Source: Candidatus Eremiobacter antarcticus
GTDB lineage: Bacteria > Vulcanimicrobiota > Vulcanimicrobiia > Eremiobacterales > Eremiobacteraceae
DNA: 64,000 nt
Direction of reading: 5' to 3'
Assembly: GCA_003244105.1 (NCBI GenBank)
Contig: QHBK01000003.1
Location: 62,001-126,000, forward strand
Under the pieces are notes generated by a model. That model searched no databases, was not told the origin of the DNA, and worked only from the letters and a program-made list of their open reading frames with translations. This document shows positions 1 through 64,000 of this stretch, in pieces. Position 1 is the stretch's first letter. Each line of letters begins with the position of its first letter. A program made the position numbers and the translations under genes.

Positions 1-1079
1 CGGCGTGGCTGACGGCCTGTGGCGGCGGGTCGAGCGCTGCACTGATCTCACCGCCGGCGCCAAATCCCACGCAATCAGGCGGCAGCCCCTCATTTGTTGC
101 GACGCCGTTGACGCAGATGGGCGTCTCCGCGACATACCAGGGCTTCCACGGCGGCCTGTATGAAAACGGCAGCAACACTGTCCCACCAGATCACGCTTCC
201 GCCGGTACGTCGTTCGCGGCAGCCGTCAAACCACGCGACGCGAACGGAAACCCGACTCCCTCCGGCAAGTTCGTGCTGCTGTCCATCGGCATGTCCAACA
301 CCACCAACGCATGGTGCATCGGACCTCCCCCACATACCACGCCGCTGCCGCCAAGTGGCTGCTTCCCCTACACCTTCATGGGCCAGATTGCGAACGATGC
401 GAGCATCAACCACACGACGATGGTGATAAAAAACGGTGCGGCGGGCGGGCAGACCGCCGACGTCTGGACCCAAGCCACGGTCTGCCTCCCGAACTACAGC
501 CCTTGCAACGAGTACGACCGCGTTCGCGACGCTGTTCTGGCCCCAGCAGGTTTGAGCGAGAAACAAGTTGAGGTCGCTTGGCTCTCTGAAGCCGATGCCC
601 AGCCTGCGGTCTCTCTTCCAGCGAGCGATGCAGACGCATATCAGCTGGAGACGTACCTCGCGGGGGATCTGCGCGCCATGAAGACGCGTTATCCGAATCT
701 CCTGCTGGTGTTCGTCAGCAGCCGCAGCTACGGTGGATACGCCTCCACCACGCTCAATCCGGAGCCGTACGCCTATGAATCCGGGTTCGCAGCCAAGTGG
801 CTGATCCAAGCGCAGATCGACCAGATACGCAACGGCGGAGCGGTCGTGGATGCCAAAGCGGGCGATCTGAACTACAACACGGGCGTCGCGCCCTGGATCG
901 CTTGGGCACCATACACGTGGGCTGACGGCTCAACGCCGCGCGCCGACGGCCTCTTTTGGCTCTCCTCCGACTACTACACGGATGGCACCCACGAATCGCA
1001 GGCTGGAATTCAAAAGCTCGTTGGGCTGCTGATCCCTTTCTTCAAGCAATCGCAATTCACGTCGCCGTGGTTCCTTTAG
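1..1079 (+). CDS. SGNH-hydrolase-like lipoprotein (5' end outside window)
   Basis: The reading frame is open from the first bases of the window, so the true start lies upstream. It opens with a lipobox-like LTAC followed by GGGSS, which suggests a lipid-anchored exported protein. A Ser/Gly/Pro-rich linker leads into a domain with SIGMSN, placed like block I of SGNH/GDSL hydrolases, and a terminal DGTHES, which fits the block V Asp-x-x-His pair. The serine sits in GMS rather than the usual GDS. An esterase or carbohydrate-deacetylase role is likely; the substrate is unknown. The family call rests on these two motifs and on overall layout. Confidence 0.7.
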   Translation, partial: AWLTACGGGSSAALISPPAPNPTQSGGSPSFVATPLTQMGVSATYQGFHGGLYENGSNTVPPDHASAGTSFAAAVKPRDANGNPTPSGKFVLLSIGMSNTTNAWCIGPPPHTTPLPPSGCFPYTFMGQIANDASINHTTMVIKNGAAGGQTADVWTQATVCLPNYSPCNEYDRVRDAVLAPAGLSEKQVEVAWLSEADAQPAVSLPASDADAYQLETYLAGDLRAMKTRYPNLLLVFVSSRSYGGYASTTLNPEPYAYESGFAAKWLIQAQIDQIRNGGAVVDAKAGDLNYNTGVAPWIAWAPYTWADGSTPRADGLFWLSSDYYTDGTHESQAGIQKLVGLLIPFFKQSQFTSPWFL

Positions 1080-1116
1080 AGGATTCGACCCGAATACGAT
1101 CAGCGGCGTCACATGG

Positions 1117-1440
1117 TCAGGGTGAGACTCTGTAGCGCGCTTTCATCCCATCCATCAAATGATCGTTCACGGTGCAGTTAAAAACCCGAATACCTGGATC
1201 GTCCGGCACCATGTCGACGATGGCGTGTCGCCATGTCAATCCAATGGAGTCCACGCGGTTGCCCTGTGACAAGACCGTCTGCTCCTCCCACATCGGTGCG
1301 TGGAAGTCGTAGGCGTTCGACGTGCTGAGCAGATTGCCGCGTATTGATTTTCGGATCGCGCATATTCATCGTGAAATAACGACTCGCGCTTTCGTCGAGC
1401 CACCGTGCCGCCCGCGTACCACCGTAGCCTCTAGGTGGCC
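1117..1440 (-). pseudogene. Decayed multicopper-oxidase-like C-terminus
   Basis: Read on the minus strand, one frame gives ESASRYFTMNMRDPK. A second frame, one base away, continues with GNLLSTSNAYDFHAPMWEEQ and ends at a TGA at 1117-1119. The last part, PDDPGIRVFNCTVNDHLMDGM, has the layout of the final cupredoxin motif of multicopper oxidases (DNPG-W-HCHV-DH-GM), but the HCHV copper ligands read NCTV. A TGA in the second frame just upstream of the junction shows that the two parts need a frameshift to join. I infer a broken gene. The family is moderately supported; the exact 5' limit is unknown. Confidence 0.42.
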
Positions 1441-1812
1441 GCGCCAAACGAGTTGCGCGCCTGCTTCGAGACCCTCCATTCGTCCAGGAGATCAGCCGTG
1501 CGGAACACGACGGCGAGTGGCCGGCCTTTCAGCCGGCACTTCAGCGCCGGCACGCGCGGCGCACGGCCAGGTGATAGGGTAACAGCGTCGGCCCAAACCG
1601 CAAGATTGGCGCTGCCATGAACTCCGAACGGCGCCAGGCCGCGTTCCTCGTGCACATGTGGTCGGCCGATGATGGAGCGGACTAGAGGGGCTGTCCAGGA
1701 AATCGCGTCGGGAAAACGGCTCTTCACACGGGGAACGTGCGACATCGCCGACTCAGCGCGACGTTCCTCACTGCTCTCAACACTGAAAGTCGGAAATAAG
1801 GAGACTGAAAGT
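1441..1812. other. Stretch without a convincing intact gene
   Basis: An open minus-strand frame to about 1690 encodes PLAVVFRTADLLDEWRVSKQ. It may be a further fragment of the broken multicopper-oxidase-like gene at 1117-1440, but I cannot tie it to a family. The last 30 bases hold the ribosome-binding site of the next plus-strand gene (AAGGAGA at about 1797-1803). Confidence 0.35.
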
Positions 1813-2322
1813 ATGATCATGCGCAACCTAGCAGTCGCTCTTGCGTTTGTCGCGCTCGCGGCGGCGTCGGCAACTGCCGCGCCCACGCCCGTGCCCGGCG
1901 GCGCCAATCAGGTCAAGGCTTTATCCGGAAAGGTCGGAGACACGATCTTCAACGGTGTCCTGCGCATCCAGATCTCCGAGCTGCGAGATGCTACGGCCGA
2001 CGATCATCCTGAGAAAATGTATCCAAACCCCGGCCAAAAGATCATGGTGATGAGCGTGCTGCTCCGAAACGGCGCTCATAGCGACTTCATCGATTTGCTG
2101 TCGTACACGCTCGCGGATAAAGACGACGTGACCTTTGATATTGGATCGTCCTATATCCAACACGCCAACCTGCACATACTGCAGGGCGGCTCCGCGCGGC
2201 AAACCGCTATGTTCCCCGTCGATCAGAGCTTCGTGCCGACCAAGCTCATCGTGCAATGCGCAACGTGCGGCGCACATTCCGCGTTCAGGTCAGTCCGCTT
2301 CACAGTCGGTTCCCCCCAATAG
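1813..2322 (+). CDS. Secreted DUF4352-like protein
   Basis: The protein has 169 residues. A signal peptide (MIMRNLAVALAFVALAAAS, then ATAA) precedes a beta-rich domain of about 130 residues. Conserved-looking elements include GDTIFNGVLRIQI, PNPGQKIMVMSVLLRNG and a TKLIVQC strand, which resemble the immunoglobulin-like DUF4352/TRF2-type exported domains; this family link is tentative. I chose the ATG at 1813 because AAGGAGA lies 9 bases upstream and a signal peptide follows at once; a longer open frame reaches to 1669. Two cysteines in CATC near the C-terminus could form a disulfide. Function unknown. Confidence 0.75.
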   Translation: MIMRNLAVALAFVALAAASATAAPTPVPGGANQVKALSGKVGDTIFNGVLRIQISELRDATADDHPEKMYPNPGQKIMVMSVLLRNGAHSDFIDLLSYTLADKDDVTFDIGSSYIQHANLHILQGGSARQTAMFPVDQSFVPTKLIVQCATCGAHSAFRSVRFTVGSPQ

Positions 2323-2327
2323 AAGGA

Positions 2328-2351
2328 GGACATCGGGGCGTCGCCCCGTCC
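2328..2351. terminator. GC-rich hairpin between convergent genes
   Basis: GGAC-atc-GGGGC-gtc-GCCCC-GTCC forms a 9-bp stem with one 3-base bulge and a 3-base loop. It sits between two convergent stop codons. There is no T-run, so intrinsic termination is only plausible. Confidence 0.4.
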
Positions 2352-2848
2352 TAGTGGACGATGATGACGCCTCGCATGTGCTGGCTCAAGTGGTAGGTGC
2401 ATCCGTAGTAATAGTTGCCGGGGTTTTTCGCGATAAAGATCTGTGACTTGCCGCCGTGAGCGCGCAAATTGCCGGTGCTCCACTCGTGGGCGTCGATGAT
2501 CCGCCCTTTGCGCATGGTCGGGTCTCCGGCGAAGTGGTAATGAGCCGGAATCACCTGACCGCTGATCGCAAAGCCGCTCGCAGTATGCTCCATGTCATCC
2601 TCGTTGATGAACTGCACTCTGTCGCCCATATGGACCGTGGCGACGACCGGATCGTAGCCGCGCAACTGACCGAACTCCGGGCGAACCTTGGGCCGATAGT
2701 CTAAGTCCATTTTGATGATCTGCAGCCGCGAGTGCGACTTCGGTTGCGCGGCGCGCGCCGTCGCGTACGGCGATTTTGTCGCGGTCGGTGCGAGCACAAG
2801 GAGAGTGAGAGCCGAGATGATCGCGATCAATCCTCTGCGTTGCATCAT
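2351..2848 (-). CDS. Exported cupredoxin (plastocyanin-like)
   Basis: The protein has 165 residues with an N-terminal signal segment (LIAIISALTLLVLAPTA). The C-terminal half is a cupredoxin: HTASG supplies the first histidine, and YYGCTYHLSQHM supplies Cys, His and a Met-type axial ligand in the normal type-1 copper order. It is expected to be a periplasmic or extracellular electron carrier; the partner is unknown. AAGGGAGG lies almost against the first ATG, so the second ATG (2845) may be the real start. It follows the TM-helix gene by only a few bases, so the two form one minus-strand operon. Confidence 0.85.
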   Translation of the reverse strand: MMQRRGLIAIISALTLLVLAPTATKSPYATARAAQPKSHSRLQIIKMDLDYRPKVRPEFGQLRGYDPVVATVHMGDRVQFINEDDMEHTASGFAISGQVIPAHYHFAGDPTMRKGRIIDAHEWSTGNLRAHGGKSQIFIAKNPGNYYYGCTYHLSQHMRGVIIVH

Positions 2849-2855
2849 GCCTCCC

Positions 2856-3644
2856 TTACTGTCCTGACCGCGGACGGGGCGTGATGTCGCCTTGGCTTGA
2901 GCGTTCTTGGGCTTGGCCCAGCCAATTCTGTGCGAGCTCGCCGGCTACGTCCTTTCCGCCCAGACCGAAGGCGAGGCCAAGCGCCAACGCGAGCGCCGCG
3001 ACGAGGCCGATGTAGAGCGTATTGACGACCACTGCGGCCACGTGAACTTGGTTCATCGCTGCGATGATTGCGAATGCAATGACTGCCCAATTCGCCAGCT
3101 TCGCGAGCATTTCGGGGTTTTGAATTCCTGCTTCTGAGGCGGAACCACGGACGACGCCCGCCAGCAAGCGGCCCAAGAACAACCCGATGCCGAGGATAAA
3201 CAGCGCAACGATGACGTTGGGAATGAATGCCAGTAGGCCATTGATCGCAGCGGTGATCTGTGGGAGACCGAGCGCATCGGCCGCCATTTCGATGAAGACG
3301 AGCCGGATGATCCACTTGATGAACTCACCAAGAATGTCGCTCGCTCGCATCTTCGATCCCGAGCGCTGCAAGAAGTCATTCGCTCCAATGCGGTCGGCGA
3401 CGGTGTCTGTATGTATTGCCTTGAAGAGCTTGACCGCGAGCGCTGCGATGATCCCGGCGATGATCCACCCGATGATGAGCAGCACGATCGCGCCGAGGAA
3501 GCGGGGTATTCCGCTCATGAAAGCCGACAATCCGGCCGCGATGCCGGCCGCGAGCCCACTGGCCCAGCCTGCCACATCATTTGCCGCGCTTACCTGCGCT
3601 GCGACAACACAAAGGGAACTATGGAAATTTGAAAGATCCAGCAT
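2856..3644 (-). CDS. TM-helix repeat membrane protein (CmpX/MscS-related)
   Basis: The protein has 262 residues with at least four hydrophobic segments. Two carry the conserved TM_helix pattern (SGIPRFLGAIVLLIIGWIIA and IPNVIVALFILGIGLFLGRL), each ending in small and charged residues, and a third long hydrophobic stretch lies near the C-terminus (VAALALALGLAFGLGGKDVA). This is the layout of the Conserved TM helix family (PF05552), which is related to mechanosensitive channel pores but lacks the MscS beta domain. It is likely an inner-membrane pore or channel subunit. It is the first gene of a two-gene operon with the cupredoxin. Confidence 0.8.
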   Translation of the reverse strand: MLDLSNFHSSLCVVAAQVSAANDVAGWASGLAAGIAAGLSAFMSGIPRFLGAIVLLIIGWIIAGIIAALAVKLFKAIHTDTVADRIGANDFLQRSGSKMRASDILGEFIKWIIRLVFIEMAADALGLPQITAAINGLLAFIPNVIVALFILGIGLFLGRLLAGVVRGSASEAGIQNPEMLAKLANWAVIAFAIIAAMNQVHVAAVVVNTLYIGLVAALALALGLAFGLGGKDVAGELAQNWLGQAQERSSQGDITPRPRSGQ

Positions 3645-3749
3645 CTTGCATCTCCTCGCTTAGCTCGTTGATGACGTACGAGGAAACGTACCCGCCGAAG
3701 CAAGCTCCAAAACGGTTGCGGTGCGGATAGTGGAACGGTATGTGGTTAG

Positions 3750-3830
3750 TTAGTGGATGCCGAATATGGCGAGCGCGAGGCCCGCGAGCATGCCGGCTAA
3801 CAGAATGGAGCCGGACCGCAACAACAGCAT
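3750..3830 (-). CDS. Possible 26-residue hydrophobic peptide
   Basis: The frame reads MLLLRSGSILLAGMLAGLAL and ends in AIFGIH, a single membrane helix. AAAGAAGAAGA lies just before the ATG and could act as a weak ribosome-binding site. The open frame extends further upstream without a better start. It could be chance; there is no homology support. Confidence 0.25.
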   Translation of the reverse strand: MLLLRSGSILLAGMLAGLALAIFGIH

Positions 3831-3985
3831 ATCTTCTTCTTTAACGAGCACGTCAGTACCAAATCGCTTCCGTGAAAAACGCAGGTGCTTGGGTATCTCT
3901 TGGGTATCGGCCCCTTGCTGCTGACCCCGCACTTGGTTGCCTTACCCTGCTGCCAACCTCATCGTAGGAAAAATTTTCTTGTTCG

Positions 3986-3995
3986 AACGTACGTT
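3986..3995. repeat. 10-bp palindrome upstream of the gene at 4068
   Basis: AACGTACGTT is a perfect palindrome 73 bases before the start codon. It could be a regulator site; there is no other support. Confidence 0.25.
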
Positions 3996-4067
3996 TGTGA
4001 GACTGCGCTCCGATATTCTATGTGAGGCGCCGCCTTGTAGAGGCGAAGCGCATGAGCGGAGGAGAGC

Positions 4068-4445
4068 ATGGTCATCACCGGCGGCCATCTGCAATTACGC
4101 CTCGATACGATCGTGAGCGCGTACTATCGCTTCGAATTAGCCAAGAAAAACGGACCGGTCGGCATGGACAAGTGCTGGCTCTACAAAGACGGTCACAGCA
4201 ACAGGGAAGAGGTCCTGCAGTACTGCGTCGTGACCGAGAACAGCAACGGTTGGGACGAACTCGACAGCGAGCTGCGCACAGTCACGGTCGACATTGTTGA
4301 CGACGACGGCTGTCCTGCGCTGCTCGTCGTGTGCGGAGACGAAGGCTGCACCGGTTTCATGACCCGGTCTTCGTACGCGGCAGCCATGTACGCGATCAAA
4401 TATCTGTTCGCGAAAGAAAAGAGCAGCGCGCTCAAGAGCGCTTAG
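4068..4445 (+). CDS. Conserved-looking cytoplasmic protein of unknown function
   Basis: The protein has 125 residues, no signal peptide and no membrane segment. It is rich in Cys in the middle (DKCWLYK, QYCVV, DGCPALLVVCGDEGCTGFM), with Cys spacing that could bind metal or form disulfides. The ATG at 4068 is set by GGAGGAGA two bases upstream. I do not recognise a family. It stands alone between a divergent operon and a convergent one. Confidence 0.7.
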   Translation: MVITGGHLQLRLDTIVSAYYRFELAKKNGPVGMDKCWLYKDGHSNREEVLQYCVVTENSNGWDELDSELRTVTVDIVDDDGCPALLVVCGDEGCTGFMTRSSYAAAMYAIKYLFAKEKSSALKSA

Positions 4446-4463
4446 GCGCGCCGGGTCTGGACG

Positions 4464-5060
4464 TCAGCTTCCGTATTGATTGAGCGCCCTGCGTGCGGGC
4501 TCGTTGCCAGGATCCAGCTTCAAGACTTTGTGCCAGTATGTGCGCGCGCGAGGCGTATCGCCGCTGTGCAAGCTTGACCAGGCCGCAAAGTCCCAGCTGA
4601 ACATATCGTTTGGAGCCAGACGCGCGCTTTCTTCGAAGGCGACGCGCGCGGCTTTGAAATCCTTGCGCGCGTATTGCGTTCGGCCTAAGTCGAACGCGAT
4701 CGCCGCCGCAGTTGGATTAAGCGCAAGGCCTTGCGAGAAGATCTTCACCGCCTCGTCGGCGTCTTTGGCATTACCGGATGCATGCATGAGGTACAGCTCC
4801 CCCCAAGCTTGCCAGCCTTGTGGTATCTTGGGATACACTGCCGTGGACCTGCGATAGTAGCGTTCGGCCGTCGTGAGGCGCAGCATCCGTTCGTAGCTCA
4901 CGCCGCGGTAATACACCGAAAACGCGAAGAGCGGCCGGAAAAGGACCCAACCTATCGCAAGGACGAGAACCAAGATGATCCAGCGGTCGTACGTTCTGAT
5001 GATGTACGGCCGTACCTCATTGTGCGCAGGCTCGATCGCCGGCACCGCATCCGCTTTCAT
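4464..5060 (-). CDS. Membrane-anchored TPR protein
   Basis: The protein has 198 residues. One N-terminal membrane segment (WIILVLVLAIGWVLFRPLFA) is followed by about four tetratricopeptide repeats, visible as AERYYRRSTAVYPKIPQGW, IFSQGLALNPTAAAIAFDLG, RVAFEESARLAPNDMFSWDF and YWHKVLKLDPGNEPARRAL. It overlaps the upstream CcdA-like gene by 4 bases (ATGA), so the two are co-translated. The TPRs likely face the periplasm and act as a scaffold for the membrane partner or an exported client; the client is unknown. Confidence 0.85.
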   Translation of the reverse strand: MKADAVPAIEPAHNEVRPYIIRTYDRWIILVLVLAIGWVLFRPLFAFSVYYRGVSYERMLRLTTAERYYRRSTAVYPKIPQGWQAWGELYLMHASGNAKDADEAVKIFSQGLALNPTAAAIAFDLGRTQYARKDFKAARVAFEESARLAPNDMFSWDFAAWSSLHSGDTPRARTYWHKVLKLDPGNEPARRALNQYGS

Positions 5061-5746
5061 GCGATCACCGCGAAGAACAGCGCCAGAAAGACCAGCACGT
5101 ATCCCGCTGCCATCTCGGCGGCGACGTGCCATTTCTTGACTGACGCATTGTGCATGAACCACGGTGCGAGCGCGCCGACGAACAGCACCGGCACCCCGTG
5201 GCCTAACCCGAACGCCAACATCAAAAGCGCCCCCAGGCCAAGCTTGCCTTCGAAGGTGCTGACGCTCAGGGCTCCGATCATGAACGGAGTGGCGTCCGGC
5301 GCGATCAAGAACGCAAAACCGAACCCCAAAAGGTAGGCTCCGAGCAGGCCGTGACCGGCTGCATGAAGGGCGGGGACCCGCCAGTGAAACTCGACGAGCC
5401 GGATCATCGATAGACCCATCAACAAGCACAATGCGGCGGTGAAGTAATACAGGAAGCCTGCCATCGTGAGCAGCGCGCCGAACGATCCGGCCAACGCTCC
5501 CACCCCGCAATACACGGTGCAAATGCCCGCGATGAACGCGAGCGATATGAGGACGGCGCCCCAGAACGATTTCGCCTCTTTGCCGGCATAGTTGGCGATC
5601 GCCACCATACGGGGCACGCTTGAGGGGCTGAGGCTGCTCAAAATTCCGCCCACGAGCATAATGGCAAGCGCCAAGGAGCGGTGATGCTCCACGACGTCGC
5701 CCACCTGCTCCGACAGCGTGTAGATGTTCGTCCAGTCGATCTGCAT
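5057..5746 (-). CDS. CcdA/DsbD-like membrane protein lacking the redox cysteines
   Basis: The protein has 229 residues with about six hydrophobic segments in CcdA order. CcdA proteins carry a Cys in an SPC motif in helix 1 and another in a PC motif in helix 4, which relay electrons to periplasmic thioredoxins. Here the equivalent positions read LSSLSPSSVPRM and LIAPDATPFM, so both cysteines are replaced (Ser and Asp). The prolines are kept. The ATG at 5746 was chosen; a GTG at 5779 is possible. It is coupled to a TPR protein. It is either a non-redox member or a related transporter. Confidence 0.72.
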   Translation of the reverse strand: MQIDWTNIYTLSEQVGDVVEHHRSLALAIMLVGGILSSLSPSSVPRMVAIANYAGKEAKSFWGAVLISLAFIAGICTVYCGVGALAGSFGALLTMAGFLYYFTAALCLLMGLSMIRLVEFHWRVPALHAAGHGLLGAYLLGFGFAFLIAPDATPFMIGALSVSTFEGKLGLGALLMLAFGLGHGVPVLFVGALAPWFMHNASVKKWHVAAEMAAGYVLVFLALFFAVIA

Positions 5747-5848
5747 GTCTAAACCCGTTATCGGCAGGCTTGCCCTCACGGCTCAGATACAAAGTTGCGG
5801 GACATCCGCGAGTATGCCAAGGGGGGCCGCGCGCAGAATACAGCGCCT

Positions 5849-6079
5849 ATGATAACACCTGCTGAATTGGAAGCCCTGATCCGACGTTCACTGCCCGACG
5901 CCTCTGTCCAAGCTCAAGACCGCACGGGCACTCGCGACCACTACAACATCCGCGTGCAGTCGGTCGCCTTTTCCGGCAAGTCTCTGCTGGACCAGCACCG
6001 AATGATCTACGAAGCGCTCAGCGAAGCGATGAAAGACGGACGACTGCACGCCGTCGAGCTGAAAACCGAGGTGCCATGA
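5849..6079 (+). CDS. bolA: BolA-family protein
   Basis: The 76-residue length is typical for BolA/IbaG. The KH-like fold is visible as an N-terminal helix (TPAELEALIRRSLPDA), a central strand with HYNIRVQSVAF, and the C-terminal helix RMIYEALSEAMKDGRLHAVE. BolA proteins bind [2Fe-2S] clusters together with CGFS glutaredoxins and take part in iron-sulfur trafficking and iron sensing. The next gene is that glutaredoxin and overlaps it by 4 bases (ATGA). The ATG at 5849 gives the family length; the frame is open further upstream. Confidence 0.9.
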   Translation: MITPAELEALIRRSLPDASVQAQDRTGTRDHYNIRVQSVAFSGKSLLDQHRMIYEALSEAMKDGRLHAVELKTEVP

Positions 6080-6414
6080 GCAGCGATCTCAAGCAGAAAA
6101 TAGAAGAAGAAATCCGCACCAATACGATTGTCGTCTACGGCAAGGGCACGAAGGTTGCGCCGCGCTGCGGCTTCACCATGGAGACCGTCGCCTTTTTCAA
6201 CGACTTGGGTTATCCGTTCGAAGTGATCGACGTGCTGGCGGACATGGACAAGCGTCAAGCGCTCAGCGACATCACGAACTGGCCAACGCTGCCTAAGGTC
6301 TTCATCAACGGTCAATTTTACGGCGACACGGACATCCTCGGTCCGATGCGCGAGAGCGGAGAGCTCAAGACGGTTCTTGACGCCGCGTTTACGCAGCCCA
6401 CCAAGCAGCGGTAA
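6076..6414 (+). CDS. Grx4-type monothiol glutaredoxin
   Basis: The protein has 112 residues, the usual length for a single-domain Grx4/Grx5. It carries VVYGKGT, the active site CGFT and the glutathione-binding WPTLPKVFINGQFYG, then a DI-GPMRESGEL helix. Members hold a glutathione-ligated [2Fe-2S] cluster and pass it to targets or share it with BolA, whose gene is immediately upstream and translationally coupled. Two departures from the family norm are visible: CGFT for CGFS, and GDTDI for GGCDI. Confidence 0.9.
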   Translation: MSSDLKQKIEEEIRTNTIVVYGKGTKVAPRCGFTMETVAFFNDLGYPFEVIDVLADMDKRQALSDITNWPTLPKVFINGQFYGDTDILGPMRESGELKTVLDAAFTQPTKQR

Positions 6415-6509
6415 CAAATGCGGTCGTCGCATTTTCAGTGCCGGCGGTAGACGGGCTCAGTTGCGCATGACGCTCAGCGCGAGCTCGCCTGCATCGTTCT
6501 GATGAGACG

Positions 6510-7985
6510 ATGCCCCCAAGCGTGAGACAACCGCTGTTGCGCGCACGCTCCGCAGCCTTGCGGCCGCCGGAGCTCAGTGGGCCCGCATTCACCGCGGCGA
6601 CAGTGCTCGCGATCGCCCTGTTCGTCTCCATCTTAGGCTCGTTCGTGACCTACAGCAACGCCAGCATCGCCTATCAACGACAGACGGCCGTTGCGCAAGG
6701 CCAGCAGCTTTTGGAAGAGGTGCTGCGCAGCCAACTCGATGAGGAGACAGCGCTGCGCGGCTATCTTGCTTCCGGTCAACGCTTGTTCTTGTCGCCGTAT
6801 TACCAAGCGCAATCGCATATCAACGCACAGTTCGCCGATCTCGACCATTTTCTGGCAGCCGCCAGTCTGACCGAAAGCCGTCAGCTGCTCTCGGATATCC
6901 GGCGCAACCACGACGTGTGGATGCGCGACGTCGCGCAACCGTTGATCTCCCACCCGACATCCCCGGACGTCATGGACCGCCTGCACAACGGTATGGTGCT
7001 GGTCGATCACATTCGGTTGGACTTTCATAAGATCACCTCGTTGCTCAATCGCGAGTCGCGGCAAGCCAGCGAGGCGGTGACGCACTTGCTCGTACGTGCA
7101 GCAGCTCTGACCGCGGCCTTGATGCTCTTGTTCGGCGCGTGCGCGATCATCGCCGACCTCACCCGCAGCCGCACCCAAGTCGCTCTGGAGCGCGAGCGCA
7201 TCATCGGAGACACCCTGCAGCGGGCCTTCTTGAGCGGGTGGGATGCTGTGCCCACGTTGCGCGTGGGCACAGCGTATGTGTCGGCTGCGCGGCATGCAGC
7301 CGTCGGGGGCGACTTCTTCGACGTGCACCGCATCGACGACAGCCGCGCGCTCCTGGTGGTCGCCGATGTGAGCGGAAAGGGGCTCGACGCAGCGGTCGAA
7401 ACGGCGTTCGTGAAGTACTCCATTCGCTCGCTGGTCGAGGACTACGAAGACCCGAGCATGGTCTTGCGCAAATTCAATCGCTCCTTTTTGAACACGCCGC
7501 GCGACGCCGGTTCGTTCATCAGCGTGTTCGTGGCAGTGCTGGACCACCACAGCGGCGCGTTGCAGTACGCAAGCGCCGGCCACTCGCCTGTCTTTCTCCG
7601 GCGCCAAGGCGAGGTCGTGCCGCTACAGGTTACTGGCCCGATCGTCGGACTGCAAGAAGGTGACGTCTTCTCGTCCGCATCGCTGCGGCTCCAGCCGCAC
7701 GACCTTCTGGTGCTCGCGACTGACGGGCTCACTGAAGCGCGCGATACCGCCGGACAGATGCTCGACGATGCCGGGGCGATGGAGATTATTCGGACGGCGC
7801 CTTCCGAGCCCCAGCGGCTGGCCGATGACATCGTGAGCGCCGTGAGCAAGGTATCAGGGGGCCGCATCGGCGACGATCTGGCTCTGCTCGTCATCGAGTT
7901 CGAACCCATCCCACGCACGCAGTCAGAACCGGCAACGGCCGCCCCTGCCGCGCCCTTGCCGCGCGCGCCCAGCGCGACCGCTTAG
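6510..7985 (+). CDS. CHASE3 sensor - SpoIIE/RsbU-type Ser/Thr phosphatase
   Basis: The protein has 491 residues. A first membrane segment (TAATVLAIALFVSILGSFVT) is followed by a periplasmic CHASE3-like helical domain to about residue 185 (with EETALRGYLASG), a second membrane segment (LTAALMLLFGACAIIA) and a PP2C/SpoIIE phosphatase from about 245 to 465. Metal-binding motifs are intact: GGDFFD, VVADVSGKGLDAA, SAGHSPV, ATDGLTEA and GDDLALLVIEF. Such proteins dephosphorylate anti-anti-sigma factors in partner-switching stress pathways in response to an external cue. No anti-sigma partner is encoded nearby. Confidence 0.9.
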   Translation: MPPSVRQPLLRARSAALRPPELSGPAFTAATVLAIALFVSILGSFVTYSNASIAYQRQTAVAQGQQLLEEVLRSQLDEETALRGYLASGQRLFLSPYYQAQSHINAQFADLDHFLAAASLTESRQLLSDIRRNHDVWMRDVAQPLISHPTSPDVMDRLHNGMVLVDHIRLDFHKITSLLNRESRQASEAVTHLLVRAAALTAALMLLFGACAIIADLTRSRTQVALERERIIGDTLQRAFLSGWDAVPTLRVGTAYVSAARHAAVGGDFFDVHRIDDSRALLVVADVSGKGLDAAVETAFVKYSIRSLVEDYEDPSMVLRKFNRSFLNTPRDAGSFISVFVAVLDHHSGALQYASAGHSPVFLRRQGEVVPLQVTGPIVGLQEGDVFSSASLRLQPHDLLVLATDGLTEARDTAGQMLDDAGAMEIIRTAPSEPQRLADDIVSAVSKVSGGRIGDDLALLVIEFEPIPRTQSEPATAAPAAPLPRAPSATA

Positions 7986-7987
7986 TC

Positions 7988-8200
7988 TTGGTGCGGGCCG
8001 GTTTTCTCTGCGAAGACTGCGGAGAAGTGATGTGGCTCAGCCAGGGTCTCATGCACGTCCGCTGGCTCCAGGACCGCGAGCACGTCGCCCGTGAGGTCGC
8101 CGACCATTCAGCGTCGGGGCTCGATACCTGGATGATGGAAGGTTTGGGCTTCCTCGCCGAACACCGGGGACACGGCGTTTCGACGATGACCGAGAAGTGA
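7988..8200 (+). CDS. Small CxxC protein of unknown function
   Basis: The protein has about 70 residues and starts at a TTG (7988) or the adjacent GTG (7991), just after the phosphatase stop. An N-terminal FLCEDCGEVM could be half of a zinc site; the rest is helical and rich in Trp, His and Asp/Glu. It may be co-transcribed with the phosphatase. I do not recognise a family. Confidence 0.45.
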   Translation: MVRAGFLCEDCGEVMWLSQGLMHVRWLQDREHVAREVADHSASGLDTWMMEGLGFLAEHRGHGVSTMTEK

Positions 8201-8233
8201 GGTCAGCCGCGCCCGCTCGTCCGGTGAACAAAG

Positions 8234-8267
8234 AAAAAAAGAGCGAAGACAACTTCGCTCTTTTTTT
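8234..8267. terminator. Strong bidirectional intrinsic terminator
   Basis: An A-run and AGAGCGAAG-acaa-CTTCGCTCT are followed by a run of seven T. The 9-bp stem has a T-run on either strand, so it can stop transcripts from the plus-strand phosphatase unit and from the minus-strand micropeptide at 8288-8359. Confidence 0.85.
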
Positions 8268-8287
8268 ATGACTCTGGTCTTACAACA

Positions 8288-8359
8288 CTACCGTTTCTTT
8301 TTCTTGGTAGTCGTCTTCTTTGCGGCCTTCTTGGTCTTCTTGGCCTTTTTTGCTGCCAC
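8288..8359 (-). CDS. 23-residue lysine-rich, histone-H1-like micropeptide
   Basis: The frame starts GTG GCA GCA and encodes 23 residues: 12 Lys, 1 Arg, 5 Ala, 4 Thr and the initiator. The pattern is AAKKAKKTKKAAKK then TTTKKKKR. GGAGGTGA lies about 8 bases before the GTG, an excellent ribosome-binding site, and a strong intrinsic terminator starts about 20 bases past the stop. The repeats resemble the Lys/Ala tails of bacterial H1-like proteins (Hc1, AlgP), which bind DNA or RNA. Here the tail stands alone as a complete gene. The coding call rests on start signals and terminator, not on homology. Confidence 0.6.
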   Translation of the reverse strand: MAAKKAKKTKKAAKKTTTKKKKR

Positions 8360-8485
8360 TCTTACTCACCTCCATCCTGCGGAGTAAATGGGGTGACTCG
8401 CTCCTACTGAGCTTATTCCGTTATTCGTGAATGTGAAACATGAATTCCTTTTTTAGTGAGCGATAAATTTTTTCTTCTTCGAGCC

Positions 8486-9256
8486 TCAATCATGTATGTG
8501 AGGTTCAAGACGATCGCGCAGCGGACGACCCGCTCGCAGATGTTTCGCGGCGATCATCTCCGATAAAATCGCGACGGCGATTTCTTCCGGCGACTGCGCG
8601 CCGATGTCCAGACCGATCGGACCGCGCAATCTTTCGATGGCATCTACTGAGACGCCGGCGTCGCGCAACCGTTCACGTCGGAGCGCTTGCGTTTTCTTGC
8701 TTCCGATCGCGCCGATGTAACGCGCGGGCGTGCGCAGCGCATGCAAGACGGTTGGGTCGTCGAACTTCTCATCGTGCGTCAGCACGGCGACGTAGGTGTT
8801 TTCATCGAACTCGAGCGCCGGCAACTCGTCTTCGGGCCAGCCGACCAGCCTCTGTGAGGCTCGTGGAAACCGCTCTGCGACGTTGAGCGCCGGTCGGGGA
8901 TCCACGATCGTGACCGAAAAACCCGCGATGACGGCCATCTCGCACAAGGCGACGGCGATGTGAACCGCTCCCACGATGATGAGGCGCGGTTCGGGCAGGC
9001 ACAGGTCGAAGAAGACGTCGCTGTCCTCGATGGTCAGCGTTTGCGACTCGCCGCCGGCGAGGAGGCGGCGCGCCTCAGCGGCCGTCTTTTCGTCAAGCGA
9101 CGGCTCCCCTTGGCTGCCCTCGACGCCGTCGGCATGAACGACCATCTTCGCGCCGACATTGCGAGCGCCGCGCACGAGCGTGCAGACCGCAAACGGTTTG
9201 TGTGCCGCAATGGCGCGCCGAGCGATCTCTACGAGGTCAACCGTAGAGCGGCTCAA
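8486..9256 (-). CDS. XdhC-family protein, Rossmann domain type (CoxF-like)
   Basis: The protein has 256 residues. The N-terminal part resembles a short XdhC/CoxI segment (KPFAVCTLVRGA and GAKMVV). The C-terminal XdhC Rossmann domain shows LIIVGAVHIAVALCEMA, FSVTIVDPR, YIGAIGSKKT and GPIGLDIGAQSPEEIAVAI. XdhC proteins deliver sulfurated molybdenum cofactor to xanthine dehydrogenase or CO dehydrogenase-type hydroxylases. It starts at TTG and overlaps the preceding CoxI-like gene by 20 bases. It is the last gene of a MoxR-CoxE-CoxI-XdhC operon. Confidence 0.88.
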   Translation of the reverse strand: MSRSTVDLVEIARRAIAAHKPFAVCTLVRGARNVGAKMVVHADGVEGSQGEPSLDEKTAAEARRLLAGGESQTLTIEDSDVFFDLCLPEPRLIIVGAVHIAVALCEMAVIAGFSVTIVDPRPALNVAERFPRASQRLVGWPEDELPALEFDENTYVAVLTHDEKFDDPTVLHALRTPARYIGAIGSKKTQALRRERLRDAGVSVDAIERLRGPIGLDIGAQSPEEIAVAILSEMIAAKHLRAGRPLRDRLEPHIHD

Positions 9257-9551
9257 TGAACACTTCGATGGCGCCTCCGCAGGACAAACCCAGATCCCAG
9301 GTCATGTCGCGGTTGATCCCATAGCGCACGATTTTGGGCTGGCCGGTGTCCAGCACAGCGAATGCCTCTTCCGCGACCGCCGCTTCGACGCAGCCGCCGC
9401 TGACCGATCCGGCGATCTTGCCGCTGCGGGTGACGGCCATTTTTGCGCCCTCGCTGCGCGGAGCGGAACCATCCACCTTGATGACCGTCGCCAGCGCGAC
9501 GCGTTCGCCTTCGTCGCGCCACTGCGCGAGGGTCTCCACGATGTCTCTCAC
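9237..9551 (-). CDS. XdhC/CoxI-family N-terminal-domain protein
   Basis: The protein has 104 residues and is a stand-alone XdhC_CoxI domain: GSAPRSEGAKMAV, GKIAGSVSGGCVEAAVAEE, VRYGI, GLSCGGAIEVFIEP. The conserved cysteines in GGCVE and LSCGG are present. It is expected to act with the Rossmann-type XdhC protein downstream in inserting or sulfurating the molybdenum cofactor. The GTG at 9551 overlaps the stop of the CoxE gene by 4 bases (GTGA), so the two are coupled. Confidence 0.88.
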   Translation of the reverse strand: MRDIVETLAQWRDEGERVALATVIKVDGSAPRSEGAKMAVTRSGKIAGSVSGGCVEAAVAEEAFAVLDTGQPKIVRYGINRDMTWDLGLSCGGAIEVFIEPLYG

Positions 9552-10810
9552 GCCGTCAGCAAAGCTCCTTGAGGACGTGCCGGCCGTCGGCGGTCGACGC
9601 CGCGCAGGGCGACGATGAGCTGCGTCAAGCTCTTCAAGTCGTGTGCGGCTAAGAAGTCGTCGATGTACGGCAAGGCTGCCTTCATCCCGACGGTCTGCGG
9701 CCGGACGTTTCTCCCGCCGAGCAGCGGATTGAGCCAAATGAGGCGGTACGAGCTCCGTTGCAGGCGCTGCATCTCGCGCGCCAACAGATCGAGGTCGCCG
9801 CGGTCCCATCCGTCGCTGATGATGATGACGATGGGACCGCGCGTCAGCACCCGGCGCGCCCACTGACAGTTGAGCTGCCGCAGACAGTCGCCGATGCGAG
9901 TGCCGCCGCCCCAGTCGACGACGTTGGCCGCGACGTCGTCCAGCGCTCGGTCGATATCGCGATGACGGATCTGGCGCGTTATGCGCGTGAGGCGCGTGCC
10001 GAATACAAACGCCTCGACCTTGCCGGTCGCGTGACGAATGGCGTGCACAAACTGCAGCAGCAGTCGGGAGTAGCGGTCCATCGATCCCGAGATGTCGCAC
10101 AGCAGCACGATGTCACGGCGCTTGATCTTCGGGACCCGCCTGCTGATGGTCAGGAACTCGCCGTAGCGGCGCATGCCCGACCGAAGCGTGCGGCGAGCGT
10201 CGAAGTTGCCGCCGCTGCCGCCGGCTTCCATCTGGCGCGACCTGCGGCGCCCGAGTTCCAGCTCGTTGCGCCGTATCAACGCGCGGCCCAGCGCCGCTTC
10301 GTCTTGGTTCAAACGCGAGAAGTCCTTTTGGGCCAGCGCTTCGGTGAAGCTGTATGTGAAGCTGCGATCGCCGTTGCCGGTGCTCGCTCGTTCCAACGAT
10401 GTCATTCCGGAATGAACGGGCATGGGCAGCTGCGGCGCGGACGGACTGACCGGCTGCGAGTCCTCGCGGAGTTCATCGGCGGATTGTGAGCGCGTGCGCG
10501 CCGTCGTCGAGGGAGGCTCATCCGGCCCCGCAGCGGTGCTCTCTTGAAAGACTGGCGCCTGCGCGTGGGACCAAAAGGCTTCAAAAATGACATCGAAACG
10601 GTCGCGCTCGCGCCGAGTGCGGACGAACACCGCGCGACCGGCCGCTTTCACGTCGGCTTTGGAGCCGAGACCGATCTCTTCCAACGCCCGGCCGAAGAGC
10701 AGCACCCGATCGGTCTGCCCGGAAAGCCCGGAGCGCCTCAACACGCGGCCGAAGACGATGCAGTTGTGCGCGATGTTCGCAAATGGCGATTGGTTCGGGG
10801 AGTGCTTCAA
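9548..10810 (-). CDS. coxE: VWA-domain protein, CoxE family
   Basis: The protein has 420 residues. The C-terminal half is a von Willebrand A domain with the metal-site motif DISGSM and the later strands FVFGTRLTRIT, WGGGTRIGDCL and VIIISDGWDRGD. The N-terminal half is helical and charged (ALEEIGLGSKADVKAAGRAV). CoxE proteins pair with MoxR-type AAA ATPases (CoxD) to assemble the [CuSMoO2] site of form I CO dehydrogenase. The MoxR gene is directly upstream, XdhC-like genes directly downstream. No coxMSL genes are in the window. Confidence 0.9.
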   Translation of the reverse strand: MKHSPNQSPFANIAHNCIVFGRVLRRSGLSGQTDRVLLFGRALEEIGLGSKADVKAAGRAVFVRTRRERDRFDVIFEAFWSHAQAPVFQESTAAGPDEPPSTTARTRSQSADELREDSQPVSPSAPQLPMPVHSGMTSLERASTGNGDRSFTYSFTEALAQKDFSRLNQDEAALGRALIRRNELELGRRRSRQMEAGGSGGNFDARRTLRSGMRRYGEFLTISRRVPKIKRRDIVLLCDISGSMDRYSRLLLQFVHAIRHATGKVEAFVFGTRLTRITRQIRHRDIDRALDDVAANVVDWGGGTRIGDCLRQLNCQWARRVLTRGPIVIIISDGWDRGDLDLLAREMQRLQRSSYRLIWLNPLLGGRNVRPQTVGMKAALPYIDDFLAAHDLKSLTQLIVALRGVDRRRPARPQGALLTA

Positions 10811-10829
10811 CGGCGGTCCTGGCGGCGGC

Positions 10830-11756
10830 TCATGCGATCGCCGCGACCTTCTTCGAGTTGACGACCCTTGCGGGCAAGCCGTTGGCGCGGACTTTCCTGA
10901 CGTCTTCTTGATATTTCAATAGGCAGCCGATGGTGTCGGCCACGACGTTCTCATCGAGCGCCGTCTGCCCCAGCGCTTGCAGCGCCGCCGCCCAGTCGAT
11001 CGTCTCGGCCACGCCAGGCTGCTTGTACAGCGACTCGGATCGCAGGCCCGCGACGAATGCAGACGCCTCGCGCGCGAGCCGGTGGCCGATGCCGGGAAGC
11101 TTCGCCTCGGTGATGCGCGTTTCGCGTTCGATGTCGGGATAGTCGATCCAATGATACAAACAGCGGCGCTTGAGCGCGTCGTGAACCTCACGAGTCCGGT
11201 TGCTGGTCAAGATGACGAGCGGCGGACGAGCGGCCTTGAACGTGCCCAGTTCGGGGATCGTGATCTGAAAGTCCGACAACAGCTCGAGCAGGAACGCTTC
11301 GAACTCTTCATCGGCGCGATCGATCTCGTCGATCAGCAGCACGCAGGGCTCTGGGCTGCGGTCGTCGATCGCCTCGAGCAAGGGGCGCTTGATCAAAAAT
11401 TCGGGGCCGAATATCTCGCGCTCGGTGGCGGCTGCCCGCCCGTCGTTGTTGGCCGCCTCCGATAAGCGTATGTGCAGGATTTGGCGCGCATAGTTCCACT
11501 CGTACACCGCGTGATTCACGTCGAGCCCTTCGTAGCATTGCAGCCTGATCAGCTTGCGCTGCAGGCCCAAAGCTAGAACCTTGGCCACCTCCGTCTTGCC
11601 GACGCCGGCTTCACCCTCCAGAAAAAGCGGCCTATTAAGGCTCAAGCTCAAGAAGATGGAGACCGCAAGGCTGCGGTCAGCGATATACCGATGGTCGGCC
11701 AACAGCTTGCTGACATCATCGATGCTTGGCAGAGGCGAGCGAGGCACGGTGTCCAT
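10830..11756 (-). CDS. coxD: MoxR-family AAA ATPase, CoxD-like
   Basis: The protein has about 308 residues from the chosen ATG at 11756; an ATG at 11777 and a longer open frame to 11897 exist. Walker A is GEAGVGKTE, Walker B is VLLIDEIDRADEE, sensor 1 is VILTSNRTRE, and an arginine-finger region RRCLYHWIDYPD follows. This is the MoxR chaperone-like AAA fold. In cox operons this ATPase (CoxD) works with CoxE to activate molybdenum hydroxylases. Its start region is divergent from, and close to, a TlpA-like thioredoxin gene. Confidence 0.9.
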   Translation of the reverse strand: MDTVPRSPLPSIDDVSKLLADHRYIADRSLAVSIFLSLSLNRPLFLEGEAGVGKTEVAKVLALGLQRKLIRLQCYEGLDVNHAVYEWNYARQILHIRLSEAANNDGRAAATEREIFGPEFLIKRPLLEAIDDRSPEPCVLLIDEIDRADEEFEAFLLELLSDFQITIPELGTFKAARPPLVILTSNRTREVHDALKRRCLYHWIDYPDIERETRITEAKLPGIGHRLAREASAFVAGLRSESLYKQPGVAETIDWAAALQALGQTALDENVVADTIGCLLKYQEDVRKVRANGLPARVVNSKKVAAIA

Positions 11757-11853
11757 GGAATTGTTCACTTTCGACATTTCGATTTGCCGAAAGTTGTGGC
11801 CTGGTGGGGCGCGCTGGCAGGGCGCTGTTTGCGAACTCGCAAAATGGCAATCC

Positions 11854-12387
11854 GTGTTTCGCTGGATCGCCGGCGGCCTCGCGGTGGCCGCCGTCATTGT
11901 CCTTATCGCGGCCTTCTATCCCAACGGAAACACGGCCGGCCGAGGACCCCAACAGGCGGTTGGCTCGTCGCTGCCTGCGCTGTCATTCCCATCGCTGGAC
12001 CACCACGAAATCAGCCTGCAGTCGCTGCGCGGCAAGGACGTCGTGTTGAACGTCTGGGCCACGTGGTGCGGTCCATGCAGACGGGAGATGCCGGCGCTCG
12101 CGATGCTCGCTCGCGGGATGGGCTCGCAGTTGAGCGTGGTCGCCATCGATCAAGGGGAAGACCCGAGTGTGGTCGCCCGCTACGTCAAGGAGTTCAACGT
12201 CCGTTTTCCGGTCGCGGTCGATAGCTCGCAGCGGCTCGGCACAACGTTGCACCTGATCGGCCTCCCAAGCTCGTTTTTTATCGATCGCAGCGGCACGATC
12301 AGGGAAGCGGTGGACGGTGAACTGACCTACCAGATGATGTCCGACAAGGCGCGCCGGCTCCTCGCGTCCGACGCAAAGCGATCGTGA
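11854..12387 (+). CDS. Membrane-anchored TlpA/ResA-type thioredoxin
   Basis: The protein has 177 residues from the GTG at 11854; an in-frame ATG at 11755 would add 33 residues. An N-terminal anchor (GLAVAAVIVLIAAF) is followed by a periplasmic thioredoxin fold with VVLNVWATWCGPCRREMP (active site CGPC), AIDQGED, and the cis-proline strand IGLPSSFFIDRSGTI. Such proteins reduce disulfides during cytochrome c maturation or copper-site assembly. The next gene starts inside its stop codon (GTGA overlap), a lipoprotein of cupredoxin type. Confidence 0.87.
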   Translation: MFRWIAGGLAVAAVIVLIAAFYPNGNTAGRGPQQAVGSSLPALSFPSLDHHEISLQSLRGKDVVLNVWATWCGPCRREMPALAMLARGMGSQLSVVAIDQGEDPSVVARYVKEFNVRFPVAVDSSQRLGTTLHLIGLPSSFFIDRSGTIREAVDGELTYQMMSDKARRLLASDAKRS

Positions 12388-13049
12388 ACGGCTTTTCGCG
12401 GCTGCGCGCCCTCAATGTCATCGTCTGCAGCTGCGCCTGCCTGCTGTTGCTTGCGCTGGTCGCTGCCGGCGGGTGCTCCAACAAATCTTCGACGACTGCG
12501 CCCGTCACGACGCTCAGCCCAACGCCGGCTCCCTCGCTCTCGCCCACCCCAACCCCGTCGCCGACCCCAACCCCGCTCAACTTCGTGGGCATGGCATACG
12601 CGAGCATCGCGCCGACCACCGACCCCCTTTACGGTGAGATCGACGGATACACGCAGCTCGCAGGCGTGGCGACGGCATCGCCGTTGCCCGTTATCGTCTC
12701 CGGCAGGATCACCGTGCACTGCAATTCGACGATACAGTTCTACAATTTGGATCGCAGTCTGCCGCATACGGCCTCCCTGTTGGGCACAGCGGCCGGAACG
12801 AACTGGCCGCCCACCTTCAACAACGTGAACGGCGCGACGGTCGCAAGTCCGGTGCTGACTCCGATCACCGCGGCTCAGTTCTCGACAGGGACGCTGGCCG
12901 CATTCGGCTCGGGCTTCACGTCGAGTTCCCGGACGTACGCCACGGGCAGCGTCGCCGGGTCGTTCTATTTCGGCGATTTTTACGATTATAAGCCGGTGCC
13001 GCCGGCAAGCCCCCAGATGCGGACGGTCATCACCGTTCTCTGCCCCTAA
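12384..13049 (+). CDS. Lipoprotein with Pro/Thr linker and cupredoxin-like domain
   Basis: The protein has 221 residues. A signal segment ends in ALVAAGGC, a lipobox-like site, followed by a Ser/Thr/Pro linker with repeated PTP units and a beta domain. VHCNSTIQFYNLDRSLPHTAS resembles the first half of a cupredoxin copper site, with its His, and GSFYFGDFYDY occupies the position where Cys-His-Met would follow, yet those ligands are missing. It overlaps the thioredoxin gene by 4 bases. It may be a structural or copper-free relative; function unknown. Confidence 0.7.
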   Translation: MNGFSRLRALNVIVCSCACLLLLALVAAGGCSNKSSTTAPVTTLSPTPAPSLSPTPTPSPTPTPLNFVGMAYASIAPTTDPLYGEIDGYTQLAGVATASPLPVIVSGRITVHCNSTIQFYNLDRSLPHTASLLGTAAGTNWPPTFNNVNGATVASPVLTPITAAQFSTGTLAAFGSGFTSSSRTYATGSVAGSFYFGDFYDYKPVPPASPQMRTVITVLCP

Positions 13050-13140
13050 ATCCGGCCGTCCGTGCGCCGCGGACGCCGCGTGCACCAGCATGGCATTTGC
13101 GCCGCTTATTCATGCTGCTTTCAGCCCGCCCGGCTACAGT

Positions 13141-13182
13141 CGACAGAGCGGGTGAGGCGTTGCGCCCTGTCGTTTCACCCGC
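13141..13182. repeat. Nested inverted repeats between convergent genes
   Basis: GCGGGTGA (13148-13155) pairs with TCACCCGC (13175-13182). Inside it, GGCG-ttg-CGCC forms a small hairpin, and CGACAG (13141-13146) can instead pair with CTGTCG (13167-13172). The two outer pairings exclude each other. It may serve as a terminator for both neighbours; there is no T-run. Confidence 0.5.
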
Positions 13183-13193
13183 ATATCCGCTTG

Positions 13194-13601
13194 TCAGCGG
13201 CGCGCCTGTTTGGCCGTCGATGAGAGCGCGATGATGGTTCCGCCGCTATCCGCAGAGAGAATCACCTCTTTGTGCGCAGTCCCGGACGCGAATGAGAACG
13301 ACGCCGTTCCTCCGTCGCTTTCGTTGATGAACATCTTCAAACTGCCCTTGGGCAGGCGCGCCGCGTAGAACGCTTCCACCTTGGCGATGCTGTCGGGGCT
13401 GCGGTAATACGCGGCTGACACAAGCCCTACGCCCGACTTTCGTTCGACAGTTCCCCCTTCGGCCGGTGCCGCGGCCGGATAGAGCGGCAAACCGATCCGG
13501 CTGCTGACCGAGGCGTCGATATGCGACTCGGGAGATGCCGCCTGCTGACGCGCGCACCCGAGGCATAGCAAGACGCCGACAAGCGCGAGCGCACACCGCA
13601 T
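13194..13601 (-). CDS. Small lipoprotein of unknown function
   Basis: The protein has 135 residues with a clear lipoprotein signal (LVGVLLCLGC). The mature part has GLPLYPAAAPAEG, AAYYRSPDSIAKVEAFYAAR and a C-terminal beta segment. The pattern of a Pro/Tyr motif followed by a helix with AFYAARLPKG is seen in several uncharacterised exported proteins, but I cannot name a family. It lies directly downstream of the Mrp gene (6-base gap to its stop on the same strand) and is probably not the primary gene of the unit. Confidence 0.7.
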   Translation of the reverse strand: MRCALALVGVLLCLGCARQQAASPESHIDASVSSRIGLPLYPAAAPAEGGTVERKSGVGLVSAAYYRSPDSIAKVEAFYAARLPKGSLKMFINESDGGTASFSFASGTAHKEVILSADSGGTIIALSSTAKQARR

Positions 13602-13607
13602 CGCGGA

Positions 13608-14648
13608 TCAGCGAGCGGCGGCGGCAGTCGAGAGCGCGGGCAGCACCGTGACGAAATTTTTGACGAGCGTCTCGTAGTCGCCCGAGTGATACTCTTCGAT
13701 GCGCCCCGCGTCGCAGAGCTGGGTCAAAGCCGGATCGATGGCCAGTTGGGCCAAGAGCGGCGCTCCGCTCTCCACGACCAGCTGCACGCCTTTGGACGCG
13801 CCGAACAACTCGTGGCGGCGGCCGGTCTGCGGATCAAGGAAGTACGACATGTTCTCGACCAGGCCGATGATGGGCGCGCCAAGCTGTTTGACGAGTTTGA
13901 TCGCCTTGCTGACGATCATGGTGGCCAGGCCCTGCGGTGTGCTCACGAGCACGACGCCTGAAACGGGCAGCGCCTGCAGCACGGTGAGCGGCGCGTCGGA
14001 CGTGCCCGGCGGAAGATCGATGAGCAGGTAGTCGAGCGTGCCCCATTCGAGGTCCGAGTAGAACTGGCGGATGGCGGTCGACACCATCGGCCCGCGCCAG
14101 ATCACCGCTTGGGCTTCATCCTCCAAAATGAGGTTCATCGACATGATCTGTATGCCGCTGCGCGAGTTTGGCGGATGCGGCTTTCCATCGGTGCCCTGAT
14201 ATGGGCGCGCGGTCACGCCGAAAAGCCGCGCCATGCTCGGCCCCGTGATGTCGGCATCGAGCACGCCGACTCTGAAGCCCGCGCGCTGCAGCGCGACGGC
14301 CAACAACCCCGTGACCAGCGACTTTCCGACGCCCCCTTTGCCGGACATCACGGCGACCACCCGGTCGATGCCCGGCTTGTGCTGCTTCTCCATCGGCGGC
14401 GCCTTCGCATGAGCTCCGGCGCGCGCTTGCGCCGGCGGCACGGTGCCGTCGTTGATGAAGCGGCTGAGATCGCGCAGCAAAGCGTCCAGATCCAGGTGAT
14501 GGACGCCGGCTCCTTCGCGGATCGTCTCGCGCGCGGAAACGTGACAGCCCGCGCACGGCAAACCATGTGCGCCGAACACCTTTTCTGCGCCCGGATGCCG
14601 TTCGACGACTTCCTTGATCGTCGTGTCCGGCGATATCATTGCCTTCAT
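13608..14648 (-). CDS. mrp: DUF1858-Mrp/ApbC fusion, Fe-S carrier ATPase
   Basis: The protein has 346 residues. Residues 1-65 form a DUF1858-type domain with LPCAGCHVSARET (CxxC). From about 95 a Mrp/NBP35 P-loop ATPase follows: MSGKGGVGKS (deviant Walker A), VLDADITGPS, WRGPMVSTAIRQF, LLIDLPPGTSD, STPQGLA and LVENMSYF. Mrp proteins assemble and transfer [4Fe-4S] clusters. The usual CPxC pair after ENMSYF is absent (LDPQTGRR), so the N-terminal CxxC may take over cluster binding; that is inference. The ATG at 14648 follows GAGA closely. Confidence 0.9.
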   Translation of the reverse strand: MKAMISPDTTIKEVVERHPGAEKVFGAHGLPCAGCHVSARETIREGAGVHHLDLDALLRDLSRFINDGTVPPAQARAGAHAKAPPMEKQHKPGIDRVVAVMSGKGGVGKSLVTGLLAVALQRAGFRVGVLDADITGPSMARLFGVTARPYQGTDGKPHPPNSRSGIQIMSMNLILEDEAQAVIWRGPMVSTAIRQFYSDLEWGTLDYLLIDLPPGTSDAPLTVLQALPVSGVVLVSTPQGLATMIVSKAIKLVKQLGAPIIGLVENMSYFLDPQTGRRHELFGASKGVQLVVESGAPLLAQLAIDPALTQLCDAGRIEEYHSGDYETLVKNFVTVLPALSTAAAAR

Positions 14649-14876
14649 TGAGATCTCACGTGACTCGAAGACTTCGCCGAAAGCCGGTGGGAGACTTGTC
14701 GGCAACGAGTGCGCGCATGCTTTTCTCGCAGCGCCTGTTGCCGGGCGATCCGCGGCTGCACCGAACGGCTGGGAAAGGACCGCAAATCCGGCTCACGAAG
14801 GCCTTGCGCGCTTGCACGTCGCACGCATGGCGCCGCACTGGGACGCCAACCCTGCTTGACGGAGAGACGAAAGACC

Positions 14877-16151
14877 ATGGCACTCACCATCGTCACGCGA
14901 TGTGCATTGGCCGCCACCGCGGCTGTCCTGTTGGCGGCGCCGCTCTACGGCTGCTCGCAGACTTCGAATAACCAGCAGACCGGAGCTGGCACGTCAGCGC
15001 CCCAACGCGCCAGCGGCAATGTCGTCAAAATCGGCGTCGACTTGCCCCTCTCCGGCGGCGATGCGTCCGACGGTCAACCGACCGCGAACGGCGTCAAGCT
15101 CGCGGTCATCGAGGCAAACAAGCGTCACCTCATACCGGGATTCACGGTCGAAGCTAATATCATCGACGATGCGGTCAACGGCGTTCATTCTCCCACGCAA
15201 GGCGTCAAGAACATCCAATCCTTCGCGAGCGATCCCGCCGTTGTGGGCGTGGTTGGTCCCTTCAACAGCAACGTGGCAAAAGCAGAAATCCCGCTTTCGA
15301 ACAGCTTGGGAATCGCGCTCGTCAGTGCCTCGACCACCAATCCAGATCTCACGAAAGGACCCTTGGCCGCCCAGCTGCGCGGCGCGAACGCGAATGCGGT
15401 GACGTACTTCCGCGTCTGCGCGACGGACGATATCCAAGGGCCGGCAGGCGCTGATCACGCCGCGCAAGTGCGCAAGCTTCGGCGAGCCTATGTTCTCGAC
15501 GACAACGAGACCTACGGCAGAGGCGTGGCGGACCAGTGGGCGGCGCAATTCACCAAAGACGGCGGCACCGTGCTGGGTCACGATCATATCACGAAGGGAC
15601 AGCAAGACTTCCACGCCCTTCTGACCCGCGCCGGCAGCCAGCACCCCGACGTCGTCTTTTACGGCGGCACCACATCGACCGGCGGTGGCCTCGTGCGCAA
15701 ACAAATGGCCGACAGCGGCCTTGGCGACATCGCCTATTTTGGCGCTGACGGCATACGCAACGATGAGTTCCTGCGCGTCGCCGGCGCAGCGGCCAACAAC
15801 TCGTACGGCACCGTCGCAGCCGTCAATGCGGACAAGATTCCCGCCGCCAAAGAGTTCCTGCGCTCGTACGAAGCACAATTCAAACAGCCGGTGGGGTCGT
15901 ATTCCGCCAGCGGCTACGTGGCCGCCATGACGATCATCGATTCCATCGGGGCTGTCGTGAAAGCCAATGAGGGGAAAATGCCCACTCGCGCCGAGGTGCT
16001 CGACCAGTTGCGCGGCGGCCAGACGTTCAAGAGCATCATCGGCGACTTCGCGTTCGATAAAAACGGCGACACCACCAACAAGATCATTTCCATTTACGGC
16101 GCAAAGGACGGCGCCTGGGTCTTCCTGACGCAGAAGAACTACGCACGCTGA
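14877..16151 (+). CDS. livK: Branched-chain amino-acid ABC transporter, substrate-binding lipoprotein
   Basis: The protein has 424 residues. The signal peptide ends in a lipobox (LYGC), then a periplasmic-binding fold of the Leu/Ile/Val type: IGVDLPLSGGDASDGQ, VVGVVGPFNSNVAKAEIPL, LVSASTTNP, YVLDDNETYGRGVADQW and DVVFYGGTTSTGGGLVRKQM. It captures amino acids in the periplasm for the LivHMGF permease encoded next. The ATG at 14877 has GGAGAGA about 9 bases upstream; the frame is open far upstream. It is the first gene of the liv operon; the 228-bp gap to the divergent mrp gene should hold both promoters. Confidence 0.93.
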   Translation: MALTIVTRCALAATAAVLLAAPLYGCSQTSNNQQTGAGTSAPQRASGNVVKIGVDLPLSGGDASDGQPTANGVKLAVIEANKRHLIPGFTVEANIIDDAVNGVHSPTQGVKNIQSFASDPAVVGVVGPFNSNVAKAEIPLSNSLGIALVSASTTNPDLTKGPLAAQLRGANANAVTYFRVCATDDIQGPAGADHAAQVRKLRRAYVLDDNETYGRGVADQWAAQFTKDGGTVLGHDHITKGQQDFHALLTRAGSQHPDVVFYGGTTSTGGGLVRKQMADSGLGDIAYFGADGIRNDEFLRVAGAAANNSYGTVAAVNADKIPAAKEFLRSYEAQFKQPVGSYSASGYVAAMTIIDSIGAVVKANEGKMPTRAEVLDQLRGGQTFKSIIGDFAFDKNGDTTNKIISIYGAKDGAWVFLTQKNYAR

Positions 16152-16185
16152 CGACGTGCGCCCCGCTGCCCCGTGAGCGGCTGAC

Positions 16186-17097
16186 GTGCATCAGTTCTTA
16201 CAACAGCTGATCAACGGCATCGCCCTGGGTGGCGTGTACGCGCTGATCGCGCTCGGCTACACGATGGTCTACGGGATCATCGAGCTCATCAACTTCGCGC
16301 ACGGCGACGTCTACACGTTAGGCACGTACTTCTCGCTGACGATCCTCGCGCTGATACCGCTCAGCACGATCACGTCAGGCCCGGAACTTGCGCTCGTGGC
16401 CGTCGCCGTTATCCTCCTCGCCGCACTGCTGTGCGGCATCGTCGGCGTGCTCATCGAGCGCTTGGCCTACCGGCGGCTGCGCAACGCGCCGCGGCTGGCG
16501 CCGCTCATCACGGCGATCGGCGTTTCCCTCATCCTCGAGAACATCATGCAGATCTGGAAAGGCACCTCGGAGGTGCCCTTTCCTCAGTTTCTGCCCGACC
16601 GTTGGCACACCGTCGCGGGCGTACGGTTTGACGATCGCTCGCTGCTGGTCGTGGGCATCAGCCTGTTTTTTATGATCGCGCTCAACCTGTTCGTGTTCAG
16701 GACGCGCCTGGGGGCGGCCATGCGAGCGACGGCGCAGGATCGCGACGCCGCTCAACTGATGGGGATCAACGTCAATTCCACCATCGCCTGGACGTTCTTC
16801 ATCGGATCGGCGCTGGCCGGAGTGGCCGGCTTCGTGTCGGGCCTCTATTATGGAACGACCTTTTTCCTGAATGGCTATCAAGCCGGACTCAAAGCGTTCA
16901 CCGCTGCCGTGTTAGGGGGCATCGGAAACATCACGGGCGCCATGCTGGGCGGCTTCGTGATCGGCATCGTTGAGGCCATGACGTCGCAGTACATCTCCGA
17001 TCAGTGGACGTCGGTGGTCGTCTTCTCGATCCTGATTCTGATCCTGGTGTTCCGCCCCAGCGGGCTGCTCGGCGAACAGGCGCCCGAGAAGGTATGA
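16186..17097 (+). CDS. livH: Branched-chain amino-acid ABC permease LivH
   Basis: The protein has 303 residues with about eight membrane helices. Family motifs are clear: NGIALGGVYALIALGYTMVYGII near the N-terminus, INFAHGDVYTLG, and the ATPase-contact region AMRATAQDRDAAQLMGIN, then AAVLGGIGNITGAMLGG. It starts with GTG. It pairs with LivM, whose ATG overlaps this stop by 4 bases. The genes livK-H-M-G-F form one operon. Confidence 0.95.
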   Translation: MHQFLQQLINGIALGGVYALIALGYTMVYGIIELINFAHGDVYTLGTYFSLTILALIPLSTITSGPELALVAVAVILLAALLCGIVGVLIERLAYRRLRNAPRLAPLITAIGVSLILENIMQIWKGTSEVPFPQFLPDRWHTVAGVRFDDRSLLVVGISLFFMIALNLFVFRTRLGAAMRATAQDRDAAQLMGINVNSTIAWTFFIGSALAGVAGFVSGLYYGTTFFLNGYQAGLKAFTAAVLGGIGNITGAMLGGFVIGIVEAMTSQYISDQWTSVVVFSILILILVFRPSGLLGEQAPEKV

Positions 17098-18173
17098 GCG
17101 GCCCAAGACGGGCTTTTTGGGCGGTCCTCATTCTCATTGCGCTCGGGCTGCCGTTCATCGATCGCAACAGCGCGCACATCTCCGCGTACGTGGACACCGG
17201 CTACATCGTGCTGCTGGCGCTGGGGCTCAACATCATCGTGGGCTACACCGGACTGCTGGCGCTTGGGTTTGCCGCCTTTTACGCGGTGGGCGCGTACACG
17301 TACGCCTTTTTCGCGTCGCCCCAGTTCGGCATGCACGTCAGCTTCTGGCTGATGCTCGCGGGCGGCGGCGCCGTCTCCGCATTGTTCGGCGTGCTCTTGG
17401 GCGCTCCGACGCTGCGCTTGCGCGGCGATTATCTGGCGATCGTGACCCTCGGCTTTGGCGAGATCGTTCCACAGCTGCTGCAGAATCTCGACAAGTACAC
17501 GGGCGGTCCCGACGGCATCGCGAGCATCGATCAGCCGCGGCTGTTCGGATTCTCGTTCGGTTTCAATCCGGTGCCGTATTACTATGTCTGCCTGGCCGTA
17601 CTGGCGATCTCGTTGTGGCTGCTGAACAATCTGCGGCATTCGCGCTTGGGCCGGGCGTGGATGGCCATCCGCGAGGATGAGCTCGCGGCGGCGCACATGG
17701 GCATCAACACGACCGCGACAAAGCTGCTCGCCTTTGCCATGGGGTCTGCCTTCGCAGGCTTAGCCGGCGTGCTGTTGGCGGGCAAGTACGGAGCGGTGAG
17801 TCCCAGCGGCTTCGACTTCAACACCTCAATCATGATCCTGGCGGCCATCGTCTTGGGCGGCATGGGCAATCTCACGGGCGTGTTTGTCGGGGGCATCATC
17901 ATCGGGCTGCTCAATTCGCTGCTGCTGCCTCAGGCTTCCAACCTGATGCACGCGCTGGGGAGGTTCACTCACATCCCGGTTTTGCAGGCCGTGGATTTGA
18001 ACCAATACCGCTTCATGGTATACGGCGGCATCTTGGTCTTGGTCATGCTCTTCCGTCCGGAAGGGTTGATCCCAAGCGCGACGCGACGCGCCGAACTCCG
18101 CGTGCAGCACCACGACGCTGTTGTGACCGGTGCCGGCGCCGAACACATGGCCGCGCAGGAGCCGGTCGTCTGA
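17094..18173 (+). CDS. livM: Branched-chain amino-acid ABC permease LivM
   Basis: The protein has 359 residues, hydrophobic throughout, with the family motifs LGLNIIVGYTGLLALGFAAFYAVGAY, RLRGDYLAIVTLGFGEI, the coupling segment RAWMAIREDELAAAHMGIN and AAIVLGGMGNLTGVFVGG. It forms the transmembrane heterodimer with LivH. The ATG at 17094 overlaps the livH stop and gives the normal N-terminus (an earlier in-frame start would invade livH). The stop overlaps the livG start by one base. Confidence 0.95.
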   Translation: MSGPRRAFWAVLILIALGLPFIDRNSAHISAYVDTGYIVLLALGLNIIVGYTGLLALGFAAFYAVGAYTYAFFASPQFGMHVSFWLMLAGGGAVSALFGVLLGAPTLRLRGDYLAIVTLGFGEIVPQLLQNLDKYTGGPDGIASIDQPRLFGFSFGFNPVPYYYVCLAVLAISLWLLNNLRHSRLGRAWMAIREDELAAAHMGINTTATKLLAFAMGSAFAGLAGVLLAGKYGAVSPSGFDFNTSIMILAAIVLGGMGNLTGVFVGGIIIGLLNSLLLPQASNLMHALGRFTHIPVLQAVDLNQYRFMVYGGILVLVMLFRPEGLIPSATRRAELRVQHHDAVVTGAGAEHMAAQEPVV

Positions 18174-18934
18174 TGGCGCTGCTTTCGCTGCGGGAAGTCA
18201 GCAAGTCATTCGGCGGGCTGATCGCGGTCAAAGAGCTTTCGCTCGACGTCGAACCTGGGTCGATCGTCAGCCTCATCGGTCCCAACGGCGCAGGTAAGTC
18301 GACGGTCTTCAACCTCATCACGGGCATCTACGAGCCTACGCACGGCGACGTCGTCTTCGCCGGCCGACGCTTGAACGGACTGAAGCCGAACGCGGTGTGC
18401 GCTGCCGGCATCATGCGGACGTTTCAGAACATCCGCCTGTTCGCATTTATGACCGTATTGGAGAACGTGATGGTCGGCCAGCACGCTCGCCTAAAGGCGG
18501 CAGTTTGGGATGGCGCGCTGCACACCCGCTTTGCGTCGAACGAAGACAAAGCCGCAGACCGTAAGGCCATGGAGCTGCTCGAATTCGTCGGACTCGAGGC
18601 GTACACGTCCTTTTGGGCCCGCAATCTGCCGTACGGCATGCAGCGCAGACTGGAGATCGCGCGCGCGTTGGCCGGCGAGCCGCAGCTGTTGCTGCTCGAC
18701 GAACCCGCAGCCGGCACCAACCCTGCTGAGAAAGATGCTCTGATGCAGCTCGTGCGCTCGATCAGGGACCGCGGTGTCACGATCTTGCTCATCGAGCACG
18801 ACATGCGCCTCGTGATGGGCATCTCCGACGAAGTCCACGTCTTGGACTACGGCGAGAAGATCGCGCAAGGACCTCCGCAGGCGGTGCGCCGGAATCCGCG
18901 CGTCATCGAAGCCTACTTGGGCAAAGGCGCATGA
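18173..18934 (+). CDS. livG: Branched-chain amino-acid ABC ATPase LivG
   Basis: The protein has 253 residues, the family length. Walker A is GPNGAGKST, Q-loop MRTFQNIRLF, Walker B LLLLDEPAAG with a C-terminal H-loop IEHDMRLVM. The ABC signature reads LPYGMQRRLEIARAL, with YGMQ in place of LSGGQ-type residues as is usual in LivG. It energises the LivHM permease with LivF, which starts within its stop codon (ATGA overlap). Confidence 0.95.
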   Translation: MALLSLREVSKSFGGLIAVKELSLDVEPGSIVSLIGPNGAGKSTVFNLITGIYEPTHGDVVFAGRRLNGLKPNAVCAAGIMRTFQNIRLFAFMTVLENVMVGQHARLKAAVWDGALHTRFASNEDKAADRKAMELLEFVGLEAYTSFWARNLPYGMQRRLEIARALAGEPQLLLLDEPAAGTNPAEKDALMQLVRSIRDRGVTILLIEHDMRLVMGISDEVHVLDYGEKIAQGPPQAVRRNPRVIEAYLGKGA

Positions 18935-19665
18935 GCGCCCCGGCGCGCAACGGAGCTCCAGTTCTGTCGCTGCGCGGCGTCGACACGTTTTACGGGCGCA
19001 TCCCTGCGCTGCGGGACCTGTCCTTAGACGTCTACGAAGGCGAGATCGTAGCGCTCATCGGCGCGAACGGCGCGGGCAAGACCACGACCCTGCGCACGGT
19101 TTCAGGCTTGGTGCGGGCGGCGCGCGGAGAGATAACCTTGCATGGCGCAAGCCTCGTGGGCGTTGCGCCGGACGCAATCGTGCGCAAAGGCGTCGTGCAT
19201 TCGCCCGAAGGGCGCCGCATCTTTCCCCGCCTGACGGTCTTCGAGAATCTCCACCTCGGCGGCTACGCCCGCAAAGACGCCGATCTGGCCGCCGACTTCG
19301 AACACGTGTTGACGCTGTTCCCGCGCCTGCGCGAGCGCCTCAAGCAAAAGGGCGGAACCCTTTCCGGCGGCGAGCAGCAGATGCTGGCGATCGGCCGGGC
19401 GCTCATGGGACGCCCGAAAGTCCTCTTGCTGGATGAACCTTCGCTTGGTCTGTCACCCATCTTCGTCGACACGATCTTTTCGGTGATCGCCGACATCAAC
19501 AAGCGCGGCGTGCCCATTCTGCTGATCGAGCAGAACGCGCGCAAAGCGCTGCACCTGGCCACCCGCGCCTACGTGATCGAGACCGGCTCCATCGTGAAGT
19601 CCGGATCGGCCGCGGATCTCTTGGCGGACGATGACGTGCGTAAAGCGTATCTCGGCAAAGACTGA
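18931..19665 (+). CDS. livF: Branched-chain amino-acid ABC ATPase LivF
   Basis: The protein has 244 residues. Walker A is GANGAGKTT, signature LSGGEQQMLAIGRAL, Walker B LLLDEPSLGLSP and H-loop LIEQNARKAL. This is the second ATPase of the importer, and the last gene of the liv operon. The gene converges with a beta-propeller gene whose stop is 8 bases away; no terminator hairpin with a T-run is evident there. Confidence 0.95.
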   Translation: MSAPARNGAPVLSLRGVDTFYGRIPALRDLSLDVYEGEIVALIGANGAGKTTTLRTVSGLVRAARGEITLHGASLVGVAPDAIVRKGVVHSPEGRRIFPRLTVFENLHLGGYARKDADLAADFEHVLTLFPRLRERLKQKGGTLSGGEQQMLAIGRALMGRPKVLLLDEPSLGLSPIFVDTIFSVIADINKRGVPILLIEQNARKALHLATRAYVIETGSIVKSGSAADLLADDDVRKAYLGKD

Positions 19666-19673
19666 AAAGGCCG

Positions 19674-20702
19674 TCAGGCCGGCGGCACGAGCTTCATGAC
19701 ATAGTCGTTGTCCGGCGTGCCGTACGATATCCAGACGGCATGGGTTTTGGGATCGATGGTCACGTTGTGCGCTCGACGCGGTACGGTGATGTTCGCGATC
19801 AACTCAGCACCTGTTTCCGTCTCAGCGACGACGGAAAGCACACCGGTGCCGCTGGCGCAATAGAGGCGGCGCTTGACCGGATCGAACGCGATTTGATCCA
19901 CGCTCGGCGCGATGTCCACGCTTGCGACCAGCGCGCCCGAGTTGGTGTCCAAAACTGCGAGCTTTCCGTTTCCGCCTGCGCTGAAGAGCCGGTGATTGGC
20001 GCCGTCCACCGCCAGACCTCGCAGATCTGCTGCCGGTGCCGCGCGCCAGGTGGCCGTCACGCGATTCGTGCTGGGATCGATCACGGCCACGCTGCCGGTC
20101 GAGACCACATTCTGGTAGACCTTGTCCGAAACCGGATCGTATTCGATGTACTCGAGGCCCGTGCCGACTGCGATCGCCGCCACCTGCCGGTTGGTTTTTC
20201 CGTTCAAAACGACGACGGAGCCGTTGTCCACACGGTCTGCGTACAAGCTGCCGTTCTTGGTGTCGAATGCGATGGCGTCGATGGGTCCGTCCATCGCGAT
20301 CTGATCGTTCTTGACGACGAACTTGCGGCCGATCACGACGAGAGCCGGCTGACGGCTCGCGCCGACGAAATACTTCCCGTCTTTGACGTCGACGGCCACG
20401 CCGTGCGCTTCTCCGACGCTCACCTGCTGCGTCACCGTGCCGTTGTTGAGGTCGATGACGTCGAGCGTTCTGCTTCCCGGGTGCGCGACGAGCAGACGGC
20501 GGGCGCGGTCGTCCACCGTCATGTAGTCGAAGGCGCCGGCCGCGCGCGGCACTACGATGGGAGGTTGTGCGGTCAGCGCAGGCGGCTCCGCGGCGCTCGT
20601 GCGCCCTTGCCCCGCCCAGAGGGCGATCGAACTTGCCAGCAGCACCGCCGGCAGGACGCCAAGGCGGTAGCTCGTTTGCCGTTGCACGGCGCGCTCATTC
20701 AT
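19674..20702 (-). CDS. Exported YVTN-type beta-propeller protein
   Basis: The protein has 342 residues from the ATG at 20702. A signal peptide (GVLPAVLLASSIALWAG) precedes about six to seven short blades, each of the type D-x-x-T-G-x-V or D-x-x-T-N-R-V: VIDLNNGTVTQQVSVG, VLNGKTNRQVAAIAVG, VIDPSTNRVTATWRA, VLDTNSGALVASVDIA. This is the YVTN/40-residue repeat fold seen in cell-surface binding proteins. It overlaps the upstream methyltransferase by 8 bases and so belongs to the PolB operon. Function unknown. Confidence 0.85.
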   Translation of the reverse strand: MNERAVQRQTSYRLGVLPAVLLASSIALWAGQGRTSAAEPPALTAQPPIVVPRAAGAFDYMTVDDRARRLLVAHPGSRTLDVIDLNNGTVTQQVSVGEAHGVAVDVKDGKYFVGASRQPALVVIGRKFVVKNDQIAMDGPIDAIAFDTKNGSLYADRVDNGSVVVLNGKTNRQVAAIAVGTGLEYIEYDPVSDKVYQNVVSTGSVAVIDPSTNRVTATWRAAPAADLRGLAVDGANHRLFSAGGNGKLAVLDTNSGALVASVDIAPSVDQIAFDPVKRRLYCASGTGVLSVVAETETGAELIANITVPRRAHNVTIDPKTHAVWISYGTPDNDYVMKLVPPA

Positions 20703-21567
20703 GCGTTTGCAATCCTTTGAAAAGCCGCCCTGAGGTGATTTTCGCCCCGATTCCCAGGCCGTCGCCCACCGGTACGATGGTGGCGTTGAGTTCCGGGTGG
20801 TCGAGAAAGCGCTCGTTGAACCGGCGGATGCCGACCGTGGTCGGCGCATCGTCAGGCGCTTGCGCTTTGGATGCGGCATGCGCCCACAAAAGGTTGTCCG
20901 CGATGACGACGCCGGATTTCTTCAACAGCGGAACCGCCAACTCCAGGTATGCTGAGTACTCTTCCTTGAGAGCGTCGATGAAGATAATGTCGTAATGGCG
21001 CCTCGGCAGCGTGGGCAGCACCGCAAGGGCAGGCTGATTGACGACGTCGATCCTCTTGCTCACTCCGGCTCGTTCGAAAAAGCTCGTGGCGAGCGCCGTC
21101 CGCTCGCGGTCAGGATCGATCGTGAGGAGGTGGCCGGTCTCCGGCATCGAGCGCGCCAGCCACAACGTCGAGTAGCCGACGGCGGTGCCGATCTCCAGGA
21201 TTTCGGATGCCAGCATGCAGCTGGTCATGACGGACAATAATCGGCCGGTTTCCCGATCGACGATCGGCACGCCGGCGTCACGCCCGTAGCGCTCGACATC
21301 GGCTAAGACTTCGTCGACGCTCGGGTGGATGCGCTCGAGATATTCGAGGTCGCGCTCGTACGCAGAATCGGATCCGCCTTCCGCGACCGTCGCCGCCTCA
21401 GTCAGCTTGCGCAGAAGCTCCGTTGCTTTGGCCGCCGAGGCCGCTATGCTCGAAAGCTGCGACCCTATGCCGTTGCCTGCTCCATGCTTCGAGTCTGTCG
21501 CCGAGGACGAAATAGCGCCCAAGGCGCGCTCCAAGTCTATCGCGTAATTGCGGACGTCCGATCTCAC
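20695..21567 (-). CDS. SAM-dependent O-methyltransferase (COMT type, class I)
   Basis: The protein has 290 residues. The core follows the caffeoyl-CoA/catechol O-methyltransferase family (PF01596): ILEIGTAVGYSTLWLARSMP (SAM site), GHLLTIDPDRERTALA, YDIIFIDALKEEYSAYLELA (metal-site Asp) and VVIADNLLW. The N-terminal 75 residues are an extra helical segment with an Ala/Ser-rich part and EYLERIHPS. It methylates a hydroxyl on a small molecule; the substrate is unknown. It lies 15 bases after the family B polymerase gene. Confidence 0.88.
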   Translation of the reverse strand: MRSDVRNYAIDLERALGAISSSATDSKHGAGNGIGSQLSSIAASAAKATELLRKLTEAATVAEGGSDSAYERDLEYLERIHPSVDEVLADVERYGRDAGVPIVDRETGRLLSVMTSCMLASEILEIGTAVGYSTLWLARSMPETGHLLTIDPDRERTALATSFFERAGVSKRIDVVNQPALAVLPTLPRRHYDIIFIDALKEEYSAYLELAVPLLKKSGVVIADNLLWAHAASKAQAPDDAPTTVGIRRFNERFLDHPELNATIVPVGDGLGIGAKITSGRLFKGLQTHE

Positions 21568-21582
21568 AGTGTGCCTTGCCGT

Positions 21583-23712
21583 TCAGAGAAGCGAGAGTTG
21601 GTCGCGGTCCTCACCCGCCGCGAGGCGTGCATCGCCGGGCACGAGCTCGCCGAAGCGCGCGACGAAATCGGCCACCCTGCGGATGAGGTAATTGCGATCC
21701 TCGTCGCCCGCATACTCGTCGATTAAACCGAGCTCGCCGCCTGCGCGTTGATAGACGCGGACTTTGTCGCCGACGGTCAGGCCCCTTTCCTGAAGTGCTG
21801 TCGCCAAACGCCGGTTCGCCGGCGAATGAAAGGTCTTCGACGTGATGGACTCACGCCACGCGAACTCGTCCGGCGCGATCTTGCCTTCCTGAATGCGGTC
21901 GACCGTCTGGCGCACCAATTGGGCGATCTCGTGCGCCTTGCCCTCGAGCAAGAGCTGCGCGATTGCGTGCATGAGCGTCTTTCCGAACGGCTCGTCGCGG
22001 GCGGAGCGAAGCGCGGATCCGCGCATGATCAGCTCGCCGGAGCCTCGCTTCAGCACGTAGTTCTTCGCCTTGATGGAAAGCATGGCGGCGTAGCGCTCTT
22101 CGGCCACCAGACGCAGGCCATCCGACAAGCTGTCGCCCACCGATTTGACGATTGCCTCGGGCGGGTCTCCGTTCGGGGCCGTGAAGTAGGCGCCGTCGGT
22201 GTCGGCTTCGATGACGGTGCAATCCCGCGCGCGCAGGCCGTCCACGATGCGCTGCATGACCTCCCGGCCCGCTTCCGTCACGCGCGCGGCCGCAACCGGA
22301 TCGTTGAAATGAAGACCGGTGGTTCCTAAAAAGCCGAAGAACGAGTTGATGAGCACCTTGAACGCGTTTTGCAGACCGTCAGCGGCCATGAAGTCATCCC
22401 GGCGCCCATCTTGGTGTGCGACCAGCGAATCTCGTTTGGTCCGCAGGCGCATCTCGCGCAGACCGGCGAGCATCGGCAAAAATGTCTGCAGGTCATCATC
22501 CCACGGCGCGATGCGCCGCGCGAGCATGAGGGACGGATACAGGCTTTCCACATCGCATTTGGTGACGTCATAGAAGGCGCCCGTTTCAAACGCGGCGCTG
22601 AGCGCGCCTTCGATCGGCGTCGTGGGTCGCGGCCGCGGTATGGAGCTTCGCTCCCGCAGGTACGTTCGCACCATGAGCCGCTCGATGCGACTGCCTATGC
22701 CGACGAACGCGATGCCTTGCAGCGTTTCGGGCACCATCTGGACTTGGTAAAACTCGTTGGGTGTCACAAGCGTGGAGAGCCGGTCTGCATCGCGCGCATC
22801 ATCCAGGCAGTACGCTTTCAGGTTGGCCCGCATATCGCGATCCGCCCAGAGGGCGCGCATGTTGGCGGCGTCCACGAGGATGCGCTGCTCGTCACCGATG
22901 CCCAAGTGGCGGACGATGTGCTTGAGCTTGTAGTTGGGCAGCCGCCGGCCGATGTCCCAACGGATGGCGCCGATGAACGTGTCCACGATCTGACGGCCTT
23001 CGATGCGGTAATATTTGATCAGCATTCCGCTGTGCGTGGTCCGGCGGATGCTCTCGTCAAGCCACATCGCCGTGCGCCCGTCGCGCCCGAGCAGCAACTC
23101 CAATCCGTAGCGCTGCGCGCGTTTCTGAAGGTACCAGAGGTCGAAATTGAAGATGTTGTGGCCTTCGAGGATATCGGGGTCGCGCTCGTTCACCAAGCGC
23201 ACGAACTCGGCGATCAACGCGCCCTCGCTCGGGAACTCATCCAGCGAAAGCACGCGTTCGAAGCCCGTGTTGTCTCGCAGCGCGATGATGCAGATGTCAC
23301 CGCTCTCACGCTCGGGGTTCACATCCAGCGTCTCGATGTCGAATTGCAGGCGCCGCAACTCTGAAAACCGCAGGCCGCGATAGAACGTCTCGCCCGTTGC
23401 GACCAGATGGGATGTGAGCGCATCGACATACGCCAGGCGCTGGTCCACCGCAAGCGAGCGCGCCATGTCGCCGATGAACTTTGTGTCCGAACTCAACACC
23501 AGGTGGCGCAGCACGTGGCGGCCGGAAAGTTCGATGCTCGCATGCTGCTGTTTGCGGGCGAGCAGCCAGTTCTGCAGCGGCACGACCTCGCGTTCGATGC
23601 CCATGGGGCAGCGCCGATACAGCGTGGCGGTGCCATCACCCACATGAGGTTCGATGGCGACGATGCCGCTGCGCCGGCCGAACCCGAAAATGAGATCGGA
23701 AGTCTGAGGCAC
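21583..23712 (-). CDS. Family B DNA polymerase with 3'-5' exonuclease
   Basis: The protein has 709 residues. Exonuclease motifs: I QFDIETL, II GHNIFNFDL, III YCLDDARDAD. Polymerase motifs: A CDVESLYPSL, B KVLINSFFGFLG, C EADTDGAYF, plus KAKNYVLK. All catalytic acids are present, so it should be active in both functions. Motif B has NSFFG where many relatives have NSxYG. Bacterial PolB enzymes are accessory repair or translesion polymerases. It starts with GTG and leads an operon with an O-methyltransferase and a beta-propeller protein. Confidence 0.93.
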   Translation of the reverse strand: MPQTSDLIFGFGRRSGIVAIEPHVGDGTATLYRRCPMGIEREVVPLQNWLLARKQQHASIELSGRHVLRHLVLSSDTKFIGDMARSLAVDQRLAYVDALTSHLVATGETFYRGLRFSELRRLQFDIETLDVNPERESGDICIIALRDNTGFERVLSLDEFPSEGALIAEFVRLVNERDPDILEGHNIFNFDLWYLQKRAQRYGLELLLGRDGRTAMWLDESIRRTTHSGMLIKYYRIEGRQIVDTFIGAIRWDIGRRLPNYKLKHIVRHLGIGDEQRILVDAANMRALWADRDMRANLKAYCLDDARDADRLSTLVTPNEFYQVQMVPETLQGIAFVGIGSRIERLMVRTYLRERSSIPRPRPTTPIEGALSAAFETGAFYDVTKCDVESLYPSLMLARRIAPWDDDLQTFLPMLAGLREMRLRTKRDSLVAHQDGRRDDFMAADGLQNAFKVLINSFFGFLGTTGLHFNDPVAAARVTEAGREVMQRIVDGLRARDCTVIEADTDGAYFTAPNGDPPEAIVKSVGDSLSDGLRLVAEERYAAMLSIKAKNYVLKRGSGELIMRGSALRSARDEPFGKTLMHAIAQLLLEGKAHEIAQLVRQTVDRIQEGKIAPDEFAWRESITSKTFHSPANRRLATALQERGLTVGDKVRVYQRAGGELGLIDEYAGDEDRNYLIRRVADFVARFGELVPGDARLAAGEDRDQLSLL

Positions 23713-23788
23713 GTTCTAGCCTACCGTTTTTTTTCGGAGCGTCCCTGCGGTGTGTGCCGCCGTTGCAAGACGGTGTCGAACGCGACGA

Positions 23789-24952
23789 TCAGTAGCGCGT
23801 CGGCACCGGCGTCGGAGTCGGAGGAGGAGGCGGCGACGCGATGGGCTGGTCGCTGCGCAGCGGGATCGGTATCGGAGGGAGGCTCACTTGGGGAAGCGTG
23901 CTGGGGTACGGCGTCACGCGCTGCCCGGGCGGAGGCAAGAACTCGGTGTTGGTCGGTGCGGGAACCGCCAGATGATCCGTCGGCGCGTTGGAGAGATGGC
24001 TTGTGTCGGGGGACGCCACTCCGCCGAGATACCCGGACGGAGGAACGAAGCCGGGCGCAAACGTTGGCACCGGCACTCCAGGGATGTAGCGCACCAGCTT
24101 GATCGCTAGGCTGAGCTTCAGATCGTAGTCGCCGCGAGCGTTTTTCGCCGTGGCGATGCCGTGGCTTGTGGCGACGATGCTTGTGCCGAGCAGCAACCGC
24201 CTCTGCGTTTCGACGAAGGATGCTGCGGTCGCCCGCCCGCTGCCCCGCAATGCGGTCTTTCCGAGGCCTTTGATCGTAATACTGCCTCGCACGGCGGCCC
24301 GCCCCGAGGAGTCGATGTTCAAGACGCGCGCAGCTTCTTGCCCGCTCTCGGAATGAGCGATGTTCTGCAGCGTCACCGCAAGTCTCGCGTACGGCAGTGA
24401 GATTTCCCCAACGCTTTTCCAGGGCCGGCCGAGTTGCGGCAATTCCGTCTGCAACCCGGATAAGATGAGGGAAGCAGGCGCGAAATCGGCCATGGGTCCG
24501 GTCGCGTCGAGCGAGCCATGCTCGTCAAGAATTGGGCTGGGACTCACTTCGGGAGCGCTCGTTTCGTAGTATGTGGACGGCGTGATCGCAGAAATCGGAC
24601 TCGGGGCTTCATGCGGGGCCGCCTCTCCGACCAGGTGGTTGTCCGGCGTCGGCGTGCTCGCTTGTGCGGTGCTCAATGCCAGCACCGCTGTGCCCGAGCT
24701 TGCCACTCCTTCGGTGGTCATAGCGATGCTCACGTCGGCACGGTGATGGTAGCTCTTCGTGCGCATCACCCCGCGCGCATCGCGATAGCGAACGACGAGA
24801 TCGGCTTGCCGCTCCACGACATAGACCTGCTGCTCGCCCAGACCTGACTCATGGCCAGGCACGAAGACATAGGTCTTTGCCGGCGCCGAGGCGGCGATGC
24901 TCGAGGCGACGACGCCCAGTGATAGGAATACAGCGGCGAAAAATTTGCGCAT
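23789..24952 (-). CDS. Exported protein with Pro-rich tail, unknown function
   Basis: The protein has 387 residues. A signal peptide (FFAAVFLSLGVVASSIAAS) is followed by a beta-rich region with YVFVPGHESG, a low-complexity Ser/Thr/Pro segment, a second domain (residues about 150-280, IDSSGRAAVRGSITIKGLG) and a Pro-rich tail ending PTPVPTRY. It starts 3 bases after the stop of the next exported gene upstream (24955-25977), which has the same layout and ends RTEY. The two are probably coupled and function together at the cell surface. I do not recognise a family. Confidence 0.7.
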   Translation of the reverse strand: MRKFFAAVFLSLGVVASSIAASAPAKTYVFVPGHESGLGEQQVYVVERQADLVVRYRDARGVMRTKSYHHRADVSIAMTTEGVASSGTAVLALSTAQASTPTPDNHLVGEAAPHEAPSPISAITPSTYYETSAPEVSPSPILDEHGSLDATGPMADFAPASLILSGLQTELPQLGRPWKSVGEISLPYARLAVTLQNIAHSESGQEAARVLNIDSSGRAAVRGSITIKGLGKTALRGSGRATAASFVETQRRLLLGTSIVATSHGIATAKNARGDYDLKLSLAIKLVRYIPGVPVPTFAPGFVPPSGYLGGVASPDTSHLSNAPTDHLAVPAPTNTEFLPPPGQRVTPYPSTLPQVSLPPIPIPLRSDQPIASPPPPPTPTPVPTRY

Positions 24953-24954
24953 GG

Positions 24955-25977
24955 TTAATACTCGGTGCGTGGGGTGACGGTGGGCAACGGTGATGCGGCG
25001 TAGCCGGACGGTGCGGGCGCCGGTGTCGCCTGGCCGGGAGTCGGACTGGTCGTAGGGCGCAACGTCGCGGAACTCGGCGGGGAAGCCGCAGCGTTTTGCC
25101 TATTCGTTGCCGGCGCCTGAGCGCCGTTGGGCGCCTTTTGCAAAACCGCCTGTCCGGGGCGTGGCGCCGCTGGTTTGGCGCGGGCGAGCGAGCTCAACAT
25201 CACATTCAGTGCTGCGGAGTAATTCGAGTGGGCCGGCGGCGCTCCGCTCGCATTGGCGATGGTCAAGGTTCGGATCGATTCGCCGATCATGAGGCCGTCG
25301 CGGTAGTCGTAATAGGACGTGCCGCTCAATTGGATGGTTCCGTCGACGCGCTGGCCATCGCTCGTCCGCTTAAGCAAGCCCGTGCCGACCGACTGCACTT
25401 CGATGACGGGAAATCCCTGGTACGTCTTGCGGCCGTTCACCTTGCGAGCGATCGTGATGCTTGCGTACGGCGTTTGCTGTACGGTCTCCCAAGCAGTACC
25501 AGCCGCTTGAGGATGAGCAGCGATCTCGTGGGCAGACGTATTGGCGAAATTGAAGGCTTCTTCGATTTGCCGTCCGAGCCCGCCGTGCGCGCGCATCTCT
25601 CCGTTGGGCAGCACCTTGGCGAGAAACGATGTCTGCAAAATGACCGGTTGACCGTCTTGCGTGCCATGAAACATCGCATTGACCGTTGCGAGCGCTGTAC
25701 CGTCCGATGCTATGTGATAGATGGATACGGTTTCGGTGCCCTCGCCGGACGACTCGCTGGAACGCTCCTCGAGTTTCGGGGCCATGCGGCTGTGGTGCTG
25801 CTGAAGCTCGAGCGTGACCGCGTAGGTGAGCGCATCCCCGACGCGCAGATGCCCGGGCTGGGTGTTTTTGGCGGCACTCGGCTGAGAATCTGCAGTCGCG
25901 GCGGCGGCCGCGATGCCGACGGACATCGCAAACGCAATGACGGCGATAGCAAAATGCCGCAGTTCGAAAGCTTTCAT
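24955..25977 (-). CDS. Exported beta-domain protein with Pro/Ala-rich tail
   Basis: The protein has 340 residues from the ATG at 25977. A signal peptide (FAIAVIAFAMSVGIAAAAA) precedes a domain of about 220 residues with LRVGDALTYAVTLEL, VSIYHIASDGTALATVNAMF, YQGFPVIEVQSVGTG and TSYYDYRDGLMIGE. These look like the repeated strands of exported lipid- or polymer-handling beta-folds, but I cannot assign one. The C-terminal 90 residues are Pro/Ala/Thr-rich and end in PTVTPRTEY. It is divergent from another secreted gene at 26017, 39 bases away. Function unknown. Confidence 0.7.
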   Translation of the reverse strand: MKAFELRHFAIAVIAFAMSVGIAAAAATADSQPSAAKNTQPGHLRVGDALTYAVTLELQQHHSRMAPKLEERSSESSGEGTETVSIYHIASDGTALATVNAMFHGTQDGQPVILQTSFLAKVLPNGEMRAHGGLGRQIEEAFNFANTSAHEIAAHPQAAGTAWETVQQTPYASITIARKVNGRKTYQGFPVIEVQSVGTGLLKRTSDGQRVDGTIQLSGTSYYDYRDGLMIGESIRTLTIANASGAPPAHSNYSAALNVMLSSLARAKPAAPRPGQAVLQKAPNGAQAPATNRQNAAASPPSSATLRPTTSPTPGQATPAPAPSGYAASPLPTVTPRTEY

Positions 25978-26016
25978 CCGCGGGTCCGCGTCTCTCCTGA
26001 TGCTGCAGGTTTGAAA

Positions 26017-26667
26017 ATGCAAGCAAGTAAACCCTTCGTTGTTGTGAGCAGTCGTGGCGCAGCCTTATCGCTGGCGCTTTTTGTTGCTTTGCTCCTGCTC
26101 TGCTCGGCCGTTGTGGCGTCCGCTGAGCCGCCCTCCACAAGCCCGGACGGCTACGACTCGTCCCTTGCCCGTTCGGTACGCCACGCTACTGCCCGCTATC
26201 GCCTCGTCGTCTGGGCAAGGCTCGACGGGTACGTGCAGAGCACCGACTACATTCCTTCGTTCGGCACGATGTACGTCAACCATGAGCGTTTTAACCCCGC
26301 CTCCCTGGAACAGCCAACGGTCCTCATTTATGATGCTGCTGGCCGTCTCACCGGCTGCGGCTACCAGTTCCGCACCGGCGATCCGGTATTGGCGCAGCTA
26401 AGCAGGGCTGCGAGCACCGGGTGGTACGATATCCCCAGCCACGTGCATTACAACATCGCGATTGACGGCAAGCTGTACTACGCCCAACAGCCGTGGCATG
26501 CCGCCGATGCGCCCACGCGCGCCGCTTTGGTCGAGCGTCGGCTGATGCCCGCCAACGCGACGTTGCGCTACGCATTCTTCCATCCCCCCACTCATGCGAT
26601 CGTCATCTGGGCTTGGCTGCCGAATCCGAACGGATTGTCCGCCGCTGAGAATCCGTCGCTCCCGTAG
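26017..26667 (+). CDS. Secreted protein of unknown function
   Basis: The protein has 216 residues from the ATG at 26017. The signal peptide (LSLALFVALLLLCSAVVASA) is followed by about 180 residues rich in Tyr and Trp, with YRLVVWARLDGYVQS, YDIPSHVHYNIAIDGKLYYA and IVIWAWLPNPNG. It contains a single Cys. No family is recognised. It is divergent from the two Pro-rich exported proteins, so it may share regulation with them. Confidence 0.65.
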   Translation: MQASKPFVVVSSRGAALSLALFVALLLLCSAVVASAEPPSTSPDGYDSSLARSVRHATARYRLVVWARLDGYVQSTDYIPSFGTMYVNHERFNPASLEQPTVLIYDAAGRLTGCGYQFRTGDPVLAQLSRAASTGWYDIPSHVHYNIAIDGKLYYAQQPWHAADAPTRAALVERRLMPANATLRYAFFHPPTHAIVIWAWLPNPNGLSAAENPSLP

Positions 26668-26682
26668 CTGCATAGCGGGGAA

Positions 26683-26707
26683 GCCGATTCTGCCGACAGA
26701 ATTCGGC
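26683..26707. terminator. Hairpin after secreted-protein gene
   Basis: GCCGATTCTG-ccga-CAGAATtCGGC forms a 10-bp stem with one bulged T, 16 bases past the stop at 26667 and 18 bases before the PolX start. There is no T-run. It could be a weak terminator or an mRNA 5' stem. Confidence 0.4.
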
Positions 26708-26724
26708 GGCGCTTGGAGGCGACC

Positions 26725-28440
26725 GTGAAAAATTCCGATGTGGCGGCGCGCCTGAATGAGATCGCAGCGCTCATGGAGTTCGACGGCGAGCCGTTCTTCA
26801 AGATCAAAGCCTACGAGCGCGCCGGTCGCAGTCTGGAAGATTCACAAACGCCGGTGCAAGAACTCATCGACGGCAACGCTTTGTCGGACTTGCCCGGCGT
26901 AGGCAAAGCCATCGCGCAGAAGATCGTCGATATCAACACCACCGGCACGTGCAAGTATCTGGAGGAGCTGCGTGCCAAGTTTCCGCCCACTGTGCTCGAG
27001 CTGCTGCGCGTCCCCGGGATCGGCGCCAAAACCGCTGTCTTGCTGTTCCGCGAGCTGGGAGTCTCAAGCCTCGACCAGCTGCGCCGCGCTTTGGACGACG
27101 GCAGCATCGCCGCTGTGCCACGCCTGGGCCGCAAGACCGTCGAGAACATCAGATCCCGGCTCGACCGGCTGAGCGCGCATCCCAAGCGCATGCGCCTGGG
27201 GGATGCTTGGCCGCTGGCTCAGTTGGTCGTCGCAGAGCTCGAGCGGTTCCCCGACGCCAAGAACGTCGTGGCCGCAGGCAGCGTGCGGCGCATGGAGCGC
27301 AGCGTGCGCGACATCGATGTGATCTGCACCAGCGAGCAGCCGCAGGCAGTGCTCGACCGTTTTGCGGCTCTCGATATCGCCGAGCGCATCAGCGGGCGCG
27401 GACCCACGAAAGCTACGATGTGGGCCAGTGAAGGCATTTCCATCGATTGCCGGGTGGTGCCCCACGAGTGCTTTGGAAATCTTCTGCAGCATTTCACCGG
27501 CAACAAGCAGCATAACGTCACGCTGCGTGAGTTCGCTTTGCGAAAAGGTTTGAGCGTCAGCGAGTATGGCATCCAAGACAAGGACGGTGCGGTGCGCGTC
27601 TGCGCCGACGAAGCGCAGGTCTACGAGATGCTCGGCCTTGCGTTCATCCCACCGGAGCTTCGCCTCGGCCTCGACGAGATCGACCTCGCCCGGCGCCGGC
27701 GCATCCCCGAACTGGTCGCCCTGAGCGATATCCGCGGCGACTTGCACGCGCACACGAACTGGAGCGACGGTACCCGCACCATCGACGAGATGGCTCAAGC
27801 GGCGGCTGCGCGCGGCCGCGAATACCTTTCCATCTCGGACCATTCCCCCGGCCGCGCCGTCGCCAACGGTCTGACGCTGGAGCGGCTCCGGGAGCAAGCG
27901 CGCGCCATCAAAGCGGTCAGGGAGAAGTACGGCATTCGGCTTTTGTGCTCCTCAGAAGTGGACATCCGCGCGGACGGCACTCTGGATTGGCCGGACGAGG
28001 TGTTGGCCGAATTGGATATCGTCGTCGCGTCGATCCACTCGTCGTTTCGGGCGTCGGCGGAACAACAAACGCAACGCCTCCTCAAAGCGATCGAGAATCC
28101 GTTCGTCAACATCATTGGCCACCCCACGGGCACGCTGATCGAAGAGCGAGACGGCTACGAGTTCGACGCGGAGGCGGTGTTCGCGGCTGCCGCGCGCAGC
28201 GGCACCGCGTTGGAGATCAATGCAAATCCTGCGCGGCTCGACTTGCCGGCCGATCTCGCGCGACGCGCTCGGCTTTTGGGATGCACCATCTCGATCGACA
28301 CCGACGCGCACCACACCGGAGATCTGGACAACATGTTCTACGGTGTGGGCACGGCGCGCAAAGCCGGCATCGCTAAAGAAGCGGTGCTCAACGCCCGACC
28401 GCTGCGGGAAGTCTTGGAATTCGTGAAGCAAAAACGCTGA
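26725..28440 (+). CDS. polX: Family X DNA polymerase / PHP 3'-5' exonuclease
   Basis: The protein has 571 residues, the usual PolX length. The N-terminal part has HhH motifs (LPGVGKAIAQKI, VPGIGAKTA) and a Pol-beta-type active site (GSVRRMERSVRDIDVICTS, third Asp in SIDCRVV). From about 330 a PHP phosphoesterase domain follows: DLHAHTNWSDG, ISDHSPG, SSEVDIRADG, IHSS, IIGHPTG, EINANP and DTDAHHTGDL. PolX fills short gaps in base excision repair and trims 3' ends with Mn2+. The GTG at 26725 is chosen because GGAGG lies 5 bases upstream. Confidence 0.95.
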   Translation: MKNSDVAARLNEIAALMEFDGEPFFKIKAYERAGRSLEDSQTPVQELIDGNALSDLPGVGKAIAQKIVDINTTGTCKYLEELRAKFPPTVLELLRVPGIGAKTAVLLFRELGVSSLDQLRRALDDGSIAAVPRLGRKTVENIRSRLDRLSAHPKRMRLGDAWPLAQLVVAELERFPDAKNVVAAGSVRRMERSVRDIDVICTSEQPQAVLDRFAALDIAERISGRGPTKATMWASEGISIDCRVVPHECFGNLLQHFTGNKQHNVTLREFALRKGLSVSEYGIQDKDGAVRVCADEAQVYEMLGLAFIPPELRLGLDEIDLARRRRIPELVALSDIRGDLHAHTNWSDGTRTIDEMAQAAAARGREYLSISDHSPGRAVANGLTLERLREQARAIKAVREKYGIRLLCSSEVDIRADGTLDWPDEVLAELDIVVASIHSSFRASAEQQTQRLLKAIENPFVNIIGHPTGTLIEERDGYEFDAEAVFAAAARSGTALEINANPARLDLPADLARRARLLGCTISIDTDAHHTGDLDNMFYGVGTARKAGIAKEAVLNARPLREVLEFVKQKR

Positions 28441-28458
28441 CGCAGGCCCGCGTCTGAG

Positions 28459-29205
28459 CTACGCTCCGCCGAAGCGCCGCTGGCGCCGTTGGAACTCCGC
28501 GATCGCGTCTGCGAAATGAGCGGGGCTGAATTCGGGCCAGTAGACGTCAGTCATCCACAACTCGGTGTAGGCGACCTGGTACAGCAGGAAGTTGGAAAGA
28601 CGTGATTCGCCCCCCGGCCGGATGAGCAGATCGGGATCCGGCAAGCCGGCAGTGTACAGGTACGAGGCGAGCGTGTCGTCGTCGATGGAATCAGGCGTCA
28701 CCGTGCCGGCGTGCACGTCGTTCGCGAGGGCCTTGATCGCGTCGCACATCTCCGTGCGCGCGCTGTAGTTGACGGCGATGTTGAGCACGGTCCCGCTGTT
28801 TCCGGCGGTTCGCAATACCAGCTCCTCGAGCGCTTTTCGGGGAGCGCGGGGCAGCGCTTCGATCCGTCCGATGACCCGAACGCGCACATTTTCCCGACGC
28901 AGCGCGTCAAGTTCGGTGCGCGCGAAGGCGCAGCACAGTTCGAACAGCAGCGAGATCTCGGACGTCTCACGCTTCCAATTCTCTTCCGAGAATCCATAGA
29001 CCGTGAGGATTGGCACCCCGAAGTCGCGGCAAGCGCGCGTGGTCTCGCGCAGCGCGGTCATGCCTCTTCGGTAGCCTTCGATGATGGGGAGATTTCGCTC
29101 TCGGGCCCAACGTCGATTGCCGTCCATGATAACCGCGATGTGCTTCGGCATCGGCCCGGTGAGGTCGGCCAGCGCTCTGCGCTGGGGAATGTTCCGTGAG
29201 ATCAT
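28459..29205 (-). CDS. uppS: Isoprenyl transferase (undecaprenyl diphosphate synthase)
   Basis: The protein has 248 residues. Motifs of cis-prenyltransferases are intact: IAVIMDGNRRWARERNLP (catalytic Asp), GYRRGMTALRE, LTVYGFSEENWKR, NYSARTEM and DLLIRPGGESRLSNFLLYQ. It extends farnesyl diphosphate with isopentenyl units to the C55 lipid carrier of peptidoglycan and O-antigen. Its ATG overlaps the stop of the upstream regulator gene (ATGA), so it is the third gene of an operon with a membrane protein and the regulator. Confidence 0.95.
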   Translation of the reverse strand: MISRNIPQRRALADLTGPMPKHIAVIMDGNRRWARERNLPIIEGYRRGMTALRETTRACRDFGVPILTVYGFSEENWKRETSEISLLFELCCAFARTELDALRRENVRVRVIGRIEALPRAPRKALEELVLRTAGNSGTVLNIAVNYSARTEMCDAIKALANDVHAGTVTPDSIDDDTLASYLYTAGLPDPDLLIRPGGESRLSNFLLYQVAYTELWMTDVYWPEFSPAHFADAIAEFQRRQRRFGGA

Positions 29206-29615
29206 GTCGTCACCAGGCGCGGAACGGCGCGCCGCTCGGCGTGCCGCTGCGCCGCTCCCGAACGTTCGTGGACGACGCGGACCACAGCCTCAAGCTCGTC
29301 GATGTATGCGAGGAAACGTGTCTTGCCGCTTTTGGTGATGCGACACATCGTTGTCGGACGTCCGAGGCCGGTTTCTTTGGAAACCGCGACGATGGCGACG
29401 TCGGCGAGCGCAGACAGATGGCGACTGAGGTTGCCGTCGGTCAATCCGCAAGCCTCCTGCAGTTCGGTGAAGCTCAAACCGTCGGGGTGATTGATCAAAC
29501 AGCTGCAGACGGCGAGCCGGCCCCGTTCGTGGAAAATGCGTTCGAGGCCCGAATAGGCGAACGGCGCGTCGCTGCGCGTCCGCTGCATCCGCTTTTGAGA
29601 TTTCTTGATGGTCAT
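29202..29615 (-). CDS. Winged-helix transcriptional regulator (HTH_34/PF13601 type)
   Basis: The protein has 137 residues. The winged helix is visible as LAVCSCLINHPDGLSFTELQ, then the recognition helix TDGNLSRHLSALADVAIV and the wing KETGLGRPTTMCRITKSGK, then a C-terminal helix (LAYIDELEAVVRVV). This matches the PF13601 type of DNA-binding domain. It is coupled to the upstream membrane protein by a 4-base overlap and to uppS by another. A perfect inverted repeat at the operon promoter (30229-30247) is the likely operator, so it probably represses its own operon. Confidence 0.85.
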   Translation of the reverse strand: MTIKKSQKRMQRTRSDAPFAYSGLERIFHERGRLAVCSCLINHPDGLSFTELQEACGLTDGNLSRHLSALADVAIVAVSKETGLGRPTTMCRITKSGKTRFLAYIDELEAVVRVVHERSGAAQRHAERRAVPRLVTT

Positions 29616-30223
29616 AACATGGTCTCCGGTTTTCTCTCCTTGCTGAGGAGGTAGCCGATACAGATCTGCCCGAGCCCGAAGCCCGCCGGCATCACCCACC
29701 AGCGCAACGGCAGTGATTCCACCGGCGTCAAGATGAGCACCGCTCCCGCCAGCCCGAAGGCGCTGGCCACGCCGATCACCCCGCGCGGCAAGACCGCTCG
29801 CGACGAGAACAGGCCGATGCCGTACGAGGCGTACCAGATGCCCGGGAGCAGCCGCGCCAAGTTGTGGGTGATCATCGCCAGGCTCAGCACGGCCCCCAAC
29901 GCGATGGCCGGCAGGATAGCAAAGCCGACGGTGCGTGTCTGGCGCCGTTCCTGGCGCCCGGCGCTGCGCAAGTACCACATCAGCAGTGCGCCGTAGTTCA
30001 CAGCCAAGGCAGCCAGCAGACAGATGAGCCATATGGAAAGGTATCGTTGGACCTCAGCGGTGGTTTGAGGAGCTGGCGCGGCCGTCAGCTGTGCGATGCC
30101 GGCGATGAGCGCGAGGGCGCCGCTGAGCGCGGCCGCCGGTCCCGAATAGCCGCGAAACTCCTGAACGCTCGCGAGCCGGTCACGCACTTCGGCCAGGTCC
30201 GCAAAGGCGCGCTTTACTTCCAT
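29612..30223 (-). CDS. Multi-pass membrane protein of the regulator operon
   Basis: The protein has 203 residues from the ATG at 30223. About five or six hydrophobic segments are visible (AAALSGALALIAGIAQLTAA, LSIWLICLLAALAVNYGALL, ILPAIALGAVLSLAMI, GVIGVASAFGLAGAVLILT). A start at 30241 would lie inside the operator repeat, so 30223 is preferred; no clear ribosome-binding site precedes it, which suggests a very short or absent leader. It is the first gene of a membrane protein - regulator - uppS operon. Such integral membrane proteins are often encoded beside HTH_34 regulators; the role is unknown. Confidence 0.75.
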   Translation of the reverse strand: MEVKRAFADLAEVRDRLASVQEFRGYSGPAAALSGALALIAGIAQLTAAPAPQTTAEVQRYLSIWLICLLAALAVNYGALLMWYLRSAGRQERRQTRTVGFAILPAIALGAVLSLAMITHNLARLLPGIWYASYGIGLFSSRAVLPRGVIGVASAFGLAGAVLILTPVESLPLRWWVMPAGFGLGQICIGYLLSKERKPETML

Positions 30224-30228
30224 ATTTT

Positions 30229-30247
30229 TACTTTGTACCACAAAGTA
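30229..30247. promoter_or_regulatory. Palindromic operator TACTTTGT-acc-ACAAAGTA
   Basis: This is a perfect 8-bp inverted repeat with a 3-base spacer, placed 6 bases before the ATG of the membrane-protein gene. On the minus strand TTGCAT and TACAAA lie 17 bases apart, so the repeat covers the likely -10 box. The regulator encoded two genes down is the obvious binder (inference). Confidence 0.7.
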
Positions 30248-30370
30248 TGGACGAATGCAAATACGGCCGTTTCAGCGCGAACACAACGGGACCGCCGTCT
30301 TCTCCACGGGTACGCTTCGGTCACGGGATTCTTGGCCTTATGGCAGGGTTATGCCAGGGCTGACTGATGG

Positions 30371-30376
30371 TATAGT
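30371..30376 (+). promoter_or_regulatory. Extended -10 element upstream of ilvE
   Basis: TGG-TATAGT is an extended -10 sequence. Transcription would start near 30383, which excludes the ATG at 30377 and supports the ATG at 30446 as the start of the aminotransferase. No good -35 box is present. Confidence 0.4.
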
Positions 30377-30445
30377 ATGAAGGACGCTGCGAGCTTCATC
30401 TCTCGCGCGAGCGGCACTGGCATCCGGATCGGAGCGCACCCTTTC

Positions 30446-31417
30446 ATGGAATTAAGCGACCTCACGGTATACCACAACGGAAAGTACGCCCGTTACGAAG
30501 ATTCGAAGGTCGGCCTTCTCAGCCACGGCTTGAACTACGGGACGGGGTGCTTTGAAGGCATTCGCGGCTATTGGAACGAGCCGCAACAACAGCTGTACCT
30601 TTTCCGCCTGAGAGATCATTTCGACCGGCTGCTGCGCTCGGCAAGGGTATTGCTGATCAGCCCTACGGAAACCGCCGCGGAACTCTGCGCCCACGCGATC
30701 GAACTCGTGCGCATGAACGATTTGCGCCAAGAGATCTATATCCGGCCGATCGTCTTCAAAGCCGCGGAGGAGGTCGGCGTCCGCCTGCACGGAGTGCGCC
30801 ATGACCTATCCATAGTGGCGCTGCCTCATAAATCGTACTTTGATTCCTCGCGAGGCCTCCGCGCCACGATATCATCATGGCGGCGCATCGACGACAACAG
30901 CGCTCCCGCGCGCGCCAAGCTGACCGGCATCTACGTCAGCTCAGCGCTGGCCAAGACCGACGCCGTCAACAACGGATTCGATGAAGCCATACTGCTTACG
31001 CACGAGGGCCATGTCGCCGAAGGCAGTGCCGAGAACATCTTCATCGTCCGCGACGGCCTCGTCATCACGCCTCCGGTGACCGACAACATCCTCGAGGGCA
31101 TCACGCGGGCAACTATCTTGGAACTGTGCGCCGCTGAACTGGGCCTCTCGGTCCACGAGCGCAGCATGGACCGAAGCGAACTGTATCAAGCCGACGAGGT
31201 GTTCTTCACGGGCACCGCTGTGGGCGTCTCGCCGGTTGTCGAAATCGACCACCGTCCCATTGGCGACGGTAAGATCGGCAAAGTCAGCTCCGCTCTCGTC
31301 GACCTCTACCGGGACATCACCCTCGGGAAGCTGCATCAGTACCATCGCTGGGTGACGCCCTGTCTGCCTGTCTCCTCTGCAACCGGGCTGAGGGACAGCA
31401 CGGCGGCTGTCAACTGA
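30446..31417 (+). CDS. ilvE: Class IV aminotransferase, branched-chain type
   Basis: The protein has 323 residues from the ATG at 30446. Fold-type IV PLP motifs: HGLNYGTGCFEGIRGYW, RLRDHFDRLLRSA, catalytic Lys in RAKLTGIYVSSALAKTDA, EAILLTHEGHVAEGSAENIF and VFFTGTAVGVSPVVEID. It should interconvert branched-chain amino acids and their 2-oxo acids with glutamate. KLTGIY replaces the common KAGGNY, so D-amino acid or aminodeoxychorismate activity cannot be excluded. It has a tail of about 30 residues after the usual end (LHQYHRWVTP and beyond). Confidence 0.85.
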   Translation: MELSDLTVYHNGKYARYEDSKVGLLSHGLNYGTGCFEGIRGYWNEPQQQLYLFRLRDHFDRLLRSARVLLISPTETAAELCAHAIELVRMNDLRQEIYIRPIVFKAAEEVGVRLHGVRHDLSIVALPHKSYFDSSRGLRATISSWRRIDDNSAPARAKLTGIYVSSALAKTDAVNNGFDEAILLTHEGHVAEGSAENIFIVRDGLVITPPVTDNILEGITRATILELCAAELGLSVHERSMDRSELYQADEVFFTGTAVGVSPVVEIDHRPIGDGKIGKVSSALVDLYRDITLGKLHQYHRWVTPCLPVSSATGLRDSTAAVN

Positions 31418-31418
31418 T

Positions 31419-31428
31419 ACTAATTAGT
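31419..31428. repeat. 10-bp palindrome ACTAATTAGT
   Basis: A perfect palindrome lies just past the ilvE stop and 58 bases upstream of the -35 box at 31486. It may be a regulator site for the promoter that follows. Confidence 0.3.
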
Positions 31429-31485
31429 CTAAATCCTTACCGCCAAACGTCCCGTTTATTGGGGGCGAACTATCGGCAGTTTACC

Positions 31486-31514
31486 TTGCAATGTCGTATG
31501 CGTTCATCTATACT
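31486..31514 (+). promoter_or_regulatory. Strong sigma-70-type promoter
   Basis: TTGCAA (-35) and TATACT (-10) are separated by exactly 17 bases. Transcription would start near 31521. No annotated large gene follows on this strand for more than 2 kb; the product is the structured leader and the 39-residue peptide. Confidence 0.65.
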
Positions 31515-31520
31515 AAGCAA

Positions 31521-31742
31521 GTAACACAAATCACATCTTAAGACATCCGTCGCCCGTGAAGCGACGAGTTTCAAAGAGATGAGATAGGCGTTACCGAGCA
31601 GATCGACAGATCTTATGTCCTGAGTATGGTAGCAGCCCTACCGGTGACACCGTAGCCTTACAGGTTACGGCGGTTCCGTCATCGACTCGCCCGAATCAAG
31701 TCTCACGATTCGCGAGCGACATCCAGAGGGGCACTTCATACC
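31521..31742 (+). ncRNA. Highly structured leader RNA (candidate cis-regulatory or small RNA)
   Basis: At least five hairpins lie in a row: GTCGC/GCGAC (31549-31565), AGATC-gaca-GATCT (31600-31613), GGTAG-cagcc-CTACC (31628-31642), CCGTAGCCT-tac-AGGTTACGG (31650-31670, one G-T pair), and CTCG..CGAATC/GATTCG CGAG (31686-31716, 2-base bulge). The first GTCGC can also pair with GCGAC at 31716-31720, closing the whole leader, so two exclusive folds exist. I compared the sequence with memory of c-di-GMP, c-di-AMP, SAM, TPP, cobalamin, lysine and T-box motifs and found no match. Confidence 0.5.
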
Positions 31743-31862
31743 ATGCATCAGCTACTCGGCGGCGTTGCGCTGCTATTCCACAGCTTTGGTGGCGTCCTCG
31801 GCACAGCAAACCACTTTCTGCACTCCATGGACTGGCTCATCATCACTAAGGGCCACGGCTAG
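31743..31862 (+). CDS. 39-residue hydrophobic His-rich peptide
   Basis: The frame begins MHQLLGGVALLFHSFGGVLG and ends in a short polar tail (TKGHG). It has five His, one Trp and one Lys; residues 4-34 are largely hydrophobic with Gly pairs, so a membrane or amphipathic helix is likely. GAGGGG lies 11 bases before the ATG. A strong promoter and a 220-base structured leader precede it, and its TAG overlaps the stop of the convergent HD-GYP-like gene. No family is recognised. Coding is inferred from context. Confidence 0.5.
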   Translation: MHQLLGGVALLFHSFGGVLGTANHFLHSMDWLIITKGHG

Positions 31863-33145
31863 TTCACAAGCTCGTCTAACAGACTGACGAGTTTGGGGTC
31901 ATAAAGCGTTCCGCTGCCTTCCCGGAGGCGCGCGAGCGCTTTTGGCTTGTTCAGGGGTTCGCACCCGTCATAGCCTGTCAGTAGGTTCACGTATTGGTGG
32001 GCCACCGCGATGATGCGCGACGGCAGGGGGATCGCGTCTTCCTGCAGCCCCCGCGGATAGCCCGTGCCGTCGTAATGCTCGCGTTGGAACTCTATCAGAT
32101 CCGCGATTTCGGGCGGCAACAATGCGTCAGCGGAACGAATCATCAAACCGCCCCAGCGGCCGAAGGTTAGGTACTGCGCGGTCTCTTTCTGATTAAGGTC
32201 AACGCCCTTGCGCAAGCGCGCGGGGAGATTGCTCTTGCCGATCTCGTGCAGCGCCGCAGCCAACACCGTCAACTCTAGCTCTTTCTTCGGCATGCCCAAG
32301 CGGCGCGCCATCATTTGCGATATGTTCTGCACTTCGGATGAAAATTCGACCGTTTCCGTGTCGGTCAGCCTGGCGAGGTCTCGGACCAGAGCTTGAGCCT
32401 GGCTTTGCGCTTTTTCGAGTTTGTGCAACTGCACTGTGATTCCGAGTATGTCCTGGAGAAACTTGATTTGCGCGACGACCACATAGAAGATGGTTGCGCC
32501 AATGATCCCCCCGAAAGTGTAAATCGCCACCAGAATGTAGGCGTAAATGGAAGCCACCACGCCCACTCTTAGCAGCTGGCTGAGCAGCACGGGCCGTTCG
32601 TTGATTTGAAAGTACACGTACACCAGGACGTTGTTGACCGTTTGGGTCACCATGCTCACGACCAGAACCGAGAAGAAGGTCAGCGCGGAGTGGAAGAGTG
32701 CCGGTGTCGACGCGGTAAGCCGGTGAAGCGGTTGCCAAGACTCAATCAAAGCGTACGAGCTGAGAACAGCAATACCTAATTGGCCCAGTGAGATCGGCGT
32801 GAGAAACTCGTTGATCTTCGAGCCGTCAACGCGAAAGCGCACCGTTAGGAGTGCGATAGCAGCCAACACCATCATCCAGGGGCCGAGCGCCACGCCGGAT
32901 GCGGCCAATATCGCCGTTAGAGGAGCTACCGTCGAAACAGCAGTACGGGTCGGGCGCTCCATCGCAACCAGAAAGACGGCAACGATGATCACCGACACGA
33001 GCGTGTTCGTGCTCAAATCGAAATGCAACGGAACGAAGATCAACAGGCACAGCGCGGCTGCAGCCAAACCGTAAAGGTATACTTGGCTGGCTGTGGAGCG
33101 CCAGGCGTCAGTATGTGCTTCGGCGACGTGTCCTGCGAGGGCCAC
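31859..33145 (-). CDS. Membrane HD-GYP-like protein with altered HD site
   Basis: The protein has 428 residues. Residues 1-235 hold about eight hydrophobic segments of MASE-type sensor layout. A short coiled linker (LEKAQSQAQALVRDLA) leads to an HD-GYP-like domain: LAAALHEIGKSNLP, FQREHYDGTGYPRGL and RIIAVAHQYVNLLTG. GYP and the DGTG loop are intact, but the HD pair reads HE, and the first metal His upstream is not evident. It may bind c-di-GMP as a sensor rather than hydrolyse it. It starts with GTG; GGAAAGG lies about 13 bases upstream. Confidence 0.8.
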   Translation of the reverse strand: MALAGHVAEAHTDAWRSTASQVYLYGLAAAALCLLIFVPLHFDLSTNTLVSVIIVAVFLVAMERPTRTAVSTVAPLTAILAASGVALGPWMMVLAAIALLTVRFRVDGSKINEFLTPISLGQLGIAVLSSYALIESWQPLHRLTASTPALFHSALTFFSVLVVSMVTQTVNNVLVYVYFQINERPVLLSQLLRVGVVASIYAYILVAIYTFGGIIGATIFYVVVAQIKFLQDILGITVQLHKLEKAQSQAQALVRDLARLTDTETVEFSSEVQNISQMMARRLGMPKKELELTVLAAALHEIGKSNLPARLRKGVDLNQKETAQYLTFGRWGGLMIRSADALLPPEIADLIEFQREHYDGTGYPRGLQEDAIPLPSRIIAVAHQYVNLLTGYDGCEPLNKPKALARLREGSGTLYDPKLVSLLDELVN

Positions 33146-33308
33146 GGTAGATGATTAGACCTTTCCGGCAAACCGCCATGCGTGCGACCGTAAGACACCT
33201 CGCACGGAAACCGGCACCGTAGCTATAGTATCGTCGCGGGCCCACGCCGTACGCAGCGGAGTGGCCTTTGACTGCCTGTGGTTGCACAGCGAACGCGTGT
33301 TCGAGTCC

Positions 33309-34223
33309 CTATTCGTCGAGCGACGCGCTGATGTTCTTGCGGAAGAACGCGCGATAGGTCAGCAGCGATGCGCGCCGGATGAACCGCTCGCCGGCGTCAA
33401 GATCCGCAAGATGCGTCGTCATCACACAGATGACGTAGGGCGCGCCGTCGAGCTCGACGATGCCTACGTCGTTCAGGGTGTCACGTAAAGTTCCGGTTTT
33501 GTGGGCTATCGTCAGCCCTTTGGGAAGCCAGGCAGGGAGCAGGCGATTGTGGCGTTGCCCCGACAGGATCTGCAGCATCTCGTCGCAAGCCTGAGCGTTG
33601 ATCAGACGATGACCCGCTATCATGCCCAGCAGCCGCATCATATCGTTCGCGCTCGTGCGCAGGACCCGTATATCGCCGTCGGATCTGATCACGTCGCCCA
33701 ACCGGGTCTGATCGAGGCCTAGACCTGACATCGTCTGGTTGATGTGCTGACGGCCGACGAGGCGTATCAGCATGTTCGTGGCGGTGTTGTCACTCACGGT
33801 GATCATCGTCCACACCAGCTGCAAGACCGTGTATTGCGATCCCCAATGCGCCGTACACAGCGAACCATAGCCGCAATCGCGGTCTGCATCGGTCAGCGAA
33901 ACGGTTCGTTGAAAGCTGAATTTGCCGACATCGATTTGGCGCAAGACCTCGACCATCACCGGGACTTTTATGGTGCTGGCCGCCGGCAGATTCCGATCGC
34001 CGTTGATCGCGATGCTCATTCCGCTGTCCAAGTCGACGACCGAAACCGCGACCACTCCGCGTGTGCCGCTGGCGAGGCGCATCAACTGCGGCGCCAAGCG
34101 GGAGAGATGCGGCGCATCGGCGAGAGCAACCGTTCGCGCCGACTCTTGTGCGGCCGGAGCGACCGCACCATGCGAGCCGAAAATCGCGAGCCCGCACACG
34201 ATGGTGGAGATGACAAAACGCAT
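33309..34223 (-). CDS. Class A beta-lactamase-like serine hydrolase
   Basis: The protein has 304 residues with a signal peptide (FVISTIVCGLAIFGS). The penicilloyl-serine transferase motifs are in order: PAASTIKVPV (SxxK), TVSDNTATN (SDN) and IAHKTGTL (KTG). In the omega-loop region I read IRSDGDIRVLRTSANDMM with no ExxLN, so the general-base Glu of true class A beta-lactamases appears to be missing. It may therefore be a peptidase-like or penicillin-binding relative (Beta-lactamase2, PF13354). It faces the periplasm. Divergent from arginase. Confidence 0.83.
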   Translation of the reverse strand: MRFVISTIVCGLAIFGSHGAVAPAAQESARTVALADAPHLSRLAPQLMRLASGTRGVVAVSVVDLDSGMSIAINGDRNLPAASTIKVPVMVEVLRQIDVGKFSFQRTVSLTDADRDCGYGSLCTAHWGSQYTVLQLVWTMITVSDNTATNMLIRLVGRQHINQTMSGLGLDQTRLGDVIRSDGDIRVLRTSANDMMRLLGMIAGHRLINAQACDEMLQILSGQRHNRLLPAWLPKGLTIAHKTGTLRDTLNDVGIVELDGAPYVICVMTTHLADLDAGERFIRRASLLTYRAFFRKNISASLDE

Positions 34224-34364
34224 ATACGCTCATTCCTAAAACTACGGTATCGGCGGCCCGCATGCCCTCAAGCAAACTTCAGCGTTCTCTCTCAGGCTCT
34301 TGCACGAGCACAGGAAATATGAAAGGCGCGGGTTTTTCTCATGCCACCGTCGCATGGAGCCCCG

Positions 34365-35264
34365 GTGAACAAGACGGTTTCGGTCATCGGAGTGTCCATG
34401 GATCTGGGCGCCAGCCGCAGCGGCGCACGGCTCGGTCCGGAGATGCTCCGGATGGCCGGCTTGATCAGCCGTATCAAAGCGCTGGGGCTGCAAGTCCGCG
34501 AGTGCGCCGACATCGTCGTCGCGCCGGAGGATTCAGTCGACGGCGGACCGGGCCGCCCCAAGCACGTGCAGGCAATCGTCAACGCAAGTTCCGCTATCGC
34601 CGATGCTGTGGAGGCGGCGCTGCGTACGGACACCTTTCCCGTCGTCGTCGGCGGCGATCACTCCATGGCGGCCGGCGTGATGGCCGGCATCGCCCGCGTC
34701 CTCGGACCGCAGGGGATCATCTGGATCGATGCGCATGCCGACCTCAATACGCCTGATAGCAGTCCGACGGGCAACTTGCACGGCATGTCGATGGCGGCGG
34801 CGCTGGGCGAAATGCAAGACATCTTTGCCCCAGGGGTGTTTCCCTCGCCGGCCGCCGACGCTAAGCGCTGCGTCTTCATCGGATTGCGCGAGCTCGATCC
34901 CGCGGAGAAGCGGCGCATCCATGATCTGGGAATCGCCTGCTTCACGATGAGCGACATCGATCGCATCGGCATGGGGAGGGCCCTGGAAAAGGCCATCGCC
35001 ATTGCGGGCCACGGACCCGGCAGCGTGCACGTCAGTTACGACATCGATTCGCTGGATCCGTCGCTTGCACCGGGCACAGGTACTCCGGTCAGGGGAGGCC
35101 TCACGTATCGGGAGGCGCACTTGGCGATGGAGATGATCGCGAAAAGCGGTGTGGCTCACTCGCTCGAACTCGCCGAAGTCAATCCGCTCTTGGACACGCA
35201 CAACAAGACGGCTCGGCTGGCCGCTGAGCTCATCTGCTCGCTTCTCGGCAAGGCCATCATATAG
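34365..35264 (+). CDS. rocF: Arginase
   Basis: The protein has 299 residues from the GTG at 34365, which has GGAG five bases upstream; an ATG at 34341 is also in frame. Ureohydrolase motifs bind two Mn2+: [34 protein letters not shown] and [19 protein letters not shown]. The end [11 protein letters not shown] fits arginase (RocF) better than agmatinase. It splits arginine into ornithine and urea. The phosphate transporter gene follows by 15 bases and is probably co-transcribed. Confidence 0.93.
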
Positions 35265-35279
35265 AGAGAGGAGCCTCGG

Positions 35280-36275
35280 ACGCAGCACGGCAGCGTCGCC
35301 TTCACCGTCTGTCTCGCGCTTGCGTTCAATATGGTGGCCGGCTTCAACGATGGCGGCAATCTGCTGGCCGCAGCCACGGCGAGCCGCACGATATCCCAGC
35401 CAATCGCATTCCTCATCATCGCGGGCGGAGCGCTTTTGGGTCCGCTGCTGGCGGGCACCGCGGTCGCGCAGACCGTCGGCACCGGCATCGTCGATTATAC
35501 GGTTCTCGGGATATTGCCGTTGTCGTCCGCGCTCGCGGGCGGAGTCATCGCAGTTCTGGCGGCGTATGCGGCGCGCTTGCCCACAAGTTGCTCCATAGCG
35601 CTGTTCAGCGCCACCTTCGGCTCTTTGTGGGTGTTGGGCGACCTGGGCGCGATCCATCGCAGCGGCGCAGCCAAGTTGCTGCTGGCGCTCTTCGGTTCGA
35701 TCGGCGTCGGAGCGGCGGCCGGCGCCATCGCTTATATCCTGCTGATGCGGGTGTTCATACGCTTGGACCAGCGTGCGGGCAATCGGTTGATGCGGCTTCA
35801 GTATCTCACGATAGGGCTTCAAGCCCTCGGTTATGGCGCCAACGATGCGGAGAAAATCATGGGCTTGATCGTGGCGGCGATGATGATCGGGGGCGGCGGC
35901 AGCGCCTTCGTGATGCCGCTCTGGGTCGTCGCTCTGGCAGTGGCGGCTTTCTCGCTTGGAATGGCCGTCGGCGGCAGAAGAGTGGCTCGCACGATCGGTG
36001 GCAAACTCTTCGCCATCCGGCCGTTGCACGCGCTGACGTTTCAAACGGCCGCCGCGGCGACCGTGCTCGCGGCGTCAGCTTTGGGAGGCCCGCTCAGCAC
36101 GACTGAAACCACTGCAAGCGCAATCATCGGCGTTGGCGCGATGGCGAATCCCCGGGCGCTGCGCTGGCAAATCGTCCGCGAGCTCTTGACGGCGTGGCTC
36201 CTCACCGCGCCAATCGGGTTCGTTGCGGGCGTTCTGTTGACGCTCGCTCTGCGGCCCTTTCTCGGAGGTCGCTGA
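35280..36275 (+). CDS. pit: PiT-family inorganic phosphate transporter
   Basis: The protein has about 331 residues and ten hydrophobic segments. The two PiT signatures are GFNDGGNLLAAATASRTIS near the N-terminus and ALGYGANDAEKIMGLIVAA in the second half, followed by STTETTASAIIGVGAM. The first ATG (35331) would cut into helix 1. In frame, GTC ACC TTC helix residues run back to an ACG at 35280 that lies 6 bases after AGGAG, with no ATG, GTG or TTG between. I set the start there as a non-AUG candidate. The DUF47 partner follows. Confidence 0.88.
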   Translation, partial: TQHGSVAFTVCLALAFNMVAGFNDGGNLLAAATASRTISQPIAFLIIAGGALLGPLLAGTAVAQTVGTGIVDYTVLGILPLSSALAGGVIAVLAAYAARLPTSCSIALFSATFGSLWVLGDLGAIHRSGAAKLLLALFGSIGVGAAAGAIAYILLMRVFIRLDQRAGNRLMRLQYLTIGLQALGYGANDAEKIMGLIVAAMMIGGGGSAFVMPLWVVALAVAAFSLGMAVGGRRVARTIGGKLFAIRPLHALTFQTAAAATVLAASALGGPLSTTETTASAIIGVGAMANPRALRWQIVRELLTAWLLTAPIGFVAGVLLTLALRPFLGGR

Positions 36276-36316
36276 GTGGCAGCAGACGATCATTTGGGCC
36301 CGACGGATCGCTATCC

Positions 36317-36934
36317 ATGTGGCTAGCCGATCTGTTCTTGCCTTCGCGAGAGGACCGCTTTTGGTCGCTGCTCGGAAAGCATTCGGGCATCCTAGCTGAG
36401 GCGGCCCAAAAATTGTGCACATACATGGTCTCCCCGGACGCCGAGCTTTCGGAAGGCATCGACCATCTGGAGAAACAGGCCGATCAGTTGGTCGTGCAAC
36501 TAACCGATGAGCTGCGCGGTACCTTCGTGACGCCGATCGACCGCCAAGATATCTATGGGCTCGCCGAGACCATCGACGACATGATCGACTATCTCAACAA
36601 CGCCGCCAGAGAAATCGAGCTGTTCGCGGTTTCGCCGACCACCCACATGCAAGCCATGACGCGCGAGCTTGCCGCTGCGGCATCGGACATCGCAGCTGCT
36701 GTGAAGGCGCTCAAGCCTCACCCTGACGAGGCGTGGCGCAAAGCCTTAGAAGCATGCGCCGCCGAAAACGCGGTGGAGAAGCGCTACCGCGCCGCGCTGG
36801 CGGAGCTTTTCTGCGATGACGACATCCACCATATCTTCAAGCTGCGTGAGATCTACCGGCATTTGAGCAACAGCGCGGATCGCGCGGATGCGGTCGGCCG
36901 CCTCATCTGCAGAATCGTGGTAAAGGCGACGTAG
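36317..36934 (+). CDS. DUF47 (PhoU-like) phosphate transport accessory protein
   Basis: The protein has 205 residues, the family length, all helical, with the DUF47 pattern REDRFWSLLGKHS, LEKQADQLVVQLTDEL, TFVTPIDRQDIYGLAETIDDMIDYL and IFKLREIYRHLSNSADRADAVG. These PhoU-like proteins bind metal clusters and accompany PiT transporters, regulating uptake. It follows pit here, while in many genomes it precedes it. The ATG at 36317 is supported by family length. Confidence 0.92.
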   Translation: MWLADLFLPSREDRFWSLLGKHSGILAEAAQKLCTYMVSPDAELSEGIDHLEKQADQLVVQLTDELRGTFVTPIDRQDIYGLAETIDDMIDYLNNAAREIELFAVSPTTHMQAMTRELAAAASDIAAAVKALKPHPDEAWRKALEACAAENAVEKRYRAALAELFCDDDIHHIFKLREIYRHLSNSADRADAVGRLICRIVVKAT

Positions 36935-36942
36935 GCTCGCGG

Positions 36943-37680
36943 TCAAGCCGTTACCAAGCGGTCGACCTCGCCTGCCAGCGTTTCACCGGGCTTGATGTCG
37001 ATGATCCGCAACCCGGAGATGTCAGCCGTGAGCTCGCGTAGTTTCTCCGGCGTCCCGGTCAGAGCCGGGAACGTGCCGTAATGCATCGGCACAACGACCT
37101 TGCTTCCGAGCATGCGGATCGCGTGCGAGCCCTGCAGCGGATCCATCGTATAGAAATCGCCGATCGGTAAGAAGGCGATGTCCGGGTGGTATAGGTCGCC
37201 GATCAGTTTCATGTCCGAGAACACGCACGTGTCGCCGGCGTGATAGAGCCGCAGACCGCTCGGCAGGGTGATGACGTATCCCGCCGCTTCGCCGCCATAG
37301 ATGATCTCGTCCCCATCTGTAATGCCGCAGCTGTGAACGGCATGGGTCATGGTCACCTTTATGCCGTCGATGTCCGCCGTGCCGCCTTTATTGAATCCAA
37401 GCGTCTTTTTCACGCCCTTTTTCCGCAGCCAAGCGGCGGTCTCTGCGATGCAGGCGCACAGCGCGTCGTCTCTGGTCGCAAGACGCACAGCATCCCCGAT
37501 GTGGTCAAAGTGCGGATGAGAGATCAGGATCGTGTCGATCTTGGGGGGGCTCTTCAAGCGATCCGGACAGGCGGGATTCTCGTCTAACCAGGGATCCAGC
37601 ATCCAGTGCTTGCGGTCGTCGATCTTCAATCCGAAGGTGGCATGACCGTAGAATGTGACGACGAGCGATCCCAGATTCAT
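36943..37680 (-). CDS. UPF0173 metallo-beta-lactamase-fold hydrolase
   Basis: The protein has 245 residues. Metal ligands of the fold: SHPHFDHIGD, MTHAVHSC, HAGDTCVFSDM and PMHYGTFPAL. The start, YGHATFGLKIDDRKHWMLDPW, is typical of UPF0173 (YtkL-like). The substrate is unknown. Its ATG overlaps the queG stop by 4 bases, so it is the last gene of the tonB-queG-UPF0173 operon. Confidence 0.93.
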   Translation of the reverse strand: MNLGSLVVTFYGHATFGLKIDDRKHWMLDPWLDENPACPDRLKSPPKIDTILISHPHFDHIGDAVRLATRDDALCACIAETAAWLRKKGVKKTLGFNKGGTADIDGIKVTMTHAVHSCGITDGDEIIYGGEAAGYVITLPSGLRLYHAGDTCVFSDMKLIGDLYHPDIAFLPIGDFYTMDPLQGSHAIRMLGSKVVVPMHYGTFPALTGTPEKLRELTADISGLRIIDIKPGETLAGEVDRLVTA

Positions 37681-38870
37681 GTCAACTCCTTTCCGAGTTG
37701 GCGGTCCGTCGTGCCGGTTTCAGGACCGCGCAGCGCGAGCTCCGCTTCCTCGCGCACCCAAGCATCGCCCTCGCGATGTAAGAGAGCCGTGAGAGCAGCA
37801 CGAGCGCTGTCGCCCCCGAATTCCCCCAAGGCCCAAGCGGCGTGCCCTCGCACCAGCGGCTTGCGATCACTCAGAGCGGCGACGAGATGCGGAATCGCGC
37901 GCTCGTCGCGAGAGTTTCCGAGCGCCACAGCGGCGTTGCGCTGCAGCACAGCCTTTCCGCGCCAGCCCATCGACGTTGGTCCGAACCACTCACGGAACTG
38001 CGACTTCGTCATACGCAGCACGGCTGGAAGATCCATCGAGGTTCCTACCTCAGGCAGGGGACGGAAGCTCCCGTCGGCTGCCGGACGCGAGCGCGCGTTC
38101 ACGCGGCAGTCCGTCTGACAGGTGTCACAGCCCCAGAGCCGGTTCCCAATCGCCTTGCGCAAGGCGCGCGGGATCGCGCCTTTGTATTGCGTCAGGTCGG
38201 ATATGCAGCGCGTGGCATCGACCGCGCCATCGGGTTGGATCGCGCCTGTCGGACAAGCGGGGATGCAGTCCTCACAGTTGCCGCAGTGCGTGAGCAGCGG
38301 ACGATCGGGCTCAAGCGCAAGCGTCGTGATGATCTCTCCCAACAGCACGTACGAGCCGAACCGTTTGGTCAATACGTTTCCGCTCTTTCCGAACCAGCCG
38401 ATGCCTGCTCGCACGGCCGCCGCTCGTTCCGGCAGCGGTCCCGTGTCGACGCACGCCAGACAGCGCTCGTCCGGATATTCCGAACCGATGAAAGCCGCAA
38501 GCTCTTGCAGCCGCCCGCCGATCACCCGATGATAGTCGCGCCCCCACGCATGCGCCGAAACCGCGCCGCGCAAGCCGGGCGCGTACGGGGCGTGGGGTGC
38601 ATCGCGGGATGCATATGCGGTGGCAGTACAAATGATCGACCGCGCACCGGGCAAGGAGATTGCCGGATCGCAGATGCGCGCGATGAGGTCGTCCGGGTAG
38701 CGCCAGTGGTCCAGATACCCGCGGTCGCGCCGCTCGCACAGGGTCCGTTGCTCATCGACGAACGGCTCGGCCGATGCGATGCCGACCAAGTCGAAGCCGA
38801 TCGCTTGCGCGCGCGCGGTGATGCGCGATTTCGCGTCTTGAGAAAACGGGCGCGGTTGCGCCGCGATCAC
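37677..38870 (-). CDS. queG: Epoxyqueuosine reductase with C-terminal HEAT repeats
   Basis: The protein has 397 residues. The cobalamin-binding domain comes first (AWGRDYHRVIGGRL with the catalytic Asp), then two [4Fe-4S] binding motifs: CGNCEDCIPACPTGAI and GCDTCQTDCRVN. A C-terminal HEAT-like extension (RAIPHLVAALSDRKPLVRGHAAWALGEF) matches Bacillus-type QueG. It reduces epoxyqueuosine to queuosine in the wobble base of tRNAs for Asn, Asp, His and Tyr. It overlaps tonB upstream and the UPF0173 gene downstream by 4 bases each. Confidence 0.95.
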   Translation of the reverse strand: MIAAQPRPFSQDAKSRITARAQAIGFDLVGIASAEPFVDEQRTLCERRDRGYLDHWRYPDDLIARICDPAISLPGARSIICTATAYASRDAPHAPYAPGLRGAVSAHAWGRDYHRVIGGRLQELAAFIGSEYPDERCLACVDTGPLPERAAAVRAGIGWFGKSGNVLTKRFGSYVLLGEIITTLALEPDRPLLTHCGNCEDCIPACPTGAIQPDGAVDATRCISDLTQYKGAIPRALRKAIGNRLWGCDTCQTDCRVNARSRPAADGSFRPLPEVGTSMDLPAVLRMTKSQFREWFGPTSMGWRGKAVLQRNAAVALGNSRDERAIPHLVAALSDRKPLVRGHAAWALGEFGGDSARAALTALLHREGDAWVREEAELALRGPETGTTDRQLGKELT

Positions 38871-39631
38871 GTGGTTCTTGTGGTTGCCGCCGGATATTCG
38901 ACGACGATCGTTCCGTGCACGGGCAAACCGTTCATGGTCGCCGGGGCGAAGACGGATTTGCGCGCCGCCTCGAGCGCCTGCTCGTCGACGCTTGCGTCGC
39001 CGGAAGACTGAAGCAGTTTGACGCCAAGGACGTCGCCCGCCGGTCCGATCTCGATCTGCACGCGCGCCGGCCGCGAGGGAGCGGCCGCCACCATCAGCGG
39101 CTGCAGGTGAACGATGCGCGGCGGATTGTCGTCTCCCCAGACGGTCGTTCCGTTGAGGTCGCTCTCCGTTCCGCCGGTATCCGTGCGCGCCGCCGCGCTG
39201 GCCGCGGGCGGGGGCGTGGTCTGCGGCACCGCGTCGGTTGCAGTCGGTGCGCGCGACAAGTCCGGTTTGGGCTGCGCCGGACCGGTGATGATGAGGTTCG
39301 ATTTTCTGCGCGCGGGGACGTGCACCGCCACGGAAGCAACCTTCACTCGAGTGCTGCCGATCTCGTGGTACTTGAGAGCTGCCAAATGCATGCCGGTTTT
39401 GTTGACGATTTTAAGCGGCGGCGGGGGCGGAGGTGTCGGCGTCGGCGGTCTTTGCTCGCGCAGCATCTGCGACAGGGAGATGATAGAAACCGCCTGCTCG
39501 GGCAACGGCTCGTACCGCCAGCTGGGGAACAGCGTCACGACCGCAGATCCGACCGTCATGTGCAAGAGCGCCGATCCCGCCACGAACACAATGACGCCAT
39601 ACAGGGCCAATCTCCGCGTTCGGGTGCGCAT
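38867..39631 (-). CDS. TonB-like energy transducer
   Basis: The protein has 254 residues from the ATG at 39631 (GAGAGG 5 bases upstream). One N-terminal membrane anchor (LALYGVIVFVAGSALLHMTV) is followed by a Pro-rich segment (RPPTPTPPPPPP), a periplasmic spacer and a C-terminal TonB domain with RVQIEIGPAGDVLGVKLLQS, SVDEQALEAARKSVF and GTIVVEYP. It links the proton-motive force to outer-membrane transport, so the cell should be diderm. ExbB/ExbD are not in the window. It is coupled to queG. Confidence 0.85.
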   Translation of the reverse strand: MRTRTRRLALYGVIVFVAGSALLHMTVGSAVVTLFPSWRYEPLPEQAVSIISLSQMLREQRPPTPTPPPPPPLKIVNKTGMHLAALKYHEIGSTRVKVASVAVHVPARRKSNLIITGPAQPKPDLSRAPTATDAVPQTTPPPAASAAARTDTGGTESDLNGTTVWGDDNPPRIVHLQPLMVAAAPSRPARVQIEIGPAGDVLGVKLLQSSGDASVDEQALEAARKSVFAPATMNGLPVHGTIVVEYPAATTRTT

Positions 39632-39844
39632 GGCAGCCTCTCTTCTACGGGCGACCCACTCCGTTGCTGGCCCGTTGCAGCCGTTCGGCACTCTTCGCCC
39701 TACAAAGAGCCGAGTGCTTCAATATTCGGCTGGCCGGGCCTGTAATGTGATCCTCCCAGCAGCGCTTTGAATGGGGTTTGTCGCTTCAGCCTCAAGGACG
39801 GCGCCCGCCGCACCGGAAGCTTGCCCAGGGTCGCTGGACGGCAG

Positions 39845-40102
39845 ATGAAATTATATAACGCTCAGTGGTGCTGGTATTGCCAGCGCGTGCGGCGCAAGCT
39901 CGACGAGCTTGGGCTGGACTACGAATGCGTCGAGGTGCCCATTCGCCACAGCGAGCGGCACGAGGTCATCGAGGTGTCGGGCCAATCGAGCGTGCCAGTG
40001 CTGGTCGACGGATCTGTCGTACTCGACGACGACGACACGATCGTCCCCTACCTCGAGGAGCGGTACGGCAAGAAGGCGGGCGCAGCCGACCGGCGCTCCT
40101 GA
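39845..40102 (+). CDS. Glutaredoxin-family thiol transferase
   Basis: The protein has 85 residues. MKLYNAQWCWYCQRVRRKLDEL holds the CxxC active site (CWYC), then VPIRHSERHEVIEVSGQSSVPVLVDG, with the cis-Pro in SVP, and VLDDDDTIVPYLEERYG. The pattern fits a GrxC/GST_N thioredoxin-like fold. The ATG at 39845 is the only start that keeps this fold; the frame is open upstream. It converges with gdhA. Confidence 0.85.
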   Translation: MKLYNAQWCWYCQRVRRKLDELGLDYECVEVPIRHSERHEVIEVSGQSSVPVLVDGSVVLDDDDTIVPYLEERYGKKAGAADRRS

Positions 40103-40111
40103 GGGGCGCTC

Positions 40112-41428
40112 CTAGGCGTAGATGCCGCGGGTCAGCAGGCTGTCGACGACGCGCCGGATCGCCAGCATGTAGGCGGCGGTTCGCAGAGTGACGCTGCGCT
40201 GTTGCGCGAGGCTCCACACCGCGTCGAAGTTCTCTCGCAGCACCTCTTCCAGCCTCTCGTTGACCAGGCTTTCCCGCCAGTAGTAGCCCATGCGATCTTG
40301 AGCCCACTCAAAGTAGGAAACGGTGACGCCGCCTGCGTTCGCCAGGATGTCGGGGATGATCGTCACACCGGCTTGTGAGAACAGACCGTCGGCGCCGGGA
40401 GTCGTGGGGCCATTGGCCCCCTCGGCGATGATGTGAGCCTTGACCCGGCCGGCATTCTCGACGGTGAGCTGATCCTCAATGGCTGCGGGCACCAAGATGT
40501 CGCATGGCAATTCCAACAGCTCTTCATTCGTGATCCGCTCGGCGCCGCTGAAGCCCTCAAGAGTGCGCTTCTCATTGGTCGCAGCGGTCACGTATGCCAT
40601 GGCCGCCTCAACGTCGATGCCGCGCTTATCGTAGATGCCCCCGAATTGATCGCTGACGCCGACGATGATGGCGCCCTGCTGCGCAAGCAGCTTGGCCGAG
40701 ACCGATCCGACATTGCCGAAGCCTTGCACCGCAACGCGCTGGCGCGCCAGCGTCTTGCCCATCTTCTCGAGCGCCGCCTGGATCGCGATCGTCAGTCCGC
40801 GGCCCGTGGCCTCGACTCGTCCGCGCGACCCGCCGATGCACAAGGGCTTGCCCGTCACGACGCCCGGCGTGTGCGAGCGCATGTGCATGGAGACCGTGTC
40901 CATGACCCACGCCATCGTCTGCGCATTGGTGCCTATGTCCGGTGCCGGCACGTCTTTGTCGGGCCCGATGATCTCGATGATCTCAGCGGCGTAGCGGCGA
41001 GTCAGCCGCTCCAGCTCATGGTCGGACAAGACGCGGGGATCGCAGGTCACGCCGCCTTTGCCGCCACCGAACGGCAGGTCCACGACCGCGCATTTCCAGG
41101 TCATCCAAAACGCAAGCGCCGTGACTTCATCGAGGGTCACGCCGGGATGGTAGCGGATGCCGCCCTTTGCGGGACCCCGGGCGAAGCTGTATTGGACCCG
41201 GTAACCGGTGTAGACATCGAGGTCACCGTTGTCGCGCTGGAACGGTATTGAAATGATCACCTGGCGCGATGGGTGCGTCAGTATGCGCTTGATGTTGGGG
41301 TCGAGGTCAAGATTGGCGGCTGCTTCGTTGAAGTAATCGATCGCCTCACCGAAGACCGACGCTTCGTGGGCGGTCTTGAGATTGGCGGAAGCTGTTCCGC
41401 CTGGGGTGATCCCCGCGACTGTCGACAT
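40112..41428 (-). CDS. gdhA: Glutamate dehydrogenase
   Basis: The protein has 438 residues. Signature features: RGPAKGGIRYHPGVTLDEV, the catalytic-site run PFGGGKGGV and DVPAPDIGTNAQTM in the catalytic domain, then a Rossmann domain with VAVQGFGNVGSVSAKLLAQQGAIIVGV. It interconverts glutamate and 2-oxoglutarate with ammonia. Length and motifs are typical of the hexameric NAD(P)-dependent type. It lies 39 bases after ychF on the same strand. Confidence 0.95.
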   Translation of the reverse strand: MSTVAGITPGGTASANLKTAHEASVFGEAIDYFNEAAANLDLDPNIKRILTHPSRQVIISIPFQRDNGDLDVYTGYRVQYSFARGPAKGGIRYHPGVTLDEVTALAFWMTWKCAVVDLPFGGGKGGVTCDPRVLSDHELERLTRRYAAEIIEIIGPDKDVPAPDIGTNAQTMAWVMDTVSMHMRSHTPGVVTGKPLCIGGSRGRVEATGRGLTIAIQAALEKMGKTLARQRVAVQGFGNVGSVSAKLLAQQGAIIVGVSDQFGGIYDKRGIDVEAAMAYVTAATNEKRTLEGFSGAERITNEELLELPCDILVPAAIEDQLTVENAGRVKAHIIAEGANGPTTPGADGLFSQAGVTIIPDILANAGGVTVSYFEWAQDRMGYYWRESLVNERLEEVLRENFDAVWSLAQQRSVTLRTAAYMLAIRRVVDSLLTRGIYA

Positions 41429-41467
41429 CTACGTTTCTCCACTGACGGATTGCGTGCGGCATCCGCG

Positions 41468-42559
41468 TCACACGTTGAACCGAAAATTGACGACATCGCC
41501 TTCCTGCATCACGTACTCCCGGCCTTCGCTTCGCAGCAGCCCGGCGTCGCGAACCGCCGTCAGACTTCGCAGCCGCGCCAAGTCATCGTACGACGCGATC
41601 TCGGCGCGGATGAAGCCTCGCTCGATGTCGCTGTGGATCTTGCCGGCTGCTTCCGGCGCTTTGGTGCCTTGCGTGATGGTCCAAGCGCGGGTCTCTTTTT
41701 CGCCGGCAGTCAAAAACGTCGTGAGGCGCAACAGGCGGTAACCTGCCAGAATCAGGCGGTCGAGTCCGCGCCCGGACAGGCCCAGCTCTTGCGAAAAGAC
41801 GTCGGCGTCCTCAGGCTGTAAGGCTGAGATCTCGGCTTCGAGCTTTGCGCACAGCTCGACGACTTCAGCATTTTCCGCGTTCGCTCGCTCGCGCACGGCC
41901 GTCACGCGAGCGGACGTCTGTGCGGTCAGGGCTTCGTCAACATTCGCGACGTAGAGCAGCGGTTTTGCGCTGAGCAAAGACAGTTCCTTTGAGAGGGACA
42001 GCTCGAGAGAACCGGCGGGAAAAACGCGTGCCGGCCTTCCTTCATCAAGACCGCTGAAAAGATTTTCGAGCGCCTTCACTTCGGAAGCGAGCTTCGGTTC
42101 CGCCTTGGCGCGCGCTTGCGATTTGTCCAATCGGCGTTCGACGGTTGCGAGGTCCGCGAGAGCAAGCTCGGTTGTGAGGATATCGATGTCGCGCAACGGA
42201 TCCGGCGTACCCTCCACGTGGATGACGTTGCTGTCCTCGAAGCAGCGCACCACCATGACAACGGCATCCACTTCTCTGATGTGCGACAGAAACGCGTTGC
42301 CGAGGCCCTCGCCTTTGCTCGCGCCGCGCACGAGGCCGGCGATGTCGACGAACGTCGTGGTCGCCGGTACGATCTGCTTGCTTTCGAAGATGGTGCTCAG
42401 GACGTCAAGCCGGGGATCAGGAACCGGAACGACGCCCACGTTGGGATCGATTGTAGAGAAGGGGTAGTTGAGCGCAGCGACGCTGCTGCCAGTGATGGCA
42501 TTGAACAGCGTCGACTTTCCGACGTTCGGCAGGCCGACGATGCCGCAGGCGAGCGCCAT
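41468..42559 (-). CDS. ychF: Ribosome-binding GTPase/ATPase YchF
   Basis: The protein has 363 residues, the family length. [18 protein letters not shown] is the P-loop (Obg-type), followed by [22 protein letters not shown] (G3), the NVDE motif (in [10 protein letters not shown]) which gives ATP preference, and a C-terminal TGS domain ([19 protein letters not shown]). YchF/OLA1 binds the ribosome and affects stress responses. It starts 3 bases after the mscS stop. Confidence 0.96.
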
Positions 42560-42562
42560 CGG

Positions 42563-43426
42563 TCAGCTTGGGGCCGCGCTGGGGTTGGCCGACTTGATGC
42601 CGGGCAATAAACCGTCTTCCTGCAATCCCGCGACGACGCGCTCGCGCACGGCCGCTTCGGCGAACAGCGCAGCAGCGCGACTTGCCTGAAATTCGATGCG
42701 AAAGGTTGCGTTGTCGACCGTCACCTGCTCGACGCGTACAGCGACGCCATCCGGGGCGATGTCGGACTGCAGCGCTGCGGCGCCGGCGATTTCCGCGATG
42801 CGCCGGCGCAGCCGGCTGACGTCGTCGCTCAAGGGCACGACAACTTCCATGCTGATGCGTGTGGGCATCCTCGTCGTGTTGGTGATGAACACGATGCTCC
42901 CGTTGGGGATGGATGTGGCGCGGCCGCGTTCGTCGATGATGCGGGTCAACCGGAGACCGACCGAATCCACGATGCCCGATACGACCCCGTTGCTCGTCAT
43001 CAGTTCCACGCCGTCGCCGACGTCGTACGTGTCCTCGAACAGAAAGAAAACGCCCGTGAGCACGTCGCGCACGACGGCCTGCGCGCCGAAGGCGATGCCC
43101 GCGGTGACGATGGTGGCGGACCACAGCGCGGGCGAGACGTTGACCGACCAGACGTGAAGCAGCTCGACCGCCAACAAGTAGAAGACGACGGCGCTGCTCA
43201 GCGACTTGCTGAGGCTTTTGAAGGTCGCCAGGCGCGGGATAAATCGGCTGACGAAGCGGCGCGCGAAGGACCGCTCGATGGCGGCCTCCAGCAAGCGCCA
43301 TACGATCAGCGCGATCGCGATGACGATCGCAGACGTCAACCATTCCCTGGCGAAATTGCGTTGGATCTGATCCAACGTGGGCACCGTCTGCGCGATAGCC
43401 GTCGCCGGAGGCAGGGTCAAGAACAT
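42563..43426 (-). CDS. MscS-family mechanosensitive channel
   Basis: The protein has about 287 residues from the ATG at 43426; a TTG at 43450 is the alternative. The N-terminal segment has two or three membrane helices (WLTSAIVIAIALIVWRLL, VVFYLLAVELLHVW) and the pore helix region TAGIAFGAQAVVRDVLTGVFFLFED. The MscS beta domain follows (YDVGDGVELMTSNGVVSGIVDSVGLRLTRI, IPNGSIVFITN), then the alpha/beta C-terminal part. It releases solutes on osmotic downshock. Confidence 0.92.
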   Translation of the reverse strand: MFLTLPPATAIAQTVPTLDQIQRNFAREWLTSAIVIAIALIVWRLLEAAIERSFARRFVSRFIPRLATFKSLSKSLSSAVVFYLLAVELLHVWSVNVSPALWSATIVTAGIAFGAQAVVRDVLTGVFFLFEDTYDVGDGVELMTSNGVVSGIVDSVGLRLTRIIDERGRATSIPNGSIVFITNTTRMPTRISMEVVVPLSDDVSRLRRRIAEIAGAAALQSDIAPDGVAVRVEQVTVDNATFRIEFQASRAAALFAEAAVRERVVAGLQEDGLLPGIKSANPSAAPS

Positions 43427-43558
43427 GCTCCTTGGCCGCGCACGTAACAATTCATGTGCACGGCGATGTCATCGAGGTCAGCGCGCTTTCCCGCCGCGAT
43501 TCTGCTGTCCTGCGCAAGCGCTTTCCCCGCGATAGGAACCGCTTTTTTTTGGAGCGAA

Positions 43559-43593
43559 AGCCTGCGCCATCCCCTGTCCGTGCGGCGCAGGCT
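43559..43593. repeat. Perfect 10-bp inverted repeat
   Basis: AGCCTGCGCC and GGCGCAGGCT enclose a 15-base loop in the 200-bp gap between divergent mscS and the bifunctional-nuclease gene. A run of eight T precedes it. It could be an mRNA 5' stem of the plus-strand gene or a regulator site. Confidence 0.5.
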
Positions 43594-43653
43594 CCGGACC
43601 GCAGCGGCGGTCACGTGTGCGGTTTTGCGGAGGTCTAAAGACGGCAGCTACCC

Positions 43654-44127
43654 ATGAGACAGATGAAGGTTGACAAGCTCGGCATTGATCTGCTCACGCA
43701 CGATCCGGTCGTGATATTGAAGGACCTGGAAGGCAAACGCTATCTGCCCATCCTGATCGGCCCTTTTGAGGCGACGGCCATCATGCTCGCGCTCGAGGCG
43801 CAGTCCGTGCCGCGTCCGCTGTCGCACGACCTCATGAAATCCATTTTGGAAGGCCTCAACGCCAAACTGACCAAGATCGTCATCCACGATATCAAGGACA
43901 GCACGTTCTATGCGAAGCTCGTCGTAGAGGCGGGCGGCGAAGACCAAGAGATCGACGCCCGGCCCAGCGATTGCATCGCGCTCGCCCTGCGCACGAACTC
44001 GCCGATCTTCGTCACGGATAAGATCGCGCTGGAAGAGTCGGTGTACGACAAGAAGACGGAAGAAGAAGAGATGCAGCGCTTCCAAAAGTACATCGAAAAC
44101 CTCAAGCCAAGCGATTTCAAGGAATAG
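43654..44127 (+). CDS. Bifunctional nuclease family protein (DUF151)
   Basis: The protein has 157 residues. DUF151 motifs: VVILKDLEGKRYLPILIGPFEATAI, RPLSHDLMKSILEGL, FYAKLVVEAGGEDQEIDARPSDCIALALR. The family has DNase/RNase activity in plants and is common next to Fe-S or redox genes in bacteria; its bacterial role is not settled. A C-terminal UVR-like EEEEMQRFQKYIENLKPSDF helix is present. It precedes mtnP by 10 bases and probably shares its transcript. Confidence 0.92.
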   Translation: MRQMKVDKLGIDLLTHDPVVILKDLEGKRYLPILIGPFEATAIMLALEAQSVPRPLSHDLMKSILEGLNAKLTKIVIHDIKDSTFYAKLVVEAGGEDQEIDARPSDCIALALRTNSPIFVTDKIALEESVYDKKTEEEEMQRFQKYIENLKPSDFKE

Positions 44128-44137
44128 CTGAGCGCAG

Positions 44138-44941
44138 TTGATCAACGAAACGGCTGAGATCGGCGTTTTCGGCGGGTCGGGCCTCTACGCGCTGCTGCAA
44201 GACCAGCGCGACGTCCGCATCGAGACGCCGTATGGTCCGCCGAGCGATGTGATGGCGTTGGGCGAGATCGCCGGCCGGCGCGTGGCGTTCTTGCCGCGGC
44301 ACGGCCGCACGCACTCCTTGCCGCCGCACATGATCAACTACCGCGCCAATCTCTGGGCGATGAAGGAGCTGGGCGTGACCCGCATCATCGGACCGTGCGC
44401 CGCCGGTTCGTTGAAGGCGTCGGTGAAGCCGGGGCATTTCGTCGTGTGCGATCAGATGGTCGACCGCACGTCGGGCCGCCGCGATACGTTTTATGACGGC
44501 CCGATCACGACCCACGTGTCGTTCGCACAACCGTACTGCTCGCAGTTGCGGCCGCTGGCCGCCAAGGTCGTCCGCTCGCTCGAGATCCGCTGCCATGACG
44601 CCGGTACGGTGGTCACGATCCAGGGTCCACGTTTCTCGACCATCGCAGAGAGCCGCTGGTATTCATCGCTTGGCTGGGAAGTGATCAACATGACGCAGTA
44701 CCCCGAGGCGTACCTCGCGCGTGAGCTCGAGATGTGTTACGTCAACATCTCGTTGATCACCGACTACGACGTCGGCTTAGAAGGGCAAGCCGGCATCGAG
44801 CCCGTCACGCATGAAGCCGTCATCGAAGTATTTCAGGCCAATACGGAGCGGGTCAAACGCGTGATCTTCGCGCTCTGCGAGCAGATGCCGCAAAAGCGCG
44901 AGTGCGCGTGCGGCTCGGCGCTGCGAGGCGCACGCCTGTAA
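44138..44941 (+). CDS. mtnP: S-methyl-5'-thioadenosine phosphorylase
   Basis: The protein has 267 residues and a TTG start. Motifs of the MTAP/PNP family: IGVFGGSGLYALL, LPRHGRTHSLPPHMINYRAN, RIIGPCAAGSLK, FVVCDQMVDRTSGR, INMTQYPEAYLARELEMCY and VNISLITDYDVG. It cleaves methylthioadenosine, a polyamine-synthesis by-product, with phosphate. The Orn/Lys/Arg decarboxylase at 48-50 kb makes it likely that polyamines are made here. The tail KRECACGSALRGARL has extra cysteines. Confidence 0.93.
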   Translation: MINETAEIGVFGGSGLYALLQDQRDVRIETPYGPPSDVMALGEIAGRRVAFLPRHGRTHSLPPHMINYRANLWAMKELGVTRIIGPCAAGSLKASVKPGHFVVCDQMVDRTSGRRDTFYDGPITTHVSFAQPYCSQLRPLAAKVVRSLEIRCHDAGTVVTIQGPRFSTIAESRWYSSLGWEVINMTQYPEAYLARELEMCYVNISLITDYDVGLEGQAGIEPVTHEAVIEVFQANTERVKRVIFALCEQMPQKRECACGSALRGARL

Positions 44942-44978
44942 ATCCGGCAGACATCCATTCGGCAGGACGATCTCTACG

Positions 44979-46058
44979 TTAGGCTGATTTGAGTTGGACT
45001 TGCAGCCAGCCCAAGACGGTGGCGGGCGGAATATTCGTCTCATCGGCGATCCGTGCGGCCTCGTTGACCGACGAGAGGGCGGCGACCAGCTTTGTTGGTC
45101 CGCCTTCTTCTTCAAGCGTCGCTGACGCGGCTTTGTACTGCGTCAGGGATTCCCGGTCGAGCACGTGTTCTTCTTGGCCCAGCGACAGCATGAGCAGATC
45201 GCGGATGACAAGCCGCGCGTCTCGCAAGACTTCGACGGCCTCTTCGCGGGCGTTGTCGCGGGAGAGCCGCGGCAGCGCTGACGTCCTCTTTGGGCTCTGC
45301 AGCGTCTGCAGGCACCAGGTGCGAGTGGCTTCGCGCAGCTCCATCACGCTTTCGTCGAACTCCCGGATCGCCTCGCCCAAGCTGCCCTGCGCACGGCGCG
45401 CCAGCAAACGCGCGCGCTGCGCCGGCTGTCCGTAGTAGCGCTCGAGTTGTCCGGCGATCTCGTCTTCGCTCAGCGGACCAAACCGGATGCCGCACGCGCG
45501 CGAGCGGATAGTCGGCAGCACACGATCCGGACGGTGGGCGGTCAACAGGAACAGCTTGCCGGCACTTGGCTCCTCTAGTTCCTTGAGCAGCGCGTTATAC
45601 GCGTAGTCTCCGGGTGTCACATTGTCGAAATCGGGGATGATGCAGACCAGCCGGCCGCCCTCGTAGCTCTGCAGCTGCATGAGCTCGATGATTCGCCGGG
45701 AGGCATCGATGTGCAAAGCGTCGGTTTTCCGTTCCACCCGAGCGGTTTCACGGATGAAGTCCAGATCGACCAGGATCGTGTCACCGCACGAACCGGCGAG
45801 GCCGCGGCGGCAGGCGCCGCACGTGCCGCAGTAGCCGACGGGAAAGCCGGTGGGCCGTTCGCAGTGCAGCGTCATCGCGAGCATCGTCGCGAACGTGCGC
45901 TTTCCGACGCCGCGGTCTCCGCTGAACAAGTACGCGTGCGCGAGCGCTTGAGGCCCGAGGCGGCGGAAGTACTCGAGCACGTGCTGCTGTCCGACGAATG
46001 GATGCAGCGGTTCACGCAGGGGAGCGGCGGCGGGCGCGACCTCGCGGCGTTTAGGCAT
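44979..46058 (-). CDS. holB: DNA polymerase III delta' subunit
   Basis: The protein has 359 residues. P-loop GDRGVGKRTFATMLA, a Cys cluster YCGTCGACRRGLAGSC (zinc module as in clamp-loader subunits), sensor-like LLKELEEPSAGKLFLLT and the arginine-finger region PTIRSRACGIRF. It is a clamp-loader subunit. It starts inside the tmk gene (8-base overlap), the typical tmk-holB pair. Confidence 0.93.
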   Translation of the reverse strand: MPKRREVAPAAAPLREPLHPFVGQQHVLEYFRRLGPQALAHAYLFSGDRGVGKRTFATMLAMTLHCERPTGFPVGYCGTCGACRRGLAGSCGDTILVDLDFIRETARVERKTDALHIDASRRIIELMQLQSYEGGRLVCIIPDFDNVTPGDYAYNALLKELEEPSAGKLFLLTAHRPDRVLPTIRSRACGIRFGPLSEDEIAGQLERYYGQPAQRARLLARRAQGSLGEAIREFDESVMELREATRTWCLQTLQSPKRTSALPRLSRDNAREEAVEVLRDARLVIRDLLMLSLGQEEHVLDRESLTQYKAASATLEEEGGPTKLVAALSSVNEAARIADETNIPPATVLGWLQVQLKSA

Positions 46059-46659
46059 GCCAGCGGCCCTTCACAGCCTCCAAGATCACCGCGGCGAGCT
46101 CTTCCGGCGGCCGGCTGCCGTCGAGCACCACAAAGCGGTCGGGATCTTTGGCGGCGAGATCCCGGTAGCCATGTGCCACCCGCTCGTGGAACCGCGAGTC
46201 TTCTGCCTCCAGCCGGTCGGGCGCACGCCCGCCCAAGCGAGACTGCGAGACGGTTTGGGGTATGTCCAGCAAAACCGTGATGTCGGGCGTCAGGCGCCGC
46301 GCAGCGAACATGCTGACGGTCAAGAGCGTTGACAGCGGCAGCCCCCTGCCATACCCCTGGTAAGCGAGCGTCGCATCCCAAAACCGATCGCTCACGACGA
46401 GCTTGCGCTCGAGCAGCGCGGGTGCGATAATTTTGTCGACTAGCTCCGCCCGACACGCATTGAACAGCAACACTTCCGCTTCGGCCGTCATCGTTTGAGC
46501 CGGGTCGATGAGCAGTTCCCGCATTCTCTCACCGAGCGGCGTGCCGCCCGGCTCGCGCGTGAACACGTGCGCGATGCCGCTGCGGGAGAGCGATTCTCGG
46601 AGCAGCCGCACCTGCGTGGACTTGCCGGCGCCTTCAACGCCTTCGAAGGTGACGAACAA
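46051..46659 (-). CDS. tmk: Thymidylate kinase
   Basis: The protein has 202 residues. P-loop FEGVEGAGKSTQVRLL, DRFWDATLAYQGYGRGLP (DR motif), REPGGTPLGERMRELL and a lid region (GGRAPDRLEAEDSRFHERV). It phosphorylates dTMP to dTDP. It lies 8 bases after the R3H ATPase gene and overlaps holB. Confidence 0.95.
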   Translation of the reverse strand: MFVTFEGVEGAGKSTQVRLLRESLSRSGIAHVFTREPGGTPLGERMRELLIDPAQTMTAEAEVLLFNACRAELVDKIIAPALLERKLVVSDRFWDATLAYQGYGRGLPLSTLLTVSMFAARRLTPDITVLLDIPQTVSQSRLGGRAPDRLEAEDSRFHERVAHGYRDLAAKDPDRFVVLDGSRPPEELAAVILEAVKGRWHA

Positions 46660-46667
46660 TCCGGCCG

Positions 46668-48296
46668 CTATCGAGCTGCCTCCCGGAAGATGCGCACGCG
46701 CCGGTTGGGCTCTACGCCGGTCGAACGTGACTGCAGGTGGTACTTCTCCACCAACTGATGCTGCAGCCGGCGAATGTACGAGGATTGCGGCGAGAGCTCG
46801 ATGGGCTTGCTGTGCAGCATCACCTGGTACGTGCCTTCCTCGGCCTCGCGCAACGCGACTTCTTCTTCATCGACGGATGGCAGATCGTAGAGGTCCTTGA
46901 GGCAGGTTTGGATCTGGGCCGTCGTGTTGGTCTTGATTGCATAGATGGGGACGTTTTGCGCGGCGATGTCACGCAGCTTGCCGTTGTCGCGGCGCTCCAG
47001 CGCCTTGAGCGTCATGACCACATCGGCGTCATCCCATTTGCGCGCGATGACCGCGGGTACGCGCAGGTTCGCTACTGCGCGCTCGATCTTCGCCCGGCTG
47101 ACCCCGTAGGGAAAGATGCGCACGAAGTCGCCGCTCATCTGCTCTTCGGCTTCGGCGTCGGCATACGCCGTGTCGGCGGCCTCATACATGGAGCGGATGG
47201 TCGCCGAGCGGGCCGGAGCGGAGATTCGCGATTGGACGGTCTGCTGCTCAGCCGCTTGCGTCACTTCCACGCCGCCGGATGCGGTGCGCACGCGCACTTC
47301 CGGCCGCGGCTCGTGATTGCGCAGCATGGCATCCACGACGTCGGCCACCGGCGAGTGGATGGCCAGGCGGTTGCGGTCTTGGATCTCGATGACGACGTCG
47401 AATGTGGGCGGGGCCTTGCGCTCGAGCACCGTCTTGCGCGTGCCGCGGCGCCGCGCTTCCTCGTCGGAGAGCGTGACGGCGCCGATGCCGCCGAGAAGAT
47501 CGCACAGAGTCGGATTCATCAGGATGTTCTCTAGGTCGATGCCGTGCGCCGTGCCGATGAGCTGCACGCCGCGCTCGGCGATCGTCCGGGCTGCCATCGC
47601 TTCGGCTTCGGTGCCGATCTCGTCGATGACCACCACCTCGGGCATGTGGTTCTCGACCGCTTCAATCATGACGGCGTGCTGGTTTTGGGGAACGTCTACT
47701 TGCATGCGCCGCGCGTGGCCGATGCCGGCGTGCGGCACATCCCCGTCGCCCGCGATCTCGTTGCTGGTGTCCACGATCACCACGCGTTTGCGGAGATCGC
47801 CCGAGAGCACGCGGGCCACCTCGCGCAACATGGTCGTCTTCCCCACGCCCGGCTTCCCCAGCAGCAAGATGGATTTGCCGCAGCGCACGACGTCGAGGAT
47901 GATGTCGATGGTGCCGTACACCGCGCGACCCACGCGGCACGTGAGGCCGATGATCTTCCCGCTGCGGTTGCGCAGGCATGAGATGCGATGCAGCGTCTGC
48001 TCGATGCCGGCGCGATTGTCTTTGCCGAATTCTCCGATGCGCCCGACCACGTGCGCTATGTCGTCAGCCCCGATCGGGATCTCCGACAAGTTGCAGTAGT
48101 CGCTCGGGTAGCGGCCTTCGGGCAGACGGCCGAGATCCAAGATGACCTCGAGCAGCTCGTCGAGATGGGGCAGGTCGGTGAGCGCTTTGCGAATATCGGA
48201 CGGAAAGATGTCGAGCAGAGCGTTGAGTTCCCAATCGCTTGCGGCGCTCTGGACGAGGTCTTCTTTCAAGGAGTCACTCACCTCATGGGTGCTCAC
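46668..48296 (-). CDS. SpoIIIAA/Ycf45-type AAA ATPase with R3H domain
   Basis: The protein has 542 residues from the GTG at 48296. The P-loop ATPase domain (residues about 140-290) has LLLGKPGVGKTTMLREVARVL, VVIVDTSNEIAGDGDVPH, EVVVIDEIGTEAEAMAARTIAERG and QLIGTAHG. A middle linker leads to a KH-like part and a C-terminal R3H domain (SSYIRRLQHQLVEKYHLQSR then GVEPNRRVRIF). This is the Ycf45/R3H family, related to SpoIIIAA, and likely binds single-stranded nucleic acid. It overlaps the decarboxylase stop by 4 bases (GTGA). Confidence 0.92.
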   Translation of the reverse strand: MSTHEVSDSLKEDLVQSAASDWELNALLDIFPSDIRKALTDLPHLDELLEVILDLGRLPEGRYPSDYCNLSEIPIGADDIAHVVGRIGEFGKDNRAGIEQTLHRISCLRNRSGKIIGLTCRVGRAVYGTIDIILDVVRCGKSILLLGKPGVGKTTMLREVARVLSGDLRKRVVIVDTSNEIAGDGDVPHAGIGHARRMQVDVPQNQHAVMIEAVENHMPEVVVIDEIGTEAEAMAARTIAERGVQLIGTAHGIDLENILMNPTLCDLLGGIGAVTLSDEEARRRGTRKTVLERKAPPTFDVVIEIQDRNRLAIHSPVADVVDAMLRNHEPRPEVRVRTASGGVEVTQAAEQQTVQSRISAPARSATIRSMYEAADTAYADAEAEEQMSGDFVRIFPYGVSRAKIERAVANLRVPAVIARKWDDADVVMTLKALERRDNGKLRDIAAQNVPIYAIKTNTTAQIQTCLKDLYDLPSVDEEEVALREAEEGTYQVMLHSKPIELSPQSSYIRRLQHQLVEKYHLQSRSTGVEPNRRVRIFREAAR

Positions 48297-49789
48297 AACG
48301 CGAGCACCCGTATAGTCCGCAGCCTGCCGTCGACGGGGCCTTGCATCCGAGCCCCCGCCCGCAGTTGCAGCCGCACGTAGTCGATGATCTCTTTGCTGAT
48401 GCGTTCCCCGGGGCATAGAATCGGAATCCCGGGAGGATACGGCGTCACCATTTCTGCGCAGATGCGCCCCGCGCTGTTTCGAAACGCGATTTCGACGTGC
48501 TCCGAGAGAAAGGCCTCCCGCGGGGAAACGGCTTGCTCCGGAATCCGCGGCAGTTGGTAGCTTCCCTCTTGGCGGCGGCGCTGCGCCAGGCCCGTCGGCG
48601 CATACATGTCGATGGCGCGATCCTCGCGGGCCAGCTCAGCGACCGCCGTGACAAGCCGGTTGACGCTCTCGGCCGTGTCACCGATGGCGATCAGAGCGAC
48701 GACGTTGAAAAGATCCGCCAACTCGACTTGCACGTTGTAGCGCATGCGCAGGATCTCTTCGGCTTCGTAGCCGGTGTAGCCGATGTCTTTCACCGTGATC
48801 ACCATGCGCGTCTCGTCGTAGCCCGCGATGCCCGGCCGCCCCACCTGCTCCGGGCCCATGCAATAGATGCCGGGAATGGCGTTCAACCGCGGGCGCGCAT
48901 CTCGCGCCAATGCCAGCGTCGCGGTCAACAGCTGCTCGCCTTCGGTCGCCATCTGCATGCGCGCGACGTCCAAGGATGCGAGCAGCACGAGCGAAGGGCT
49001 CGTGCTTTGGAAGAGGCGCAGCGTGCTGCGCAGACGACCTTGATCGATGCGCTCGCCCCGCGTATGCAGCATGGAGGCTTGGCTCATCCCCGCCAGCAGC
49101 TTATGGGTAGAGTTGACGCACGCATCAACGCCGGCAGACGTCGCAGAGGGCGGCAGTTCCGGATGGAAGTGCAGGTGAGGTCCCCACGCTTCATCGACCA
49201 GCAACAGCTTGCCGGATTCGTGCACGATCCGTTCGATTGCCGGCAGATCCGCCGTCGCGCCGTAATATGTCGGGCTCGTGATGAACACCGCGCGGGCCTG
49301 CGGGTTCGAGTGGAGGAACGCGCTCACCGTTTCCGGCGTCACGCAATGGTCGATCAAAAGCTCGCGATCGACTTCCGGCGGCATGTAGACCGGTCGCGTT
49401 GCGCTCATGATGAGCGCGCTCACGGCTGACTTATGGCTGTTGCGCGGCAACAACACCGTGTCGCCCGGGCGCAGCGCTGTCATGAGCATCGCTTGATTGC
49501 CGGCAGTTGATCCGTTGACCAGGAAGTAGCTGAAGTCCGCCCCGTACGCCGCCGCTGCGAGCTCGTGCGCTTCTTGGATCGGACCTTCCGGCTGGTTGAG
49601 GTCGTCGAGGCCGCGGATCTGCGTGAGATCGATCGCGAGCACGTTGTCGCCGATGAAATCGCGCAGCCGCCTGTGCATGCCCTGGCCCTGTTTGTGACCA
49701 GGGGTGTGGAACGGCACAGTGCCCGACTGCACGTAGTTCTGCAGCGCGTCGAAGTACGGCGTGCGCGACTGATCAGCGCGCGTCGGCAC
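48293..49789 (-). CDS. Orn/Lys/Arg decarboxylase (YaaO/SpeA type)
   Basis: The protein has 498 residues. PLP fold-type I: FHTPGHKQGQG at the N-terminus, YFLVNGSTAGNQAMLM, LLVDEAWGPHLHFHPELP and the lysine in VNSTHKLLAGMSQASML. The C-terminal OKR_DC domain ends PYPPGIPILCPGERISKEI. It should decarboxylate arginine, lysine or ornithine for polyamine synthesis; the substrate cannot be fixed from sequence. It leads the decarboxylase - R3H ATPase - tmk - holB operon, an arrangement known from Firmicutes-like genomes. Confidence 0.93.
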   Translation of the reverse strand: MPTRADQSRTPYFDALQNYVQSGTVPFHTPGHKQGQGMHRRLRDFIGDNVLAIDLTQIRGLDDLNQPEGPIQEAHELAAAAYGADFSYFLVNGSTAGNQAMLMTALRPGDTVLLPRNSHKSAVSALIMSATRPVYMPPEVDRELLIDHCVTPETVSAFLHSNPQARAVFITSPTYYGATADLPAIERIVHESGKLLLVDEAWGPHLHFHPELPPSATSAGVDACVNSTHKLLAGMSQASMLHTRGERIDQGRLRSTLRLFQSTSPSLVLLASLDVARMQMATEGEQLLTATLALARDARPRLNAIPGIYCMGPEQVGRPGIAGYDETRMVITVKDIGYTGYEAEEILRMRYNVQVELADLFNVVALIAIGDTAESVNRLVTAVAELAREDRAIDMYAPTGLAQRRRQEGSYQLPRIPEQAVSPREAFLSEHVEIAFRNSAGRICAEMVTPYPPGIPILCPGERISKEIIDYVRLQLRAGARMQGPVDGRLRTIRVLAL

Positions 49790-49826
49790 GGCTATGGATC
49801 GGGCCGGAGGAGGTCAGACTGCGGGG

Positions 49827-50357
49827 TCAGGCTTCGATGCGCTCATCGATGGACACGTCGTACAAGAACAAGAACTTATACCATTCGCCCGGCACGGTGT
49901 GACGCTTGACCTGGATCCACGGAATGTATTTGGGCGTCCTCGGCTTGCGGCGCAACTGAAGATTCGCGTGCTGCGGCGTCCGGTTGTTCTTGCGGTTGTT
50001 GCAGATGAGACAGGCGCAGACCAGGTTCTCCCAGGTCGAGGGCCCGCCCACCGAGCGCGGCACGACGTGATCGACCGTCATCTGACCCTCGCCTTTGCGC
50101 CCGCAGTACTGGCACGTATAGTCGTCGCGCAGCAAGACGTTCTTCTTGGTGAGGGCGACCTGCTGACGCGGCCTGCGGATGTAATACAGCATCCGGATGA
50201 TGGACGGCATGCGGATCTCGATCGTGGCCGAGCGCAAGAGGCGGTCGTTATGATGAAGCACCTCCGCCTTGCCCGAGAAGACGAGCTTGACGGCGCGCTG
50301 CATCGAGGTCACGTTGAGCGCCTCGTAGGTCGCGTTGAGGACGAGGACGTCGGTCAT
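49827..50357 (-). CDS. HNH endonuclease
   Basis: The protein has 176 residues. An N-terminal segment VLVLNATYEALNVTSMQRAV is typical of the HNH family found beside DNA-metabolism genes. The HNH core is CQYCGRKGEGQMTVDHVVPRSVGG, then WENLVCACLICNNRKNNRTP with the zinc-binding cysteines. It may be a housekeeping or restriction-type nuclease; no partner restriction genes are adjacent. It overlaps the DUF1844 stop by 4 bases. Confidence 0.92.
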   Translation of the reverse strand: MTDVLVLNATYEALNVTSMQRAVKLVFSGKAEVLHHNDRLLRSATIEIRMPSIIRMLYYIRRPRQQVALTKKNVLLRDDYTCQYCGRKGEGQMTVDHVVPRSVGGPSTWENLVCACLICNNRKNNRTPQHANLQLRRKPRTPKYIPWIQVKRHTVPGEWYKFLFLYDVSIDERIEA

Positions 50358-50686
50358 CGCGTTTTACTCAGGCTGCGAACGTATTCGATCTGGAGCTGTG
50401 TCAGCATACCTTCGATCGCCAGCGTCGCTTCATTTTCGAGGATCGGCTTGACCGAGGCGAGCAGAGCGTTGGCCGCATCGATGGCGCATCTCGCCTCGCG
50501 CAGATCGGGCGCGGCGTCTCGGGGCGGCGCCTCCGAGTGGAGGTTTCCGGCAGCGGTCTCGATGAGCAGCGAAAGCATGCTGAAAGCAAGGTCGCGCATG
50601 GGCAGCAGGGTGCCAAACGCGGGGGTGGGTCGCTCGGGCGTTTGCTCTGGTTCTCCGCTCATCGCAGCATCATCGTTTGGCTTCAC
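50354..50686 (-). CDS. DUF1844 family protein
   Basis: The protein has 110 residues from the GTG at 50686 (an ATG at 50662 also fits). The DUF1844 pattern is visible: FGTLLPMRDLAFSMLSLLIE, LREARCAIDAANALLASVKPIL and MLTQLQIEYVRSL. The family is helical and of unknown function. It is coupled to the HNH gene. The usual DUF1844 phrase with a Leu-Gly pair is replaced here by AAGNLHSEAPP. Confidence 0.8.
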   Translation of the reverse strand: MKPNDDAAMSGEPEQTPERPTPAFGTLLPMRDLAFSMLSLLIETAAGNLHSEAPPRDAAPDLREARCAIDAANALLASVKPILENEATLAIEGMLTQLQIEYVRSLSKTR

Positions 50687-50748
50687 TTTAAGCGAAGCAG
50701 GGTGGCGCCCCCTGCAGGCGCCGCGATGGGCGAACCGGCTCGGACCGC

Positions 50749-51378
50749 CTAGTGCTTGGCGGCGGCGGCCATCTGCAAGAAGTATCTGTGGATGCGCAAG
50801 TCGTCGGTCAGTTCAGGATGAAATGAAGTGCCGAGCAGATTTTTTTGCCACACCATCACGCCCTTGCCCTCGACGTAAGCGAGGATGTGCGCTCCGCCCC
50901 AGACCGATTCTATCCATGGCGAGCGGATGAACACGCCCGGAAATGGTTTGCCTTCGAGCCCTTCGATCTCGAGCGCTTCCTCGGCGCTCTCGATCTGCCG
51001 GCCGAAAGCGTTGCGCTTCACCTCGATGTGCAACAATCCCAAGGTGGGTTGTTTCGAGCCCGTCACCTTGTCCGCCATGACGATCATGCCCATACAGGTC
51101 CCCCACACGGGCATGCCCAGGTGGGCGCGCTCCCGCAGAGGTCCGGCAATCTGGAAACGGTCGAGCAGCGTTCCGACCGCCGTTGACTCACCGCCGGGAA
51201 TGATCAGGCCGTCCACCTGCTCGAGCTCCGCCGCGGTCTTTACGCGCACCCCGTGCGCCTTGCACTCCTGCAGCGCGGCCACGTGCTCGTCGATATCGCC
51301 TTGCAGTGCGAGGACGCCGATGCGCAAGCCGTCCGCAGGCGGCGCAAGCGCCGCGCGCTTGGGTTTGGGGCGCGGCAC
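50749..51378 (-). CDS. pdxT: Pyridoxal 5'-phosphate synthase glutaminase subunit
   Basis: The protein has 209 residues. IGVLALQGDIDEHVAAL, GLIIPGGESTAVGTLL, PVWGTCMGMIVMA (catalytic Cys) and GTSFHPELTDD (His/Glu of the triad). It supplies ammonia to PdxS. It follows pdxS by 2 bases on the same strand, the standard PdxST pair. Confidence 0.96.
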   Translation of the reverse strand: MPRPKPKRAALAPPADGLRIGVLALQGDIDEHVAALQECKAHGVRVKTAAELEQVDGLIIPGGESTAVGTLLDRFQIAGPLRERAHLGMPVWGTCMGMIVMADKVTGSKQPTLGLLHIEVKRNAFGRQIESAEEALEIEGLEGKPFPGVFIRSPWIESVWGGAHILAYVEGKGVMVWQKNLLGTSFHPELTDDLRIHRYFLQMAAAAKH

Positions 51379-51380
51379 TG

Positions 51381-52265
51381 TTACCAGCCGCGGCCCGCGA
51401 GCAATTGCTCTTTGGGGATCTGGCCGATCTCCAAGCCGGGCATGGGGGCCCCCAGCTCTTTGCTGACCTCGAGCACGACCTTAGGATCGTCGAAGTAATG
51501 CGTCGCTTCGACCACGGCCTTGGCGGTTTTCGCGGGATTCGCGCTCTTGAAGATGCCTGAGCCGACGAACACGCCTTCGCTGCCGAGCTGCATGCACAGC
51601 GCAGCGTCGGCTGGCGTTGCGATGCCGCCTGCCACAAACATCACGACCGGCAAGCGGCCGGCCTGCGCGACCTCGCGCACCAGCTCCAGCGGCGCTCCCA
51701 GGTCACGTGAGGCAGCGACAAGCTCTTCTTCCGGAAGCGTCGTCAGGCGCCGTATTTCGTCGTTGACTTGGCGCAGATGACGTATCGCTTCGACGATGTT
51801 GCCGGAGCCCGCCTCGCCCTTGGTCCGGATCATGGCCGCACCTTCGGCGATTCTGCGCAGCGCCTCGCCGAGGTTGCGCGCGCCGCAGACGAACGGAACC
51901 GTGAACGGCCGTTTGTCGATGTGATACGCGTCATCGGCGGGCGTGAGGACTTCGCTCTCATCGATGAAGTCGATGCCGAGCGCCTCCAACACCTGCGCTT
52001 CCACGAAGTGCCCGATGCGAGCCTTGGCCATGACCGGAATGGTCACCGCATCCATGATGCGCTGGACGATTTCGATGGCGGCCATGCGCGCGACGCCGCC
52101 CTCTTTGCGGATATCGGCGGGCACGCGCTCTAACGCCATCACGGCGACTGCGCCTGCTTCCTGCGCGATGATCGCCTGCTCGGGAGTGGTCACATCCATG
52201 ATGACGCCGGCCTTGAGCATCTGCGCCAAGCCGCGTTTGATTTTTTCAGTGCCTTTTTGCTTCAC
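51381..52265 (-). CDS. pdxS: Pyridoxal 5'-phosphate synthase PdxS
   Basis: The protein has 294 residues. [40 protein letters not shown] (catalytic Lys), [30 protein letters not shown] and [14 protein letters not shown]. It makes PLP from ribose 5-phosphate, glyceraldehyde 3-phosphate and ammonia in the deoxyxylulose-independent pathway. PLP is used by the decarboxylase and the aminotransferase in this window. Confidence 0.97.
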
Positions 52266-52644
52266 AACGATACCTCTTCCATGATGTCTATGCTACCAAA
52301 AATCGCCGGCTCCGTGTACCCCTCGTCCAGACAATCGGCGGAGCGTTCGGCCGCGCGGCCAACGCTGCGCCGCACAGATGCTAAAGCGTGCGCGCGGTCA
52401 GGGTTTGGACGTGCTTGCCGGTGATGCGCGGGGCGCGAACCTCGAGGGCGACGGCAGCGGTATGCGCGCCCGGGACTGCGGCAAAGGAGAGATGGGAGCC
52501 GCGTGCCCGCGCCGTTCATGCATCAACGCCCGGTCCCCGATGTAGCGGCCGATCTGCACGAACAGGATGAGGATGAGGGCGGCGGCCATCAACGCGATGG
52601 ATGCGTACAAGGCGGGGGGAGTGCGGCGAATGGTGATTCCAGCC
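52266..52644. other. Intergenic region pdxS-pilT
   Basis: This 379-bp gap on the minus strand holds a possible 70-residue membrane protein (52398-52610). I see no promoter, terminator or RNA gene with confidence. Confidence 0.4.
52398..52610 (-). CDS. Possible small single-pass membrane protein
   Basis: From a TTG at 52610 the frame gives YASIALMAAALILILFVQIG followed by RYIGDRALMHERRG and a Pro/Ser-rich tail. One strong membrane helix is visible. No ribosome-binding site is evident and the tail looks low in information, so it may be chance. Confidence 0.3.
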   Translation of the reverse strand: MYASIALMAAALILILFVQIGRYIGDRALMHERRGHAAPISPLPQSRARIPLPSPSRFAPRASPASTSKP

Positions 52645-53778
52645 TTAGAAAGTGCCCATTTCCTGGAGATCCGCCCCGCTCGTGATGTGCCCTTCGATCG
52701 CCAAACGGAACTCTGTGGGGCGGTCGGCCTTCGAGTAGGCTTCCTTCTCCGTCACGAGGCCGCTTTGATACAAGTCGATCAACGATTGCGTGAACGTCTG
52801 CATGCCGTCGAAACTGCCTCCGGAAATGTATTGATACATGTCCGTGAACTTGCCTTCCATCACCAAGCTTCTGATGGTCGGAGTGGCGATGAGCACTTCG
52901 ACCGACGGCACGAGGCCAGAGCCGTCCAGCCTAGTCAACAGCCGCTGTGAGACGATGCCGCGTAGGCTCGTGGCGAGCTGCACCATGAACATCTTGCGGT
53001 TGGACTCCGGCAGGGCATCCATGATGCGCTCGAGCGCTTGCGTCGTGTTCTGCGTGTGTAGAGTGGACAGCACCAGGTGGCCCGTCTCGGCCGCGGTGAG
53101 CGCGGTGATGATCGTCTCAGGATCGCGCATCTCGCCGATGAGGATCACGTCGGGGTCTTGCCGCAACGCCTGCTTCAAAGCGATGGTAAATGAGGAGGTA
53201 TCGATGCCCACCTCGCGCTGCGAGATGATGCACATCTTGTCGGAATGGATGTATTCGATAGGATCTTCGATCGTCACGATGTGCCGCCGCTGCGTCGAAT
53301 TGATGAAGTCGATCATCGACGCGAGCGTCGTCGATTTTCCCGTGCCCGTCGCGCCCGTCAGCAGCACGATGCCGTCGCGGTGTTCGCACAGCGCTCGAAT
53401 CGAGGGCGGCAGACGCAGTTCCTCAAAACTTGGGATGTCGAGCCGCACCGAGCGGAAGGCGGCGCTGACCGTTCCGCGCTGGAAGAACGCGTTCACGCGG
53501 AAGCGCCCGTGTCCGTGCAGCCCGTATGCGTAGTCGAGTTCCTTCTTGTCGGTGAACTCTTGCTGTTGCGCGTGCGTCATCGAAGCGAAGACGATGTTCT
53601 CGCACTCCGACAACGATAATGGCCGCTCGCCCAACGGTTTGAGCACGCCTTGGGCGCGAGCCATCGGCGGCGCGGCAGCCTTCAGATGCAAGTCCGAGGC
53701 GCCGATCGACAACACCTGACGCAGCAGGCTGTCGAGATCGGGCAGAGTCTGGTGGTCCCGAGCGGCTAACGTGTCCAC
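52645..53778 (-). CDS. pilT: Twitching motility ATPase PilT
   Basis: The protein has 377 residues from the GTG at 53778. Residues show the PilT/secretion-ATPase fold: SIGASDLHLKAAAPP, Walker A LLTGATGTGKSTTLASM, ASP box HIVTIEDPIEYIHSDK, Walker B DVILIGEMRDPETI, His box GHLVLSTLHTQN and the end SFDGMQTFTQSLIDLYQSG. It retracts type IV pili. No pilin or PilB gene is in the window. The gene is divergent from ispE. Confidence 0.95.
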   Translation of the reverse strand: MDTLAARDHQTLPDLDSLLRQVLSIGASDLHLKAAAPPMARAQGVLKPLGERPLSLSECENIVFASMTHAQQQEFTDKKELDYAYGLHGHGRFRVNAFFQRGTVSAAFRSVRLDIPSFEELRLPPSIRALCEHRDGIVLLTGATGTGKSTTLASMIDFINSTQRRHIVTIEDPIEYIHSDKMCIISQREVGIDTSSFTIALKQALRQDPDVILIGEMRDPETIITALTAAETGHLVLSTLHTQNTTQALERIMDALPESNRKMFMVQLATSLRGIVSQRLLTRLDGSGLVPSVEVLIATPTIRSLVMEGKFTDMYQYISGGSFDGMQTFTQSLIDLYQSGLVTEKEAYSKADRPTEFRLAIEGHITSGADLQEMGTF

Positions 53779-53913
53779 TGATGTTGCACTCCGTAGATGG
53801 GAATGAGGGCTCTTGGCTTCACGGGAAGGGTTGGCGCTTGTGATTGACCGTAACCCAGGTATCGGACGGAGCGGGCTTGGGCAGGAGCCGATGACTAGGC
53901 GGGACATGAGCGC

Positions 53914-54825
53914 GTGAAGCTTCCTTTCAGCCTCAAAGCGCCTGCGAAAATCAACCTGCGCTTGCGAGTCGACGGCGTCGGCGACGCCGGATTGCACCGC
54001 ATCCACAGCATGATGGCAGACCTCGGTTTGTCGGACGAGATTCGCTTCGAGGATACAAGCGACGGATTTTGCGTCGAATGCGACCCGCCGCTCGTTCCGG
54101 AAAGGGAAAACCTCGCATGGCGCGCGCCGATGAGCCTGCAGTCGCCGCTGCCTCAGGTGCGCATCAACGTTCTCAAGCGCATCCCACTGGAAGCCGGTCT
54201 GGGAGGCGGCAGCTCGGACGCGGCCGCTGCGTTGCGCGGCATCGCGATGATTATGGAAGCTCGCGGTGAGCCTGTGACTCCGCAAGCGATGCTCGAGGCT
54301 GCCTCTCGCACCGGTGCAGATGTCCCCGCGTGTCTGTGCGAGGGATTGAAAGTCGTCGAAGGCTACGGCGAGCGAGTACGGCCGCTCGATTGCCGTTTGC
54401 CTCCGTGGTCGATCGTGCTGTTGCGGTGCGGGGCCGGCGTTTTGACGGCACGCGCCTACGCATTGCTGGACGACGATCGAAGCCGCGTGGCGGACAGCTC
54501 CAATCCTGCAGACGTGGCGCGCGACGACGAGGCGATCGAAGGGATGCGCCACGCGCTTGACTCCTGCGATTTTTCCCAGTTCCGAAGTTTGCTCCACAAC
54601 GATTTCACGGATGTCGTGGAGCGCGCCTATCCGCACATCGCCCGAGCACGCCGGCGCCTGGAAGGACTGGGCGCGCAGGCAACGCTGTTGTGCGGCAGCG
54701 GGTCGTGCGTGGCCGGTTTTTACGAGCGCACCGCGGGCGCGAGCGCTGCCGTGCAAGCGTTGGCCGGCGCGTCCGGGTGTTGGTCGGCGCTCACCGCTTT
54801 CGCGCCTGCCGGTGCCGCCGTTTGA
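53914..54825 (+). CDS. ispE: 4-diphosphocytidyl-2-C-methyl-D-erythritol kinase
   Basis: The protein has 303 residues with a GTG start. GHMP kinase motifs: LKAPAKINLRLRV, RIPLEAGLGGGSSDAAAALR and a C-terminal LLCGSGSCVAGFY. It phosphorylates CDP-ME in the MEP pathway for isoprenoids, supplying uppS. The nucleotidyltransferase downstream starts inside its stop codon. Confidence 0.94.
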   Translation: MKLPFSLKAPAKINLRLRVDGVGDAGLHRIHSMMADLGLSDEIRFEDTSDGFCVECDPPLVPERENLAWRAPMSLQSPLPQVRINVLKRIPLEAGLGGGSSDAAAALRGIAMIMEARGEPVTPQAMLEAASRTGADVPACLCEGLKVVEGYGERVRPLDCRLPPWSIVLLRCGAGVLTARAYALLDDDRSRVADSSNPADVARDDEAIEGMRHALDSCDFSQFRSLLHNDFTDVVERAYPHIARARRRLEGLGAQATLLCGSGSCVAGFYERTAGASAAVQALAGASGCWSALTAFAPAGAAV

Positions 54826-55625
54826 GCGGCGCGGAGAAGCACTTCACCGTCGTCGCCCTGGCGGGTGGATCGTTGGAAGCCGATTTTCGAAAAGCCGGCT
54901 ACGGCGTCCCCAACAAAGCGTATCTCCCGGTCGGCGGCGTCTTGATGATCGTGCGTGTGTTGCGCGCCCTCCGTGAGGCGGGATCCGTCAGCCGCATCCG
55001 CTGCGTCACCGAGCGAGCGGCGTTCGCGGACATTCCCGAGGGGCAAGACCTGTGCGATGAGGTCATCGAGCCTGAGGGAGAACTCGTCGGCAGCATGCTC
55101 GCCGGCCTGCGTGGACTGCCGGCCGAGGAACGAGTGCTGGTCGCCGCGACCGACATGGCTTTGTTGAGCGCGGGTTCCGTCGACGCATTCTCCGCACGCG
55201 CCGCGCAGGCCGACTGTGACATTGGTTATGGATTTGTAGAGCGGCGAACACACGACCGACGCTATCCGGGCGTGCGGCACACCTGGGTGCGTCTGCGCGA
55301 AGGAACATTCTGCGGCGGCGGCTTGAGCATTGTGCGCGCGGGATGCGCCGGCCAGATTCAGTCGGTGTTGCGCCGGTTCACGGCGGCGCGCAAATCTCCG
55401 CTCAAGCTTGCGAAGCTCTTCTCGCCGATGCTGGTCTTCAAGGCGTTGAGCGGCACGCTTCCCATCGCGGAGCTCGAAGAACGCGCGACCGCGATCACGG
55501 GCCTGCGATGCCGCGGCATCATGTGCCCCGAGCCGGAGGTGGCGGTCAACGTCGATCGGTTCGAGGATCTACGTGCGGTTGAGGCCATCTTGCGCGATCG
55601 CGCTTGCGTGCAGGTCCTCAGCTAA
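54822..55625 (+). CDS. MobA-like NTP transferase
   Basis: The protein has 267 residues from a TTG overlapping the ispE stop (TTGA). FTVVALAGGSLEADF, then PNKAYLPVGGVLMIVRVLRALREAG, is a nucleotidyltransferase start; VLVAATDMALLSAGSVDAF holds the metal-binding Asp. The usual Lys/Arg of the GxGxR motif reads GGSLEADFRK. Next to ispE one would expect IspD, but the motifs are closer to MobA/CofC-type enzymes; the substrate is open. Confidence 0.85.
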   Translation: MSGAEKHFTVVALAGGSLEADFRKAGYGVPNKAYLPVGGVLMIVRVLRALREAGSVSRIRCVTERAAFADIPEGQDLCDEVIEPEGELVGSMLAGLRGLPAEERVLVAATDMALLSAGSVDAFSARAAQADCDIGYGFVERRTHDRRYPGVRHTWVRLREGTFCGGGLSIVRAGCAGQIQSVLRRFTAARKSPLKLAKLFSPMLVFKALSGTLPIAELEERATAITGLRCRGIMCPEPEVAVNVDRFEDLRAVEAILRDRACVQVLS

Positions 55626-56144
55626 TCCGATGCCTTGCGAGCGATAGTGCTTCGTCAAACGCACATACGCGGGCGCGCCGACCGTAAGCCATTTCTGGGA
55701 ACTGCCTTCTAACCGTTTCTTCAACGCGGCGGGCGCGCCGGCCGCCAGCATCTCGTCCGGAATCTCTTGGTCCTCCAGCACGACGGACCCGGCGGCCACA
55801 AGCGCTCGTCGACCGATGACCGCACGATCGAGCACGACGGCGTTCATGCCGATGAGCGCGCCGCTCTTCACGTGACACGCCTCCAAGATGGCGCCGTGAC
55901 CGATCGTCACGTTGTCTTCGATCACCGTGTCGTGTCCTTCGTAGACGTGGATGACGGCGTTGTCCTGCACCGATGTGTTCTCACCGATGTGAATGGCGGC
56001 TTCGTCGCCCCGCAAAACCGCGCCGAACCACACGCTGACGCCGTCAGCCAGTTCGACGTCGCCGATGATGCTCGCGGTCGGCGCGATGAAGACGCCTTTG
56101 CCGATTTTCGGAGACTTGCCGTCAAACGTCAGAATGCAGGCCAA
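55569..56144 (-). CDS. Gamma-carbonic-anhydrase-like hexapeptide protein
   Basis: The protein has 191 residues. Left-handed beta-helix repeats: PTASIIGDVELADGVSVWFG, AVLRGDEAAIHIGENTSVQDNAVIHV, then GHGAILEACHVKSGALIGMNAVVLD. Metal histidines appear in NAVIHV, ...TIGHGAIL and EACHV. The family (YrdA/PaaY) includes active and inactive carbonic anhydrases. Its 3' end overlaps the convergent transferase gene by 57 bases; it begins at a TTG inside the end of the RNase gene. Confidence 0.92.
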   Translation of the reverse strand: MACILTFDGKSPKIGKGVFIAPTASIIGDVELADGVSVWFGAVLRGDEAAIHIGENTSVQDNAVIHVYEGHDTVIEDNVTIGHGAILEACHVKSGALIGMNAVVLDRAVIGRRALVAAGSVVLEDQEIPDEMLAAGAPAALKKRLEGSSQKWLTVGAPAYVRLTKHYRSQGIGLAEDLHASAIAQDGLNRT

Positions 56145-59100
56145 TCACCGCTCTCCTGACTGGATTCCGGAGCGCTCTCAGAATTCGGTGAAGAGCTTTC
56201 GCCCGCACCCGGCTCATCCTGACCCTGCTGCCGCCTTCGCTCCTGAGCGCGTTCCCGCGCGCGCGCCTTGCGCTCTTCCAACTCCGCCGCATCGCTCACG
56301 AAGAGCGAAGAGTCAGATGCCCCGGTACCCAGGGAGATGCCGCCGGCATCTTCATCCATGTCTTCAAGCGACGACAACACAGCGGTGTCGGCCTCTGCAG
56401 GCTTGGCGGCCGGCGCCGCCGTGACGTCCGGCGGTGGATAGAGCTGACGCACTTTTCCTTTCGGAACCGGAGGCGCGTCGGCGGGCCGCATCAGAGCCCC
56501 GCGCGAGGCGGCCTTGGCACGCTTCCCGGCCGGCTGCTCGGAGCCGGTCTCCACGCCGTCGTTAGGAGGCGGATACAATTGCTTGACGGCAGGTCCCTCA
56601 CGCCTGGCGGGGGCCGGGCGGCCGCGCTCGCGAGAATCGCGCCGCGGGGGAGGACGACGTTCCCCGCCATCCGGCGGCCTTGACGTTTCAAGGCCGGACG
56701 GTGACGCGGCGTGTTCGTCCGTTCGGGGCGGCCTTGGGATCCCGCGTTGGGGACCCGCCGCGCGCGGATGCGCAACGTCGGACGGCGCGGCCGTTTCGCG
56801 CGGGCGCTGAGTCGTTTGGCGCGGTTGAAGCGTCCCTTCGTCGCTCGGTCTTGCGCTCGTGGGATCCGTTCGCAGGGTCGCTCCGCCGTAGCCGGTTCCG
56901 CGCGCTGGGCGCTCGCGAACCGCACCGCTTTCCCGTCCACGTTCCGGCGGTTTAGCGCGATCGCTCCGGGCTCTGCGAAGCCCAGCCGAGGGCAGAACTT
57001 CCACGTGCGCGGCTTCCGCGGGCTTGGGAGTCACGACGACGTCGAGTTCATCTGCATCGTAATCATCCGCAACTGGTTCCCGCTGGCGAGTCTGCGACTG
57101 CGAAGGGCGGGGGCTCGCGGCGCCTCGCAGAGGCTGCCGTTCTTGCGCAGGCCTCGGCCGGCGAACCGAAGCGGCGTCAGCCGGCTGGCGCGTGCCGCCC
57201 CTTGCAAAGTCGTCATCCGCCGGCCGGGCCGGCTTGGCCATCACCGGTTTACCGTAAAGCTGACGCACCGCGCCGTAGCGCTTGGCTGCCGGCGCCTGAG
57301 CGCCGCTGCGCGGATCCACGACCGTCTCGAGCTCATCGACGCTCTCTCGGCCAAATGATGGCGTCCGATCGACGCGGGAATAGCGGCCTGCGTTTATAGG
57401 CGCGCCCCCGCGCGGGGAAATGGCGGGTCGGGTCGGCCGGACGCCGCCGCTGAGCGCGTCATCGCGCCTCGATGCTATGGCGCGCCCTGTCTCGGAGCGC
57501 CGGGCGGGCTCGCGTCGAGTTGGCTCAGGCGTGCGTCGAGCCGGCGCCGGTGGCGCAGCGCGGCGTTGAACCGGCTCACGCTCGCCTTCCTGCCGGTAGG
57601 CATCGTACGCATCGTCCTCACCGCCTGCTGCCGCCGCGCCGGGCTCCAAACCGCGGCCCTTTCCTCGGCCTCTGCGGCGGCGCCGCCGGCGGGTGGCTTC
57701 GGCGTCATCGGAAGCCTCCGACGGAGCGAGCACAACCTCTTCGAGCGGCTCTACGCTCAAGGCCGCCTCCTCCGCGTCCGATTCATAGTCGATGTCGCCG
57801 TCGCCGCCCACGATGAGAGGCTGCTTTTGGTGCCCTCTGGGACCGCCTTGGAACGGCGTTCGCCGCCCCCCGCCTCCGCGCGAGCGCCCGCGGTCAGCAG
57901 GCTCGGTTTTCGGCCGTTGCCCGCTCGTGCGGGCCGCGGTCTGCTCGGGCAGCGCTGCCTTGATGGGGCGCCGCACCGGGGGAGTCCGATCTTCTTCCTC
58001 TTCCTCTAAAGAGAAGGCGACGCGTTGAGACCGGCGCGGACGCTGGGTTGACGGTTGCGGCGCCGTGCCGCCCCGCTGCGCTCCGTCTTCGTCGCCGCCC
58101 GCTGCGCTTGCCGCAACGCGCGCGATCGCCGGGGCCGGCGGAGCGATGGGCGCCTCGCCGACGACGCCTTTGCCATGTCCACGTTCGCGCCGCTTTCTGC
58201 GCTGACCCAGCGGCAACGGCTCAGCCAAGTCGGCGCGCAACATGTTGTCATCCGCTCCCGTGATCTTGACGCGGATAGTCTGACCGCTGCCATTCGCGGC
58301 GTCCTTCACTTCGGTCAGGTAGCCGTTGATCACGGCCACGCCGGACGCCGGATTGGGCAGCCGCACCTGCAGCAGCTCCACTTCCAGCACCGATCCCGCT
58401 GTGGGCGCCGAGCGCAGCCGGCGCGCCTCTTCGACGAGCACCTGCTCGCGATGACGCTGCGGCTCTGCGAACAACCGGACCTCGAGGTCATGATCGTGCA
58501 TGAGCCGGTCAAGCTCTTCGTGGTACCAGCCGAGCAGCTGCGTCGCGACGGCCGGATCCGTGACGACGTCGAACTTCTTGCCGCGCGCTCCATTGCTGCG
58601 CTTTGTCCGGATCTGGCGAAGCACGCCGATCGCGACGGTTTCGCTGGACATCACGCTTCCCAAGCCCGTGCAATACGGGCAGTCCGAGCGCAACTGACCG
58701 GCGAGATCCTTGCCGACTCGCTTGCGCGTGAACTCCAAGAGGCCGAGGTTGGAGAACACCTGGATGGTGCTGCGCGTGCGGTCGCGGCGCAGCGATTCCG
58801 TCAATGTGCCGATCACTTGCTCGCGGCTGCGCTCGTGCGTCATGTCGATGAAGTCGACCACGATGATGCCGCCGATATCGCGCAGCCGCACTTGGCGCGC
58901 GATCTCGGCCGCGGCCTCGATGTTGGTCCGCACGATCGTGTCTTCCAGGTTGCGGCCGCCGGTGAACTTGCCCGTGTTGACGTCGATGACGGTCAGCGCC
59001 TCGGTGTGTTCCAAGACCAAGTGGCCGCCCGACGGCAATGGGATCTTGGGCTTGAGCAGCTTTTGCAGCTCCTCGTCGATGCCGCGCGCGGCGAAGAGCG

Positions 59101-59890
59101 TGCCCGGTCCGTCGACGAGCTTCAGCCGGTCGATATACTGCGGTCCCAGCAGCGACATGGTCGAGCGGATCTCTTCGAAGTGCTCTTTGGAATCGATATA
59201 GACGGCCGTGACGTCGCTTGTGAGAAAGTCGCGCACGGACTTGAAGACCAAGTTGAGGTCCTTGTGCAGGAGCGCGGGCGCCGTTGCGCGCTTGTAGCTC
59301 TCCAGCATGCCGTGCCACAGACGCAGCTGCACGCCGAGATCGGCGATCAATTCCGCTTCGCTCACGTTGGCGGCGGCGGTGCGCACAATGGTGGCCATGC
59401 CCTCCGGCCGGACGCGGCGCATGATCTGCTTGAGACGCGCGCGTTCGTTAGCATCCTCGATGCGCGAGGAGACGCCCGAGTAGCGGCCGGTCGGCATCAG
59501 CACGAGAGAACGGCCGGGCAGGGAGATGTTGGTCGAGACGCGCGCGCCTTTCAGGCCGCGCGGCTCTTTGACGATCTGCACCAAGACGTCGCTGCCGACT
59601 TTCAGCAGCTCGTTGACGGTGTGGCCCTTGCGACGGTCGGTGATCTCCGTCTCGCCGATGTTGATGGGGTCGCGCATGATGTCGTCGACATACAGGAACG
59701 CGTTGCGGCCCAGACCGATGTTGACGAAGCACGCCCCCATGCCGGGGAGAACATTTTCGACTCGACCTTTATAGATCGATCCGATGACCTTTTCTTCGCG
59801 TTCGAAGTAGATCTCGGCGAGCGAGCCCTCTTCTAAAACGGCAACGCGGTTTTCCCATTCATCACATGAAATCAGAATCTCGGTTTTCAA
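56129..59890 (-). CDS. rng: RNase E/G with a very long disordered C-terminal region
   Basis: The protein has 1253 residues from a TTG at 59890 (AAGGTG 7 bases upstream). An S1 domain comes first (IGSIYKGRVENVLPGMGACFVNIG), then the RNase E/G catalytic core with VIDVNTGKFTGGRNLEDTI and IIVVDFIDM (metal Asp), a zinc-link SDCPYCTGLGSV, and a helical end near residue 590. Residues about 590 to 1253 are Arg, Pro, Ala and Glu-rich and disordered, with short repeats such as KQLYPPP and VRQLYPPP. It cuts AU-rich single-stranded RNA and matures rRNA; the tail probably docks partners or RNA. Confidence 0.94.
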   Translation of the reverse strand: MKTEILISCDEWENRVAVLEEGSLAEIYFEREEKVIGSIYKGRVENVLPGMGACFVNIGLGRNAFLYVDDIMRDPINIGETEITDRRKGHTVNELLKVGSDVLVQIVKEPRGLKGARVSTNISLPGRSLVLMPTGRYSGVSSRIEDANERARLKQIMRRVRPEGMATIVRTAAANVSEAELIADLGVQLRLWHGMLESYKRATAPALLHKDLNLVFKSVRDFLTSDVTAVYIDSKEHFEEIRSTMSLLGPQYIDRLKLVDGPGTLFAARGIDEELQKLLKPKIPLPSGGHLVLEHTEALTVIDVNTGKFTGGRNLEDTIVRTNIEAAAEIARQVRLRDIGGIIVVDFIDMTHERSREQVIGTLTESLRRDRTRSTIQVFSNLGLLEFTRKRVGKDLAGQLRSDCPYCTGLGSVMSSETVAIGVLRQIRTKRSNGARGKKFDVVTDPAVATQLLGWYHEELDRLMHDHDLEVRLFAEPQRHREQVLVEEARRLRSAPTAGSVLEVELLQVRLPNPASGVAVINGYLTEVKDAANGSGQTIRVKITGADDNMLRADLAEPLPLGQRRKRRERGHGKGVVGEAPIAPPAPAIARVAASAAGGDEDGAQRGGTAPQPSTQRPRRSQRVAFSLEEEEEDRTPPVRRPIKAALPEQTAARTSGQRPKTEPADRGRSRGGGGRRTPFQGGPRGHQKQPLIVGGDGDIDYESDAEEAALSVEPLEEVVLAPSEASDDAEATRRRRRRRGRGKGRGLEPGAAAAGGEDDAYDAYRQEGEREPVQRRAAPPAPARRTPEPTRREPARRSETGRAIASRRDDALSGGVRPTRPAISPRGGAPINAGRYSRVDRTPSFGRESVDELETVVDPRSGAQAPAAKRYGAVRQLYGKPVMAKPARPADDDFARGGTRQPADAASVRRPRPAQERQPLRGAASPRPSQSQTRQREPVADDYDADELDVVVTPKPAEAAHVEVLPSAGLRRARSDRAKPPERGRESGAVRERPARGTGYGGATLRTDPTSARPSDEGTLQPRQTTQRPRETAAPSDVAHPRAAGPQRGIPRPPRTDEHAASPSGLETSRPPDGGERRPPPRRDSRERGRPAPARREGPAVKQLYPPPNDGVETGSEQPAGKRAKAASRGALMRPADAPPVPKGKVRQLYPPPDVTAAPAAKPAEADTAVLSSLEDMDEDAGGISLGTGASDSSLFVSDAAELEERKARARERAQERRRQQGQDEPGAGESSSPNSESAPESSQESGDWPAF

Positions 59891-60329
59891 AACTGTGCAC
59901 CTTTTTCGCGGAAGAGCAAACAAACGCAAACCGCTGCCCGGCAAAACGCCGCGCGGCTGCGCGAGAGAACATCTCAGAAACCTTGGGTTGGAGGACGGCG
60001 CTGCGAGCGCTGCCCGGAAACGGCCTGCGCGTCATGCGTGACGCGGCCCGGCCGCGTTGTCGTGTCGTTTGATAAACCTTCATCCCCTCAAGGGATTGTC
60101 GGCCGCGAGCCTCTTACGGCTGTTCGTTTTCAGCGGTGAGCTCGAGCGGCGAGCAAAGAGCGGGGCCAGACTGCGGACGTCACCGGTGCGCGTACATCTC
60201 AACGACATTGCTGCCTAAGCAACGAAATCTGCGCTGCATTCCGCGGGGCATTCGCGCCCCCGGGAACCTCGATCCGTCGGGCTAAGGGCTCGTTCGGCGG
60301 CCGCTCGGCGCTCGCCTTTCGCACTGTTC
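59891..60329. other. Leader and intergenic region upstream of rng
   Basis: This 439-bp gap separates the RNase start from the rodA stop. It should hold the rng promoter and 5' leader (RNase E mRNAs often autoregulate through theirs), but I see no recognisable promoter pair, tRNA or known RNA motif. Confidence 0.4.
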
Positions 60330-61463
60330 TCACCGGGCCGCCCGTGGCGAAGGCTCGCCGAAGCTGATCTTATGACGCTGAAGGTGGATGTTCAGCAGCA
60401 CGCCCACCGCCATGAAGCACGTGATCAGGCTGGAGCCCCCATAGGAGATGAAGGGCAGGGGTATGCCCGTGACCGGCATGATGCCAACCGTCATGCCGAC
60501 GTTGATGAGCACGTGGAACAAGAACATCGACACGATGCCGACCGCGACCAGCAGGCCGTAACGATCGCGCGCCGCGCCCACGACGAACATCGCCGACAAC
60601 AAAAGCGCCGCGTACGCCCCGAGCAAGGAAACCGCGCCCAAAAAGCCCAGCTCCTCGCCGACCACGGTGAAGATGAAATCCGTAGCGTGCTCGGGCACGA
60701 ACCCCAATTGCGTCTGCGTGCCTGAGAACAGGCCCTTGCCCGTGAGCTGACCCGAGCCGATCGCGATCTTGGACTGCATGAGGCTCCAGCCCGCGCCCTG
60801 CGGATCGTACTTCGGATGCAAGAACACGAGCAGGCGCCGGCGCTGATAGCTCTTCAAGATGTAGGGCGACGCCGCTGTGAAAACGGCGACGGCTGTGAGA
60901 CCGGCTGCGTAGGCGGCGAAGTGCAGAAGATTCGGCAGCGCAAAGAAGAGCATCGCGCTCAGGATCAACACGAAGATCAACGCGCTGCCGAGATCGGGCT
61001 GTTTCAAGACCAGCAGCGCCGGCACCAGCGCCGCCGCGATGGGAGCGGCTAGGTCGCGCCAGCGCCGGTGGGTGCGCTTGGGATCGGCCAACACTGCTGC
61101 AAGCGACAGCGTGAGCAAAAGTTTGGCAGGCTCGGACGGCTGGAAGACGAGGGGTCCCACCCCGACCCAGCGTTGCGCGCCGAGGGCGGCGTGGCCCGCC
61201 ACGGCGACTGCTCCCAACATGAGCAGGTTCACGATGTAGATCGTCCATGCCCAGCGCTGCCACACGTGATAATCGATCAGCGCGAAGACGATCATGGCGG
61301 CGATGGCGACGATGAGATAAGCTGTTTGACGGTGATAATCGCCGGCGCCGTCCGGCGTATGGAGCGTCGCGCTTTTGATGATGATCAGCCCGAAGACGGA
61401 AAGCGCGACGGCGCACAACGCCAGGGGATAGTTGAGAGAGACGTACCAGGGGCGCTCGAGCAA
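60330..61463 (-). CDS. rodA: Rod-shape SEDS glycosyltransferase RodA
   Basis: The protein has 377 residues and about ten membrane helices. SEDS motifs: AALGAQRWVGVGPLVFQPSEPAK, VLKQPDLGSALIFV, IAIGSGQLTGKGLFSGTQTQ, FVPEHATDFIFTVVGEELG and GIPLPFISYGGSSLI. It polymerises glycan for the elongasome with a class B PBP. The catalytic Asp region is in the loop after helix 7. It follows minE by 8 bases, so the Min and elongation genes share an operon. Confidence 0.95.
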   Translation of the reverse strand: MLERPWYVSLNYPLALCAVALSVFGLIIIKSATLHTPDGAGDYHRQTAYLIVAIAAMIVFALIDYHVWQRWAWTIYIVNLLMLGAVAVAGHAALGAQRWVGVGPLVFQPSEPAKLLLTLSLAAVLADPKRTHRRWRDLAAPIAAALVPALLVLKQPDLGSALIFVLILSAMLFFALPNLLHFAAYAAGLTAVAVFTAASPYILKSYQRRRLLVFLHPKYDPQGAGWSLMQSKIAIGSGQLTGKGLFSGTQTQLGFVPEHATDFIFTVVGEELGFLGAVSLLGAYAALLLSAMFVVGAARDRYGLLVAVGIVSMFLFHVLINVGMTVGIMPVTGIPLPFISYGGSSLITCFMAVGVLLNIHLQRHKISFGEPSPRAAR

Positions 61464-61471
61464 AGGAAAGA

Positions 61472-62113
61472 CTAGTGCGGAGGGTCTTCCGCGGGCCTGC
61501 CGTCCGCACGCTCAACGTCGCCCAAGGGCGGCGATTCACCGTTGCGAACACCCTCAAACGGTGCAGCTTCCGACGCGCCGGCCTCGTCGAAGCGTTCTGC
61601 GCTCTTCGCTGCGGCGGTCACGTTGTCGAAGCTCGCAACCGGCTGACCGTTTGGGCCGTTGCGCGGGCTTCTGCGCCGGCGGCGTCGCCTCGACGGCACG
61701 TTCGCACCGTTCGTCCGGCCGATGCGCGCAGTTTCGTCAGGCGGTGACACACGAGAACGCGCGGGCTCATCAGCGTGAGCCGGCGGTTCGACAGCTACCT
61801 CGGTTTGGACCGCCGAAGGCATGCGTTCGACTGCGCCCTCGCTCCTGATCTGGTCGAGCGTCTTGACGTTATTGACGGGGATGTTCGCGAGCAGCATGAA
61901 ACGGCGCTCGGCATTTTCGAAGTGGACGTCCAACCCGCGCTCGTCAATCTCTAAATAGCGCTGCAGAACGCTGAGCATTTCCCCTTTCATGGCATCGAAC
62001 GTCTCAGGCGCAAGCGAGATTCGGTCTGACATCAGCACGAACCGCAGCCGGTCCTTGGCGAGGCTCTTGCTCGGTTCATCGCGGCGGAAGAACTTGGTGA
62101 GGAAATCGAGCAT
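61472..62113 (-). CDS. minE: MinE with long basic C-terminal extension
   Basis: The protein has 213 residues, more than twice the usual 85-90. Residues 1-80 are a standard MinE: MLDFLTKFF membrane helix, AKDRLRFVLMSDR contact helix, then MLSVLQRYLEIDERGLDVHF and LLANIPV. Residues 80-213 are an Ala/Pro/Glu-rich extension with a run of Arg (SRRRRRRRSP) and no recognisable domain. It drives MinD ATP turnover and MinCD oscillation. It is the third gene after two minD genes. Confidence 0.93.
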   Translation of the reverse strand: MLDFLTKFFRRDEPSKSLAKDRLRFVLMSDRISLAPETFDAMKGEMLSVLQRYLEIDERGLDVHFENAERRFMLLANIPVNNVKTLDQIRSEGAVERMPSAVQTEVAVEPPAHADEPARSRVSPPDETARIGRTNGANVPSRRRRRRRSPRNGPNGQPVASFDNVTAAAKSAERFDEAGASEAAPFEGVRNGESPPLGDVERADGRPAEDPPH

Positions 62114-62116
62114 TTC

Positions 62117-63109
62117 TTACGATCCTCGTGTGGAGCTGCGTTTGCCGAAGGGCAGGGAAGCGAACATGCGCGCAAACCAGGGAGAGCGATCGGACAGCGC
62201 CGGAATCGGCAGCGCTTCTCCCAACATCCGAGCCGCGATCCGCCGGAACGCAGCGCCGGTTTCCGAGCCGGCGATGTCCACCACGGGTGCGCCGCGGTTG
62301 GTCGCCACGATGACGTCTTTGTCGTCGGGGACGACGCCGATCAGCTCGAGCCGCAGGATGTCAAGGACGTCGTCGACGTTCAACATGGAACCGCGTTTGA
62401 CGAGCTGCGGCCTGATGCGGTTCAGGATCAATTTCGGCGCGATGGCGCCCGACAACAGGCCAGCGACGCGATCGGCGTCGCGCACGGCTGAAACCTCGGG
62501 CGTCGTGACGATGATGGCTTCTTGCGCTCCGGCGACGGCGTTGCGAAAGCCCTGTTCGATGCCGGCCGGACAATCGATGAGCACGAAGTCAAAGCGCTCC
62601 TGCAGCTCCGCAACGAGCGCTCTCATCGCTTCCGGCGCGATTTCGTCTTTGTCGCGGTTCTGCGCGGCCGGCAAGAGCGCGAGCATCTTCCGCACGCGAT
62701 CCCGCACAAGCGCTTCGTCGAGCGACGCGTGTCCTTCGATGACGTCGAGCGAGTGTTTGCGGATGCGGTTCTCCAAGCCCATGACGACATCGAGGTTGCG
62801 CAGGCCGACGTCTGCATCCACGACGACGACGCGTTTGCCGGCGTCGGCCAAGGCGGTGCCAAGATTGGCGGTCACCGTCGTCTTGCCCACGCCTCCCTTG
62901 CCTGAGGTTATGACGACTGCGCGGCCCAACTCGACGCAACGGTGCCGCGGACGCTCTTCGGCCGGCGCCTGTGGACTCACGCTAGCGCTCGGGTGTGCGG
63001 TATCGGGCTCGTTCCGGCTGGGCGCGACGGCGCTGCCGTCGAGCGTTTGGGCGGCCGCCTGCGCTTCAGACGCCGCGCTCGCGAGCTGCTGGTCGAGTTC
63101 GTTCCTCAT
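62117..63109 (-). CDS. Second MinD-family ATPase with N-terminal extension
   Basis: The protein has 330 residues. Residues 1-62 form a hydrophilic Ala/Pro-rich extension. The MinD core starts at AVVITSGKGGVGKTTVTANLG (deviant Walker A), then VDADVGLRNLDVVMGLENRI, DFVLIDCPAGIEQGFRNAV, TTPEVSAVRDADRVAGLL and LILNRIRPQLVKRG. The C-terminus SPWFARMFASLPFGKR has the amphipathic membrane-helix pattern. It lies between the standard minD and minE with gaps of 43 and 3 bases. It may form heterodimers with MinD or act as a separate positioner. Confidence 0.92.
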   Translation of the reverse strand: MRNELDQQLASAASEAQAAAQTLDGSAVAPSRNEPDTAHPSASVSPQAPAEERPRHRCVELGRAVVITSGKGGVGKTTVTANLGTALADAGKRVVVVDADVGLRNLDVVMGLENRIRKHSLDVIEGHASLDEALVRDRVRKMLALLPAAQNRDKDEIAPEAMRALVAELQERFDFVLIDCPAGIEQGFRNAVAGAQEAIIVTTPEVSAVRDADRVAGLLSGAIAPKLILNRIRPQLVKRGSMLNVDDVLDILRLELIGVVPDDKDVIVATNRGAPVVDIAGSETGAAFRRIAARMLGEALPIPALSDRSPWFARMFASLPFGKRSSTRGS

Positions 63110-63152
63110 GATCCGCCTTCCAGGCAGCCGCGCTGCGCGGCGTCTGCCTCCC

Positions 63153-63944
63153 TCATCGTAGACCGGCCATCATCTTGCGCAGTTGCAGCCAAAGACCGTC
63201 ATTGGGAAGCTCCACGTAGGGGATATCCTCTCCCAGCAACCGGCGCCCGATCGTGCTGTACACGGCGCCGAGACGCCGCGCGCCGTCCAGCACGACCGGC
63301 TGACCGCGATTGGTCGCGTCGATGATCTCTTCATCATCCGGCACGATGCCGAGGATCTCGCGCCCGAGGATCTCGCGCACGTCGTCGACGCTGAGCATAT
63401 CGCCGCTTTTCACCATCTCAGGGCGGATGCGATTGATCAGCACGCGCGCGCGCCGGCTGCCCAGCATTCCGAGGATGCGGTCCGCGTCGCGGATGGCGGC
63501 CACTTCGGGCATCGTGACGACGACGGCTTGGGACGCGCCTGCGATCGCATTGCGAAAGCCGTGCTCGATGCCCGCCGGACAGTCGATGAGCACCGCGTCG
63601 AACTGCCCGGCCAACGCATGCGTCATGTGTTCCATCTGCGATTCGCTGACCGATTCTTTCTCTTTGGTCTGCGCAGCCGGCAAGAGGTACAGGCCCGCGA
63701 TGCGCTTATCTTTGATCAGCGCCTGGCGGGGCTGGCAACGCCCTTCGATCACATCCACGACGTCGTAGACGATGCGCTTTTCCAAGCCCAGCACGAGATC
63801 GAGGTTGCGCAATCCGATGTCGGCATCGACGAGAACGACCTGCTTGCCGAGCTTCGCCAAGGCGGCGCCGATGTTGGCGGTGGTGGTCGTCTTCCCAACG
63901 CCGCCTTTCCCCGAGGTGACGACGAAAACGTTGGCGTCCATCAT
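63153..63944 (-). CDS. minD: Septum-site determining ATPase MinD
   Basis: The protein has 263 residues, the family length. VVTSGKGGVGKTTTTANIG, VDADIGLRNLDLVLGLEKRI, DAVLIDCPAGIEHGFRNAI, TMPEVAAIRDADRILGML and VLINRIRPEMVKSG. It ends with GLWLQLRKMMAGLR, the membrane-targeting amphipathic helix. It carries MinC to the membrane under MinE control. Its ATG overlaps the stop of the gene upstream (ATGA), read here as minC. Confidence 0.95.
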   Translation of the reverse strand: MMDANVFVVTSGKGGVGKTTTTANIGAALAKLGKQVVLVDADIGLRNLDLVLGLEKRIVYDVVDVIEGRCQPRQALIKDKRIAGLYLLPAAQTKEKESVSESQMEHMTHALAGQFDAVLIDCPAGIEHGFRNAIAGASQAVVVTMPEVAAIRDADRILGMLGSRRARVLINRIRPEMVKSGDMLSVDDVREILGREILGIVPDDEEIIDATNRGQPVVLDGARRLGAVYSTIGRRLLGEDIPYVELPNDGLWLQLRKMMAGLR

Positions 63945-64000
63945 GCGCTTCCGTGCGCTCGCGGCGAGCGCACCGCCGGCTCGATGACGATGCGGCCCTC
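63941..64000 (-). CDS. minC: C-terminal end of a gene, probably minC (cut by window edge)
   Basis: Only 19 codons and a TGA are visible. They read EGRIVIEPAVRSPRAHGSA. The phrase EGRIVIEP is like the end of MinC C-terminal domains, and the gene overlaps minD by 4 bases in the usual minC-minD order. The short stretch cannot prove identity. Confidence 0.5.
   Translation of the reverse strand, partial: EGRIVIEPAVRSPRAHGSA

Follow-up and report, generated by a model that had tools for sequence, protein, structure and literature searches.

Few bacteria, most of them well studied, are known to have dual-function RNAs or regulated micropeptides. VcdRP of Vibrio cholerae is a CRP-repressed dual-function RNA that encodes the 29-aa protein VcdP, and both the RNA and the protein are conserved (PMC8672173). 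In E. coli, AzuCR is a CRP-repressed small transcript whose small protein, AzuC, acts on a partner enzyme; SR1 and SgrS have also been named as dual-function RNAs (PMC8672173).

We analyzed a window of 64,000 nt from Candidatus Eremiobacter antarcticus (the whole stretch of DNA under study; contig QHBK01000003.1, positions 62,001 to 126,000), in which a promoter, a folded leader and a micropeptide ORF lie together. All positions below are those of the window. We give a probability of about 0.5 to the reading that this locus is a CRP-controlled structured RNA combined with a membrane-type micropeptide, forming one self-contained unit that behaves like VcdRP and AzuCR. The likeness to VcdRP would lie in a short transcript of its own, putative CRP-type control and the combination of a structured RNA with a small protein. 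However, the base-pairing segment of VcdRP is downstream of its ORF, whereas the structured part of the window unit is upstream, and no sequence relation between them is known. AzuCR resembles the window unit as a small transcript with a small protein and in its CRP-type control, which is presumptive here; it differs in that the window unit has no Rfam or protein match, and in genomic context and phylogenetic range. The proteins SR1P and SgrT have 39 and 43 aa, respectively. SR1 and SgrS are alike to the window unit as regulatory RNAs with an ORF of about 40 residues, but they are unlike it in regulators, sequences and arrangement. VcdRP and AzuCR are the closest precedents in behaviour, with no sign of common descent with the window unit.

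Genomic context and distribution

The unit is located between two genes. Upstream of the promoter, a class IV aminotransferase gene (30446-31417, plus strand; Pfam Aminotran_4, 5e-52), which we take to be of the branched-chain type, has orthologues in the relatives and provided the syntenic anchor. On the other side, a convergent gene (31859-33145, minus strand; Pfam HD_5, 3e-25) encodes a membrane protein with an N-terminal hydrophobic part and a degenerate HD-GYP domain. Its stop overlaps that of the micropeptide ORF by 4 nt. The next gene beyond it encodes a class A beta-lactamase-like protein (33309-34223, minus strand; Pfam Beta-lactamase2, 6e-63).

An orthologue of the HD-GYP gene was present in 11 of the 14 family genomes. 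In all 11, a unit comprising a promoter, a leader of 205-306 nt and a peptide of 35-55 aa was found between the aminotransferase and HD-GYP genes, with the end of the peptide ORF at -96 to +13 nt relative to the HD-GYP stop. A first-pass annotation of the window, made from its letters only, had named loss of the stems or the peptide in relatives with the same neighbours as one observation that would count against its proposal; we looked in such relatives and the unit is conserved there. Genome G005, which has the aminotransferase gene but no HD-GYP orthologue, contained neither such a peptide nor a unit downstream of the aminotransferase gene. A CRP-like site, TGTGCTCTGGGTCACA (G005:C3:26080-26095, L146), is kept shortly after this aminotransferase gene and is followed by a duplicated, unrelated ORF.

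A profile search of 149 genomes revealed no convincing copy of the peptide elsewhere in the phylum. The matches there, f2 and f3 included, were at chance level and mostly within other ORFs. The f2 and f3 genomes examined have no CRP site in the region that follows the aminotransferase gene. The first cross-genome DNA match (G088, 90% over 31 nt) sits in an unrelated coding gene and was discarded as a chance match.

In an alignment of all 11 HD-GYP orthologues, HE or HQ replaces HD. The HHExxDGxGYP motif is also altered, reading QREHYDGTGYP in the window protein and HREHFDGAGGP in genus g3. These changes suggest that the window protein and its orthologues are probably not normal c-di-GMP phosphodiesterases; the altered protein is perhaps a sensor. 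In g3 (L050-L052), the HD-GYP frame continues antisense to the peptide ORF for 63-96 nt and ends with VERVHEVADAG. A functional link between the unit and this neighbour had been raised as a speculation at first pass. The synteny in 11 of 11 genomes and the lack of both partners in G005 agree with such a putative link, but the independent events are few.

Promoter and putative CRP control

As previously annotated, a promoter is present at 31486-31514 on the plus strand, with the -35 box TTGCAA (31486-31491), a 17-nt spacer and the -10 box TATACT (31509-31514). It matches the consensus at 9 of 12 positions, which is weak taken alone; two promoter-like sites were found against 0.4 expected. The position of the promoter is the same in most relatives. 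Equivalent -35 and -10 boxes matching at 9-10 of 12 positions were observed in G006, G007, G008, G003, G010 and G011, and poorer -10 boxes in G002, G012 and G004.

Ten of the 11 leaders open with the palindrome TGTGAY-N4-RTCAC(A), which touches the start point; wherever the -10 box is clear, the palindrome follows it by 3-7 nt. The corresponding position in the window (31520-31535, no strand assigned) is occupied by AGTAACACAAATCACA, a degenerate CRP-like operator that departs from TGTGAY-N4-RTCACA at 2 of the 12 fixed positions. When at most one mismatch was permitted, the CRP-type pattern occurred 16 times in the window's own genome, compared with 2 occurrences of a reversed control pattern; the corresponding numbers in the 11 relatives were 6-26 and 0-4. 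TGTGAY-N4-RTCACA palindromes are found genome-wide, and several of those in the own genome are apparently intergenic (L167, L168, L170, L171, L177 and L181). These palindromes likely represent the CRP regulon of the lineage.

The own genome encodes a CRP homologue (C19, 250 aa; L182:979-1731), which is related to the mycobacterial and E. coli CRP structures in PDB (E ~1e-29) and has a canonical recognition helix, TTRETVNRM. At the corresponding place, the GTGA-reading helix of E. coli CRP is SRETVGRIL. A TGTGA-N6-TCACA site is located at the promoter in 10 of the 11 leaders, and the CRP with the matching helix is that of the own genome. The membership of the window copy in the CRP regulon is doubtful because its site is degenerate; with AGTAACACAAATCACA two positions off, CRP control may be weakened there. 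Since the operator overlaps the start point, the most likely effect of a CRP-family protein on the unit would be repression.

The leader RNA and a predicted terminator

The promoter is followed by a structured leader of about 225 nt (31517-31742, plus strand), whose start point we placed from the -10 box. Folded alone, the segment 31519-31742 reached -75.1 kcal/mol (z = -4.63), and none of 200 dinucleotide shuffles was as stable, in agreement with the structured leader described earlier. A 19-nt hairpin, CGTCGCCCGTGAAGCGACG (GTCGC/GCGAC, 31548-31566, plus strand), is part of it. The first-pass annotation had assigned two mutually exclusive pairings to GTCGC: this hairpin is real, but the second pairing is a 5-mer match that the relatives do not support. 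The full-length fold contains a different mutually exclusive pairing, which joins about 31619-31631 to the start-codon region (31737-31754). An Rfam search at the gathering score gave no match in the window. Relaxing it (E <= 10, lax filters) added a chance match on the other strand to an archaeal-type snoRNA model (E 4.8).

We compared the leader between genomes of the same genus. The identities of the leader, the HD-GYP gene, the peptide ORF and the upstream spacer were 87.8, 85.8, 95.2 and 37.1% in g3, 95.7, 91.2, 88.3 and 52.3% in g4, and 73.0, 70.7, 52.6 and 66.0% in g5. Thus, in none of the three pairs is the leader less conserved than the HD-GYP coding DNA, and it is far above the upstream spacer in two of them. 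Independently predicted structures of the two g5 leaders had 48 base pairs in common, against a mean of 4.8 (maximum 27) under a random-substitution null. In each of the five pairs compared, the second sequence had a folding energy 1.8 to 4.1 standard deviations lower than the null mean. The shared-pair counts of the two least diverged pairs were within the null range, and those of the two most diverged pairs only equalled the null maximum. Global alignment of leaders across genera was not reliable: alifold on g1, g8 and g9 broke one third of its pairs, and its pair counts are biased towards its own structure. As far as sequence comparison can tell, these results show that the leader is under selection for both sequence and structure in the relatives. 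They concern the relatives rather than the window copy, because the window genus is represented by one genome in the comparison and its leader is 40-45% identical to those of the two nearest genera.

A hairpin with the loop UGGCAG is common to the leaders of five other genera, on stems that are unrelated. It stands on 6-7 uninterrupted pairs in G008, G003, G010 and G011a, on 5 pairs in G004a, on a bulged stem in G007 and on 4 pairs plus a flanking stem in G006; G011b and G004b have a 7-nt loop, UGGCAGU, on 7 pairs. The stems vary between genera on both sides yet remain paired. No TGGCAG hexaloop on at least 6 pairs was found when 762,800 strand-bases from these genomes were scanned. Although the motif was chosen after inspecting the leaders, a density of 256 hexaloop hairpins per 60 kb, with 4,096 loop sequences possible, makes it unlikely that the recurrent agreement is due to chance. 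Judging from position and flanking pairing, UAGCAG at 31630-31635 (plus strand) is the probable counterpart in the window. Apart from this loop, we found no conserved core in the leaders across genera. We found no base-pairing target of the leader RNA.

At 31903-31943, the peptide strand carries a hairpin that resembles an intrinsic terminator and is followed by a T tract; it falls within the coding sequence of the HD-GYP gene and is too irregular for a simple scan. In 9 of the 11 genomes, a GC-rich hairpin and then a T-rich stretch occur about 40-55 nt past the peptide stop, inside the HD-GYP gene. Compared with synonymous recodings, the hairpin had z = -3.0 in the window and -1.5 to -3.6 in seven relatives, and it was more stable than the recodings in 8 of the 10 genomes tested (fractions 0 to 0.08). 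It is absent in g5, where no excess stability over recodings was seen. The predicted transcript would extend from about 31517 to 31945, about 425 nt.

The micropeptide

The ORF at 31743-31862 (plus strand) encodes the 39-residue peptide MHQLLGGVALLFHSFGGVLGTANHFLHSMDWLIITKGHG, which is hydrophobic and contains five His, as noted at first pass together with the overlapping stops. A search with this peptide found relatives in other genera of the family, and a profile built from six of these relatives found more; the profile search recovered orthologues in eight relatives (E 1e-10 to 3e-19), and the homology covers six genera. The g5 peptides (G004 and G011) were too divergent for the profile and were recognized by position. 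Their C-terminal halves carry short repeats (ESLVNPQ-like and DQMINSG-like; L056 and L055) and have evolved differently in the same micropeptide position. The dN/dS values of five peptide pairs were 0/0.12, 0.15/0.52, 0.45/0.99, 0.45/1.97 and 0.06/0.28, a pattern that shows purifying selection on the ORF as a coding sequence. The peptide had no match in Pfam, NCBIfam or PDB.

The best 19-residue Kyte-Doolittle mean was 1.3-2.1 in 9 of the 11 peptides (35-55 aa). A typical one, MHLHELGGVLYNVLHSLGGVLASIGHFMHTFD..., repeats LGGVL every 11 residues, with His at a spacing of 11; this periodicity suggests an amphipathic or membrane helix. Most of the peptides lack a cationic C-terminus. The ribosome-binding region of the window copy is AGAGGGGCACTTCAT (31725-31739, plus strand), with a long spacing of 11 nt between the Shine-Dalgarno (SD) sequence and the start codon.

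The features described so far have to be weighed against the possibility that the transcript is a plain micropeptide mRNA, in which the peptide would be the sole product and the leader a long structured 5' UTR that tunes translation. Purifying selection on the ORF, the well-placed SD in the relatives and the partial pairing of the SD or start codon in most genomes are all what such an mRNA would have. In addition, the peptide keeps more identity than the leader in most between-genus pairs, as expected of an ordinary 5' UTR. However, the leader is more conserved than the peptide ORF clearly in g5 (73.0 vs 52.6%) and somewhat in g4 (95.7 vs 88.3%), the reverse being true in g3, and a specific hairpin loop has been kept in five genera. 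With the leader ahead of the peptide in two of the three same-genus pairs and the UGGCAG loop recurring in five genera, an independent function of the RNA domain is probable. We consider the plain mRNA a possible but somewhat unlikely explanation.

Additional copies of a leader segment

The hairpin CGTCGCCCGTGAAGCGACG occurs exactly at two more loci of the own genome (G000), C2:78059 and C12:1363. The two copies (G000:C2:78049-78124, L216; G000:C12:1353-1430, L003) are blocks of about 80 nt that consist of AAATAAAAA, the hairpin, a variable middle and TTCAAAAGGGGCACTTCATCA; both also contain GGGGCACTTCAT of the ribosome-binding region. Read on the same strand, they are partial duplications of the unit, and the C12 copy runs on into a frameshifted start of the ORF. 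Read on the opposite strand, they have a seed-plus-terminator layout complementary to the window hairpin and ribosome-binding site. The copies might be antisense sRNAs in the own genome only; as the ten relatives with the unit have no comparable copies, this reading remains a lead. Concatenated leaders were searched against 13 relatives, and 117 genomes were scanned with a covariance model; the candidate matches outside G000 proved to be either coding sequence or GC hairpins and were rejected.

A broader proposal would assign the unit to a family-specific dual-function class, in which a CRP-repressed UGGCAG-loop RNA would regulate RNAs or a protein, the micropeptide would control the HD-GYP receptor, and the duplicated antisense sRNAs would tune the system in the own genome. 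We regard this full form as unlikely.

The copies also bring to mind a type I toxin-antitoxin-like system, in which the hydrophobic peptide would be toxic, the leader would block its translation, and antisense sRNAs encoded in trans, on the minus strand at C2 and at C12, would pair with the ribosome-binding site and the hairpin. Both copies keep the 19-nt hairpin and the segment AGGGGCACTTCAT exactly, while their middles have diverged. On the minus strand, the 5' end, UGAUGAAGUGCCCCUUUUGAA, is complementary to AGGGGCACUUCAU, and the hairpin together with the TTTTTATTT that follows it makes a good intrinsic terminator. A peptide of <60 aa with this hydrophobicity fits such toxins (PMC8309996), and the ZorO-OrzO pair functions with a pairing of 15-18 nt (PMC3919570). 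The window unit shares with the tisB and zorO mRNAs a hydrophobic peptide of <60 aa that is preceded by a long, structured 5' region, with the ribosome-binding site partly paired; a further likeness, in the own genome only, is a possible trans-encoded antisense RNA. However, no antisense partner is conserved across the relatives, and no convincing model matches were found elsewhere. The C12 similarity extends into the ORF, like a decayed sense duplication. The minus strand has no clear promoter, and the leaders of the relatives have no consistent antisense promoter. Furthermore, the cationic C-terminus usual for such toxins is missing in most of the peptides. A type I system is quite improbable on these grounds.

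Interpretation and significance

The two remaining explanations seem very unlikely. A riboswitch or ion-sensing leader controlling the micropeptide, the metabolite- or ion-responsive leader of the first-pass annotation, would suit the high degree of structure and the exclusive pairings that include the start-codon region, but it is disfavoured because leaders of close or sister genera are only 40-51% identical, with no conserved core found apart from the UGGCAG loop, whereas ligand-binding aptamers keep their core, and because the Rfam search stayed negative even when lax filters and E = 10 were allowed. Protein-bound DNA with vestigial sequence, in which the CRP site and promoter have another role and carry the peptide and leader along as passengers, would account for the CRP-like site that G005 still has downstream of its aminotransferase gene without HD-GYP gene or peptide, but the peptide, leader and terminator are conserved in the relatives.

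We return to the reading of a structured RNA under CRP control that also encodes a membrane-type micropeptide. Transcription would start at about 31517 from a sigma-70-type promoter whose start point overlaps the CRP-type operator, and, judging from this position, a CRP-family protein would repress it. The RNA would consist of a strongly folded 5' domain and then the micropeptide ORF, and would end at the terminator inside the convergent HD-GYP gene. The RNA domain might act through RNA-RNA or RNA-protein contact, and by pairing near the start codon the leader might limit how much peptide is translated. The peptide might form a helix that lies on the membrane surface or spans the membrane and modulates a membrane protein, with the neighbouring membrane HD-GYP protein as the first candidate. 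It is from sequence that we infer expression of the unit, an action of the RNA by itself and an action of the peptide on the neighbouring protein. Two of the earlier suggestions, a leader serving a membrane micropeptide and a small RNA that ends in a coding part, are supported: leader and peptide are both under purifying selection in the relatives, and the unit has a promoter of its own and the terminator-like hairpin. The CRP-like site, the terminator in the HD-GYP gene, the conservation in relatives and the two extra copies of a leader segment go beyond the earlier description.

Across seven genera of a little-studied family, the unit has kept its promoter and operator, the folded RNA and the peptide, and in most cases the terminator, and it stands beside a catalytically altered second-messenger domain. 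If our reading is true, it would extend the dual-function kind beyond the few, mostly well-studied bacteria in which it is known. With one promoter, one regulator, one peptide and a neighbouring candidate partner, it is a short, testable system.
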